From positions 25,022,709 to 25,086,708 of the forward strand of contig NC_133219.1 in assembly GCF_040436345.1 (NCBI RefSeq): a DNA stretch of 64,000 bases, given 5' to 3'. The DNA comes from Pagrus major (Eukaryota > Chordata > Actinopteri > Spariformes > Sparidae). Both the position numbers and the translations under genes were made by a program. This document shows, one piece after another, positions 1 to 64,000 of the stretch (position 1 is its first letter; the number at the start of each line of letters is the position of its first letter). The notes beneath the pieces are model-generated. The model worked only from the letters and a program-made list of their open reading frames with translations, did no database searches and was not told where the DNA came from.

Positions 1-630
1 GCTTTTTGATTTAATCTTGGATTTCTACCATCGATTTTGATTACTGGATCAGTTAGTTACCAAAGAGTCCGGCCCTCTCCACTGCAGTCCAGGACAGGGA
101 ATGTGATGATGGCACAGCGCTCAGTGGGGAGATATTGATTTATGGTTTGTGTTGGCTGATATTTTTACAACTGAAAGGTGTTTATGGAATAATTATTACA
201 CTTCACTATAAGCTCAAATATGGAAGTGCAAGTATGCGAGTAACACTGCTGGTTTGAATGTTTATGAAACACAAAACCAAAAGAGCACAGAGCGCACTGG
301 AGACGGTGCACAGAGCGCACCGGAGACAGCGCACACACACTCTGCCTTCTCTAGTCAGCTCATCTGGATCATCCTCACCACCTGCGAATATGGATTGTAT
401 GATTTATGAAAGCCTGTAAATAAAGTCAGTGACAGCTCTCACAGAATTGTTACACTCCATATCCTCATTGTGAGTCCTAATCATGATGCAGGCCGAGTTC
501 ACCGTAACTACACTTCAATGAATAAATAGTGTTCACCTATCAAACTTCCATTTTCAAACGATATCCCAGGCTGAGGGATACCACTGATTGTCGTGCATAA
601 TTTGGGCACATGAAGAAAAAAAACTTAAAC
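1..630. other. Unassigned noncoding sequence
   Basis: I see no coding region or recognised repeat here. There is a short local duplication near 290-330 (agagcgcactggagac repeated with small changes). Confidence 0.5.
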
Positions 631-820
631 GTTTCTCATAAGTACGAGATACTTTCTCGTGAGCACAAGAAACTTTTCTTGTGAGCACGAGAAAGTTTCT
701 TGTGCTCACGAGAAAGTTTCTTGTGCTCACGAGAAAGTATCTCGTGCTCGCGAGAAAGTATCTCGTGCTCGCGAGAAAGTTTCTCATGCGCACGAAATAC
801 TTTCTTGTGAGCACGAGAAA
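631..820. repeat. 21-bp tandem repeat, about nine units
   Basis: About nine units of the form gtttcttgtgctcacgagaaa follow one another without spacers. Each unit is nearly self-complementary (ttctcgtgctcacgagaa), so the array can fold into hairpins. Because 21 is a multiple of three, both strands stay open and spell a seven-residue repeat (VSCAHEK on the plus strand). That openness follows from the period and is not evidence of a gene. There are no spacers, so it is not a CRISPR array. Confidence 0.85.
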
Positions 821-957
821 GTTTTTCTTCTTTTTCCCCATGTCCCTTTAGGGGCTCCGTAGGTTCATTATGGCAACATTTTTGACCACTACAAATTTCA
901 AAACAAGATCAAGTTAAGTACCTCAGTATCATGATATCCAGAAACCCAAGAGTCTTT

Positions 958-2250
958 TTTAAATTAATTTCATGGAAAAGCTGAATTCACTTAAAGAGAA
1001 CATAGAGGAGATGCTGACCAACATCACAACCTCTTGATTGGCCGGGTGAAAGTGGTTAAAATGGTCCCCTTACCAAGATTTAAAATCAAAGATTTATTTC
1101 AAAATATTCCCATTTTTATACCTAAATCTTATTTCAGTTTGTTTGATTCTATCATCCTACCCATCATTTGGGGATATTAAGCACACAGAATAACGTGAAG
1201 CCACCTTCAAAACCCAAGGGAAAAGGGAGGCCTGGGGTTATCATGCTTTTTGCACTACTATTGGGTAGCAAATCTCAGAACCATGGTTTACTGGTAGTTT
1301 GGAGATGAAAACATAAACGGGCTTGATTTATCCCCCTGACTGACTATTGAAAAAAATCTTGTCCTTGGTTCTTCTCTTCCTGTGCTCCTTTTTGCAGCAC
1401 CTAGGCCTCCCTCTTCCTTTAAGAGAGATCATTTTATTTTGTCCAACGTTCAGAGATTCTGGAACCAGATCAGAAAAACGCAGCCATACTTATTCCGATC
1501 TGGCATAACCATGCTTCACTACCATTTTTGTCAGATGTTGCCTTTTAGGACTGGAGTTCAAAAAGGTATAGTTACTATAAAGGATCTATATATTGTATAA
1601 AAAAATATTTTGCCTCATTTAAACAACTACAATCTAAGTTCTCACTGCCTAAAACACATTTTTTTTAGGTATCTCCAATTGAGAAATTATGTATGGCAAA
1701 TATCCGGTCCTTTGAAACAATGCCTGACGATAAGCCACTGTTCAGACTGCTGTTGAGATTTTGTGGGTATTTTTTCAAAGAAATTAGTTAAATCTACCTA
1801 TAAAACAGGGTAAGTTAAACATTTCAATTAATGATGAAACTTTGGATGAGACACTGCTAAGTATAAAATCCTGCTCAATTAATGCTAGACTTCAGCTAAT
1901 ACAATACAAAGTAAAACACAGATTACATTAGGCCTATTCTAAGGCTAGATTGCACAAAATTTTTCCTGATCTTTCGCCTCTGTGTGATAAGTACAAGGTG
2001 GCTGAGGGTACCCTTGGCCATCACTTTTGGTCATGTCCAAAACTCCATAACTTTTGGTGTCTCTTTTGCCAGTGGTACTTTTCAAACATAATATGACCCC
2101 TGATCCTGAAACTGCTTTACCTGGGTATTCCACAATGGTGGCAAATTTAGACCCCGATAACCACACGGCTTTGTGCGGTTGTTGGGGTAGTAGAGTAGAT
2201 GTATCCTGAAAATGTGGAAAACTGAATCAGCGATTTGAGGCATAATTGAA
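958..2250 (+). pseudogene. L1/Tx1-like LINE, decayed 3' part of ORF2
   Basis: Three-frame translation gives scattered pieces in the order expected downstream of an L1-type reverse transcriptase: a segment containing PLPRFKIKDLFQNIPIFIPK (about 1071-1130), then HLQNP and GLGLS-like blocks (about 1200-1245), a long segment at 1382-1600, and near 1978-2068 the motif KVAEGTLGHHFWSCPKLHNF, which is the C-terminal Cys/His region of fish L1-type ORF2. Stops and frameshifts separate the pieces, so the copy is dead. The catalytic reverse transcriptase and endonuclease domains are absent, as expected for 5' truncation. Assignment to the L1 clade rests on these motifs and their order. The exact family is not determined. 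Confidence 0.75.
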
Positions 2251-2754
2251 CATTTTGCACATTTAAAGACTGAAATGCAATCTATCTGGCAATCCCCAGA
2301 AGTTTTTCAGAATATGGAACCTTGTGTTACAGCATATCAAGGAACAATAGAACTGTTTTTGTTTTTTTTCCAACAGTTACCATGAACCCCTTTTCTGGGT
2401 AAGCAGTGACATCTGTAAAACGCAGAAGGCTGTCAAATGTAGTTTGCACTTTTTATTTATTTTTTTTATTTATTTATTTATTTTAAATTTATTTACCTCA
2501 AGTCTCATGCATCCACCTATGTCATCATTTTAGGATTCTCCTTCCAATATAGTGCCTTATTTGAATGTCTAAATTATGCTGTTTTTTGCTGTTTATTGTG
2601 TATGCAAAACCACTGTAAATAAGCGTTTAAAAAGATGCGATTTGCAGCTTTGGACAACATCTGAAAACCAAGTGTCAAGAGTACTTAAGTAATTCTTAAC
2701 TTTTAGAAAGAACCTATTCCGCCACCGCAGGTAATTACATATAGTCTAAAACTC
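2251..2754. other. A/T-rich noncoding sequence
   Basis: No coding signal. A TTTA-rich low-complexity run lies at about 2450-2500 and may be the remains of a LINE tail. Confidence 0.5.
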
Positions 2755-3665
2755 ATATTACCCGTGACATACTGCAAGGTTCGATTTTAGGTCAGATTTT
2801 ATTTTCTATATGCTCCCACTTGGCCATATCATCCAACATCACAATGTTTCTTTTCATTGCTACTCAGACGACACACAGATAAACATTCTGCTGAGACCTG
2901 GAGACCCAAAAGCCTAGCTGCTGTTTTTAACTGTCTCAACGATATTAAATATTGGGACAAAATTTTCTTCAACTCAACAACTCATAATCAGAAATAATGC
3001 TTCTCAACTCCCCACACCTAAACATTAGTCTCGTTGGAAGTACCCTTGGACTTAACCGTCAAACCACAAGTCCAAAAAATTGTCCAGACCTGTTTCATCC
3101 AGTTAAGAATTATATCCAAAATCAAACCATTACTTCACACCAAGACCTGGAAAAAGTTATTCATGCACTGATCAATTGTCGACTTTTACGACTATAACTC
3201 CCTCCTTTCTGGTATCAGCAATCAGTCTTTCTCTCGCCGCCAACTTGTCCAGAATGCAGCAGCTAAGCTTCTTACTTGTTTTAATAGACAACATCACATC
3301 ATTCCTATCCTGACTTCTCTCCACCGACTCCCTGTCAGTTTTGGAATTGATTTTAAGATTTTGCTCATTACTTTTAAAGCTTTTCTGGGTCTTGCTGCAA
3401 ACTACATAGAAGAAATGAGCCTAGTTGCAGTCTTAGATCCTATGATGGGGCCCTTCTGGTCGTTCCAAAGTTGAGGCTCAAATCTAAAGTTGACTGCGTT
3501 TTTGTTGTCAGAATATCTTCGACAGTCAGTTTTCTCTGTGAAAGCCAGGACTCAGTGGAACACTCTGTTAGATGAAACGAAGAACTGTAATTCTGTCAGC
3601 AGCTTTAAAAACAAACTGACAAATCTGCTGAAAGAGACTCAATTTTGTAACCACTGATCTTATAT
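2755..3665 (+). pseudogene. L2/CR1/Rex-like LINE, reverse transcriptase 3' half
   Basis: Translation starts with GSILGQILFSIYMLPLGH, followed by FHCYSDDTQINILL, in which YSDD stands for the YADD catalytic box of reverse transcriptase. Further on come EKVIHALINCRL, YNSLLSGISNQ, LVQNAAAKLLT, LTSLHRLPVSFGIDFKILLI and SSFKNKLTNLLKETQF. This is the standard order of thumb and C-terminal motifs in L2/CR1/Rex1-type fish LINEs. At least three frame changes and an internal loss of the region between the catalytic box and EKVIHA show it is decayed. Sequence after the last motif has a GTGTGT-rich 3' part. I cannot choose between the L2 and Rex1 clades by eye. Confidence 0.8.
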
Positions 3666-3878
3666 CACTGCGTTTAACTTGAATAACATATTTTGTGTAT
3701 GTGTGTGAGTGTGTGTATTTTTTGCTTGTGATGTACTGATCTATGTTTGCTATCGTTTATTTTTTTTCAGTGATGTTCTTTAATCATGTGAAGTTTTAAT
3801 TATGACCTGCCAAGGGACTGCAGATGTAAATTAGCTCTAACCTAACTGTAGTACAATGCATCAAATGGCAACATTTTT

Positions 3879-5110
3879 GGGTCGCACTTTATTTTACAGT
3901 ACATTAATAAGACGTAACAGGCCGTACTTTGGATCAAATTAGACAAAAACAATAGCCAATAAGACATAACAAGCCGCACTTTTTATCAAATTAGACAAAA
4001 ACAATAGCCAATAAGACGTAACAAGCCGCACTTTGTATCAAATTAGACAAAAACAATACGCTAATAAGACGTACTTTGTATCAAATTAGACAAAAACAAT
4101 ACACTAATAAGACGTAACAAGAAGTACTTTGTATCAAATTAGACAACTACAAATAATGTAATGTTAATTAGACAGTAAACTTAAAACTTTTATTACTTAA
4201 AATATAGGCTACTATACTGAGACACTATTATACCAAATTATACTGTAATAACAAACCAAATCGGAGATCCTAATACACTATGACACCATTTTACAAGATC
4301 TGTCTAATAAGAAATCACACACAATGCCATATCAGATCCAAAATTTGCTAGTTAGGCGCTATTCTACCCTCACTACCAAATTATGCATTTAATGCTACCA
4401 ACATCGCTTATAGCTTAATTAGACGAATGTACTGCCATATTAAATCGGGCATGGCCTTTATAATAGTCGGACAAAACACACAGAGTTCAGAGGAAAATAC
4501 ATTTATTTGAGCTTTAGTTAACATAGTTTCACTTTCTTACAGAGTCATTTATAGATCATTAGAAGAAAACGGTACCTTAACTAAAGTCAAACCACATCGG
4601 TTCACATCTGGTCGCTACTACACACCTCCCTGGTAACCTGGATGTTCTCCGGAGTCTTGTGGAGTTTGTAGGTGGCTTCCTCGACCCTCTACTCCCATAG
4701 TTAAGACATCAGACCATTTAAAGCCTTGTCACTATCCAACCCCAGTAACATTAGACCAGCTATTGAAGCTGCCAGGACATTGCATCGTTATTTCCCACTG
4801 TTAGACACTTATTACAGTCTTATTAGACTTACTTAGAGGATAATTTGTGGCACATTACAACAGAACTGTACTGTAAAATAAAGTGTTCCTTCTCACTGTT
4901 AGACCCTTATTACAGTCTTATTAGACTTACTTAGAGGATAATTTGTGACACATTACAACAGAACTATACTGTAAAAGAAAGTGAAGACCTTCCCACTGTT
5001 AGACCCTTATTACAGTCTTATTAGACTTACTTAGAGGATAATTTGTGACACATTACAACAGAACTGTACTGTAAAATAAAGTGGTCCTTCTCACTGTTAG
5101 ACCCTTATTA
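3879..5110. mobile_element. Nonautonomous DNA element with arrayed ends
   Basis: The left edge reads gtcgcactttattttacagt and the inverse, actgtaaaataaagtg, occurs on the right, so the block has terminal inverted repeats. No transposase is encoded. Internally, a unit of about 58 bp (ending in caaattagacaaaaacaata) is repeated four to five times at about 3900-4150. On the right, a unit of about 100 bp that includes the inverted terminal sequence is repeated about three times (about 4790-5100). The superfamily is not identified. The block looks like a MITE that has begun to grow into satellite-like arrays at both ends. Confidence 0.65.
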
Positions 5111-5774
5111 GACTTTCTTAGAGGGTCGCTTTTCTGACCCTTGTGGACGGCCTCCAGTGCTCCAGAGCCCTGCCAGCACAGGGCTAAAGGGCGCTGTGCG
5201 GCTCACGATGCGTCACTGTAGCCCTCTCTTCACACAGGGGCATCCACAGCTGTTCGTAGCCGAGCTCCAGCTCAAACACACGCTGCTCGTGAGGAGCTGA
5301 TGGTCGCTCTCTGGAAGTCCTTCTCTGGAGGTTTGCTGAGCTATCGAAGCTTTCAGAAAAACGTTATCTCCTAAATTTAGGAACAGATGTCAGTCAAATA
5401 ACTGAACTGCTCAGTGACGTTCACTGAACAGCTAACCAGTGTAGCATCCCCGGCTGAATGATGGTCATACTCTCTAACTGATGCTTACACACATGTAGCA
5501 GACTTTGGCTCACTGTGTCATAACTTAACACACAGGCTGAGTAAGACACAGCACATGAAGATAAACTCCTAACTTATACGCAAAATGAAAAAACAGGTAT
5601 GTTGTTTCCACACTAAACTGTATCAAGGAAATTACAGTATTGCACATTGTTCAAACGCACAGTACAATACATTGCTGTATTACTGTAGGTCTATGGGTCT
5701 AAAGTACAAAATGTATGATGTTTCATTTTCTACTGAACTGCCAGACTACCTGCACAGAGTGGAAGGCAGATTAT

Positions 5775-6043
5775 GTTCAGTGATGAACAGGAGGTGGCCA
5801 TAGTTAACATTGTTTTGGCAAATAACGAAATCCGGCTTCGTGAATTGAGAGAGCAGATCATCGCAGATCAAATAACCTTCGCTGACATCAACATATGAGA
5901 TATGTCAGCATATCTACACTCTCCCGCATCCTTAAAAGGCACAACATTTCACTGAAGCAGCTGTATAGAGTTCCATTCGAGAGGAACAGTGCGAGAGTCA
6001 AAGACCTCCATCATGACTATGTGCAAGTAAGCCCCCCCAACAC

Positions 6044-6113
<70 letters not shown>

Positions 6114-6850
6114 ATTACAGTCTTGTGTGTAAATGTGTATCTGATAGTCCTGTGTTTTCAATTACATTATATTCACTGTACATTATCTGCATTTTTCTGT
6201 TTTAGAGATTCCTGGAACTTGATGCTGCTCCACAGCAACACAAGTTCATTTTCGTGGATGAGGCTGGGTTCAACCTGGCAAAAACCAGACGTCGGGGCTG
6301 AAACATTATTGGGCAAAGGGCCATAGTACATGTCCCTGGTCAGCACGGGGGAAATATCACCTTGTGTGCCGCCATCAGTGTACAGGGAGTCCTGCATCAC
6401 CACTCCATCCTCGGTCCCTACAACACAGCCCTCATTATTCGCTTTCTGGACACACTTCATGACACAGTAGTCCAGGACGGGCCAGAGTAGCCCCAGTTTG
6501 TTGTCATCTGGGATAATGTCAGTTTCCATCGGGCAGCTCTGGTCCGGGACTGGTTCACCCACCATAATAGATTTATTGCACTCAACTTGCCACCATACAC
6601 CCCATTTTTGAATCCAATTGAGGAGTTCTTTTCAGCATGGCGCTGGAAAGTTTATGACCGTCAACCACATGCCCGCATGCCTCTTCTACAAGCCATGGAA
6701 GAGGCATGCGGCGACATTGAGGTGAGGTCCATACAGGGTTGGATACGGCATGCAAGGCGATATTTCCCCCGTTGCCTGGCAAGGGAGGAGATTGCCTGTG
6801 ATATGGATGAGGTGATGTGGCCAAATGCCAACAGGAGACAGGCTCCATAG
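5775..6850 (+). pseudogene. IS630/Tc1-type transposase with one intron
   Basis: The first part (about 5775-6026) encodes an HTH region, FSDEQEVAIVNIVLANNEIR, and then SISTLSRILKRHNISLKQLY, separated by a frameshift near 5895. A GT-AG intron (6027-6204) follows the codons for YVQ. The second exon encodes RFLELDAAP, then FVDEAGFNLAK (first catalytic Asp), GQHGGNITLCAAI, VIWDNVSFHR (second Asp) and PPYTPFLNPIEEFF (catalytic Glu, 35 or 36 residues after the second Asp). It ends at a TAG after RRQAP. Defects are a frameshift near 5895, one within about 6270-6330 and an in-frame TAG at about 6488. Homologues with this intron and architecture are common in teleosts. This copy is inactive. Confidence 0.85.
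6040..6112. repeat. AC dinucleotide microsatellite in the intron
   Basis: A nearly pure CA run of about 70 bp lies inside the intron of the IS630-like transposase, downstream of the donor. Confidence 0.95.
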
Positions 6851-7349
6851 CCTAAATGTCTTCCAATCATTCCCTTACAACACTATGTTTTGTAGAACAT
6901 TCTAGTTGTAACATGTCTTTGTGTTTTGTTTTTTTTTACTTTTGCAAAAACCTGAAAAACAAAAAAAAAAATTCTGAAGGATTTCCATTTTGTTTTCATG
7001 TGTCTAGATCAACTGTAGTGGATCAATCTTTCACAAAAGAAAAATCTGTATGAGTCTTTTAAAGTCAAAAACCATCCAAAGTACTGAATACAGCTGTGTT
7101 TTGCATAAAGCACATCTGTGTGTTGTTGCTGCTAGGAAAGAGTAATTCAAAGGTGCATGTGTTTAACGTTTTGATGCTAAAAACAGTTTTGAAATGGGAT
7201 TGTTAGGTTTTGTTTCAAGAGTTTCACTTTGCCGTATAAGTTAGGAGTTTATCTTCATGTGCTGTGTCTTACTCGGTCTGTGTGTTAAGTTATGACACAG
7301 TGAGCCAAAGTCTGCAACATGTGTGTAAGCATTCGGCAAAAACTGTAAT

Positions 7350-8290
7350 CAGTATTTCATGATTGATTGTGTCAAATGCTTTTTTGAGGTCCAGAAAGAC
7401 TCCATCTGCATGTTTTTTTATGATCTATGGAGTTTGTGATTTCCTCAATTGATTCTATTAATGCCAATGATGTTGAATTATTTGGTCTGAATCCATATTG
7501 ACTTGGTAAGTAATTTGTGTTTATCAATGAATTTGTCCAGTCTGTCATTAAAAACTTTTTCTCGAATTTTTGGAGAATTGTGGAAGTAAAGAAACAGGTC
7601 AGTAATTTGTGAAGTGGTGTCTGTTCCCATTTTTGAACAGCGGTATGACTTGAGCTATTTTTATTTTGTTTGGCAATTTTACTGGTTTGGAATGACAAGT
7701 TGCAGATGTATATTAGTGGATTTTAAATCCCATCAATAACCCTTTTCACTACTGTCATGTCTATTTCATTAAAGTCAGTAGACGTCTTGTTTTTACATTT
7801 ATTTACAATATCTATAATTTCTTACTCTTCCACTGCTGTAAGAAACGTAGATCTGGGATTCCTTTCTATAGAATTATCATACATTTCTTCAGTTTTCATC
7901 AGTGGATCAGGACTTTATTCCGCCAAGTTTGGTCCAACACTATCATTCTAAATAAAATACTGAGGATCACTTATTTGTTTCATATCATTTCTAATAATAC
8001 TATTTAATATATTCCATATTCCTCCCTAACATTATTTTTATTATCATCTAATGTTTTACTGTAGTCCTTCCTACATCTCCTTGTAATATTAGTTTGTATT
8101 TATTTTCTGCCTCTTTAGTTCTCTCTTATGTAATCTTTAAATGGTATATTTTTCTTCTTGCAGATGTTTTGTAATCTGCCTGAGATCCGTGGATGATCTC
8201 TATATTTCTGTTTTCTGCTAAATTGTTTTATGTGACAGTTTCTATCATATAATGATCTGAATATTCTTAAGAATTTTAAGTGCTGTATCA
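7350..8290 (-). pseudogene. Non-LTR retrotransposon RT fragment
   Basis: Read on the minus strand, the block at 8290-8115 encodes LYDRNCHIKQFSRKQKYRDH and further linker, then IIDIVNKCKNKTSTDFNEID (about 7820-7750). The segment at about 7698-7372 contains FEKKFLMTDWTNSLINTN, QYGFRPNNSTSLALIESIEE and ITNSIDHKK, the fingers and palm approach of a jockey-group reverse transcriptase. The sequence stops at the IS630-like element before the catalytic Asp boxes. Multiple frame changes show decay. The clade is not resolved. Confidence 0.75.
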
Positions 8291-8385
8291 TAGGCAACTG
8301 GACATGTTTCAGTTTCTTGAAGACGTTTCACCTCATCCAAGAGGCTTTTTCAGTTCTGACTAAATGGGGGGGCATTGCAGGCTTT
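8291..8385 (-). mobile_element. Possible Penelope-like element fragment
   Basis: On the minus strand, ctcttggatgaggtgaaacg followed by tcttcaagaaactgaaac resembles the conserved 3' segment of fish Penelope-like retroelements. It is short and no reverse transcriptase is present, so the call rests on recall of that motif. Confidence 0.4.
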
Positions 8386-8464
8386 TAAACTCTGTGTGGG
8401 AGTGTCCTTATAGAGTCGTTAAGGACATTTTATTATTCATTCATTGAGAGTGTAATCACATTCT

Positions 8465-9168
8465 CAATAACCTGCTGGTTTCACTCCACCAGCCTGCAAA
8501 ACGGGACCCGCCTGCAGAGCACTGTCAAAGTCTGCTCTAAAATCATCGGACTTCCGGTCAGAACACTCTCAACCGTGTGTGAGCAGCAAACACTGAGGAC
8601 AGCGCTCAGGATCCTACAGGACCCCTCACACGCTCTGTTCCCAGTGTTTGAGTGGCTCCCCTCAGGACGTCGTCTCCGCTGCCCAGGCTGCAGGACACAG
8701 AGGAGGAGAACAAGCTTTGTTCCCAGAGCTGTTCAAATCCTCAACTCCGACCCATCCCTGCCCCGCTGCCTCCCTGCTCTGGACCCTGGACCCCCCCCCC
8801 ACCACCACCACCACCCCCCCATCCCCCCTTTCCCATCCCCCCTTCCCCATCCTGCTAATGGACAATAATCTACACACATCCCCACTTTATCTTTATATAT
8901 TTATAGTATTTATACGGACATTCAATCTACCTCGATACCAACTTGCACCTTATGTAGATACTGCTTATATTCCTTATTCTATTTATACCTTTTATATTTT
9001 ATACCTTTTTACATTTTTAGATATATTTTTTAATTTTTAATTTTAACTAGCCGACTGTTCTGGGTTGTGCTGTATATCTGTTAAATGTTGTGTTGTGTAC
9101 AAATGCTCCACGTGCCTTACCTTGAATTGCCCCCCGGGGACAAATAAAGTTTTTTGAATTGAATTGAA
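8465..9168 (+). mobile_element. LINE 3' end with ORF2 C-terminus and tail
   Basis: The frame through 8575-8760 reads LQDPSHALFPVFEWLPSGRR and then a basic segment ending RTSFVPRAVQILNS. This is the C-terminal pattern (PSH, LPSGRR, FxPxAVxLLN) of fish LINE ORF2 proteins. A 3' UTR follows, and the element ends in a polyadenylation-like and reiterated tail, acaaataaagttttttgaat plus repeats of TGAAT (about 9141-9168). A C-rich run lies at 8790-8840. It is a 5'-truncated copy. The clade (I/Nimbus or relatives) is a guess. Confidence 0.7.
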
Positions 9169-9265
9169 TGTTCAAGCTCTGAGTTGCAGAGTCACATATG
9201 AAGGCCGGTTGGGTCAACAACCCACAAGTGGCCCTAACGACTCGGAAACTCACACGTCCTTAACT

Positions 9266-9542
9266 AACATCGTTTGTGTACACAAAGTTTGCTAAAAAGA
9301 AGGTTTTTGACCAACTCACGTTAGCAGTAGCAGTAGTCGTCCTGCCAGTTGAGATGCGTCGATCCCCGAGTGCGGCGTAACATGGAGGAGAAAGCTCCAT
9401 GTTACGCCGGGGATCGGGGATCGGGGATCGGGGATCGGGGCTTCTTGACTGGCAGTACGGCGACGAGCGGAGCAAGCTACTGCTAACGTGAGTTGTTCAA
9501 AAACCTTCTTTTTTAGCAAACTTTGTGTACACAAACGATGTT
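9266..9542. repeat. Imperfect palindrome (foldback sequence)
   Basis: The left arm begins aacatcgtttgtgtacac and the right arm ends with its complement gtgtacacaaacgatgtt. Both contain the inverted pair gcaaactttgtg / cacaaagtttgc and ctaacgtgagtt / aactcacgttag. Similarity runs inwards almost to the centre near 9400, where acatgg...ccatgt forms a short hairpin. On one side of the centre is a run of gatcggg repeats (about 9411-9440). Total span is about 277 bp. No transposase and no clear target duplication are visible. Confidence 0.85.
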
Positions 9543-12500
9543 CTCAATGCTCGTGTTCATGTGTAGAGACCCTGGTGATGCTACGAGCAAAGTTTCATGT
9601 TGTGTCGAGTCTTCTTAGTGTTTTAAAAATAGCGATTTTGATGCTATCGTAAAGTTGCCCCTGCACACCATTGAAAATGAGTTTGACCCGGAAACGAAAC
9701 TACGGTGAATGTTAAAAGTGGCTTTTTCGTCGTAATTATGCTTTTACATGAAGGTTTGACTCAAATACATTCACAAAAAAAGCCTAGGTTGCATTTTGAC
9801 GAGAGTTTCACTTTAAAACACGGAAGAGGAAGGAAGGAAACATCTTAATGTGTTGTATTTAATGCCAAATTTACAAAAAGGCACCAGTAAATTAGAATTG
9901 GCTGCAGTCGTTTTACAAAGTTTAAGGTTATCCTAATATGACAATTCTTAAAATTCACACAATTTGTAAAGGAGTCTGGGATATTGCTGTTACTTGTGAC
10001 TTCACTTCATCAGGTGGTCCAAGTCCATGACTTTAGAGTAGTATAACACTATCGCAATGGATAGAAATGATGGCCAAAATTATGAAATCAAGATCCAAGT
10101 TGTAATAATCCAGATTTATCATTTAAGAGACCACATTGGTTTTTCTCAGCTCAGTCTCAGCTGATTTTGAATTAATATTAATTAAATAACCCCCTTTTCT
10201 TTAAAAAAAAAAATTGGCCAAAAAGATGCCTGCCAAACACCCCCATCTTATGACCTATTGCATGCATGCAAAAATTTGTAAAGCGAGCTAACCTACTTCC
10301 ATTAGCTCCTCTAAGGCTGCTAAAGGAAAAACTCACTTATCCAGGAGGATTGACTGTAGACTTGCCTAGAGCTCCAATTAAAAAAGAGTATTTTCCCCTC
10401 TAATATTTTAAGATGGATTGAGTTATTAGGAATAGTGACATTTTAAGCCAGCTAACAATTTTTAAAAATAGGTGTTTTCTTGGCATACAAAGAGAGCCAT
10501 CACCACTTTAAATGAAAGGTTGTGAGGAGGAGAACTTGAATTGAACTTAGATTTCCATTGTCTTACTGCAATGACTGAGCAAAACTTGAAGCATCATTTG
10601 ATTTGAAGCTGGACTTTCAAATGGATTCAAAGCACTTTTTCTACAGATTCAAAATTGTGTTTGGGGTTGTTTGAGGTCAGTGGTACAGGGAAGGACTAGA
10701 CCTGTAAGGGGCAGCTGGTGTAAAAATCCTAACACTGTGGAGTGATGTGATCATGTTTCTTTGTAGAGGTATCAAAATCTCCACTTGTGTCTTTATATGA
10801 GTATGCAAGACAGAAAGGAGCCATATATAATGAGAAAATCATTCACAAAAGAGGTACTGGAGTATACAGGAAACACCAGAAGGAGCACAAGAGTCAAACA
10901 TGTTGACAGAGGACATACAGGAGACGACGACAGACATCGAAAGAGAAAAGGATGGGCCAGATGAAAGATGGAAGAGAGGGGATGATGCTAATTCAGTGGC
11001 CAGGCAGGCAGGCGTGGAGGAAGGGATTTAGACTGAGCTCTGGTCCAGATCCCTGCCTGTTAGACTGACACAGCAACAACCCTGCCACCGGCCTAATCCT
11101 CCAAATCACCCCTACACCACGGGAGCAGAGACAAGCAAGGATTGGAGGGGAGGGTTGCGCAGGGAATCAGATGATGGGTTAGGAAGGAGAGTGGAGGAAA
11201 GGAAACAAGAGAGGGTGGAAAATGTGAAGGATGAAGGGAAGGATAGATAAGGATAAGGAAGACAGAAAAGAGAAAGACATTAATAAAATAAAAGATAAAG
11301 GATGGATGAGAGCTAAGCATTATGTAGAGTAAAGTGGACATGTGACAAAGGAGAAGCTAAGGGAGCAAATACAACACATGTAAAGAGGAAAGGTAAAACA
11401 ACAGAGGGCCAAATTGGCTGAGAAGAATGGAGTGAGTGCAGAGAAAGACGAGACGGGAGACTGAGCAAGCAAGGGGGTGAGGGACACGAATGAAAGAATG
11501 AGAGAGAGAGGAGGGGGGTGTTTTGTGCTGGTGTTTCAGCTCCATCCAACAGCGAGCCTCCCTGGCACCAATGAGTGTGGCAGCTCTCTGTGAGTGTGTG
11601 TAAATACAGTGAGTGAGTGTGTGTGTGTGTGCGTGTGTGTGCGTGTGTGTAGATGCTGGGAGGGTGGGGCGGTGGTGGTGGAGGGGGGTGGATTAGTATG
11701 ATTGAATACCCCCCTCCCCCTTTCATCTACTATCTGCCAGGGTCAGTGAACATACAGACCCTACCACCACCACCCCCATCTCTCTCTATCTTTCTCCCCC
11801 GCAAAACATGCACTGCCTCTGGGCGACTCATACAGCAAGGCCAGCCTCACTGCCAATATCCAAAGAGCTGGAGGTTGTGGCCTTAAGTAACCCCCCTCTC
11901 TGTCCTTTTACCACCTCCTGAGGAAAACCCCAAGGACTCAATGTTTTCCTCACCACACATCCACCTCTCCTCTGCTTGTTCTCTTCTAACCTTGCCTCCT
12001 TCCTCCCAGAGGCTCTCCTCCTAAAACCAGGTCTGCCATTGATTGTCAAAGGGTGTGAAAGGGCAATCAATAAGGCTTTTCTGGTGTGCAAGGAAACTAT
12101 AGAGCCTATAAGAAGAAGCAGGAGGGTCTTAATCTGTTATGGGGCTTGAGGAGGTGTATAGAGGGCATTTATGTAAATTGGCTAGATGTAAAGAGTAGAA
12201 AGAAGAAGAAAAATGTTCTAAGTTGTAGAATAGTTTTCAGTATGACTTTACATACAAACAGTCACACACACAGAAGCACTGCCCCTCCCATCCCCAAGAA
12301 AGGCCTTCTTTAAAAATGTATTCAGTCAATAATGACCTTTCGCCCTCCTAGTCTCTCAAAGGACCTAGCATAGCCCGCTTCCTCCTACACAGCCTCTCTC
12401 TTTCTCATTCTCCTTCACTTTCCCTCTTTCTGAGCCACACATAACACACATGCTCTTAAACTCTCTAACAAGCACTGTTAAACACACCTCTTCGTCCCCA

Positions 12501-13728
12501 ACCATTAAGCTAGGAAATCCACACAACACTTTTAATGGTGCTGTAGAATTGCTATTAGTTATGCTCGTGCCCCACACAAAAATGTTACACTTGGTTAACA
12601 TTACCTGCATTCTGCAGTTACATATTACATGATTAAGTGTAAAGGTCTTTTCTAAGCAAACAGATTTTGAAGTAGTTTGCCTTCAGATGACAGACATAAA
12701 GAGTCACCTTGTGACTTTACCAATGGCTCAAAAAATTAGCAAAGCTATCTGGTGGCGGGGCTAGCAGACATAAGTGTCATGGTACACAGACAATGGGATT
12801 TTGATCCGTTGGCCATGTTGTCTGCTCTCCTCCTCCGCCCATTTATCTGATTACTCATACCACTGGATCTTGCATCTTGGACTAGAAAAAAACCCCAATT
12901 AAAATATATGTTTTAGCAATATTGGAAATGCCCCAAGACCTGGCTGAGAACACATTGGATATAGCCAAAATCTGGGCTGAGAGCCAAGCTTTCCCTTCAT
13001 AGCAGTGTGTCATTGAGTCATTTTGCGTTCGTGCCATGTTTGAACTATATTTGGTGGTTATGCAGACTAGGACTACTTATCTTGCTTTCTCATTCAAATC
13101 GGCTGATAAAATGGACTTTTAATTGACTTAGCAAAGACTACACTCAAACTCAGTAGAAACTAAATCTTTTACATAAAATCACTATGTTCCCGCAATATTG
13201 GAGTCTGAAGCTCTTGACCTTGGAAAAAACAGTTTGACAACAGATTGCCATTACAAGGCCAACTTGATTTTTTCAGAAGTTTCTGTCACCTCTCTTAGTC
13301 TTCTTCAATGTATGACATACAAATATATACGTATCCAAGATATATGACCATAAACTCCCATGTGACCTACATATGGAATTGCAGTCATGTGATAATGTTA
13401 CACGGAAGCTGTAGGGCGCACCAGGATACATTGATTTTTCTTTAATATGGATAGGGCTTTACTTGTTCACTTTGTTAAGCAATCATTTCCGGGTACTGGT
13501 TGGCTGAAGAGTTTTTGTGTCCTGTGGAAACACAGCAGCCCAAATTTTACAGTAGTTTTCAAATGCAGCAGTCCACACTTTTGTCAAGTAATAGCATAAG
13601 TTTCTGAAGGCCATGTGTATGCCTCAACCTGTGGCTTAGAAAAAAGAATACCCCTGCATGGGACAATTAATTCTCAGAATGGGTGGTGCATCTGGGATCA
13701 TTTTAAGAAATGACAAACCCCATGTCCT
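9543..13728. other. Noncoding stretch without recognised genes
   Basis: No open frame here shows a recognisable domain. The longest frames lie in purine-rich DNA (about 10,900-11,520) and around a GT/GC repeat (about 11,596-11,652) with adjoining G-rich and C-rich runs. Composition and the absence of obvious mobile-element ends suggest old intergenic or intronic DNA. Confidence 0.6.
11596..11652. repeat. GT-rich microsatellite
   Basis: An interrupted (GT)n tract with GC and GA interruptions. It continues into a G-rich run at 11,658-11,690. Confidence 0.85.
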
Positions 13729-13908
13729 TTAAAGGTCATATTTGTGAAATTTTTGAGTCTCATTCCAAACTACTGATACTTTTGTTTTATTAACTCGTCA
13801 AAAAAACTTTGGGATGGTAGCTGACTAGACCTACAATCCAAAAGCGTCAGTATTTGACTAGTTAGGAATGAGACTCAAAAATGAAATTTTTACAAATAGG
13901 ACATTTAA
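13729..13908. mobile_element. TTAA-flanked MITE, about 180 bp
   Basis: TTAA occurs at 13,729-13,732 and 13,905-13,908. The ends are inverted repeats: left aaggtcatatttgtg then ttttgagtctcattcc; right, complemented, aatgtcctatttgtaa then tttgagtctcattcc. There is no coding capacity. TTAA target sites are used by Kolobok and piggyBac elements. The choice between them is open. Confidence 0.75.
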
Positions 13909-15184
13909 GTAGTTTAATGAAAGTACATAACAGGATTATGTATATAGTGAGCATAACACAATTTATAACCCTACTGTAGTTCACATGTTACAGTATGACT
14001 ATAATATTCATAGCTGTTCAACAGACATTTACATAAACTGAATGTCCAAAATCAAAACAGGCACACTTGTAGTCATGCATGTTACATTATCTTCACTTTT
14101 GGCACCTCATATGTTTTAACCATAATAACATTTTTTGACTTTTCACAAGTAATTATTTATAAATATTTTACCCATATATTATTTTTTGAAGTTACTTTGG
14201 AACAGTGCTTTTAAGATAAATAACCATAACATATCTTTCAGTAATTGAAATATGTTTAAAACATTTATGAAATAATTTCTGAAATCTTAAAATCCCCTGT
14301 CATTTGCCTTGACACAAAGCCTTCTTTAAGTACTGCTTCAACACTGAGCCAAAAAGCATATGGGAATGCTGATCTAAAACTCTGTATTCACCTTTGACTC
14401 CACCTGTGTCTGTTCCCATTACCACCCATTACCACCCATTACTACCATGTGCGGTTCCAAGAGTAGGTCCCTGTTGGCACCCTGTTCCCCATGTGCTCAG
14501 CAGGGGACTGCTCCTCCTCTCCATCCCTCCATTCATCCATCATGAGTAGGCTGCTAAATGGAGCACAGTGCTTCGCTTCTGACCCCTTTCAATGAACCAT
14601 GGGGTCTTCCAGTGGTGCAACACTCCCATGGTCCTGAGAGGAGCGATTTCGAGTGACCTGCTTGCATAGGTAATGTCCCATAGCATTTAGGGCACATTAA
14701 GCCTCTGGACATTCCGTCCATCTAGGCCTCTCGCTGTCTCTCCTGCTGCCTCTTCACATCCTGTTCTTTCTGCATCCATTCAATCTCTTACAACATTTTG
14801 GTGCCCATGATAAGGTGGGCCAAAGAAGAAAAAAATATTACATAACAACGGGTTTAACTCATTTGTTATAACTTAAAATTCATGGCATCCAAAAACTGAA
14901 AGCAGGAATCTACAGTATAACAATAAAGTTTTTTAATTTAAAACATTTTATTACCATGGCACAATCTTTACCAATTCTATTTATCATTTTCGTGGTATTT
15001 TTTTTTACATCTGCAGTACTGAAGCTAAGGCTGTAGGAAATTAAACCATATAAACAATAGAATATCTAACTGTAAAGTATCATCTACACTGAACATTAAA
15101 ATGTAAATGCCACTGAATTCATAACATAGACAGCTTTAACTTGGAACTTCACCTATTTGATGAATTAATGTTATACGAAAATTC
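13909..15184. other. Noncoding stretch without recognised features
   Basis: A/T-rich DNA up to about 14,350, then a more balanced segment (14,380-14,800) with repeated ccattaccaccc near 14,417. No coding signal was found. Confidence 0.5.
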
Positions 15185-16343
15185 CTTTTTTTTTGTAATT
15201 CATTCATTTCAATTTTTATTTGTAAATATGACAAACAACGGCTCATATGGTACAGCTTACAGAAATCAAATAAGAAGCCAAATAAGAAGAGAAGGTCAGA
15301 TAGTAAAATGACATTTCAGTTAAAGCATGGGTTATCCTGGTCACAGGTAATGTGAAAAATGTACAAGCTGAGCAAACAAAAAGTACAGCCATGGACCATA
15401 AAGTAATCCCAAATCCCCAGTTTCCTAGGTTCTTTGCCCCTTATCCTGGCCAACATGACCTCATATGATGCTGTCTCACTCATTAGAAGTTTCCACTCCT
15501 GCATTGTTGGGTGTATGGGTGATTTCCAATGTCTTAATATAATTCTGGCAGCAGAGGCTATCCCAACCATTAGAACTGCACTCTTTGTCAGGTCTGGTGA
15601 TTCTGTTTTATCTCCCAAAAGACATAGTCTTGGAGATATTGGCAGGGTTACTCGCGCCCATGTCCCTAAAAATTCCAGTATGTTATTCCAAAATGGTTTG
15701 ACCATAGAGCAATCCCATATTAGATGCAAAAAGGTGCCCATCTCTTTTTTACATTTCCAACATGTATTGGTACTTATTAGTCCTGTCCTAAAAAGCCTAG
15801 TTGGTGTCCAATAGTAGCGGTGTAAAATTTTATACTGAATAAATTTCCCTCTGGCTTCCTTGTAATATTTACCATTATTTGCCATGATCTGTTTCTATGT
15901 TTCAATGTCAATTTCACAGTCAAGGTCTCTCTGCCAGATTATTCTCAAACTGTCACATATACTACTAGTTAAATAAATTGAGTTGTTGTAAAATGTTGAC
16001 GCCTTATGGTTAAGTGAATTGTTAAGATATTCCACAATCGGGTTACCTACTTCAACTGACTTAAACTTTTTTATCACACAGTGTCTAATTTGTAAGTATT
16101 TTCCAAAATCCCCTTTTTCTTCCAGTTTGTACTTATTGACTAAAGGTGCGTTCACACCGGACTTTTTATTTTTGTCGCTGTTGCTTGTGTCGCTCCAAAA
16201 AAATCGCTCTGTCGCTCAGCTGCAGTTGCTCGTCGGCACAATTCAACAGATCGCTCTGATGACGTCTTGTTTACGTGTTGTGGAAGTCCCACAAGCGCCG
16301 TACAACCAAGCGGCGTCGGTTTTGGGTCCACAACATACTCAAG

Positions 16344-16548
16344 ATGCGCACTGATCTCCGTGAATACGGTGATCTCGGTGGCTATTCCAGGAGCTGTGTC
16401 TGGACGCCAACCGTTTTCAACGGTATGCGCGGCTGACAACGGCCCAGTTTGACGAGCTGTTGGCGAGAATCGGAGGCAGGATTGCCCGGTTGGACACCAA
16501 CTACAGGCGCTCCATCCCAGCTGAGGAGCGCCTGGCCATTTGTCTCCG
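16344..16548 (+). pseudogene. HARBI1-like transposase exon remnant
   Basis: One frame reads FQELCLDANRFQRYARLTTA, QFDELLARIGGRIARLDTNY and RRSIPAEERLAICLR, the conserved N-terminal region of HARBI1-like Harbinger nucleases. It ends at a canonical donor, ccg/gtgagt (16,549). The upstream part is out of frame and no later exon is present inside the element. The DDE catalytic domain is therefore missing. This remnant fixes the superfamily of the element. Confidence 0.85.
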
Positions 16549-16556
16549 GTGAGTGG

Positions 16557-16592
16557 CTGTGTGCGTGTGTGTGTGTGTGTTTGTGTGTGTGT
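16557..16592. repeat. GT microsatellite
   Basis: A short (GT)n tract just inside the intron that follows the HARBI1-like exon. Confidence 0.85.
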
Positions 16593-18195
16593 CAACGTAA
16601 AGCCGGCTTTGCTCTTCCGGACCGGTGGAGTTGTATTACGTTTCCATGGTTTTAGTAGTTGTCATAGTTACACAGATTACGGCAGCCAATCAGCGCTGAG
16701 CGACAAGCGACTGACGGCCAGAGACTTGGGATTTCTCATCTGGAGCGACAGAGCGATTGAGCGCTTTTTCGCTCCGTCGCTGTCGCTCGGAGCCCCAGTG
16801 ATTTTTCGCCTGAGCGATTAATCGCTCAGTCGCTTGTTTGCATTGACTTAATATGTAAACTTGTCGCCAGCAACAAAAATAAAAGGTCCGGTGTGAACGC
16901 ACCTTTATTCAGTAAATTACATGAATATTCCGTCTTTATAAAGATCACTTATTCTGTGTATGCCATTGTCTAGCCACCGCTTCCAAAACACTTTCTGCCT
17001 CCCTATTTGTACTTCTGGATTGAACCAGGGTGAGGCATAAGGCTGTTTGTAAAGTGAAAGTTTGTGCATTTTGTGCTTGACAATTGGATTGATCTTATTC
17101 CCTGTATCATTCCCGTGTTGGGATCTCACATTTATAGGATGAAATGGTGCCACAATAGTCTTCTCTATAGTGGCCCACTCTAAGCCAGACACCATTCCTC
17201 TCCAATGGTTGGCAATCTTAGCCATTTCAAATAACAGACTATACAGTCTAACATCAGGCAGGCCAAGCCCTCCTTTATCTTTGGGTGCATACATTTTACT
17301 CATCTTAAATCTGGGCTTCCTCCCTGCGCAGAGAAAGTCTCTAATGAGATTCTCATACTGTTTAAAAATGTGATCAGGTATGTTAAGCGGTAACATTATA
17401 GATATGTTGTTAAATTGTGGGGCTATTACCATTTAATAACATTTACTTTACCCCACAGGCTAAGATTTAACTTCCCCATTTTCCTATATTTGTTTTGATT
17501 TTTTTGAAAAGTGGGTCAAAGTTCAGAGCTGCCATCTCGCTGTGATCTGGGCTCAACTTGATGCCCAAACATATCATGCCTTTTGGAACCCATCTGAAAT
17601 TGTATTGTGTTACTGCTTGAGGGTGACAGTGTTTAGATATTGGCATCGCTTCAGACTTAGTCCAGTTGATTTTATAACCTGATAACTCAGAGTATTTACC
17701 AATGGTATTCATTAGTGACGGCAAAGAATTTTGAGGATCATTAGTCAGAATGAGAATATCATCTGCATAAAGCATTAGTTTATGCTCTTTCCCACCACCA
17801 TCTACTCCTTTAATATCAGGCTTTCTCTTATGGCCACTGCCAGAGGTTCCAGTGCAATTGTAAATAAAAGAGGTGAGAGGGGACATCCCTGCCGCGTTCC
17901 TCTAGGGAGATCAAAGAATGATGAAATTAAACCATTTGTCATGACTGCGGCCCTGGGATGATTCTACATTACTTTTATCCACTTAACAAAACCAGGACCA
18001 AAACCAAACCTTGACAGGGCCGAGTGTAAAAAACCCTACTCGACCCTGTCAAAGGCCTTCTCAGCATCCAACGAGATGGCAGCCACTGGTGCTGTATTGG
18101 GAGAGTGTGACCACATTAAATGTACAAGCCTTCGTAGATTGTCAGTAGAAGATCTACCTTTTATAAAGCCTACTTGGTCCATGTGAATAATGTAA

Positions 18196-20105
18196 TAATG
18201 TCCGTGTGGCGATACTAGTTGAACTGCGAGTGGCAGATCTAGAGAATCTATGTAACACCAACAACGCCACCTTAGGACTTGCACCCAAAGAGTATACTCG
18301 TTTAACTTTAATTTCTCAGAGAGGGGTTCCCAAAAACAACCCATGCACAGGTCAGTACACAAAATGAATACAGGCACGATGTAGGGTCATTTAACAAATT
18401 TTATTTATTACTCACAATAAAATAATTTCTTTATTAAGTTATGTTAAGTTAAGTTATTAAAAAACATTTTTTATATAGTTCTTTTTATTTCCAAAGAATA
18501 TAATGTTCAGCCATCACAATAACCCACAGCGGTTCAGTTAGGAAGAGAGGCACAACTACAACAGCTAGCTGTGGCAGAGGTCACTACACACTCAAATAAT
18601 CAAAAAGAAACCAAACAAAATATCTGTTCTGCCCTTCGGCATTTGAGTTTAGTTCCTAGTCGGACCCGTTTGAGGGACGGACCGACTCGAGCAACGACAC
18701 GGAAATCATACACAACACGAGTCTGCTTCAATACAGCGCTTAGTAAAATCTTTGTCTGTAAGTAATGACACGTCAGCATTATGGTTATTGTGTGGTGTAC
18801 ATGTTTACTTTCAGTAATACAGTTTTTTTACGTTTCTGACTGTATCGATCTTTACAAGTTACACTCACGGTAAATACTTTTAGTTCTGCCGATGTAGTAT
18901 TTAATCTGCCCAGCAGGGGGCCTTTGCGCTATGCCTCAGACTGATTAGTAGATTCGTTTACATCTGTTGATTTATATGAATGTGTGTAGCAGTGAGTTTG
19001 ATGACACTTAAGATGTTTGTTTCATTTGAACATTTACAGTTTATTGTGTAAATGTGTATAGAGAATGTGTGTAACTTTATATTTTATTGTCTTAAAGAGA
19101 CAACAGACGTTACACTTTGTAATGTTTATTTTCTGTTTATCCTTTCAGTCTTACAAAACTTATAGAGAAAAAACTTGAGAAATAAAACCGAGGAAAAGGA
19201 GAACAAAAGATCAAACATCAATCCTCAACGAGACTTTTGGAGTTTCTCTTCATTGCTGTTAAGTATCTGTCTAGCTGTATAGAGCTGACGTACTGCGAGG
19301 GCAGAATAATATCTATATACAAATCAACTGCAAACTCAAATAAAAACAAAAGAAAAACAAAAGAAAACATGCAACATGCATAAGTTTGGCAGGTCCTCCA
19401 CTATAACTGCTGTAATAACCCCCCACCAACGAGTCACGGTCTGATTGGGGCTGACCACACTTAAACTACAGTACACTATGTTAAAACAGCATCTAAACAA
19501 CGAAGGCAGAGCGACAGAGCAGCTATTCACTATAAGCCTAAATGAGCGAGGCAAAACAAGAGAAAAGAGAAGGAGGCTAGGGGCAAGGCAGGGCAAACAA
19601 CAGCCTAACGCCAGGCAAGCTTTAAAAGAAACAAAGTCAGCTGTTAGTGACAATACATAAACACTAGCAGACAAAATAACATAAGTTTGAGGCACGGGTT
19701 ACCTGTGTGGTTAGCTGTAGCCTGCACACAGCAATACTCTAGCTGCTAGCAGCTATGGCGGCAGCAGCGGCTTACCGGAAGGGGACACACACACGCACAC
19801 CATCTCGGCCCACCATGCCAACCTGGAGAACGAACACACGGCACATAACACGCCGGGATACCACGGCTCGGCGGAGCTGCACGCCGGCCAGCACTCGCTT
19901 CGGCAGAGGAGAGAGAGCAACTAAACAACAGCGGGGGTATATGAACAGGTCCTCATTAGCGGCCAATGATGCGGCTGCACTACAGGTGCCGGTATTTGGC
20001 GTGCCACACACCTGCCGCGATCGTCATGCCTGCTGCAAAATAAACATAGACTGAGGGACACAGAAGAGAAATGAAATATATAGACAATATAAACAACCAT
20101 CCGGT
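18196..20105. mobile_element. Unclassified 1.9-kb insertion in the L1 RT domain
   Basis: The block separates two L1 reverse transcriptase segments that are adjacent in intact elements (LRLEMVLP and MDQVGFIKG). It holds no recognisable protein domain. The left two thirds are A/T-rich with ttaagttatgttaagtta near 18,430-18,460. The right part (about 19,700-20,060) is CpG-rich and promoter-like, with an atggcggcagcagcggc string at 19,754. I found neither clear terminal inverted repeats nor a clean target duplication, so the two edges are estimates from the L1 homology. A solo LTR or a composite of several inserts are possible readings. Confidence 0.5.
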
Positions 20106-20415
20106 TACATTCGGCAAAACCATTTCAAGCCTTAGAGCCAGCACTTTGGCCAGTATTTTACTATCTACATTAATGAGGCTAATTGGTCTGAAATTAGCAG
20201 CGTCTGTAAGATCTCTACCTTTCTTAGGAATCAGTGAAATAAGTGCTTCGTTAAGAGATGGTGGTAGTGAACCAGTCTCAAAAGCCTCTTGAAATACCTT
20301 TGTTAGTATTGGAGTAATCTATATCTATATCTATCTATATATATAGTATCTATATATTCTTTATAGTACTCTACTGGGAACCCATCGGTTCCAGGTGATT
20401 TCCCTGTTTTCATAG

Positions 20416-22129
20416 TAGGCCAGTCAATCTAGCCCAAAGAAACAAAAGAAATTGCAAAAGAAATGTCTCATAGTTTTTATTGGTCCTAATACCCTCCTGA
20501 ATAATATACTAAAAGTCTACCGCCGTAGATGGAGTGGAACATATTTTTTTTCGAGATTAAAGGCCAAAGTTGTGCCCAACACTCTAAGTAAATTGAGTAG
20601 AATAGGGAAAAAATTTTCAATGAATAGCTATCACTGTGAAACTTCTCCAGTTGATTAGTGACATCATACCAAAGAAATAATGTATTGCAAGTTTTTGAGA
20701 TTTTATGTTTATATATGCAAATTAGGCATTTCTTCATAAAATGTACCATAATTTGCATATATTACAAAACACAAAATCTGAAAATTGTATGAAGCCAGAT
20801 TAAAAATTATTGTTTCATTGTTGACACATTAGCAAAAAGACAAAATTAAAGAAGGGACTGTGGCTATGTTTCTCTATCATCCCATACATTAGAAAATACT
20901 AGTTAGAGTCATCAAAAAATCTATGTTTGTCATGTTTTTGGTATAAAAGGTTTTTGACCAAAAACCAAAATAAATTGCAAAAGTAATGGTCCTATGGTTG
21001 TATCTGCATCTAAACTGGTTAAAAACAAAACAAAAAAAAAAGTCCACCTAGTTTTAAACACTGCCCACCCACACACAGTAGGCTACAATTCCTGATCTGA
21101 TGGGAGTCTGACAATTGCACAATGCGCTGCAATTGCTGTCGTCAAGGCCTCGACTGCTCCCTAGCTTGCACAGAGTGCAGAGGCGTATGTGCAAATATGT
21201 CGGCAAACTTGGATGAGAACATGGATCGAACTTTTTTTGTTGTTGCCACAGAGTCAAATCTATAAGCGTTATGGCCTACCTCCTATTTTGTATATTAAAG
21301 TGCCTACTGGGCTTTCTCTTCTACACCTGTCTCTTGAGTTGTGGTTTTGGGTACGTATTGTCTATTTATAGATTTCAATATCAATGACTTGTCTGTGGTT
21401 TCCTCTGAAAAATTGATTCCCTTTCACTATAATCTTTAAAGGGTGTTTTCTCAAAATTAGGTTTTCATACACTGTGGAGGAGAAATCTCCACTTCAGTAA
21501 CACCTACATAAACTATTCTTTACAGATTTCTTCCTATCTATATTTTGTGTTTGATTAGGGAGGAGTTCTGTTGATATATTTTCAAATAGCCTGATATTTT
21601 CTACATTTTATACCAAAAACATGGCGAAAATAGATTTTGTGATGACTCTAAAAAGTATTTTCTAATGTATGGGATGATAGAGAAACATAGACACAGTCCC
21701 TTCTTTAATTTTGTCTTTTTGTATTGTGTCAACATAATGAAACAATAATTTTTAATCTGGCTTCACCCGATTTTCAAATTTTGTGTTTTGTAATATATGC
21801 AAATTATGGTACATTTTATGAAGAAGAGCCTAATTTGCATATATAAACATAAAATCTCAAAAGCTTGCAATACATTTTTTCTTTGGTATTATGTCACTAA
21901 TCAACTGGAGAAGTTTCATAGTGATAGCTATTCATTGAAAATCTTCCCCTATTCTACTCAATTTACTTAAAGCGTTGGGCACAACTTTGGCCTTTAATCT
22001 AAAAAAAAAATATGTTCCACTCCATCTACGGTGGTAGACTTTTAGTATATTATTCAGGAGGGTATTAGGACCAATGAGACATTTCTTTTGCAATTTTTTT
22101 TGTTTTTTTGGGCTAGATTGACTGGCCTA
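20416..22129. mobile_element. Palindromic DNA element with ~525-bp inverted arms
   Basis: The left end is taggccagtcaatctagccc and the right end its exact complement. The arms continue as near-identical inverted repeats to about 20,950 on the left and from about 21,610 on the right, leaving a spacer of about 660 bp. The spacer has no recognisable gene. The flanks share TAG (or ATAG). Removing the element and one copy of that duplication rejoins L1 ORF2 exactly at A-I-R-A-M-K-T-G-K-S. The duplication of three or four bases and the very long arms do not match a superfamily I can name. Confidence 0.85.
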
Positions 22130-25037
22130 TAGCACGAATAGCATTTTTGACCTCTTCCTGAGTCACTGGTTTATCAAGAAAATCTGCCTGCTCATCAGAT
22201 AAAGTTGGGAGGTTTATATTTGTGAAAAAGTCCTGAACTGCTAGTCTATTTGGAGTACCAGATGATCTATACAGATCATCATAGAATTCCTTAAAGAAAT
22301 CATTAATGTCCTTAGAGGATGTTACAAGAGAGCCTCCTGATCTTATTGCTGGAATTAAGTGAGCGAAGTTTTGTTCTTTGAGCTGTTTGGCTAAGAGTCT
22401 GCCAGTTTTCTCCCCTGACTCATAGAACGTTGTCTTAAGTCTAAACAAAGCATGTTCTGCTTTATTATTGAAAATGTCATGAATTTGAAATTTACATTTG
22501 CAGATATTTTTAAATAAACTTTCAGAGTAATGTTTGGCCAAATCTTTTTCCATGTCACATAATTCTGCTTCCAATTTCTTAATTTTATCAATATGATCTT
22601 TTTTTCTTCTCGAAGTTTGTGCAATAAGTTTGCCTCTAATGTAAGCTTTAGATGCCTCCCAAACCATTGCCACGCTGTCTGTGCTACTCATATTGATCTC
22701 AAAAAATGATGATAGATCCTCTGCAAGTCCTTTAGTAAACACTTCGTCCTGCAATAGAGACATATTCATTCTCCATCTGCCCCATCTCAGTTTATCGGAG
22801 TGTATGTTTGCACAAAGTTCAACAGGTGCATGATCTGATAGGGAAATAGCATTAACATTACTATCAATGACAGCTTTAGTCAGGCTTTGAGCGATCAAGA
22901 CAAAGTCTATTCTTGAGTAAGATTTGTGGCAGTGTGAGTAGAATGTGTATTCTTGTTTCCTCGGATTAACCAATCGCCATACATCAATCAGACCATTGTC
23001 CTCGATCAGCATACGAATGGCACCCCTGTCCTTTGGTGTTGAAGTTCTTGAATATCTACTTTTATCAAGTACCCCATCCAAGACCTGATTGAAATCTCCT
23101 GCTAAAATTATTTGTCCTTGTGAATTTCCCAGTACATTATTAACCTCATTAGATGTGATTCTTAAATAAATGCTATGTCAGTTTGTTTATGTTTTAGATA
23201 TAAAAGTACCTTTTTCCTTTTCACAGGATTCCCGAAACCATTAATATTCCAGGATACTACTTTAACATAAGCATTATTTGCCATTTATACCGTAAGAAAG
23301 TAAAAACATATATATTGTAAGTATAAGGCATATAAAAAGCTGAACCATTTTGTCTGACCTTCCTGAAACAGTAAATGTTTTTGTACTATCACTGAGCATA
23401 TTCCAAATGTAAGTATTTTTTAAGTGAATACACATGACCAAGCTGGTCAACATAAAACTTCCCTCTACAATAGAGGGGAAAGCTTTAACACAAAAAAGTC
23501 ACCAACAACTAACTGAAGACTTACCCATAAAATCAGTCCAGGCTTAAGGAAAAAGAAAAGAAAAATCTGCCTAGGTCCGTAGGAGTGTCCGGCTCTCCCA
23601 CTAAAACCCCAGATAACTACACGGGCATCATCCATCCCCACCATACCTCTCTCAGACTCCCCATATGGATTTTTCCATCAAACCTTTATTCTCCATCTGT
23701 CATGTGCTGCTCAATGAACTTGATAGCCTCTGACGCGTCTTCAAATTTTCGGTTCTTCCCCTTCCAAGTGAAATGGAGCATCGCTGGGAAGGCTAGTCTA
23801 AACTTCACGTTCTTGTCACGAAGTAGATGTTTTGTCGTAGTGAAAGCTTTCCTCCTCTCAGCTAGCTCCCTGGTCATGTCAGGGAAAAGGGAAAGTCTGC
23901 ATCCATTCCACTCAACTCCACGTTTCTCTTGCGACTTTAAGTACTTTGTCTCTCGCAGATGAACGCAGAAATTTTATCATTATCAGTCTTGGAGGCTGAT
24001 CCTCATTTGGATGAGATCCAGGAGAGCGGTGTGCTCTTTCAACTTCGAACTCGTTATCAATGTCCACACCGAGACCCTCTGACAACAGCTTTTCGATGCG
24101 TGCGGTCATGTTGTCCCCCTCAATGCCCTCTTTCAAACCTAGCAGTCTGACATTATTGCGGCGGCTTCTATTTTTCAAATCTTCCACATGGTTCCACAAA
24201 GCAGGGCCGTGCAGAGACCTTTGGAGGGGCAGGTGCTCAAAGTTGAAAAGGGGCACATGGAGCACGAATTTGAAACACCATACAGAAGCATACCTTGCAA
24301 TATAACCGGTTGAATTGTAGAAACCCATATTCATAAAGAATGTAACAAGGAATCACAACATACCATATCATTGTCCACACCTAATTTATTTGTTAGAGGC
24401 CAGTGCAAAGCAAAATTAGTCTATGTTTTACCTCATGGGTACATAAAACAACATCTGTTGAAGAGGTTGGTGAGGAGGCTGCTGCTGGTGATATTGCTGG
24501 ACGTGGACTGTAGACACTAAAAAGAGCATGGGAGAAATAGTAGGTGATTAAACAAGTGTTACAGTATGTGATCATGACAAGATGACCTGCAATACTGCTG
24601 AGAGTTTGGAGGAGACTACCTGCTGAGAGAGGCTGCAGCCAAGGCTGACTTCTTGAACTAAACAGAACAAGTTGCTCATTCTTAAACTGAAAGGGGAACA
24701 TTAATAGGCCAGCCTATATCCACAAAGCCATAATTCAAGCTGTGCATTAATTTAGGACATATGAAGATAATGTATTAAGTTGAATTTAGATCACTATTAT
24801 ACACTGGACTGTTTAACTGTGGCTACTCTTCCTGTCCTTGCATTTCAATTTTAATCAAATTGGAGGACAAAACTTAATCAATCCTGACACCTCTTTATTT
24901 TAATTTCACAGCTTTATTTTTGTTTCATGACTTCAACATGAAATGTTTCATCCTGCATTTATTAATTGACATGTATTCATATTGTATAACTAACTGCAAC
25001 TGAAAGGGGAACATAAATAATGGGAGAAAGAATAGAG

Positions 25038-25140
25038 AATGTGTGTGTGTGTGTGTGTGTGTGTGTCTGTCTGTCTGTCTGTCTGTCTCTGTCTGTATCT
25101 GTCTGTGTTTGTCAGTGTCTGTCTGTGTCTCTGTCTCTTT
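25038..25140. repeat. GT and CTGT microsatellite
   Basis: About 12 GT units followed by six CTGT units and further interrupted CTGT/CTGTGT copies, in the noncoding 3' part of the hAT. Confidence 0.92.
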
Positions 25141-25676
25141 TTTACACATCACAGTGGCATTTTTCTTTGTTGCAGTTATAACAGCAACTTCCTGTTGCCC
25201 GTGCTCTGAAAAATGTCAATGACTTCACTGAAGTTGATTGGAATATCCTTTTCAATTGCCAGTAAAAGAAGCTCTGACAACCTCTCCTCTGTGCAAAGGG
25301 TGCGAAGTTTTGTTTTCACCAGCTTCAGTTTTGAGAAAGAACGTTCCACAGTTGCTGTAGACACCGGAAGGGTGCCATATGTCTTCAGCAGCTCAGTCAA
25401 GTTAGGGAAACCCACTGAAAGAATAGATGTCACACTGATTGGTGAGGGGCATGAGTATGAAGTATGGAAGACCTTAAGTTCTGTCTGCAATCTGTCTTGT
25501 AATCTGGATCAGAGTAATCCGGATAATGAAATCCTCCTTTTCTCAGTCATGGATCACGGTGATCCTGCTGACTTTATCTGAGTATTTCAAAACACTGGCA
25601 GGGTGGATCACCGTGATCCCGACCTGACCGGATACGGATTTCCAAATCTCAAGTCTCCGCCTCCGGGATCTGAAAC

Positions 25677-25732
25677 ATGGCGGACTACTTCACGAAAGGA
25701 GTAGCTGAGAGCGCGACTTTCACGTCAAAAGT
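25677..25732 (+). pseudogene. First exon of a Harbinger-associated gene (putative)
   Basis: ATG followed by codons for ADYFTKGVAESATFTSKV ends at the donor aaaagt/gtaagt (25,733). The ATG context tgaaacatgg and the G/C-rich upstream sequence suit a transcription start. The exon is assigned to the Myb/SANT-like gene only because both lie in the same insert. Confidence 0.5.
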
Positions 25733-26519
25733 GTAAGTTTACCGTCGTCTAATGTGTAGCGGTTTTAAGACCATACGAACGCCAACCAACATATCATGCA
25801 AGCCAACTATTTGAATTGTCACCTTATTAAAACCAGGCCGTAGCGATCTCTAATTGAGCCGTGGCCGTGCTAACGGGAGCTAATCCGGCTCCATTGACTT
25901 GTGTGTTAAGCAGCTAGCGGGCTATCATTAGCGTCACGTCATTGGCAACACAGCAGACTTTATAAATAGGCTACATGTGTACAGACCTGCTGCAGTACTT
26001 AGAAAACATAACGCTACACAGTATGAGTATTAACTATACGGTTTGTTCAGAAGTGTCAGAATGCTACAGTAATGCTAGTGATGATATCATGTTTTTGTGT
26101 ACATAAACACAATTTGGGATTGTGGATTAAGATACTCATACACCTTCTACTTTCAGAGTCACTCTCAGCCATGGACCACTCAGCTACAACAGGGCGAGTG
26201 CTGGAAATCCTTGGAAATGCTTTAATTGTATTGATACATTTAAGGTTTTCAAGTAATTGGAGTTTGAATAAAGTGCTTGAAACTGCTAAAAATTGTAATA
26301 GCATTACTTTTATGGTATATACCTTGGTCAGTGACACAATTAGAAACATGTTTTCATCCTAATTTCTCTCCTGTATACAGAAGGCTCTCACTTAACATAA
26401 TTATGGTCATTTATAAAAGGATCTGATTTGATGAAGTAAAATAATCAGTGTGTACACAAACACTTATTGAAATACATTGCTGCATGTTTTAAAATCACAT
26501 TCAAGCTATATCCAAACAT

Positions 26520-26730
26520 TTTAAAAGTGCATTATTAGAGACGGAGATGGAAGAGGCATGCTGGTGATGAGGATGCCTATGAAAAGCTCCTCAAAATGGA
26601 GACCGAGAGGGCGGTCAAACAAATTGAACTGGCCAACGAACAAATAAAGCTGACGCTGCTTCAGCCAAGAAAAAACGGAATTGAAACTAAAGCTATTGGA
26701 GAAACAGCTCACTTCTGACCTCTGAGATGG
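26520..26730 (+). pseudogene. Myb/SANT-like protein C-terminal remnant
   Basis: The frame at about 26,540-26,690 gives RRWKRHAGDEDAYEKLLKME and then TERAVKQIELANEQIKLTLL, an amphipathic helix seen at the C-terminus of Harbinger accessory DNA-binding proteins. Stops follow. The trihelix/Myb domain itself is not found in the insert. Confidence 0.55.
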
Positions 26731-28716
26731 GTTAGGTCCTGTTTTAGTTAGTGGCCACATTATTTGAAATGTCTTTGTTTTGTTGGAATTAAACTTTGTT
26801 TGGACCCTGCATTCCTGTTGTCTTTCTCTGATGTTTTGGTACATGCAAGGTACAATGTTTGGTGAACTAGAATTTGAGAAATAGGTCTGTAATTGTTACT
26901 TTTATTTACAGCAGTTTTAGAAAGTGTGGTCAAAAATATTTTACTATGCTTTAAATTTCTTACAATTACTTTATTTGTTAAAAGTAAAACACTAACACTT
27001 TAGATAAAGTGTAATGAACATCTTGAGTAACAATATCTAGGAGAAGTGGAGCTGAGACTTTGTCAATCCAAGTCAAATCCACCTCTGAGGTGCGATTCAA
27101 GTGATCCTGAAATTTTGGTATCAAGTTGATCCAGATATCTGCCTTGCGTTTTGAAATACCCAAATCCAGCCTTTTATCTGGATTCAAGGGAGGATTGGAT
27201 TACCAGAGCTGAATCCTGATCTTCAGGATCAGGATTCTCTGGATCTGTGTTGAAATACCCAGTTTTCAGATCAGATCTAGATTTAATCCAATCCGACCAG
27301 GATAATCCTGTCAGATCACTTTTGAAATACTGGGCCCTGGAAGATTGGACAGGTGATCTCCAGACACAGGAAGAATTCAAAGTTGATGCTCTTGAGAAGA
27401 ATCATTGCATCACCTGCTGAAGAGTCTGGTGGGTCTTGCTGTGTCATTTCCTCAAGAAACTGCATGACAGCTGGGAGGACCTTCCTCAGAGTGCGAAGGG
27501 CAGTTTCTCTGCAGGCCCACCGCGTGTCTGACAGCTTCTGCAGCTCCAGTGGACGCTGATCAGGGTACATCGTCTTCTGCATTTCAATAAATGCAGAGTG
27601 TCGTTTGGATGAGTTGGCCACAAAAGTATAAAGTTTTTCAACTAAGTTGAAGAAGCTGACAAAACAGATGTTTGACTTTGCACTTTCAACTAACACAAGA
27701 TTAAGGCAATGTGCCTGACAGTGTACATACAAGGCCTTTGGATTTCTTTTTAGAATTCTTGACTGAAGTCCCTTAAAGCGTCCACTCATGTTTGCAGCTC
27801 CATCATACCCTTGACCACGGATGTTTTCCACCACCTTTTCAAGAGCATCTCCACTTGTGGTATGAACGTTGCACACCTGAAGAAAGCGCTCCTTGATTTG
27901 CATGTTATGCACATACCTAATAACAAAAAATACTTGTTCAGTGTGTGCAGCATCTGTGGTTTCATCCATGAGAATTGAAAAGGTTTTGCTCTCTTGGATT
28001 TCTTTTTGGATTACTCGCTTGACTGATATGGCCAAAGCTTTGATCATATCATTCTGACTTCTGTTGGAGAGGAGTGAGACAAGAGGTCTTTTACCAGGTC
28101 CCTGCTTCTCTTTTATGGCTTCCAGGTGTAATTTAATTACACTGTCATATTTGCTAAACAGCTATTTCAAGAGCTGCCTCCAGTGATTTCTTTTTGAAGT
28201 TGTTCCACCTCACCATACTGCACATGTGTGATTCTGAGGCACTGTGCTCTTTAATTCTCTCCAGAGCCTTTCTCCACCGATTAACTCCTTCTGATTTCCA
28301 TGTTTTGCGGCCTGTGTACTTTTCCTCATTCAAAAAAAGACGGCAGCTGAAACAAAACATGGCGTCAAGACTTGGGGAGTACTCTAGCTATGTGTTGCTC
28401 TGGTACCATTTCTTTTGAAATGACCGCCTTTCTTCATTTTTGGGAAAGGATGAAAGCACTGGTTGACAGGGTCCAGTACTGTTGCAAAACTGAATGAAGG
28501 CCTCATCACATTTGATGTTTAATTGTAGGACATGGGCAGGATCATTTGGGTGAGTAAGTCCAAGTAGGTGTGAAAATGTTTGCCTCCCTCTGGTTTCAGT
28601 CTCCTCCTGGCTTGATGCTCCCTCTACCTCAACATTCTGTGTGGGCTCTGACACCTTTCCTCCAGCCTCTGTCTCCTCCTGGCTTGCTGTTCCTAGCAAA
28701 CTCTCATTTCTCTGAG

Positions 28717-28911
28717 GCACAGTGTCTTCCTCTTTCTCTCCTTCCATCTCCTCCTCTTTCTCTCCTTCCATCTCCTCTTTCTGTCTTTCCATCTCCTCCT
28801 CTTTCTCTCCTTCCATCTCCTCTTTCTGTCTTTCCATCTCCTCCTCTTTCTCTCCTTCCACCTCCTCCTCTGTCTCTCCTTCCATCTCCTCCTCTTTCTC
28901 TCCTTCCATTT
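28717..28911. repeat. In-frame minisatellite coding Glu/Lys-rich repeats
   Basis: Units of about 24-30 bp (ctcctctttctctccttccat) repeat at least eight times within the N-terminal part of the hAT transposase. On the minus strand they encode repeated EGEKEEEME and ERQKEEM. The frame is kept throughout, so expansion occurred in whole codons. Confidence 0.9.
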
Positions 28912-29850
28912 CCTCATCTGACCTATCATCACTCACTCCCTGTCCATCTGGAAACAAGGCACAATTTGCTCTTGGATTAATCAAATTAACACCTCTTACA
29001 CCTAATCATTAATCAATAATAATATCAATCAATCAATAATAATCAATAATTAACCCACCATACATAATGATAGATAATGTAACAGAAGAACAACAGTGAA
29101 ATTGTGTTTGTTGCTGTTGTTTTCTCTAACTGAATACCTCTGCAATTTAAATAGCTGGTACTGTCACACCACGGTGAGGGGTGTCTTGTCCTGGGGTTTT
29201 CTGTCTCGTGAATTTCCTGTTTTATTTTGAAAAGTAACTCTCCTCTCCTTTCAGGTCACTTGCCCTTCCTCATGTGCCACCAGTCTGACGTCTCCCCTAA
29301 TCCCTAATTGTTTCCACCTGTGTTCCCTCACCTGATGTGTCTTATAGTCTGCGTCTCCCTTTGTTCTGTGCCAGAGTTTGTTTGTCATGCACCGCAGCTC
29401 GGTCTCAGCCAAAGTCTCTATGCGCTTACTGTGTAGCTCGTGGCTGGTTACCAGTTGCTGAGTGGTGTCTTCCACATCGGAAATCCGGCCTTCTGCTTCT
29501 GTCAGCCGCTCTTGCATAGCGTTTACTGTAAACTCCACTGTGTGGAGCGTCTTGCTCATCTTACTCACTTCAGCTAAGAGGTTTTCCAAGCTAGCATGCT
29601 GCGCCTGTTGTCGGTTTGGGCTAGCATCGCCTGACTCCATAGCTGTAGGGTTAGGGTTAGTCTTCGCTCTTGTATTCTTGAAATATTTCGAAGATGTAGA
29701 CATATTCCAGCAGATTAACTGTCTCACTCAGTTGAGGGTTCGGTATCAAGATATTAAACTTAGAAAAAATATGGAGAAATAATCGGATGTGATAGATTTA
29801 ATTAGTCGGGTTTAGGACAACTTCTACTGAGCAGCCATCTTACTCGACTC

Positions 29851-30339
29851 TGAAATTCAAGGAGGTTGATCTGAATTTAAACAAGGAGACACACACCCTT
29901 GGTGCTGTTCCTGGCTGGCTCATGGCTTTGTGTACAGTAATGTGAACAGTAATCTGTTGTGGTTGAATAAACATTTGCAAATAATGAGCCAAAACTTTGT
30001 TTTGCTGGCAAGCACACCATAAACTACCACCATTGCGGATCAAAATCCATCTGATTTAAAGAGGTCATGTTTTAAAGTTTTATTCATTTTGCGTTTAGTC
30101 TCGTTTGCCAACTTCCTCACTCTGTGACTCTATCCCTATCTATTCTAGGGACGGGTGTTGCAAATTAGCATCAAATAAACCATAAATAAATAATCCCAGA
30201 AAGAAAATCCCTAGTGAAAGGTGACCAAATGAAACACATTATTATCTTGAGTAAACTTTTTGATTTCTCTGGGTTTAAAAATCGTTAGAAACATTTGGAA
30301 TAATGAAAGATACAACTCAGCAAACTATATAACAAAGGC
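29851..30339. other. Noncoding sequence between two element stacks
   Basis: No coding signal or recognised repeat end. It separates the 5' end of the L1 from the leader of the next hAT. Confidence 0.5.
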
Positions 30340-30885
30340 TTAGTGCTTTTTAGACATTTTAACATGGGCAGTTTGTTCATAAGGGTGATCGGGCGATGCA
30401 CCACTAAAGGGGAAAAAGGAGGGATTTTTTTCTATCATATTCTTCCACAGTGTTACAGTGGCTGTGACAGTTCTAGACAGTTTGAGCTGCTCTGTATGTC
30501 ATTGTCCAATCAGCACAGGGCAGTGCTCCATGAAGTACCGCCCCTTTTGGGCGACTTTAGTCAGGTTGAAAATCACCCAGATTGCTCTCATAGACTCTCA
30601 TGTAAAATCAGTTTTTTTCGAATTTCAGTCGTTACAATGCATTCTCTATGGGTTCCGGGAGGGCTCACCCTGATGTGCCTTCGTCATACATATCGTGAGC
30701 ATAGCCGGCGTAGCCACCGCGCTAGTCACATTCAAGGTCAGCATGGCAAGTGTACGGAGCAACTCAATCGTTTCACTAAAAGAAGTCCCTTTCAGTTGTC
30801 GTAGTAATGAAGATAAATTGGCAACGAAACAATTAGGACCTCCCAGACCAAATTTAATCATCAAACAAGTTTCTACCAAGGGGGG

Positions 30886-31757
30886 TGTGAGAATGACCAC
30901 AATTACGGCTGGATGGTACAGCAAAGAATGATCGACAGGCAGGTTTAAGGTGGGTCACAGAGGTGGTTCTTTATTCATCCATCTCAGCAAACAGCATAGA
31001 CACATCAGTACCACATCACCCAGGTGGTCAAAATGGCACCTATTTATAGGGTGTCACAGCTAATGACCCTGGAAGATTCCATCCACCGGGATCCACTGCC
31101 TACCAACATGTTTAACCCACCCTTTTTATTCCTGTATTTACACCACATAATCGGTAACCTAAATACACACCCTCATTTACCTCCACTAACAAAGAAAATA
31201 CACATATCCACTTCATATTACATTTACTAAAATACAATACACACATCCACCAACCCCACACCAATTTACACTTGGTTGCCCCTGGAACTATAAAAGCGGT
31301 GTCCGTTTCCTGGGGAAGTCTTTTGCCTGCACACCCTGAAGACAAAGACTGGTGAGTACACAATACACTTGACTTATTCAATGGATACACTTATTGAGCA
31401 ACACAATACACATTCTTAGCTTAGCTCCTTGTTTAAGCATTTAACACATTTAATATGCACATTTAACCCTATGTCCCTCTGCTCTAGGTGGAGCTGCGTG
31501 GCCCACACAGCACCCACCAGCAAACCCAAGACCCGACAAAGGACAACAAACACGGCGACAAACATTCAATAAATATGGTAAACATATCCATACAAATGTG
31601 CAAAAAAGCAATGTGTAAAATGTATTGTGCAAATCTCCAATAAAGTGCTGTTGCTCCTCTTAAAGTGTCTGTGCAATTGTGCATATGTAGTCACACTCAG
31701 TCCAAAGTGCGTGGTGCCATGTGTGCAAAGCCAGGTGACGATGTGTTCTTCGTCACA
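30886..31757 (+). mobile_element. Solo LTR, 872 bp
   Basis: Begins TGTGAGAATGACC and ends CTTCGTCACA, a TG...CA pair with a short inverted TGTGA/TCACA. It is flanked on both sides by six G; a 5-bp GGGGG duplication puts the hAT zinc-finger frame back together. A TATA box (TATAAAAG, 31,289) and a polyadenylation signal (AATAAA, 31,639) follow each other in the plus orientation, as in U3-R. No internal retroelement sequence is present, so this is an LTR left by recombination. Gypsy or an endogenous retrovirus are both possible. Confidence 0.8.
31289..31296 (+). promoter_or_regulatory. TATA box of the solo LTR
   Basis: TATAAAAG, about 350 bp upstream of the AATAAA at 31,639. This is consistent with a U3 promoter reading rightwards. 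Confidence 0.6.
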
Positions 31758-33152
31758 GGGGGGAAATCATATAACCAGGGATTTTCGCAGAGCTGGTATG
31801 AATGGAAAACCTGGCTAGCAGGCTGTGAAGCAGCTAACGTGTTATTCTGCTACACCTGCGCACTGTTTCACACTAATAGCAGCACGGCAGACACCACCTT
31901 ATGGACAACTACAGGAGTCACCGACATGCATCATCTTTCTGAAAAGGTGAAGAAACATGAGTCCTAAGACCCACATGGACAGTTGTCTGAAGTTTTCTGC
32001 GTTTGGGCGGGTGAACATCGCAACACAGCTGGATGAGAGCTACAGGCTAGCGGTTCATCGTCACGATGAGGTGAGCAAGAACCGACACATCCTAGCCTGC
32101 CTCATTGACTGTGTTTTGTGGAGTGTTTGAGTTAGCTTTGCGAGGCAAAGCTGAAAGTGAGGGCTCCAACAGCCCAGGCGTTTTTCGTGGCTTGGTTGAC
32201 TTGGTGGCATCGCTGGATGAGGCGTTTGAGGAGCACCTGAAAACTGCCACAGTTTTCAAGGGCACGTCAAAGACTGTGCAGAATGAGCTCTTGGAAAGCA
32301 CGCTAGCGGTCATCAGGGGACATATCACGGAGGAGGTAAAGTCCGCTAAATGTGTTGCCATGCAAGCGGATGAGACCACTGACGTGTCAACACAGACGTA
32401 GCTGGTGCTTGTGTTGAGATACATCGACTCAAACCATGCGGTGCAGGAGTGTTTCTTTGAGTTTCTGCCTGTTATGATTGCAACATCTGAGTCGATTGCT
32501 AGCATGCTTCTGGACAGACTGAACAACTGTCTTTTTTCCAAAGGTGACAGAGAAAAACTCATTGCACAAGCATGTGATGAGGGGAGAGCGGGCTGGTGTG
32601 CAGCAGAAGGTGCGTCCGCATTTCAAAAATGCCCATTATGTGCATTGCTATGCACACCAGCTGAAACTCATCATGCAGCAGGCCACTTCTCACGTCCCAG
32701 CAGTGAGTTTTCTTTTCGGACCTGTGCGGTGTTGCCCCTTTTTTTAACCCAGTCATCAAAACGCACCAGCATACTTGACCAGATTGTTGAAAGAAGGCTG
32801 CCAAGAACTTCATCCACAAGATGGAACTTCAACACTGTGCAAGAGAACCTTGATGACCTCATGCAGTGTTTTGAATCCATCAGGACATCGGGTTCATTTG
32901 ACAGTACCACAGTGAGGGAGGCATCTGGCTTCCTGAGGATGCTGCAGGATGAGGACTTCCAGTTTTTTCTGCAGCTGTTTCATCAGATCATGCCTCACGT
33001 TGACATGCTGTACCAGCAGCTGCAGAAGAAGGACATTGATGCAGTCTTCATCAAGCGTGCCCTCCAGAGCTTCACAAGCAGTGTGCAGGCAATAAGGTAA
33101 GATAAAATAATGTTGTTCAATCCTTCTCAATATTGAACCTTATCATAAATTA

Positions 33153-33588
33153 ATACACTCACTAGCCAATTTATTAGGTACACATGTGTAACTTAATACA
33201 ATCCAAAACAACAGCTTTGCTATAAAATCTACATTCATGTAATTTATACATTTTCAGTTTTTGTTGATGTCAATAAGGTGATAATTCTACTTTGTTTATT
33301 AATGAGGTCATAGTGGGTGATTGTGGAGTATTAGAGTGCATTATAGTGACTGGTGTTCCTAATATTTTGTCCACTCCATTATCATTAGAAACACTTTTCA
33401 AGATAATGCAATTCAGTACACCACCACCCACTGCAACATCAATAATAACGATAAAGTAGAATTATCACTTCTGACAATGTCAAAGCTGAAAATGTATAAG
33501 CTTTGTAACAGAAGTTATAGCAGCTGTTGTATTGGATTGAATTTGATTGCACAGGCGTATCTAATTAAGTGGCTGGTGACTGTGTATG
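33153..33588. mobile_element. Palindromic MITE inside the hAT intron
   Basis: The left end cactcactagccaatttatt and the right end, complemented (cagtcaccagccacttaatt), are inverted repeats. Similarity continues inwards for about 200 bp on each side (for instance gataattctactttgttt against gataattctactttatcg). The terminal motif matches a very common fish MITE with ggccactttattaggtacac. It lies wholly within the intron at 33,097-33,729. Confidence 0.8.
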
Positions 33589-34385
33589 CATAAAGTAAAG
33601 CTAGATACTATTATTACTAATAGCTAGATAAATATTAGTGTTTTGAAATGAGCATTTTCTTCACTTTTCTAAATGCTACCAGGCACTCATATTTTCATGT
33701 ACTAACACTGTTGGTCTGCTTGCCCTCAGAGACTCCTCTCAACAGCAGCAGGAAGTAGCGACAGGAACCACAAGACCAAGGAGGGCCTTGGGAGAAGAGG
33801 AGAAGCAGAAGCTGTCAAGGGAGATCTGCAACACAATCCTGGCTCACGCCAAACAAAGGTTCTCCTTCAGCGACCACCTTGTGAGTGCCACACTGCTACA
33901 GGCAGAGATGTTTGAGTAGCACTGCCATACATTTCCTGTCGAGGCTCTGAATGCCACTGTGAGCGCATATTTCATGCTGAACAAGGCAAAGCTCAGGACA
34001 GAACTGTCTCTCATCTATGAGAATCCAGAATTCAAGGGCTGCTGTAGTGCTCTGGCACTGTACCAGGTTCTGCAGAGATACAACCTCCAGGAGACTGTGG
34101 CTCTGTTGAACATTCTCATTACCACTCCCATGGCAACGGCTGAAGCTGAGCGGTGTTTCTCAACACTGAAGAGAATCAAGACGTTCTTGCGCAATGCAAT
34201 GGGCCAGGAACGTCTGAATGCACTGGCCATGCTCTCCATGGAGAGGGAGCTAGTCAGGAACATGCCTGATTTCAATGAGAGGGTTATTAATCACTTTGAT
34301 GCTTTGAAAGAGAGACGAGCAAAATTTCAATACAAGTAATATAGTGTAGTGACACTCATTCTTAGTCTCTGTCTCTCTCTCTGTC

Positions 34386-34434
34386 ACGCACGCACAAGCG
34401 CGCGCGCGCGCGCGCGCGCACACACACACACACA
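34386..34434. repeat. CG then CA dinucleotide repeat
   Basis: About ten CG units run directly into about eight CA units just after the hAT stop codon. A pure CG tract of this length is uncommon in vertebrate DNA. Confidence 0.9.
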
Positions 34435-35160
34435 ATCTATTAACTGTTGATGTTGGTTTTTAATAATTATTTTTTTCATTCAAATGCTGCTTTCAGGCAG
34501 TATGTTTCTGTTTACTTTTGTTCATGTTCACTTTTGCAAATCTATACAATTGGCCAGAGATTATATTTGTATTTATAGTTCACTGTTGAATGTGTGCACT
34601 TTCATTTGCACTTAAAGATAATTAAGCTGCACAAAATCTTTAAAATGTTGTTACTGATATGGCAATCTGTACATTTACTGTATTTACTGTTTGTTTCTGC
34701 AAATAGTATGCAAAGAGTATTGTTTGTGCAATGTTGAGCAATTTGAATGCACTACCCCTTTATTTGGATTTATATAAACAATTTGTTATTAAAAAAACTA
34801 CTTTAAAGAACTGTAAATAAAGACTTTTAATGTTTTTGACTTATATGTAGTCCCCTTTGTAATTAATGGTAAAGCAAGCGTATCCGTCCATGTTCAAAGA
34901 TATTTGAAAGTAAACTGATTCACAGTGTATCTCTCTGTTGATCTTAATTTGTAGAGCTAAGATAATTTTATTTGTTGAACACTCCTGGATGTAACTTTTC
35001 CCTGTAGCCGTTACATTTGGTATTGCTATGTAAGTTGACCAGAAAATAACAAGATGTGGCAATTGTCTTGCTGCCTATTAATTTTCCCATTGAACGGGTC
35101 ATCTTAGTCATCATCAGAACAGTTGCCCCCCCTGAGAAATTTGTCAGGAGCCGCCATTGC

Positions 35161-37409
35161 ATTTTAATGCAGAAATCTTACATATATCTTTAATACAAGG
35201 TATAAATGTGGCCTTTGAGTCTACAGCCATGCTAGCGACTCTGTGAAGCTCTGCTTCAGCAGAGCAGTAGGCTACAGCTGAATAGTGATGTCAGCATGCT
35301 AAAAGGCTATCAATATCCAAATACCACTGCTTACAGCTGCTGTATTTGACATGGATACCATCATAGTTTGACATGTTAGCATGCTAACATTTGCTAATTA
35401 GCACAAAATACAAAGTAAAGTTGAGGCTGATGGGAATGTCATTATTTTGCAGGTAGTTGATCATTAACCAAGTATTGGATAAATGTATTAATTTTGACCT
35501 ACCGGTGATGCTTCATGTTAATCAATGTCTATACAAAATTTAAAGTCAATCCATCCAATAATTACTATATTTGTGTCTGGACCAGTGGTGGACTAACATT
35601 GCCATCTGTAGAGTGATGATACTAGTGTGATTAATAAAAATGTAAAAGTTGAACAATGGTTCAATGGCAAAATGACGACAAAGTGCGTCATTTGGTTCCA
35701 TACTGCAACACAAAGAGCACAAATGTTAACATCTACATGTATTTTGTATTTCTGTTAGCCTATCTTGAAGTGACTCATGTTGACTCTTACATATTTGTCT
35801 GTCTCCACTGTCAGCAGAATGTACAAATACTGATCCTTTAGCTTATCATTCCATTACCCCTGAACCATCCATGCATCTCATTCTACCCTCCCTTAAATAC
35901 TTTTTCTTGCCACCCATCCATCCGCTTGTCTTCCTCGATCCATCAGTGCATCTATTCCTCCCTCTGTGACTTAAGCACTTCCACACTCTCCCGTCCATTA
36001 TTTCATCGTCCCTTCCTATTTCCCTCAGTCCATTCAACCCCTCCATCCATCTATGCTATCCTCCTTCCATTCTTCATTTTACCTATCTATCCTATCCTCT
36101 TTTCACCTTCTACCCAGCTCCATGAGAGGTAATTTCTGTTCAGCTGCGATACGCGATAAGTCACTAAGGTCAGGAGAGGGAGGCATCCAAATGTCTGAGA
36201 ATTGATTCTACCATTTATTAAAGGAATAGTTCAACATTATGGGAAATATGCTTATCTTCTCTTCTTGGATTCAGGACATGATAAGCGTAGCTTAGCATAA
36301 AGACTGGAAGCAGGGGGAAGGAGATAGCCTGACACTATGACACAATCTGTTACAAGTAAAAGTCAATTCAGACCCATTTTAGAATAATGCCTATTATATA
36401 ACTATTTTTTATTGAGGCATTAACGTATACATCCATTTTATGTTTCATCTGGCAAAGGTGGAGCTAATTTCTTGGCTGAATCCAGCAGTGGAGAACATGC
36501 GTCTGAAAAACATTTCCACTGACATGGTCAACAGGCTCTAAAGTGACTTCAAAGAGGTGGAAACTGTTTTTAAAAAATGTCACTGTTAACAGGTTGGCTC
36601 GACCAGATGGCAACTGTGTTAAAAAATATGTGCAGAGGAATCAACAGCTGCCTGGTGCCCCATCTTTCAGAGGTATGCAGACTCTTACATTGTACCACCA
36701 ATATGAAAAAAGGCAGACATCATGCATGTCCCCAAAGAACACTGTCCTAAAGCATATAATGATTTGATATCAGTTGTAGGGTTGCTGTGGTGTTGAAAGT
36801 TCCCACTAACTAATAAGCTGACAACACCGGTGTCACCTAGTGCACCAGGTTTTTTTTAAATTAAATTTTGCATTTGCAGCTTCACATTAAATGCATTTAA
36901 CTGGCGAAACACAAGTTCACTTTTATTATGAACTAGGCTAGGTACAGGAAATGCGATGTGTTCAGTGAGTTTAGCACCTACTGCTGTATCATTGATTGAA
37001 AGTGCTTCTACAGAGCAAAACAACATTTCAGCATTTACTGACAACAGATCAATTTGAAATATGTCAATGAGTAGCTTTACACAGTTTGTGGGAGTAATGG
37101 AACAAGAAGGAGCTGTTTACTTTTAGTTACTTTAGTTTGTAATAGTGACGTCCATCGTACAATTAAATTTGAAAAACAACGGTGGGCAAGTATTGTAATC
37201 GGTGTATCAGCGTACCATGTAACACTGGCAACACCAACTACCATGGCAAGCCAAATCAGTTGCTTTGATCCCTGTGGTCATGAAATATATGAAAATAATT
37301 ATGCAAGCTGCAGTCTGAGCTAGTGTATATCATGCATGTAAACACATAGACCTCACGAGGGGCCTAGGCACCTGCTGTTTGACCTCAGAGACTGAAAGTG
37401 CCCTTTTTC
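35161..37409. other. Noncoding stretch with a dispersed repeat fragment
   Basis: No gene is recognised. Pyrimidine-rich ccatcc-type simple sequence covers about 35,870-36,120. At 36,222-36,345, aggaatagttcaacattatg and gcttagcataaagactggaa mark a widely dispersed fish repeat (a MITE fragment by recall). Other frames in the stretch show no domain. Confidence 0.55.
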
Positions 37410-37701
37410 TGGGTTTAAAAAAAATAAATAAAAAAAAACTGTGACTACCTCATGAATCTGACTGAAAGAATGCCAGAAGTGTGCAAAGCTGTCATCAAAG
37501 CAAAAGGTGGCTACTTTGAAGAATATAAAATATAAATCATATTCTGGTTTGTTTAACACTTTTTTGTTTACTACATGATTCCATATGTGTTCCTTCATAG
37601 TTTGGATGTCTTCAGTATTGATCTACAATGTAGAAAATAATAAAAATAAAGAAAAACCATTGACTGAGAAGGTGTGTCCAAACCTTTGACTGGTAGTGTA
37701 T
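37410..37701 (+). mobile_element. Tc1-like transposon 3' end
   Basis: The frame from 37,440 reads CDYLMNLTERMPEVCKAVIK then AKGGYFEEYKI and stops at TAA (37,533). This is the C-terminus of a Tc1-family transposase. The 3' UTR follows the family pattern and ends with the terminal repeat gtccaaacctttgactggta (about 37,677), running into TATATA. Everything upstream of the C-terminus is gone, so this is a 5'-truncated remnant unrelated to the complete Tc1 at 42.9 kb. Confidence 0.85.
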
Positions 37702-39364
37702 ATATATATACCTCTTGTGCGCACTGTTAAACTCCTGGGCAATGCCTTCTTCCCTCTTTCCTGGTTTCCTGCTTCAGCAGCTGTGTGGGCACCAACAGTG
37801 AGTTCACACACTCGAAAGCGCACACATACACACATGCATAGCCACTGGAGTCAGTTAGAGTTGATCAGTGAAGATGGGTTAGTTTATGGCAGACACAGAT
37901 ATCTGGTATGTGGCCAAACAAACTATAATTTTTATATAATATTTAAAAAGAAAAAAGGATAAAAATAAATTGCTGCACTTTAGGAAATGTAGATAAACAA
38001 AGTGACAAGCTAGTTAAAGAGGAAGAAAAAAAGTAAGACAAGAAATCAGTAACAAATTGACAAATCATTTTCAAATTCAAGCACTTTTTCAGGTATATTT
38101 TTTCCTCTGCATGTCCCTGAGGCTACATACTGTATATCAAGACTCTAGCTCTGGACTAAATACCTAAGACTGATCTTCTCATCTTGCTCTCTAAAAGAAA
38201 ATGAAGCAGCAAGATGTTGAACTATTTTTTAATTGTCTCATATATTCATCTCCATGATGAAGCATGTGATGCCTTCTTATTATTTTCATTTATATTAAAT
38301 CTTAATACCTCTTGCTTATATACTGTCCACAGTGGCAAAGAGATATTGCTGATTTTATAAATTTTGCCGACCACTCATCTGTGGATTACTGCATTTGTGA
38401 CATAAATGTCATCTGAAAAGCAAACTTCAAAGAATAACATACAGTATCACACATACATGATACGTGTGATACTGTCCACAGATAAGAATGGCTTGTACGG
38501 TTGTGGATCTTGGGTCAGTATAAAATAATTCCCTCTGAAGAACAATCAGTCCCACCCAAACACAATTATTTGACAAGCACACAATCAAGCAGTTTTAGAT
38601 GCAGCACCTGGATTCTTCTCTGAATCCTGTGATGCATGGAGCAAAGAGAGAGTATAACAAACAGTCTGTGTCGTCAGCCTGCAATCGAATCCTCCCATTG
38701 TAATCGCCTAGTTTTTAATCAAGGCATATAATTACTGACTATAATACAGCATTAGTACTCATACCATAAATTATGATTGCACTGAGAAATTCAGATTATT
38801 TATTTTTCCCTGCTCTAACCCTTTTTCTGCTGGGTTTATTATAGCAACTTATAGCTCTCAGCAACAGCATGACATCAGCCCTTAAGTCAAGCCATTTTGT
38901 AACTTGTTCCACAGGTATCCAAGACAGTTCTTAACAAATGTACCTCTGCAGCACCTCACAGAGTGAGAATAGTACCAGATGAATGTGGCAATCAGTGCTT
39001 GGTGGGTATGAAGGAGTCATAGAGGCTGATTGCACGGTGGGAACAGCAGAGCAGTGCTCCTCAGACTCTCTCCATGCTAGGAATAACAAGCTCCATCGCC
39101 CACAGTGTGAAACAACAGACTGCTAATTGGAATCAGCACGACTCTCCCTGAGCTTATTCTAATATCTGCTGGATGTCTCGTTTGTGCTATAGGTAATGTA
39201 CGGGGGTGTACTGTTGCAGCTGTTGTCCATGTATGACGTAGATCGTAAGCGGTGCCTTTAATAATGATGCACTCGGTTGGAATGCCTAATGAAAACAAGA
39301 AGAATCCACCGAACCAATTGTCATCATGATGAATTTGACCACAGTATGTCTCAGCACCTATATC
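37702..39364. other. Noncoding stretch without recognised features
   Basis: A short palindrome (tacatgatacgtgtgata, about 38,455) is the only local structure noticed. There is no coding signal. Confidence 0.5.
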
Positions 39365-39480
39365 TCTACATCACAAATTCAAATTCAAAGGGGGCTTTAT
39401 TGGCATGAAAGTTTAACAACAATTTTGCCAAAGCATCTGTCCAAACACTTGGACAGAACACAACAAATAACAACACAAAC
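39365..39480 (-). mobile_element. LINE/SINE tail fragment (putative)
   Basis: aaattcaaattcaaaggggg followed by ctttattggcatgaaag resembles, on the minus strand, the 3' tail of a fish non-LTR element with TTTGAA reiterations. No coding part is present. Confidence 0.4.
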
Positions 39481-40284
39481 ACCGACATCACACCCATGTG
39501 AATTGTTCACTGCAACTGTTCACACCGTGGTTAATTTAATTTCTACGGATACCTATGGATTGCAAGAGAGCCATGTTCAGGGTTTGCTTGAATGCTGAAA
39601 ATGTTGATAAATGGTCACTCTTTCACCTTTAAGCACCAGTCTTGTACAACCAAAAATTGGATTTGACTGGAAAACCTCTCAGTCAGCCTGGTGTCTTCAG
39701 GAGACCCCCCTGAGAGTCATAAAACAACTCCAAACACACCAGGACACCTTCTCAAAGAACTCAACGACCAAATGGCAAGACGTTTATTGCAGGATAGAGC
39801 AGCAACCTATCTGATGGGCACACTCACACTCTGCCTAGTTGCTCCATACGGTGCTGAAGCACGACTGTCCCTCCTCCCCAGTCCCCCGCTGCCCTGCACT
39901 AACATTGCTCCGACACCGGAGCCGGGTCCGAGCATGGTTACCTCTTGTACATACTGTATGTCATCATGTTGTAGTGCAGTTGCAGCATAATGAGAGGAGA
40001 ACAACAGAGAGAACATGACTTTACTGACTTTTTTGTGGCTTATTTTGAGTCATTTTTATCATAGATGGCCCTCTCACATTCCTGGATTTCTTGATAATGC
40101 AAGGCGGTGTCATGATCTGGGCTTCTGGTGTAGGTGAGGTGCGCTGCTGAGGCTGGGCATCCTTTGATGGCTGGAGCGGCTCACTCTCACACACCTGCAG
40201 CGTATTTGTCAATCAGTGCCTGCTCAAATACTCTGGTCTTCGCTGCCAGATGGTATATGGCCTCACAACTAAATGCATTTAACA
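39481..40284. other. Noncoding stretch without recognised features
   Basis: Only short frames, none with a recognisable domain. Confidence 0.45.
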
Positions 40285-40635
40285 GTGTTGTTAAGCTTTT
40301 CCTTTTCTTGTGTGCACTCTAGTAACTTTGTTTCTCTTTGGCTTCTCCAGTGATCATCACCTTCGAGTCCAGCCTCACTTTGCTCCTTGCCACCCAGCCT
40401 CCAGCACCTCTGCCACCAGCCTTCATTCCTCTGTGGATCCTCTGTGTCTCCACCACCAGAGCGTCCACCAGAGCCTCGGCCTAGTTTCCACTACTACGCC
40501 TGCAGTTCCACCTGAGTCTGAGTCCCCCTTCCATTACCACCTGCCTGTGTTAAGAGAAACAATAAATTCCCTTAAAACTTCTCCAGTCTTGGGTGTCTGC
40601 TTTTGGGTCCTGCATACAACCTATCACAACAGGCA
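40285..40635 (+). mobile_element. LTR-like fragment (putative)
   Basis: A C-rich cct/cca segment is followed by aataaattcccttaaaactt and then a gtctgcttttgggtcctgca end, the pattern of an R-U5 region of fish Gypsy LTRs. No coding region or second LTR is found. Edges are uncertain. Confidence 0.4.
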
Positions 40636-40639
40636 GCGT

Positions 40640-40832
40640 AATACGCATCATTATACTTCATGTCCACACTGCGCACCTGTGCTTGTGCATGAGTAACCGT
40701 ACCATGCCGAAGCACACCTCTTCCAACCGTGCCAGGGCCAATCGGAGCGCTCACACTAGTCAAACAAACTGGACTTTGGGCGTCAAACGTGCTTGGGCGC
40801 GGTACGGATTGCCTAGTGTGAGTGCACCCTTA
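40640..40832. mobile_element. MITE end fragment
   Basis: The end, complemented, reads aagggtgcactcacactagg, a terminus typical of fish hAT-type MITEs. The opposite terminus was not found. Confidence 0.45.
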
Positions 40833-42874
40833 CGCTACAGTCCTCATCCAAGAGAAGAAGAACTAATTACTGGACAGTGTGTTGATTTTAATTCTCTGTT
40901 TCACTTCACTAAGCCCATTTAAAGATATCAGTGTTTCAATACATCAATGTATGTAATGCTTATGAGATGATCGCCATTCCTAACATTTTAAACTAGATTA
41001 TTAATGTTTGTCATGCATTTCTGAAAATGTGATATTGCATTAATTGTTTTGATATTGGTATCACTGAGAAACTGAATATCGCCTGCACACCTTCCTAAAG
41101 GGTGCATGAAACCGAGGGGGAGAGAGAGAGCGCGAGAGACATGCAGGATGCAACACCTTGTCACTCGTCTCCTCTTTCCCCTGTAGCCTTGTCAGGTATG
41201 GATGTTTCTCCTTTCATATGACCTGTTTGTTGCTGCCTTACCGTTGTGACGCCATTGGTGGTAAAAGGGGGGGGGGGGGGGGGGGGCAGCACTTGATAAC
41301 TGTAAACGCTAAGTGGCAGCAGAGTGCTTGAATCCTGATGATGACAGTAAAAATTTCGCTGTGCCTCTGATGTTCCTCTGGAGGTAGTATCAGAGGCGCA
41401 GCATTAGCGAATGGTACCTGTGTGAATGGATAAGCTGGCGGCGTGGAGCGGGGGCATGTCGATCTGACAGTCTGATAACTATACAGGTCCTTCACTCAAA
41501 AAAATAAAGATAAATGTCCCACAAAGCAACATTACAGGACCAAACAACAGTAACGTAGTAACTGGTACTGTCTTTTGCAACTTATATGGGGAAAGAAATA
41601 CCACAGTTAAACGTGGAAAAGCCTCTGTCCTCCTGTCTGTCCTATCAACTCTTCATCACATTTCTGCCCAAAAAACAGCGTCTGTCCCTGGCAAAAACAC
41701 TAACTCACCATGTGTTTGTCTCCTTCCACTATTGTGTTGTTGTAGTCACTGTCTTGAAAAAAGTCACCGCGACGGTCAGCCCTCCCATCCGAGACTTCAG
41801 TGAACTTTCCCCCAGAAAACACCATCCCTCCCCGCGAGTGATAGAGTCAGACAGCATCCTGTTTACTGATGGTGATTATGTAATTATGTAATTTAGAACG
41901 AAAAACATAACTTTGTCACTTTCCCGGATGCGTGGTGGGTCAGGATCTCAATCACAACACATTATAACAGCATCCATATGATTATAAACAGTCAGTTGGT
42001 ATATGTTTAGATTAACAGGAGGACATCAGGGGAAACACATTGAAAAACCATACAGATGTCATCATCATGACGTGTACCGTCACGCCTCTTTTGGAGCCAC
42101 AGCGCCGGCTTTCTGTGTGAATTACACACTGGTGCATTTTTATGCCGGAGCTGCTTGGCTCTGTGTGAACAAACAACGTCGGAGAATTGGTGAACCGCCG
42201 CTGCGGCGATAATATCCTCTCTGTGTGAAAAGGGCTAGTGTGACAATGCACCTTGTGGGGGCTGGGAGACCTCTTGGACGATGGCCCATTAAGTAAACAA
42301 AAAGGTCCACTGTAATGCTAATTAGGTATGTAGTCACAGTAGCCCTCCTGGCCCGGCCCTGCTGCTGCTGTCTGCTACACACACAGTGAATGTGAAGAAA
42401 TAAAATTTTATTTTTATTTTATTTTATCATTTTATTTGAACATATTAATAACATAACCTGCAATGGACTCCAGCAGCAGAAACATTAAGGGCATCTTCAC
42501 CTTAAGAGAGACGATCGTTTACACACGAGACAGAGTTTAACTTAATTGAAATTATTATTGAAATCTCCTGACTCCCGAGCTCCATCACTGCTGTTTCCTC
42601 TGGATAGTATCCTCTGTACTGTCCTGTTTATAACTACAGATTAAGTTTTGCGTTCAGCTATCAAATGTTCGGCTTTTTAAGCCCATTCATCCTATTCATT
42701 TTCAGCCTTTCTGCCTTTTCAGTTTTTTTAAATATACTACCACTACTACTACTACTACTTGTACAACTACTTCTGCTACTACTACTACATGGGGATTTTT
42801 CAGCAGTGTAGTGCAATGCATTATAGTTTTATGCATTTCAGGCAATTATTTTTCTGTGTGTGTGTGTATATATA
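40833..42874. other. Noncoding stretch with simple repeats
   Basis: Holds a 20-base G run (41,267-41,286) and an ACT repeat (about 42,735-42,790). Sequence at 42,090-42,240 looks like a dispersed repeat. No gene is recognised. Confidence 0.5.
41267..41286. repeat. Poly-G run of 20
   Basis: Uninterrupted G homopolymer. Its exact length may be unreliable in the assembly. Confidence 0.9.
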
Positions 42875-44469
42875 CAGTCATGGAAAAAATTATTAGACCA
42901 CCCTTGTTTTCTTCAATTTCTTGTTCATTTTAATACCTGGTACCACTAAAGGTATAATACAATGAACACGACAAAAAATGCAGCTGATCACATAATACTT
43001 TATGTCCTATTTGACATTCTTAAGCTTAATTGTATTCCCAGGGTATATAAGAGGCCATTTCATATCATAAGCAGCACTGCACATGCAAAGGCTTAGAGTG
43101 GTTTCCTGCTTACATTCAAGCCATAGCACAACTCAGAAGTTGTCAGCTCTCACATAATGCCTAAAACAAAAGAATTATGTGAAGCCACAAAGGCAGCCAT
43201 CTTGGCACTGCTGGAAATTGGCATGAGTGAGAGACAGGTAGCAAAAAAACTAAAGATCTCCAAGACAGCTGTTCATTACAACAAGAAAAAACAAGCCGAA
43301 CACGGCACTACCAAATTGCTACCTGGCCGCGGCAGGAAACGTCTCTCTACCCCACGAGATGACCGTGCACTCGTCCGTTCCTGTGTCAGGAATCGTCGTC
43401 AGACCTCCAGGGACCTTAAAAATGAGTGGGCACTGTCGAGAAATGTGACTTGTTCGGCAAGGACAGTTCGAAACCGACTTGTTGAAGCTGGTCTGAAGTC
43501 ACACAGAGCACGGAAGAAGCCCTTAATCAACGAAAGCCACAGGAAGGCCCGGTTACTCTTTGCTAGGGATCACAAGGATTGGACTGTTGATGATTGGGCT
43601 AAGGTTCTCTTCAGTGATGAATCCAATTTTGAGTTGATGCCCACTCCAGCTAACTTACTGGTTAGGAGGAGGCCTGGAGAAGCCTACAAACCAGACTGTC
43701 TTGCCCCTACAGTAAAACATGGGGGTGGATCAGTGATGATCTGGGGTTGTTTCAGTATGAGTGGAACAGGGCAAATGCAATTGTGTGAAGGGCGAATGAA
43801 CCAGGTCATGTACAGGGCTACTCTTGAAAACAGTCTTCTTCCATCAGCTGGAAAACTCTTTCCTGCCTCGAATGACTGGATTTTCCAACAAGACAATGCC
43901 CCTTGCCACACAGCAAGGTCAGTTAAAGCCTGGATGGAGAACCACAACATTCGCACCATGCCTTGGCCTGCTCAATCACCAGATCTGAATCCAGTTGAAA
44001 ACCTATGGAAAATCATCAAACTCAAAATGGAGAACCACAAGCCCAAAAACAAAGCAAATTTGTTTGAATTTGTGCAACAGGAATGGGCTGCTGTGACAGC
44101 AGAACAATGTCAGAAGCTGGTGGAGAGCATGCCAAGACGCATGGCTTCAGTCATCAAAAACAATGGTTACGCAATCAAGTACTAACTCCTGTGTGTATCA
44201 TGTGTTTAAAGCAAACAGAAAAGAAAACATGGGTGTTTTTGGCAGTACAGTGCCATAGCTATTGATGTAAGAACTTAAGTGATTTTGGTTACTATCAAGA
44301 AAACCATGGAAAATGGCTAGATATCAGCTCTTGAATTAAACTCTTACGAGCTATTTTTGTTGTTATCATTATATTTGTCCAAACAAATGTACCTTTAGTT
44401 GAACCAGGCATTAAAATGAACAAGAAATTGAAGAAAACAAGGGTGGTCTAATAATTTTTTCCATGACTG
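42875..44469 (+). mobile_element. Complete Tc1-family transposon
   Basis: The ends are near-perfect inverted repeats of about 80 bp: cagtcatggaaaaaattatt on the left and its complement on the right, continuing inwards to caatttcttgttcattttaa. TA flanks both ends (42,873-42,874 and 44,470-44,471). A single open transposase gene lies between them. The right flank is a long TA repeat, so insertion was into, or next to, a TA microsatellite. Length is 1,595 bp, normal for Tc1 elements. Confidence 0.95.
43157..44185 (+). CDS. Tc1 transposase, full length and uninterrupted
   Basis: 342 residues from ATG to TAA with no stop or frameshift, the usual length for Tc1 transposases. The N-terminal paired-like DNA-binding region has two helix-turn-helix parts (about residues 12-50, with MSERQVAKKLKISKTAVHYN, and about 70-115, with SARTVRNRLVEAGLKS), joined by a GRGRK-type basic linker. 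The catalytic DD34E triad is complete: Asp in VLFSDESNF, Asp in FQQDNAPCHT and Glu in SPDLNPVENLW, the last 34 residues after the second Asp. The glycine-rich block KHGGGSVMIWGCFS is intact. It would bind the terminal repeats and cut and paste the element in the nucleus. Activity cannot be judged from sequence alone, but nothing visible is broken. Confidence 0.95.
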   Translation: MPKTKELCEATKAAILALLEIGMSERQVAKKLKISKTAVHYNKKKQAEHGTTKLLPGRGRKRLSTPRDDRALVRSCVRNRRQTSRDLKNEWALSRNVTCSARTVRNRLVEAGLKSHRARKKPLINESHRKARLLFARDHKDWTVDDWAKVLFSDESNFELMPTPANLLVRRRPGEAYKPDCLAPTVKHGGGSVMIWGCFSMSGTGQMQLCEGRMNQVMYRATLENSLLPSAGKLFPASNDWIFQQDNAPCHTARSVKAWMENHNIRTMPWPAQSPDLNPVENLWKIIKLKMENHKPKNKANLFEFVQQEWAAVTAEQCQKLVESMPRRMASVIKNNGYAIKY

Positions 44470-44523
<54 letters not shown>

Positions 44524-44556
44524 TATACACACACACAGAAAAATATATACACATAA

Positions 44557-44638
<82 letters not shown>
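44470..44638. repeat. TA microsatellite
   Basis: Two long TA tracts (about 44,470-44,524 and 44,561-44,634) flank a short acacac segment. Confidence 0.95.
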
Positions 44639-45724
44639 ACATAGTTTTTTTTCAAAATCACTACAGAAATACAATTTCGACTTATTACTGCCTCTTCTGT
44701 CGTTTTTTGGTCTGCTACTCCTTCTGCATCTTTTGGGCTACAGAAACCATTCAACTATCAAAACATTCACCTCATTAAGGAGATGACTGCTACGGGTTTG
44801 GTATTTCTGCCTTTTATAATTTCTAAAAATATTAAGCTTTTTCTGCAAAATTTTGCCCATTCATTCTTATGGAGAAATCTTCAAATCCTCTTCAAACCCA
44901 TGCTACTTTGTAAATCTTTTGCTTCTTGATAGATCGAGCTGCAGACACCATTCCAACTTGAAAGCAGTTACAAGAGTTTAAACAATTTTTCTTGTATTCA
45001 GGGTTTTAAAATCTTTTATAGTTTTTAAATTATGACAGTTTTAGTTGTATGTTTTTTAGCTCCTCCTCTGCTTTTATATTGGGTGTGTAATGCACTCTTT
45101 AAGGTGAGTAAGAGCACCTATGATGCTCTACACACTGAACTCTTCTGCTCTTCTGCTTTTTTCAGTTTTATTTTTTTTTGTATTTTTTTTTGCTATATTC
45201 CACAATTTTCACCTCTCATACACAAATAAAACAGAAAAATGTAGGAAATCTTGTCGTCTTGTCTGATTTCAGCAATAGGACCTCCACTTTTGGCTGTGGA
45301 CGCTTTAAAGCGACAAGCACCCCAGCACTTCCCAAATAAGCCCCAATGTTAAATTTTGAGCCTAAATGTCAGCAGACAGAACCAGTTTTGTAAATCACTG
45401 TCATTTGCTCATTTTAGACACTACAACAATAAAATAGACTGAAAATGTACTCTCCCAGCTATGTGTCCTCTCACTCATTTTGTTGATAGATATATGCAAT
45501 AGCAGTAAAAAATATTAGCCAGTTTCCTGCTTTTTTGAAGTAGCCTTTTTTAAGCTCTCTCCCCATTTCTCTTTCAATGATACAGCAATTTCAAGCCTTA
45601 GACTGATCCCCCAATCAGAGAGTGTTCCTCTGTTCTGATTGGTGGACTGATGTTACGTTCTTTCTGTTGAGTTTAACTGTTAATAAATTCAAACCTTGAT
45701 CTGCTTCAGGGTTAAGTTTCTCTC
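44639..45724. other. Noncoding stretch with an older dispersed repeat
   Basis: Positions 45,285-45,445 (acttttggctgtggacgc, agccccaatgttaaatttt, gacactacaacaataaaata) match 55,530-55,685 in the same order and orientation with moderate divergence. The two are copies of one dispersed repeat. No coding signal. Confidence 0.65.
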
Positions 45725-45776
45725 TCTACTACTACTACTAATGCTACTAGAACTACTACTAGTAGTAGTACTACTT

Positions 45777-45812
<36 letters not shown>

Positions 45813-46385
45813 TACTACCACTACTAGTGCTTGTACTAGTACTACGACTACTACTACTACTACTTGTACTACAATAACTATGACTACTTGCACCTCTACA
45901 ACTACGTATACTACTTGTACTACTAATACTACTACATATACTACTTCTACTACTTGTAGTACTACCACTGCTACTTCTACTACTACTACCAAGACTACTA
46001 CTACTACTACTACTACCACTACTTCAACTACTACTATTGCTACCGCAGAAACTTAGTGAAACTAAGTGGGTCCAATGAGGCGGATAGTGGTATTCAAGCT
46101 TAGTTAGTAAACTTACTAGTACTATTGCTGCTAATACTCCTACTACAAATACTTAGACAGATATTACTGTTACACCTTTTACTACTACTACTACTACTAC
46201 CAATACTACTCAGCTACAATGACTAGTACTACTTTTACTGTTACAGCTTATGCTACTACAACTATTACTACAAATATTATTCCTTCTTTTACTGCTGCTA
46301 CCACTGCTACTACTAGTGATGATACGACAACTACTACTACTATTCCTACCACTACTTCATGTACTACGACTACTTCAGCAATAGG
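45725..46385. repeat. ACT/TAC trinucleotide-rich region
   Basis: A long interrupted ACT repeat in two parts (45,725-46,033 and about 46,110-46,370). The apparent open frames in it (poly-Val, poly-Thr) are products of the repeat. Confidence 0.92.
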
Positions 46386-46670
46386 ACTAGATTTTTCGGC
46401 CTTTAAGCAAAGAGAACATTTCTTCCTTTATCCTGTTATGCCTTTTCAAATATTATTAAATCAGCTTTTTACCTTCATTACAATATTGAGCCTTCTCAGG
46501 TATCTCATTTGAACTTCCAGCTTACAGTTACTCCCAGCTTTTCTAGCAATGTTTTTTCATCTCTTACCTTCTTAAGCTAGGGCAGTTTGACATGAGGGTT
46601 TTTCAGCAGCTTATAGTTTTATGACATTTCAGGCAATTATTTTTCACATTTCTGCCTTTTCAGCTTTGTG

Positions 46671-46694
46671 TTAAAGCTAGGGTCTGTAATCCTG
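46671..46694 (+). repeat. Left terminal inverted repeat of the Kolobok
   Basis: Includes the TTAA target. It pairs with 55,039-55,062 with 22 of 24 matches. Confidence 0.88.
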
Positions 46695-46796
46695 GAAAAC
46701 TAGCAAGAGAGCGAGCAAGAATTGAAAAATGCACCTCCTCCTGCCTCCTCTAAGTTCCTCCCCCCTGCTCCCCCTCCCGTCAGTGAGTCCGTCCAA

Positions 46797-46807
46797 GCCA
46801 CGCCCCC
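46797..46807 (+). promoter_or_regulatory. GC box upstream of the P2X7-like gene
   Basis: ccacgccccc about 130 bp upstream of the ATG, in a C-rich TATA-less segment. It mirrors the GC box upstream of the transposase gene. A promoter role is inferred from position. Confidence 0.45.
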
Positions 46808-46933
46808 ACACACAGGAACGCGCACAGCCGCACACCAAAAATGACAAGCGGCACGGAGAGGGAAGCTAACCTGGAGCTAACCTAAAGAGCTAGCTATTTC
46901 GGAGTATTTTGGAGGACAACAACGAACAGAATC

Positions 46934-48318
46934 ATGTCTCATTTATCTGTAAGTAAACTATATTATTATGTTTTTTGTTTTGTTTTCTAGCACATCAGTC
47001 TGTGCAGACCCAGAGGCAGGTCGGGTCTGAATCTGCCGAATCTCTCCAAGGATCCGGCTGGATACAGACCCATCAGCTAAATTACATTGTAATACGTGTT
47101 ACGTGTTATTCACTGACAAACGTGTTTTATTTTTATTATTATTGTTATTAGTCACATAGCATGTAATAGCAACTCGGTTTTTTCATTGACAATAATGCAG
47201 GGTAATGCAGAAGTGTTAGAGAAGTAAATTTGGGCCAATATGTCAATTTTACTCTAAAAATTAGTTAGACAGAAATGCTATTAGGCTAACGATATCTTTG
47301 TTGTTTGATTGTTAGAGTTTACATGATCAGAGCACTGGCTCAGATCCGAGCTACAGTCCGCAACCGAGCACGTCTTCAGCTCCAAGAGGACGCGGTCGTG
47401 CTAGAGCCAGAGGAGGCCGTGCTCGAGGGGCTGCAAGGGGCAGAGGCCGAGGAACTCGAGGTCAAGGACGTGGAGCAAGCCGGACTGCGACTGGAGAGCG
47501 TTTACAAGATGAGGATATTCAACGAATGGAGAATCTGCAAGCTCAAAGAATTGCAGAAGAGCAGGTAGCCTTTCTAAAATAGCCTTTTGCCCCCCATGAT
47601 CTCCACATTATCTAGAACGGTAAACAATGACATGCCATTTACTGTGAGCACAACATTTCTTTTAGTTTATTGTCATTCATAAACTGTAAAAGAAAAATAT
47701 AAACAAATTAAATTTTCAACTCTGGTCTGGCAACAAACCAAAAATAATATTAGTAATAATAAAGGACAAGGTCTAATCTTCTTGATGAACTGTTTTTTTT
47801 TACAGGCTAGAATTGGACGACTGAGCTTGGAAGAATCCCATCAGGTGCTTCAGATCTGCCTTACAAGGGACCCAAGCCTCCTGTTCGACGTCCTGCAGAT
47901 CTCAGCATCAGGAGATGCTCCTCCACCAGGCCCTCCAGCTCCACATCTACCCACTTGGTGTGTGTGCAGGAAGTGCCGCGAGATGCCCACAGATCTAGAA
48001 AAAAAGTGCTGTGGGCAACAACCTGCTTCCTGCATTTCCATGCTGCCTCACATGGAAGTGTACATTTTGCAGGAAGGGGTCTTGCGATTGGCTCGGAGGA
48101 TTTGGAACGATGTCCGGGCTGAGGAGGATCTTCCAGACCCCGGCGAAAGCAATAAACAGTTCCGCTACGCTGCATACCGTCAATATGTTGTGTGGCAATA
48201 TGGGGCACTGGGTGCTGGGCACAGAGTGGTTATTCCTAGTTGCTGTGTCTGGAAAATCAGAGACCGCTACCCAGACCCCAATGGACAGTACAAGGGTTTT
48301 GTCCCTAGCAGAGTCTGA
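46934..48318 (+). CDS. RG-rich protein with P2X7 C-terminal ballast domain
   Basis: Three exons with GT-AG introns all in phase 0: 46,934-46,948 (MSHLS), 47,316-47,564 and 47,806-48,318, giving 258 residues without defect. Residues about 20-65 are arginine/glycine-rich (RGRGRARARGGRARG and similar), a pattern of RNA or DNA contact. Residues about 66-100 are helical with many Glu and Gln. From about residue 130 the sequence matches the cytoplasmic ballast (P2RX7_C) domain: CVCRKCREMPTDLEKKCCGQ with the zinc-type cysteines, then LRLARRIWNDV, FRYAAYRQYVVWQYGALG, and RVVIPSCCVWKIRDRYPDPN. In the P2X7 receptor this domain binds zinc and guanine nucleotide. No membrane segment is present, so this is a soluble relative. 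Its task in transposition is unknown. A polyadenylation signal follows at 48,464. Confidence 0.9.
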
Positions 48319-48463
48319 AAAGAGATCTAAAGATTTACACTGAAGCCCTGCCATTTATATGGCAACATTTGCACTGAGGTTTACATTATGCACATAACAA
48401 GGTTGTTTATATTTTACTTTTATTTAAAATTTGTCTCTTGTTATTTATATTTTGTCATTTTTG

Positions 48464-48469
48464 AATAAA
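48464..48469 (+). terminator. Polyadenylation signal of the P2X7-like gene
   Basis: AATAAA 146 bp after the stop codon, followed by a T-rich segment. Confidence 0.7.
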
Positions 48470-48697
48470 ACTTTTGAAAAAGATGAATGCCTTTCATTGT
48501 ACTATATCTGCAAAACAAGCAATAGATTTTCTCACCACCACATTCAAAATAAGTGATTACAAACAACAACAAAATTGGTATAACTCTTTTTATTGTTACA
48601 TAAATAATCTGTAGATTTTCAAGAATAGTATATACATGGTGTTTCCAGGGATGGGAGACAGGTCAGGCTGTGTGGAGTAGTTGTCAGCTGTGGTGAT

Positions 48698-51600
48698 CTA
48701 CTCCTTTGGCAGTGATTTACCTTTAGGAAGAATATCACAATTACACATCTGATAATAATTAATACATTTTTTGAGACAATCAATGAATAAGAATACTTAG
48801 AGCGTGTACATAATGTGTACATTATGTTATAACTTCATCAAGCTACAATATTGTAAGAAAACTCACCTAGGCCTCTGCTGAGTTGGGTCTGCAAAAGTTC
48901 CTGCATCGATGGAGCTGGGACACCTGACAGAACCCGATGTTGACGTGGATCATCTGGCCTTTTCCTTGCAGTCCGTGGCAAACCCCCAGTAGCAGACAGC
49001 CTGCACCGCAGAATTGCACTTTGAAGGTCTGGAATGTAGCTGTAGTCCTTCTCCACCTTTTCTGTGTACAGGCTCCACTTCTTTGACTTTTTGTTGTACA
49101 CCTTGCCGTATCTGTAATAAGAGAAAAGATAAGAAGCTTTGTGATACATTCATATTAGCATAGAATTTAGTCAGGGTGGAGTTGTATGCGTCAAGGTCTG
49201 AGGCATAAAGCTCTGCCCGCAGTTGAACAATGTCTGAAGGGAGCAACATCTATCATAACCACTGTAATTTCAACTTATTTCTAAGACACACAACCTCCCA
49301 CATTCTCACCAAAATATCAGACTTTTAAATTGTAATTGTAAATTGAATCCCTTTAGATTTCAACTACCTGAGACACCAAACATCTCACTTTCTCATCAAT
49401 ACTCAAATCCTTTTGTATTTTAAATTGTGCTGACTAGACCTCTTAGCTTCACACTTCAGGGGGTCACTGCCCATCTGTGAAAGACAAAAGAGTGTGAAAA
49501 CACACCCTAGGTAAGAGGACGACCCTACAGCAGACAAAGGACGTAAAGCACACATCAGAGGTGGGCTTTTACTCAGGTGTAAATGTTTCCCTTCATTTTG
49601 AACCGCAAGCATGTTGATTGACCTTTTCTTTGCAAAGAAAATAAAAACCTTGTTGGCTGAAGGAAGTCTCTATTCTTCACCCTTGTGCACCCTTATGAAA
49701 AATGTACGTTCTTAACATTTGGGGACAAAAATGTCCTCTTCAAAAACACCAAGAAAGGTATCTTAATATTTTTTGGCCTTTTTTTTTGCTCATCAGTGTT
49801 CACATGCTTGACTGTGCTAATCCTCCTATAAAAAAATAAACCTTTAATGTATGTTTTTAACCAAAATCTGTGCACTGTGATGTCCTCTTGAATTCTGGAA
49901 ATTAAAAATAAGTATTTTATTTTTATAAGATAAAAATGAACATACTGAATCGAGCCATCAGTCCTTTTCTTGACTGGTCTGTCAACATGGTGGTTGTAGT
50001 CCAGGACAGCCAACATGACTCGAGCGGCGTACACAGGCGGTGAAAAGGAGAAGCGTTTGCTCGCATACATCAAAATGTGATTATGGAACGACTCCAATTC
50101 TGCAGTAGACCTGAGAGCACAGAGAGCATTTAAAATTACTTCAGAATCTGATTATGACAATTATGACTGACAAGAAGTCAAAGTTTCATTGTGAAAACAG
50201 TAAGTGGAACATAGACCTATACTGACTTACCGGAAATGTAGATATTTGTGTACATTCTCTAGCCAGCGTGCGTCAAGGACAACTTCTCTCAGTCTCTGGT
50301 GTGCTACAGAATTCTTCTCGATCCAGGTCTTCTCTCTGTCCTCCACCAAGGGACCATGGTGACAGGCACCTAAGGCCCACGCATGTGTTCCTGACACGTG
50401 GTGAAGCAGGCCAGCCTACATGTCCTAAGAAAAATAAATGTGGTCAATAACAAAAGAATCAATTTCTCCAAAATAACTATTACAAAATAAAATCTCGCCT
50501 AGATATTTTTATTTCTATAATACTTACAAAGAACTCTGTGTATGTATCTGCAGTCTTGCAGCAATACCAGAAGTGGTTGCAGATGTCTTTGGTCCACATC
50601 TGAAGGATGGCACACCCCTTTTGTTGTCCTGCCTGGACATTGCATCAGAATTACATTGTAGGAATGTCAAATTAGTTTCTGAAATTTCAGTAGATGATAT
50701 TTTTTAAATCCAGCTATATCAATCTACATAGAGATCATGTACTTACTGCATGAATTCGTTTCCCCAAACTTTTGGACCCATGCCACATGTCCAGGGTGTG
50801 TCTGACGCCACAATCTTTATATTTCCCTTTTTGGTCTGTAGGACAAAAAGCCAAATGAAATATGCTCAGTCATAATTGTAATTATTGCCCATTCATAATA
50901 ATGAAACTAATATTTGTGGTATGGGACTCTATTTCTGTAGTCCAGCAAATCACGATAATAAACTTACTGAAGAGGGCTGATATCTGTGAATGAGCATCTG
51001 TGCAGAATTCCTCAATTTGGAGTTCTTTGCGTAGTGTCTCAAATGCTCGCATGAAGCCCTCCTTCTCCATGATGACAGAGTTGCGCATTGTCTCACGCTT
51101 GTCGATGTTGACCGTGCACATTATCTTCTTGGATTCATTGTCCATGGCAGTATATGTACAATACTGTGCAGAAAATCCAGGACTGTCCATGCGACCATCT
51201 CCTTTGAAAACAAATTAGAACAAATCAAACTTGTCATTTATGTTGATCAAACTTTGTGAGAAGCCACTGTCCAGCCCTTCATATAAAAAATATATTGTAT
51301 CATGAATTTTTATGTCAACACTGAAGAAGACATTCTTCACTTTTGCTAAGGCTAAGCACTTCTTCACTTCTGGTATAAATGTGATAATTACATGATATCT
51401 GGAGAGGGTCCTTGATTGTCACTGCCCCCTGATCTAGAATACACTGTCATGGTCCTCCGTAGTACACCCGGCACCACCTACACTCTACTACATAATAGAC
51501 TTTTTAGTTTTTGATCTTTCTATCAATATTGTTTTGCCCTGACAAAACCATTCCTTGAGAATACATTGATAATATTGTGCTTTAGATGAAGAATGTAGGT

Positions 51601-54027
51601 TTGTGTTGAATGTTTATTTATGTGTCTGTAACTCACCCAGTGCTACAACAGGACCTTTTGCCTTGAGCTGGGTGATGACTGCGGCTCTCTTCTCATCCCA
51701 GAACTCCTTTATTGTGTCCACACAATACGATTCCTGGATTCGGAAGAATGTCGACCTGTCTACCATTCCCATGTTCATATACTTGAACAGTAGTGAGGTC
51801 TTGGCGTAATTGTTGCCCGACAGCAGGATATTACTGGAAAGCATGAAGTCTCCAACTAGCATTCCGTATTTCAGCATTGGTTGGGAAGCCCACTTCCAAA
51901 CAGTGTGACCACGATGACACATCTGGGGGTGAAAAAAAGACAGAATAAGACAGCACATTATAGTAACCTTCTTTGATTTTATCCACCTCCAGAGCTGATT
52001 GCTCACCTAACCTAGATTGTTTCAAAGGAAAAGACGGGACAAGGGAGGGTCTATGGTAGCGGGTGGGGATGTTGTGCAAATAGGAAGAAAAGTGGGGGTG
52101 AGCTTAGTGGGGGGATGAGATGGCATACTAGAGGTATCAACGAGCGGGGTTGCTGCAGTAATGGCTGGGCTGGGGGGAGGGACAGATGTCTGATCAAACC
52201 GGTTGAAGAATGAAGAGCCTTCAACTACAACTTGTTACCTGACATAGAGGCTCTCTTCTTCCACCCTAAAGCATTTATGTTAGGAGCTCTTCCCATTTGT
52301 GTATGTTGAAGTTGCTTCTGAAAATATGCCTGATGTAACAGCAAAAGAAAATACAAGTCCCACAAAAAATTAATAGTCTTTTATAACTTGTATAAAAACT
52401 CACCCATTCAATAACAGCAGATGTTCCCCTGGACCTGATATTGATTTCGAATGGTCCAGGTGCCTGGCACTCAACATTGCTGTTTGGATCCTTGGCAGGA
52501 CACACGCTGACCGGAAGGAGGAGATACTCAGCAAGCTGCCTCAGGCTGTCATGATATGCAATTGATGCAGGATGACCAATTATGTCATCCTCAACCACAA
52601 CTTTTGCTGCTTCTGAGAATGTTGGCATATCTGACATAGTTGGATCTGTGGCATTATCTGGAGCATCATGCACAGTGTCCTCAATGCTGATTTCCTTGAG
52701 CGATTCCAATGCAATTGGAGTCTTCAGAGCACCACCAGTCCTGTTATAACAAGAACAGCTATGAGAACTAAAAAAAACACAATAACTTCACTGTAAGTGT
52801 AGCTAGAGAGTATTGAACTTACCTAATACAAATACGAGGCCTAAAATCTAAATCATCACTGTCATCATCAGAGTCCACTTCCTTGGTTACATCTTCTTCA
52901 GATGATGACACAGACTGTGTGCTCATGTCTGGATTCCAGGTCTGGTCTTCATCTTCCCATTCAATGCTGTTGAAAAATAAATTTAGAGAACGTAATATAG
53001 TTATACACAAAATGAATAAGATAATCAAGTAAAAATATATCTTCACTTCATGCAGAAACTTACATGGAGTTTTGAATATCGTTAAATTCATCAGCATCAA
53101 CAACAATGTTTAGGTCCAGTGACGACATGCTAAAAAAGAGAAACACACACAAAAAACAGAGGAAATATTACATCACCACATGTCGCTGAAATAATGCACA
53201 GACTATGATTTTACAGTAAATTTTACTCTGCAAATTATTGGACAAAACCATCTGACTAATCTTAAAATAAACTGGACCTGGTGTGCTTCTTCCTCCCTCG
53301 TCACAAACTGGGCCGCACGGCCGTGACAAAGGAAGGAGAAGCACACAAGGATTCAATTAACAAAAAACGCAAAAAGAACAAAATAAACTAAGCATGGCGT
53401 GTGTGGTCAGTAACATACCTTGCATCCAATTGCTGAAGAGCTGTCTCCTCTGGGCAGCTTATGTCCAAATCCTGAACCCCAGCTACTGAGAAGTCTTCAT
53501 CGCTGTGAAGATTACACAATTAGAGAATACTGTCAGTGCAGCATCAACATACATTTACCCTTCATTCATAGAGGACAAAACATGGAACTGTTTGTGTATG
53601 TATAATGTAGAAATAGAAGTCTTGGGTTTGGCAGTTGGACCAAAAAAGCATAAAGATTGATATAAACTGAAGATCCACAGTTGTCCCTATCCTCACTGCA
53701 TAGCATGTACAGACTACTGCAGCCCATGACAAGCTTGTAACATGATCAATTACTCCACCAACACCACACAAAGTTAGAGGTACAACTTATGGTAGCTGTG
53801 TTTTATTTTAGTGTTGGTTGTTGTTTTAGTTGATGTTAACAACTCTGTGTTGAGTGCTGGACCTCCTATGGTGAAGGACAGTGATCTAATCACTAACATT
53901 TACATGTATTTATAATGTTTGTATAATGATATGGCAGATATCACTGATAATAATACCTCAAATAGCACTTTGAGGCACATAAAACAGAAAAGGCTAGATG
54001 TAAAAGCGTTGACAAATTCATATTCAT

Positions 54028-54061
<34 letters not shown>

Positions 54062-54696
54062 AGTTGAACTCACCGGTCGGAAAGAGACTCAGACACAATA
54101 GTTGAAACTGGCGGGGGAGGTGGCCTCATCAATCCTTTAGACGGCGTCGAGGTTGATGGATCCTTCTCATAGCTATGAAACATAAATGAGCTACGTCACC
54201 GCGGTTGTAAAAGCCAATATATGTACGTCTTTTATCACAATAACACAGACACAGACGACTATGGTAGTAGAGTAATATCTTGTATAAAATCAGTATACTA
54301 TAATCTATTCAATACTAGCGTCATCGGCCCGTTTTACACCACAGAGAAGCTAATATTAGCATTTGGCTAATACAAGCTACAATAGTAGCTACGTTAGCAA
54401 AAGTTAGCCTACATTTTCATGAAAATAAGAAATCCTCCCTGAAGCAAAACAAATAATTATCTGTCCAACAGAAAGACGGCAACCTCGGCATCACTTTTGA
54501 GTCTCTTCAGATCCCTCAGTTGTCTCCACCGCTCAAAAGCTGAACCAATGTTGACTCTGGTTTTCGCTCTTGCTTTATCCAGAAGCTTTTTGTTTGCAGA
54601 CTTTTCTTCCTCTGGCTTTCTCTTTTTTGCCTTTTTCTCTGGAAGAGCCGTAACAAGTAACCGTTGAGGCGGTTTGGGCTGCGTTTTCTCAGCCAT
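48698..54696 (-). pseudogene. Kolobok transposase, 14 exons, two lesions
   Basis: Exons (high to low): 54,696-54,461; 54,172-54,074; 53,502-53,419; 53,129-53,064; 52,966-52,823; 52,740-52,404; 51,922-51,637; 51,201-50,968; 50,835-50,747; 50,632-50,528; 50,424-50,231; 50,110-49,946; 49,111-48,867; 48,720-48,698. Together they make 2,307 nt, 769 codons including the stop, with consistent phase at every junction. Exon 1 encodes a basic stretch and RVNIGSAFERWRQLRDLKRL. Exons 3-6 are acidic. The catalytic core fits the D-D-H pattern of Kolobok: GDGRMDSPGFSAQYCTYTAM (junction of exons 7 and 8), EEFCTDAHSQISALF (exon 8), VRHTLDMWHGSKSL (exon 9). Later blocks are DICNHFWYCCKTADTYTEFF and ESFHNHILMYASKRF. 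Lesions: TAG at 50,418-50,416 where relatives by recall have Trp, and AT instead of GT at the intron 1 donor (54,460-54,459). Family assignment rests on the motifs and TTAA. Confidence 0.85.
54028..54063. repeat. CAG trinucleotide repeat in intron 2
   Basis: About 11 AGC units directly downstream of exon 2 of the transposase gene, within the intron. Confidence 0.92.
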
Positions 54697-54802
54697 TGCT
54701 CAAATGATCACGAAATCCGTTCTATAACTCTGTAGTCCTGCAGAGGTGTACTGAATCGGCAGCAGGCAGCAAGACCTGAAGGCGGTGCGCGCTCCCGTAG
54801 GA

Positions 54803-54811
54803 GGGGGCGGG
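54803..54811 (-). promoter_or_regulatory. GC box upstream of the transposase gene
   Basis: GGGGGCGGG about 110 bp upstream of the minus-strand ATG (54,696), in a CpG-rich segment without a TATA box. A promoter role is inferred. Confidence 0.5.
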
Positions 54812-55038
54812 TGCAGAACTAGACATGAAGGCATCTGATTGGTTCCTTAGTCTCCGAGCAAACTTCGAACAATCCGTGCTATTCGGACCGAAGGGAACGG
54901 ATTGGGGGGAGTTTTCTTAGTCTTGCGGCTGTCACAGAGCTCTGTTATTTTCCATTCCTTTTCCTGCTGACATAGCGTACTGATTCCTCTGAAATTAGAC
55001 GGGCCATTTCCCCCAGTATAAGAAAAAGTGCTTTTGAA

Positions 55039-55062
55039 CAGGATTACATACCCCAGCTTTAA
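55039..55062 (-). repeat. Right terminal inverted repeat of the Kolobok
   Basis: Complement begins TTAAAGCTGGGGTATGTAAT. It includes the TTAA target and is the partner of 46,671-46,694. Confidence 0.88.
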
Positions 55063-55900
55063 GTGTGACTTTTGATAGAAATTCACCAAAGTGTTTCACG
55101 AAAATTGCAAAACAATTCAAAAATGTTTTCCATAAGAATGAATGGGAAAATTGCTGTGAAATTAACTCAAACCCACCCCCTTTGGGGCCTTGTTACCTCA
55201 CCATATATTAACATAGAAAAGTAATTCAAAGTTTCAATGGGACTCAAGACTTGGCACATCGCTGACCTATATGGTCATTTTGATAACTTGAATGGTTTAC
55301 ATTTCGTGAAATTTCCGGTCCGTTTCAGATTTCATAATGGGTGTGTATTGCGGGAGCTAGAGTGGATGAGATCATTGCTATAGTGGAGAATGCGGCAAAA
55401 AATTCTAGAACTTTTCCCTTCATGTTGATTAAGATGCCACAATTTGTACTCCACACACATAATTTATACATCAATAATTTGGGAAATTTTGTGCTGGATG
55501 CAGGCATGTAATTATAGAAGCAAACAGACTCAACTTTTGGCTGTGCAGGCTTTCAAGTGACAAGAAAAACACCAACTCCCCCATAAGGTCCAATGTTAAT
55601 TTAGACCCAAAATTTCTGGTTGAAAGCAGACAGTCCTGATTTTCTAAATCTGAATCCTCATTTTGACACTACAAAAATAAAATATACATCCATGCGTTTG
55701 TAACCGATGTATAAATGTAGTTGGTTTATATTTCACCAAATCCATTTTTCCCATGTTTGTTCATATTTTGTTGTTGTTTCTTTTATGTGTTCACATCCAA
55801 TTCTGTCTATTTTGGGGAGCTTTTATTTTGGAAATTTAATATAATTACATTTATTTTGGTAAATTGTATTCTGCTGTGTGACCTTTGACATCCCTGTGAT
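55063..55900. other. Noncoding sequence with a dispersed repeat
   Basis: 55,530-55,685 is a second copy of the repeat at 45,285-45,445. The rest, including ttccataagaatgaatggga near 55,130, belongs to the same kind of fish repeat. No coding signal. Confidence 0.6.
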
Positions 55901-55928
55901 GTCATTTCCTGTAGATTCGCGCTGTTCT

Positions 55929-56165
55929 CCTCACTCGGTTTCTGGACCCCGTGAGGAGAGGTAAGAGTTACGAGTGTTCCCACCTGTAGCGTGTTAAAAT
56001 GTGGTAAAAAACACTAAACAGACGTGCAAATCTTAAGCTAAATTAAGCTAAAGTAGCATCACGGCAGTTTCTCATGCAGGTTGCTGTGATCTCTTGTTTT
56101 TAAAGGTGTGCTTATGGAAAGCTGTAAAGGAAGTTGCTGTACTCATTTTGATATGTTTCACACAG
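55929..56165 (+). repeat. Leader copy A with intron-like spacer
   Basis: 55,931-55,960 (tcactcggtttctggacccc, ending gaggagag) and 56,106-56,165 (gtgcttatggaaagctgtaa, ending ttcacacag) are separated by 145 bp that start gtaagag and end tttaaag. Both blocks recur without the spacer at 56,341-56,430. After the second block comes gtatgt. Confidence 0.85.
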
Positions 56166-56340
56166 GTATGTGGGCTCCCATTATGTTATCTTTTTTAATG
56201 CTAATTTGTTTAATATAACAATACTAAAAACATTGCTGCTGATGGGGTGGAGAATATTTGAAAGAGGTGTATTTTGTTTTATTGTACAGTTTTACTGATG
56301 TTATTGTTTTACTTGAAAACAGTGGTGATAATGTAACTAC

Positions 56341-56430
56341 TCACTCGGTTTCCGGACCCCGTGAGGAGAGATGTGCTTATGGAAAGCTGTAAAGGAAGTT
56401 CCTGTACTCATTTTGATGTGTTTCACACAG
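56341..56430 (+). repeat. Leader copy B, contiguous (spliced-looking)
   Basis: Same 30 and 60 bases as copy A, joined directly, with four mismatches in 90. It is followed by aataaatcctcccagtcagc instead of the gtatgt seen after copy A. Copy B lies within the LTR directly before the primer binding site. Confidence 0.85.
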
Positions 56431-56541
56431 AATAAATCCTCCCAGTCAGCAAGGCAGAAATTGTCCTTGTCTCATTCTCCATCATCCACAAACAACACAC
56501 AGGCCGTAGCAAACCAAAGTGTCAGGCCAGACCGGCTACAG

Positions 56542-56560
56542 TGGTGCCGTGACCCGGATT
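56542..56560 (+). other. Primer binding site for tRNA-His
   Basis: tggtgccgtgacccggatt is complementary to the 3' end of animal tRNA-His (CCA included) with one mismatch in the first 17-18 bases. It follows ctaca, a plausible LTR end with the CA terminus. Confidence 0.75.
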
Positions 56561-56911
56561 CACGCTGCTTCAGATTGGTTCAGCATCATTCCTGGAGCTG
56601 TGGATCAACGCCCGCTTGGTCACCAGAGGTTGCTACACGGTCACATTAAAGCTGGAGTGTGTAAGTTATTTCTGGCGTCATTTGGTCAAAAATCAATAAT
56701 AACCTTTCAGCATATTGTAATTCATAGTGTTACGACAGAAAACTGGACTTCTGTGTCTCCTCTTGGCTCTGTATTCAGGCTTTAAAAAATCAGTGCCGTG
56801 ACGGCAGTGTTCAGCCAATCACAGTTCATTTTACAGAGCAAGCTGTTTTGGGCGTTCCTATTGGTTGCTCGACCAAAGTCAATGCGCGTTCACCTTCCAT
56901 CGGTGGTGAAA

Positions 56912-57155
56912 ATGCAACAGCGGACGTCCCGGCAGGAAAAGCCGCTATCCCAGCATTACCAACAAAAGTGTACACGGCAAAGCAAGCCAAAAAAAGGAAG
57001 ACCGATGTAGAGAAACGAGAGTCTAAGAGAGAGAGTGACAATAGATGGAATAAATCGCGTGTAAACATTGAACAAGCATATCCGAGGTGGAGAGAGCTTT
57101 GCGATAGCATCAGGCTGATGTTGGATACTGAGCTTGCTGTTCTTCTCCTGGACAG
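56912..57155 (+). pseudogene. Kolobok transposase exon 1 homologue
   Basis: The conserved frame reads KQAKKRKTDVEKRES, then RVNIEQAYPRWRELCDSIRL and TELAVLLLD, paralleling RVNIGSAFERWRQLRDLKRL and EVAVFLLD of the large Kolobok. It ends at GACAG/gtgagc (57,156), the same phase as exon 1 there, but with a good donor. The conserved frame has no ATG. The likely initiator at 56,912 is one base out of frame, so a small deletion near the start is inferred. No further exon exists in this element. Confidence 0.8.
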
Positions 57156-57805
57156 GTGAGCCTCCAATGTAAGTTTTACGTAGCTAATAATCTAAAGGTG
57201 TGGTAGTAATTGGCTGTGTAGTTGAAATGACCGTGAATCTAATAAAGAAGGCGGTTTGTGGTCACAATTGACAAGTAATGTTGTGAGTTGATTAGCTTTA
57301 TGCTAACCGTAGCCAAAGGCTCACGACAGCTACAAGCAAGTCAGAGCCAAAGTCAACGTCAAATGTATTGTCAGTAGCGTTATATATACACGACATACAG
57401 AGGACGTGTGCTGTGTAAATATGGATGTGACAGTTATTATTTATTTTCAGGTTGCGATGAAAAGAAAGAAGTGTCTGAATAAAGTGGTTGTCTCTGATAG
57501 TCCGTGCATGTGGGAGTAATTGTTTACTTTAGTGTTATATGTTGTTTTATTATTCTTAGCATTCACACCTCTTCCCTGTGATATATGTGTTGCTGTTGTC
57601 ATTAGATTATGCTGTATAAGTATCACGTCAGTATGACAAATATCGTAGCGTTATTAGTGCCAGACATGAAGGCTATGTCATGCTGAGACGTTAGCAAGAA
57701 ATAATTGTTGTCGGTCTCTATCGCTCTTCTAAACAATGCAAAAGTAATGTTTGTTTGTTCATACATTCAATTTGTTCACGAGAGAAAGGTAAAGTACTTT
57801 CTTAC

Positions 57806-57820
57806 CTGTAATTTGGCCAT
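57806..57820 (-). pseudogene. First exon of the P2X7-like gene (MAKLQ)
   Basis: ATG GCC AAA TTA CAG followed by gtaaga. The first exon of the P2X7-like gene in the large Kolobok is also exactly 15 nt, in phase 0 and followed by gtaagt (MSHLS). Position relative to the terminus is comparable. The downstream exons are deleted. Confidence 0.7.
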
Positions 57821-58183
57821 GGCTAGTGTATGACAGAAAAGTTCCGACGTGACTATGCCAAGCGCTACAGTTGCGCGCGTCCACGAGAGTGGAAAGTGAA
57901 AGTGTGGAGCTACGGAGTCGAAACAGGGAGGGGAGGGGGGAGCACAGTTGTTTCTATCCCAGTCTCATGCGTTTTTCACATATTCTACAAATTCCAACTT
58001 TAATGAACTTTTTGGTATCGAAGAAGAGTGATACAAGGAAAAGGTTATTAAACGTAAAGACTTAAAGAAAAAATAGAAACTGTTCTGTTCAGTTAGTCTG
58101 ATATTTTGAGTTGTTTTGCTTTTCTTACTCTGAAGATAAATTTGTTATTTTAAGATATTTCCTTGTGTACAGATAAGTGATAT

Positions 58184-59268
58184 ATGAAAAGGTTGAAAAA
58201 AATGGATGAGGATGATGTCTCAGCTGACAATTTTAAGTTTGGTATTGGAAGGGGGAAATTTATCAGTGACTTACTTCATACACCCGTCCAAGGGGCACAT
58301 TATGTAGATTCACCAGCTTTTTGTTCTACACGCATGCCTGTTAATGCAGCCTCTAGTCCTAGTCAGGGGGTTACACTTTCAAGCCTTTCAGATACAGCCG
58401 ACCCAGCCTTAAATAATCTGATAACCCATATAGCCCAGCAGGTAGGACAGTCTTTAAAAGAACAGTTGAGGAGTGAGTGTGAAGAAAGAGGTGTAAACAG
58501 CGCGCAGGCTCAGAGCAGTGCAGGCCAGTCACCCAGTGATGCCACTTATCTCAATCTAACTGGTGCAAAGCTAGTCCTACAGTCAGACGTGAGAGGGCCT
58601 CCAGTCTTCAGGGGAGATGGGTCTGACAAGAACACAGTTTGTGAGTGGGAAGAGTTAATGGAAGTGTATTTCTGAAAATGAGCCACACCCCTGAAAGAAC
58701 AGCACTCTGAGATAATATCTAAATTAATGGGCAAGGCTAAGGACATTGTGAGGATAACTCTGCTGTTTTCAAGTTCAAAGCGACAGCCAGTTAGATTCAA
58801 GAGCACATTGATCGCCACCAAATTGAAATGAAAGAACAGACTCTCTCCAAATCAAAGCGTCTTAAGCTACTGACAGTTCATGCCCAGACTCCTGTATTGG
58901 ACGATTCAGGGACAACATGCCACTCAGTAGAGTCACCTATGCAGGGTGAAAGCAGTGCAACATCTAGACCCCCTTGTAATGATAACTGCCTGAAGACATT
59001 AGTCAGCCTTTTTGACCAAGTCCTGTCACAGAACAACCAAGCCACACACAAGTCAGCCTCCTCTGATCAGTTTCAGCATAGATCCTGGAGAGTCTGCCAA
59101 TCTCTGGAGCATTCCACCCTTGCACACTGCAGGCAAAAGCGCCTATGCTTAGCATGCTTTGAGCCGAACCACATTAAGAGAGACTGTCCCAATCGCCAGC
59201 CTGGCCGTGATCAGCGGGTCTCCCAGCCACAAAACACCCAGCCACCAAACACCCAGATTTTAAACTAG
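58184..59268 (+). pseudogene. Gypsy gag with CCHC zinc knuckle
   Basis: The first open block (58,184-58,675, stop TGA) encodes an N-terminal gag-like region, with a Ser/Gln-rich linker. After a damaged stretch (58,676-58,830) that has lost part of the capsid, the second block (58,828-59,268) ends in a zinc knuckle of the form C-x2-C-x4-H-x4-C (59,149-59,190: C, C, H and C in CLACFEPNHIKRDC). It would package the element's RNA. This copy is inactive because of the stop and the deletion. Confidence 0.75.
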
Positions 59269-59278
59269 CTGCCCACAT

Positions 59279-60411
59279 TTGGTGGGGGGATGTGTGGGCA
59301 TTGAAGAAACCCTCGACAATAGTGATATTGAACAACAGTACGTAAAAGCATGTGCAGCAGCATCGACTGGTGCTAAAGTAATAGTGCAGAACACACAAAG
59401 AGTGGGTCCCTTTGACAAACTGTTTTACACCCCTGTTAACATAAACAACACATTCCAGGTGCAGGGGATGCTTGATTCTGGTTCCATGGCCTGTACACTC
59501 AGTGAGCAAGCAGAACTAAAAATGTTGAGTGAGAATATAATCTCGGGACCTATTCCTCTGACACATGAGATTGTGCTAGTAGGTTGTGGAGGGACACTGA
59601 GCAAACCAAAATGCATGTATGAGGTGGGAATGAAACTGTATGGAGAAAGCTGCACGGTGCCCGTTCTTGTGGTACCTGGTCAACGTGATGACTTGATCAT
59701 AGGTACAAATGTCATCAGATTCCTCATACATCAGCTGAAAGTAACTGACGATTATTGGCATCTTGTTTCCAGTGGCAATCTTCTCCCGGAGTGTGAGCAA
59801 TTCCTCAATCTCTTGGCAATCATTCATCCCGGTGGAGGGGTGAGGAGCTTCCAGACGTGGTCGGAACTGTTAAGCTCCAGCAGTCAATCACCTTGTTGGC
59901 GAAGCAAGAACATCTGGTTTGGGGCAAACTACCAAAGAATGTCCCCATGTCACCTGGCAGCACAGTAACTGTCGAGCCCACCTCCTCCAAGTCCATGCCT
60001 CGTAACATCATGGTTGGCCGTGTCATCACACCACTGTGGGGTGATAGATGGATCCCCATGAAAGTTACTAACCTGACAGACAAGCCCATCACCTCGAAGC
60101 GAAACAGTAAGTTAGCGGATGTGTCTCCCTGTCTGGCCGTGGAGGATTTTGAGGTTTTTCAGGGCACCAACCAACCTGAAAGAGCCAAACAGGAGAAAAA
60201 ACATGATAATGATCAGCCTACAGACCTTAAACAGCGACTACAAAAGGTCGGGCTCGCTGACATTGATATTGACCAGTGCCACGCTAATCTAACGGGGAAG
60301 GAGAGGTTGGTCGAACTGCTTGAGAAATACAATGACATTTTCTCCAAACATACACTGGACTGCAGTGAAGCAAAGGGTTTCACACATCGCATCCGGCTCA
60401 CTGATGACTAG
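59279..60411 (+). pseudogene. Gypsy protease and N-terminal pol region
   Basis: The retropepsin-like protease has its active-site motif LDSGSMA (about 59,470) and a downstream flap/second-half region with LIIGTNVI (about 59,694-59,717). A one-base frame change near 59,832 moves reading to the next frame, which stays open to 60,411 through a spacer and a conserved pre-RT segment ending FTHRIRLTDD. The hAT begins exactly there, before the reverse transcriptase catalytic boxes. Confidence 0.78.
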
Positions 60412-61175
60412 GGCTGGGTATCGTTTAAAAATTTTCGATACCAGTACCGATACCAGTACCCTTAAAACGATACCGATACCAACTGACTACTTCATCCGAT
60501 ACTTTTTTTCAACTTGATTCGATATTAATCATATGAAAAGAAAGCATTCGGTTGCATGAATGTCACCACTCCTCCCCATTCAAAAGATTTTTTACACAAA
60601 TGCATGTTGAAAGTGCTCAAATATTTATTAAATAACTGTACAAACATGTACAACGAAGTATTATTTGGGTTGTGTAATTTTCAACAACAACATCACAACC
60701 AACCAACATTCTGAATCTAACCAGTAAGTAACCACTGACCAGTCAGTCCTCCTCAACAGTTCTTTTTAAGGAATATTATCATGTCAGCCTTAGGGCTGGG
60801 TATCGTTTAAAAATTTTCGATACCAGTACTGATACCAGTACCCTTAAAACGATACCGATACCAACTGAGTACTTCATTCGATACTTTTTTTCAACTTGAT
60901 TCGATATTAATCATATGAAAAGAAAGCAATCGGTTGCGTGAATGTCACCACTCCTCCCCATTCAAAAGATTTTTTACACAAATGCATGTTGAAAGTGCTC
61001 AAATATTTATTAAATAACTGTACAAACATGTACAACGAAGTATTATTTGGGTTGTGTAATTTTCAACAACAACATCACAACCAACCAACATTCTGAATCT
61101 AACCAGTAAGTAACCACTGACCAGTCAGTCCTCCTCAACAGTTCTTTTTAAGGAATATTATCATGTCAGCCTTCT
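60411..61175. repeat. Tandem duplication of the hAT 3' terminus
   Basis: Two head-to-tail copies of about 382 bp, each beginning tagggctgggtatcg and reaching into the last codons of the transposase (atgtcagcct). They differ at about six positions. Confidence 0.9.
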
Positions 61176-63546
61176 CTGGGGCAAGGCATGCCTTTTCCTG
61201 GCTTAATGTGTCTCCAGCAGTTGAAAATATCCACTCTGCTGGAGTGGAGGATGCCTGGACACAAGTATAATTAGAGGCCAGGTCAAACAAAATGGGGAAT
61301 GTCCCTCTCCTCTCCCACCACCACTCAGCAGGATGGGTGGAGGTCAGCTCTGCAGGTAGAGCTCTGTAGAGTTTAAGCTCCTTTCGTGCCTTCTCTGACC
61401 GGTCAAGGAGTGGCACTGCCTGGATAGTTTTAAGGGCCAGGTCCTCCTTGGCAAACAGCTCCCCCAGTGCAGAGTCAGACGCGGAGTGGCTCGTAGTCAC
61501 AGCAGTCTATAAAGATGAGTATCAAGGTAAAAATTGAGAGAAAAAAAAACAAGTGAGACTAAACCAGAGGAAAGCACTGAAGTACTGATCATCTTAATGC
61601 AAAGTGCTTAGGTTTGTCTATTTAAGAGATGAGTAAGTAATGAATGGTAAGTATTATGGAAAGCTTACATATGTTGTGTTCTCCATAGATGCAGCCTCTT
61701 CATCCTCTTCTTCCTCCTCCATCCCCTCATCCAGTTGGTCCTCTTTGTCTACACCGATTTCCAGTGCATGCTATGTTAATACAGTGTTATATCACTATTC
61801 TGTGTGGCATTTCAATAATCAATACTTCATCTTCATCCCAGGAAGTACAGTAACAATAGTCAAAATGAAGCAAACCTGTCCAGAGTTTTCGCCGCATGCC
61901 TTCTCTTCCAACCTAGACCAAACGGCAGCATCCATGATTTTGGTCTTAAACCTGGGGTCGAGTGATGTGGCCTCTTCCAGGAACATCCTGATGTTTTCAT
62001 CCTGTGAGAGATAATTAATATGCCAATACCAGAGTTAGACCCTTTCATAATGTATTTTTAGTGATTTATTACAACAACAACAAAATACATACCGTGTAAC
62101 GCTTTGAAAGATCATCCCACACCCTTTTCTTAATGGCAGCAGTAAAGGTGGAGTCTGCATCCTGAACCTTGAAGTGGCCCTCAAGCTTCTGCAGGATGGG
62201 CAGAATTTGGCCACATGCTGGAGTCCTTTCTGAGGATACACACAGTGTTGAAGTGTAGAGGATTCTCATCACTCTCACGAACTCCTCTGCATGCCTGAAG
62301 TCCTGGTCTGAAATTCTCTGCAGTCTGAAAAAAGAAGACAACCACCACACACAAAACCAAAGCAGTTTTAATGAAGATATCAAATTAAAGAAATACCGTG
62401 TCAGTCTAGTGATAATGTCATGCACATCAAATCTCACCTGTCCCTTTCCATTGACCTCCTGAGCCTAGGGTCCAAAGATGCTGCCTGAATGACTGAATAC
62501 TGCTCTACAAACCGTTCAATGATGAGGTAGAGTGTATTCCACCTAGTTCTCACATCGAGCACCATTGCATGCTGTGGGAGATCTGAAAACATATTAAACA
62601 ATGCACATGCATTTCATTTACATGTTAAGTAATAATTTTGGAAACATTTATGCTGCCAATAGAGGAAAAGACATACCTAAGAGGCGTTGTTTCTCCTTCA
62701 TAACTGGCTTGGCTAAGCTCGCCTTCCTCAGCCACACAACCACTGCCCGGATTCTTGCTGCCCAATTCGACACTGTTGGTTCAGTGTACACCTTTTGGGC
62801 AGCAAGGTTAAGAGAATGAGCAAAGCAGCCTATCTTGACCACCTTCAACATCCTAGCAGCCACACGCATATTTGCAGCATTGTCGACTGTTAATGCTACC
62901 ACCTTTCCCTGAATATTAAACTCTGCCATTATGTGACGAATCTCTTCTGCCAAAAATTCTCCTGTCTGGGCCTCATAGACAGCTTTAGTGTGGAGAACCC
63001 TTTCTTGCAGCTGACCTCCCTTAGCAAAGTGGACAGTGACTGTAATGTAGTGATCTTGGGCTACACTGGTCCAACCATCACAGGTAAGCGCCACATGCTC
63101 AGTCTCCTCCAACTCTGCCTGCACTCTCTCCCTCTCTACGGCGTACCACGCTGGTATCAGTGTGGTAGAGAGCATGTCTCTTGATGGCGGTTGATACCGT
63201 GGGTTAAGGGCAGCAACCATCTCTCTAAGTAAAACACAGGACACAGAGCATTTTAAATGTTTCATCTCAAAGCATTAGTTGCTGAAACTTCCATTTCCTG
63301 AGCATAAGTGAGTGAGTTACAATCATCAGTGCTGGCTGGCTTACCTAAACCAAGGTGACTCTACAGTTGAAAACGGCTGAAGCCCCTTCACAATAAACTC
63401 TGTCACTTTCCTGTGGCATTCCTCCTTCCTCTCCCTTGTCATCTGCGATCTTGCAGCTAATGTGAATGGTGTGAGGCTGCTGCTAGAGTCTCTGGCAACG
63501 TCAGCCGGTGCAGTGGTGGTGGTGGTAGTAATAGTCGTAGTTGGAC
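61135..63546 (-). CDS. ZBED-like hAT transposase, seven intact exons
   Basis: Exons (high to low): 63,546-63,345; 63,224-62,677; 62,582-62,438; 62,324-62,093; 62,001-61,876; 61,770-61,669; 61,506-61,135. All introns are GT-AG and the phases agree, giving about 575 open codons with no stop or frameshift. Key motifs: HVALTCDGWTSVAQDHYITV (first catalytic Asp), VALTVDNAANMRVAARML (second Asp), IGCFAHSLNLAAQKVY, TRWNTLYLIIERFVEQY, SLDPRF, and the C-terminal dimerisation domain PAEWWWERRGTFPILFDLAS with STPAEWIFSTAGDTLS. A Glu-rich insert lies in the sixth exon. The N-terminal BED finger exon must lie upstream of 63,546 and is not visible, so the CDS is partial in this window. Confidence 0.85.
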
Positions 63547-63619
63547 CTTAACATTAAGTACGTAAGTAATTAAGCTGCTACATTAGCTAAAACTACCGGT
63601 AACCTAACCACTGAACCAA

Positions 63620-64000
63620 ACATTGACAGATGTGGCTATAAGCCGCTACTTTTTTCACACGCACACGGTGCGGCTAATTTATAGATTTTTACTGGCTACC
63701 GGGGGGCACTTTCCAGCAGTAAACGCAAAAGTGAGACAGACGTGGGGAAAGTTTATGCGCCGAAGAAGACACTAGTTTTGATTTTGAACTGTCATTTGCG
63801 CATCATGCACACACCCTCATCATGGAAAACACATGAAGAAATGCATATGATGCAGCTTTTAAGTTAAAGGCAATCGATCTGGCCGTCAAAGAAGGAAATA
63901 GAGCTACTGCACGTAATCTTGGCATCCCGTGTTGATGGCGTGTTGGTGCCGTACTGCTGATTTTCAGGCACAGTTTGAAAAAAAGTGTGTCTTAAATTAA
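63620..64000 (+). mobile_element. pogo/Tigger-like element, N-terminal part
   Basis: A terminus-like segment with gtggctataagccgctactt and gtgcggctaatttatagatt (63,632-63,690) is followed by a coding piece at about 63,838-63,935 that reads YDAAFKLKAIDLAVKEGNRA then TARNLGIP. This is the N-terminal helix-turn-helix of pogo/Tigger transposases (CENP-B-like). A TGA follows soon after. The element continues beyond the window or is truncated. Confidence 0.65.

Follow-up and report, generated by a model that had tools for sequence, protein, structure and literature searches.

A KolX-bearing Kolobok transposon family in the red seabream genome, with sister copies that differ in KolX and transposase state

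Introduction

The P2X7 receptor is heavily studied, and we know of no ancestral job for its ballast domain. A link between this domain and mobile DNA was drawn by Kojima & Bao 2022 (PMC9587614), who state that the KolX protein of the Kol0 lineage of Kolobok transposons has the ballast fold, that a P2X4-like gene fused with KolX to give P2X7, and that Nanor of zebrafish is probably KolX domesticated by its host. The ballast domain has also been described in free-standing proteins by Rump et al. 2020 (PMC7016195), who report KolX-type proteins that lack the P2X architecture from sponges and cnidarians.

Here we describe a Kolobok transposon with KolX in the red seabream (Pagrus major), located at 46671-55062 of the analysed window (64,000 nucleotides; all coordinates are window positions). 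Like Kol0 Kolobok elements (Kolobok-1_XT type), it has a TTAA target, RR/YY ends, a transposase of the DDE type that carries DxxH and a zinc motif, and a second protein with the P2X7 ballast fold, a likeness set by the features described in PMC9587614. Unlike them, the seabream transposase has no THAP match (none among its Pfam matches at E<=1), and the seabream family adds a KolX deletion common to several copies and gene states that differ from copy to copy; the THAP domain is one that Kolobok transposases “usually possess” (PMC6004289), a usual and not a defining feature. The seabream KolX has the fold and zinc-motif cysteines of the receptor's ballast (PMC7016195), but it is free-standing and linked to a transposase, whereas P2X7 as described is built with P2X exons, has no RG tail and, in rat, makes extra GDP contacts. 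Nanor and the free-standing ZCD proteins of Rump et al. 2020 similarly join an RG-rich or variable N-terminus to the same C-terminal domain but are read as host genes. The connection between KolX and P2X7 proposed in an earlier note on this DNA is thus right in outline and not new, having been published in 2022 (PMC9587614). Repbase entries aside, we found no described case in the literature of an intact, recently mobile KolX family, and the value of this one for specialists lies in its natural set of KolX-plus and KolX-minus copies, not in the P2X7 link.

Element ends and insertion at TTAA

46671..55062, no strand: whole Kolobok element, 8392 bp including both TTAA copies
46675..46694, + strand: left 20-bp terminal inverted repeat, starting AG, with TTAA at 46671-46674
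55039..55058, - strand: right 20-bp terminal inverted repeat with two private mismatches, with TTAA at 55059-55062

The TTAA-flanked inverted ends proposed in the earlier note were borne out by an inverted pair of 24 nt, TTAA included (46671-46694 / 55039-55062), by shuffle controls, and by five more copies. Inverted matches of TTAA plus 20 nt, with at most 2 mismatches and less than 12 kb apart, numbered 4 in the window versus 0 in 200 dinucleotide shuffles, and a degenerate end pattern matched twice versus 0 times in 100 shuffles; the remaining three TTAA-inverted pairs are parts of other inverted repeats. The inverted ends are identical at 18 of 20 positions in the window copy and at all 20 in each of the four copies compared with it (C17, C11, C20, C21a). 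Across the genome, the same ends with TTAA on both sides delimit five further copies at four further insertion sites, so that a TTAA target duplication flanks both ends in 6/6 copies, representing five insertion sites. The bases between the TTAA copies read AG...CT and follow the 5'-RR / YY-3' pattern given as the difference between Kolobok and piggyBac (PMC9587614).

KolX gene and protein

46934..48318, + strand: KolX gene, exons 46934-46948, 47316-47564 and 47806-48318; 258 aa, intact
47316..47564, + strand: KolX exon 2, bearing the RG-rich stretch (residues 26-62)
47806..48318, + strand: KolX exon 3, with most of the P2RX7_C (ballast) domain; modelled, matched to P2X7
48464..48469, + strand: AATAAA of the KolX gene, read from the sequence

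The predicted 258-residue gene is intact as first described, with GT-AG introns and a P2X7-type C-terminal half (P2RX7_C, residues 69-253, E 9.1e-31). Its N-terminus is RG-rich, arginine and glycine making up 65% of residues 26-62, and it has no membrane segment, since the largest 19-residue Kyte-Doolittle mean is only 1.06; the 258 residues likewise hold no P2X channel domain. Both the ballast fold and the zinc-motif cysteines of P2X7 are present, and the element accordingly encodes a KolX with the ballast fold, as Kol0 elements do. As to the expectation that this protein binds zinc and nucleotides, the seven zinc-motif cysteines are retained in 95-98 of 98 KolX sequences. The nucleotide part is weak, with R546, R578 and H547 of the rat P2X7 GDP contacts kept in 92, 94 and 68 of the 98, respectively, and R574 and K583 in none. 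The window KolX keeps only R546 and R578 of the five contacts, with Y at the H547 position, and the fish's own P2X7 likewise lacks R574 and K583.

Transposase gene

48589..48594, - strand: AATAAA of the transposase gene, read from the sequence
48698..54696, - strand: gene of 14 exons and 768 codons for a DDE-type transposase with DxxH; broken in the window copy
50416..50418, - strand: TAG stop within the frame of transposase exon 11, private to the window copy
54459..54460, - strand: non-GT donor after transposase exon 1, private to the window copy

The transposase gene is present and convergent to KolX as claimed, with the two AATAAA signals about 120 bp apart, but it is broken in the window by the TAG at 50416-50418 and the non-GT donor. 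The gene model is supported by a 771-residue loach protein, 83% identical across its full length, and by the C11 copy, in which the same 14 exons are open and separated by 13 GT-AG introns. Furthermore, the Pagrus major protein P0125 corresponds letter for letter to exons 7-14 of the C17 reading, and also of the C11 reading. The D-D-H triad read earlier has to be corrected to D419 (or D423)-D486-E631, with D511xxH514 preceding E, residues conserved in alignments of 20 and 121 sequences. The protein thus shows the Kolobok arrangement of DDD/E with C/DxxH between the second D and E, in a gene that is open in the C11 copy, and H545, H569, C581 and H583, conserved between C/DxxH and E, are assigned to the zinc motif by position.

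Two observations concern the relatives of this transposase. The loach transposase P0121 (Paramisgurnus dabryanus) is 83% identical to the seabream's, high for fishes so distant, a likeness that may reflect horizontal transfer. C2H2 zinc-finger arrays are fused to 15 of 120 relatives among the matches listed (P0126, P0138, P0144, P0158, P0162, P0170, P0176, P0178, P0182, P0185, P0191, P0197, P0198, P0208 and P0209), 10 of which retain D-D-E. On a tree of 105 rows the fusion label requires a minimum of 7 changes, and several of the fused relatives share one Micropterus contig, where their LOC numbers are close; these proteins are either recurrent fish fusions or gene-model chimeras.

Sister copies in the genome

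47911..48191, + strand: 281 bp missing in four of six copies (C11, C20, C21a, C21b)

In the assembly (786 Mb in 25 contigs), we identified at least six near-identical copies, named after their contigs: C5 (the window), C17, C11, C20, C21a and C21b. Flanks differ between copies except in the C21 pair, which shares its flanks and all element bases and therefore represents one insertion duplicated with its surroundings. The two C21 loci (L012 and L013) are identical, with identical near flanks, and lie 14.6 kb apart, either as a segmental duplication or as an assembly duplicate. Substitutions number 9 in 8100 between C17 and C11, 4 in 5530 between C20 and C21, and 21 to 26 between the window copy and each other copy, 21 of the window copy's differences being private. 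Judged from these sequences, this is a real, young element family that has recently moved to five TTAA sites.

None of the six TTAA-bounded copies holds both genes whole. In the window copy KolX is intact and the transposase dead. C17 has an open KolX with two replacements, one of them at the second cysteine of IPSCC, and a transposase whose frame is shifted by two single-base deletions. C11 has an open transposase, but the 281-bp deletion leaves its KolX with 123 of the original residues, followed by 15 new ones. C20 and the C21 pair carry the same KolX deletion together with a common 2464-bp transposase deletion, and C20 lacks a further 100 bp. Copies without the P2X7-like gene had been named as evidence against its belonging to the element; four of six do have a truncated KolX, but all by one shared internal deletion, and the loss is therefore secondary. 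Since this deletion is common to three insertions, the KolX-deleted form itself jumped, and KolX is therefore not needed in cis.

Shorter relatives also occur. L017-L028 and 30 short matches are non-autonomous relatives with the element's left-end region; 11 of the 12 fetched also have the right-end region, including parts of transposase exon 1, and L021 alone showed both TTAA ends (737 bp) within the fetched stretches.

Pairing of KolX and transposase across loci

Searching the genome with KolX protein yielded 44 matches, of which 30 were taken as loci, 29 of them distinct. Transposase probes (E<=1e-4, within 1.5 kb of the KolX locus) matched near 22 of the 28 distinct non-receptor loci examined (22/29 with the receptor), and the transposase was convergent and downstream in all 22 (23/23 rows, one locus appearing twice). 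This upholds the earlier proposal that the domain travels as a second protein of a transposon. Six of the paired loci are the near-identical copies, without which the pairing stands at 16/22, and 11 others are weaker (best E 2e-9 to 6e-5), mostly from a second, more distant Kolobok group. As a control, 20 chunks were drawn from the remainder of the window and from the P2X7 locus; one of them matched, through a Kolobok remnant at 56.8 kb. Of the 14 other matches, one on C14 was reached by a DNA search, and there, too, the KolX and transposase genes converge. Among goby proteins, KolX and transposase are twice paired under consecutive gene numbers (WMY93_027086/027087 and WMY93_012474/012473).

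No transposase was detected within 1.5 kb of L030, L037, L042, L044, L048, L049 and L034, the last being the P2X7 receptor. L030 (C22:2098255-2098749, minus strand) is an intact KolX-type gene with an RG-rich exon, possibly a domesticated Nanor-like host gene. The distant KolX-transposase group in this genome (L046, L047, L050-L055, L057, L058) mostly retains a C-terminal KolX piece of about 50 residues, with a transposase about 24-37% identical to the probes. In Mugilogobius chulae, the predicted protein P0241 (630 aa) joins BTB/BACK domains to the ballast domain and is either another fusion or a gene-model chimera.

Relation to the P2X7 receptor

The fish's P2X7 receptor (L034) lies at C5:16.64 Mb, on the same contig as the element and 8.4 Mb apart, with P2X_receptor (E 4.5e-55, joined exon pieces) and P2RX7_C (E 4.3e-66) domains. 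In a tree of P2RX7_C domains from elements and receptors, the four P2X7 ballasts (human, mouse, rat and this fish) fall on one side of a branch at 100/100, while the window KolX sits among teleost sequences, away from the fish's own P2X7. This tree is unrooted, includes 74 of 103 possible rows (eight long-branch or partial rows and every other close teleost row were omitted) over 125 columns, has 24 of 71 forks starred, and places P2X7 on a long branch. In an earlier tree, built with no fish P2X7, the neighbour of mammalian P2X7 was P0102, a free-standing protein from Callorhinchus, with support of only 93/32. The grouping of the four receptors on a long branch is consistent with one KolX capture before the fish-tetrapod split, and by its position in the tree the window element is not itself the donor but a late relative of it. 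The suggestion that this Kolobok element was the vehicle of the ballast domain hence fails, as the fish P2X7 joins mammalian P2X7 at 100/100, apart from the window KolX.

Identity of the element and possible roles of KolX

The element is almost certainly a KolX-bearing, Kol0-type Kolobok DNA transposon, and leaving the exact role of KolX aside, we consider this account as a whole very probable. A piggyBac element would share the TTAA target, and a few piggyBac families are reported to encode KolX-like proteins (PMC9587614), but the ends (AG...CT, that is 5'-RR and YY-3'), the DxxH before E and a Pfam search that gave no piggyBac model at E<=1 contradict this identity and leave it a vanishingly small chance. 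As the trees are unrooted, topology alone does not give the direction of transfer, which leaves room for the transposon to have taken the domain from P2X7 or a Nanor-like host gene; such a transfer is nevertheless highly improbable given that the window KolX groups with teleost elements, at a distance from the P2X7 of the same fish, and that KolX-type proteins occur in molluscs, echinoderms and amphioxus, as found by our protein search, and in sponges and cnidarians as reported by Rump et al. (PMC7016195). The P2X7 ballast would instead derive from an old capture of a KolX of this kind, not that of the window element.

By analogy with its family, the DDE transposase would cut and paste at TTAA, acting in trans on copies that retain both ends. 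KolX would be a zinc-stabilised, RG-tailed and probably nuclear protein that binds nucleic acid or the transposase and aids transposition in trans; in view of the conserved zinc motif and the RG tail, binding of nucleic acid or transposase in the nucleus is its likeliest role. We lean tentatively, at less than an even chance, towards such a helper in trans: supply of KolX in trans is compatible with the mobility of KolX-deleted copies, and its dispensability in cis fits a helper, but also a passenger or a regulator. As a regulator, KolX would limit transposition or counter host silencing, which is possible if on balance unlikely. The KolX core is lost in 4/6 copies (3/5 insertions) and KolX stays open in the window copy despite a dead transposase, as might be expected of such a protein, but the numbers are tiny, the deletion arose once, and internal deletions are common in DNA transposons. 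Truncated P-element proteins act as modulators, and the truncated KolX (123 original plus 15 new residues) could itself modulate. That KolX is a passenger with its own use or none, the transposase alone sufficing for transposition, seems unlikely: KolX-deleted copies did go on moving and transposase-only Kolobok lineages exist (PMC9587614), but the zinc core hardly varies between mollusc and fish sequences, and the pairing is repeated at 22/28 loci, or 16/22 without the six near-identical copies.

Finally, the helper reading could extend to a two-component system split between copies, in which a window-type KolX and a C11-type transposase act jointly in trans on any copy that retains both ends and KolX is required, a scheme we regard as unlikely but worth stating. 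Harbinger transposons comparably use a DDE enzyme and a small second protein, which is unrelated and for which a need is known. Under such a split system, the P2X7 ballast would have begun as a factor for transposition and later become part of a channel; its zinc site would go back to an ancestral handling of nucleic acid, and its guanosine site would have been acquired afterwards. Because the genome of this one fish contains near-identical copies that differ in whether KolX is whole and in whether the transposase is open, the effect of KolX on transposition, be it positive, negative or nil, is directly testable.

Other repeats in the window

Long inverted repeats occupy 20557-21997 and 5525-7288 of the window; the former, a possible foldback element, terminates at TTAA and has AG...CT ends, and the latter pair runs on past TTAA. 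A long CTA-type trinucleotide repeat array (45717-46390) lies directly left of the Kolobok element. Beside the element, 58181-63274 holds retroelement-like open frames, with an aspartyl protease match that is weak and below its cut-off, along with hAT pieces (Dimer_Tnp_hAT, 1.6e-14). The stretch at 56848-57159 (+ strand) is an N-terminus remnant of another Kolobok transposase, 45% identical to the element's over 75 residues.
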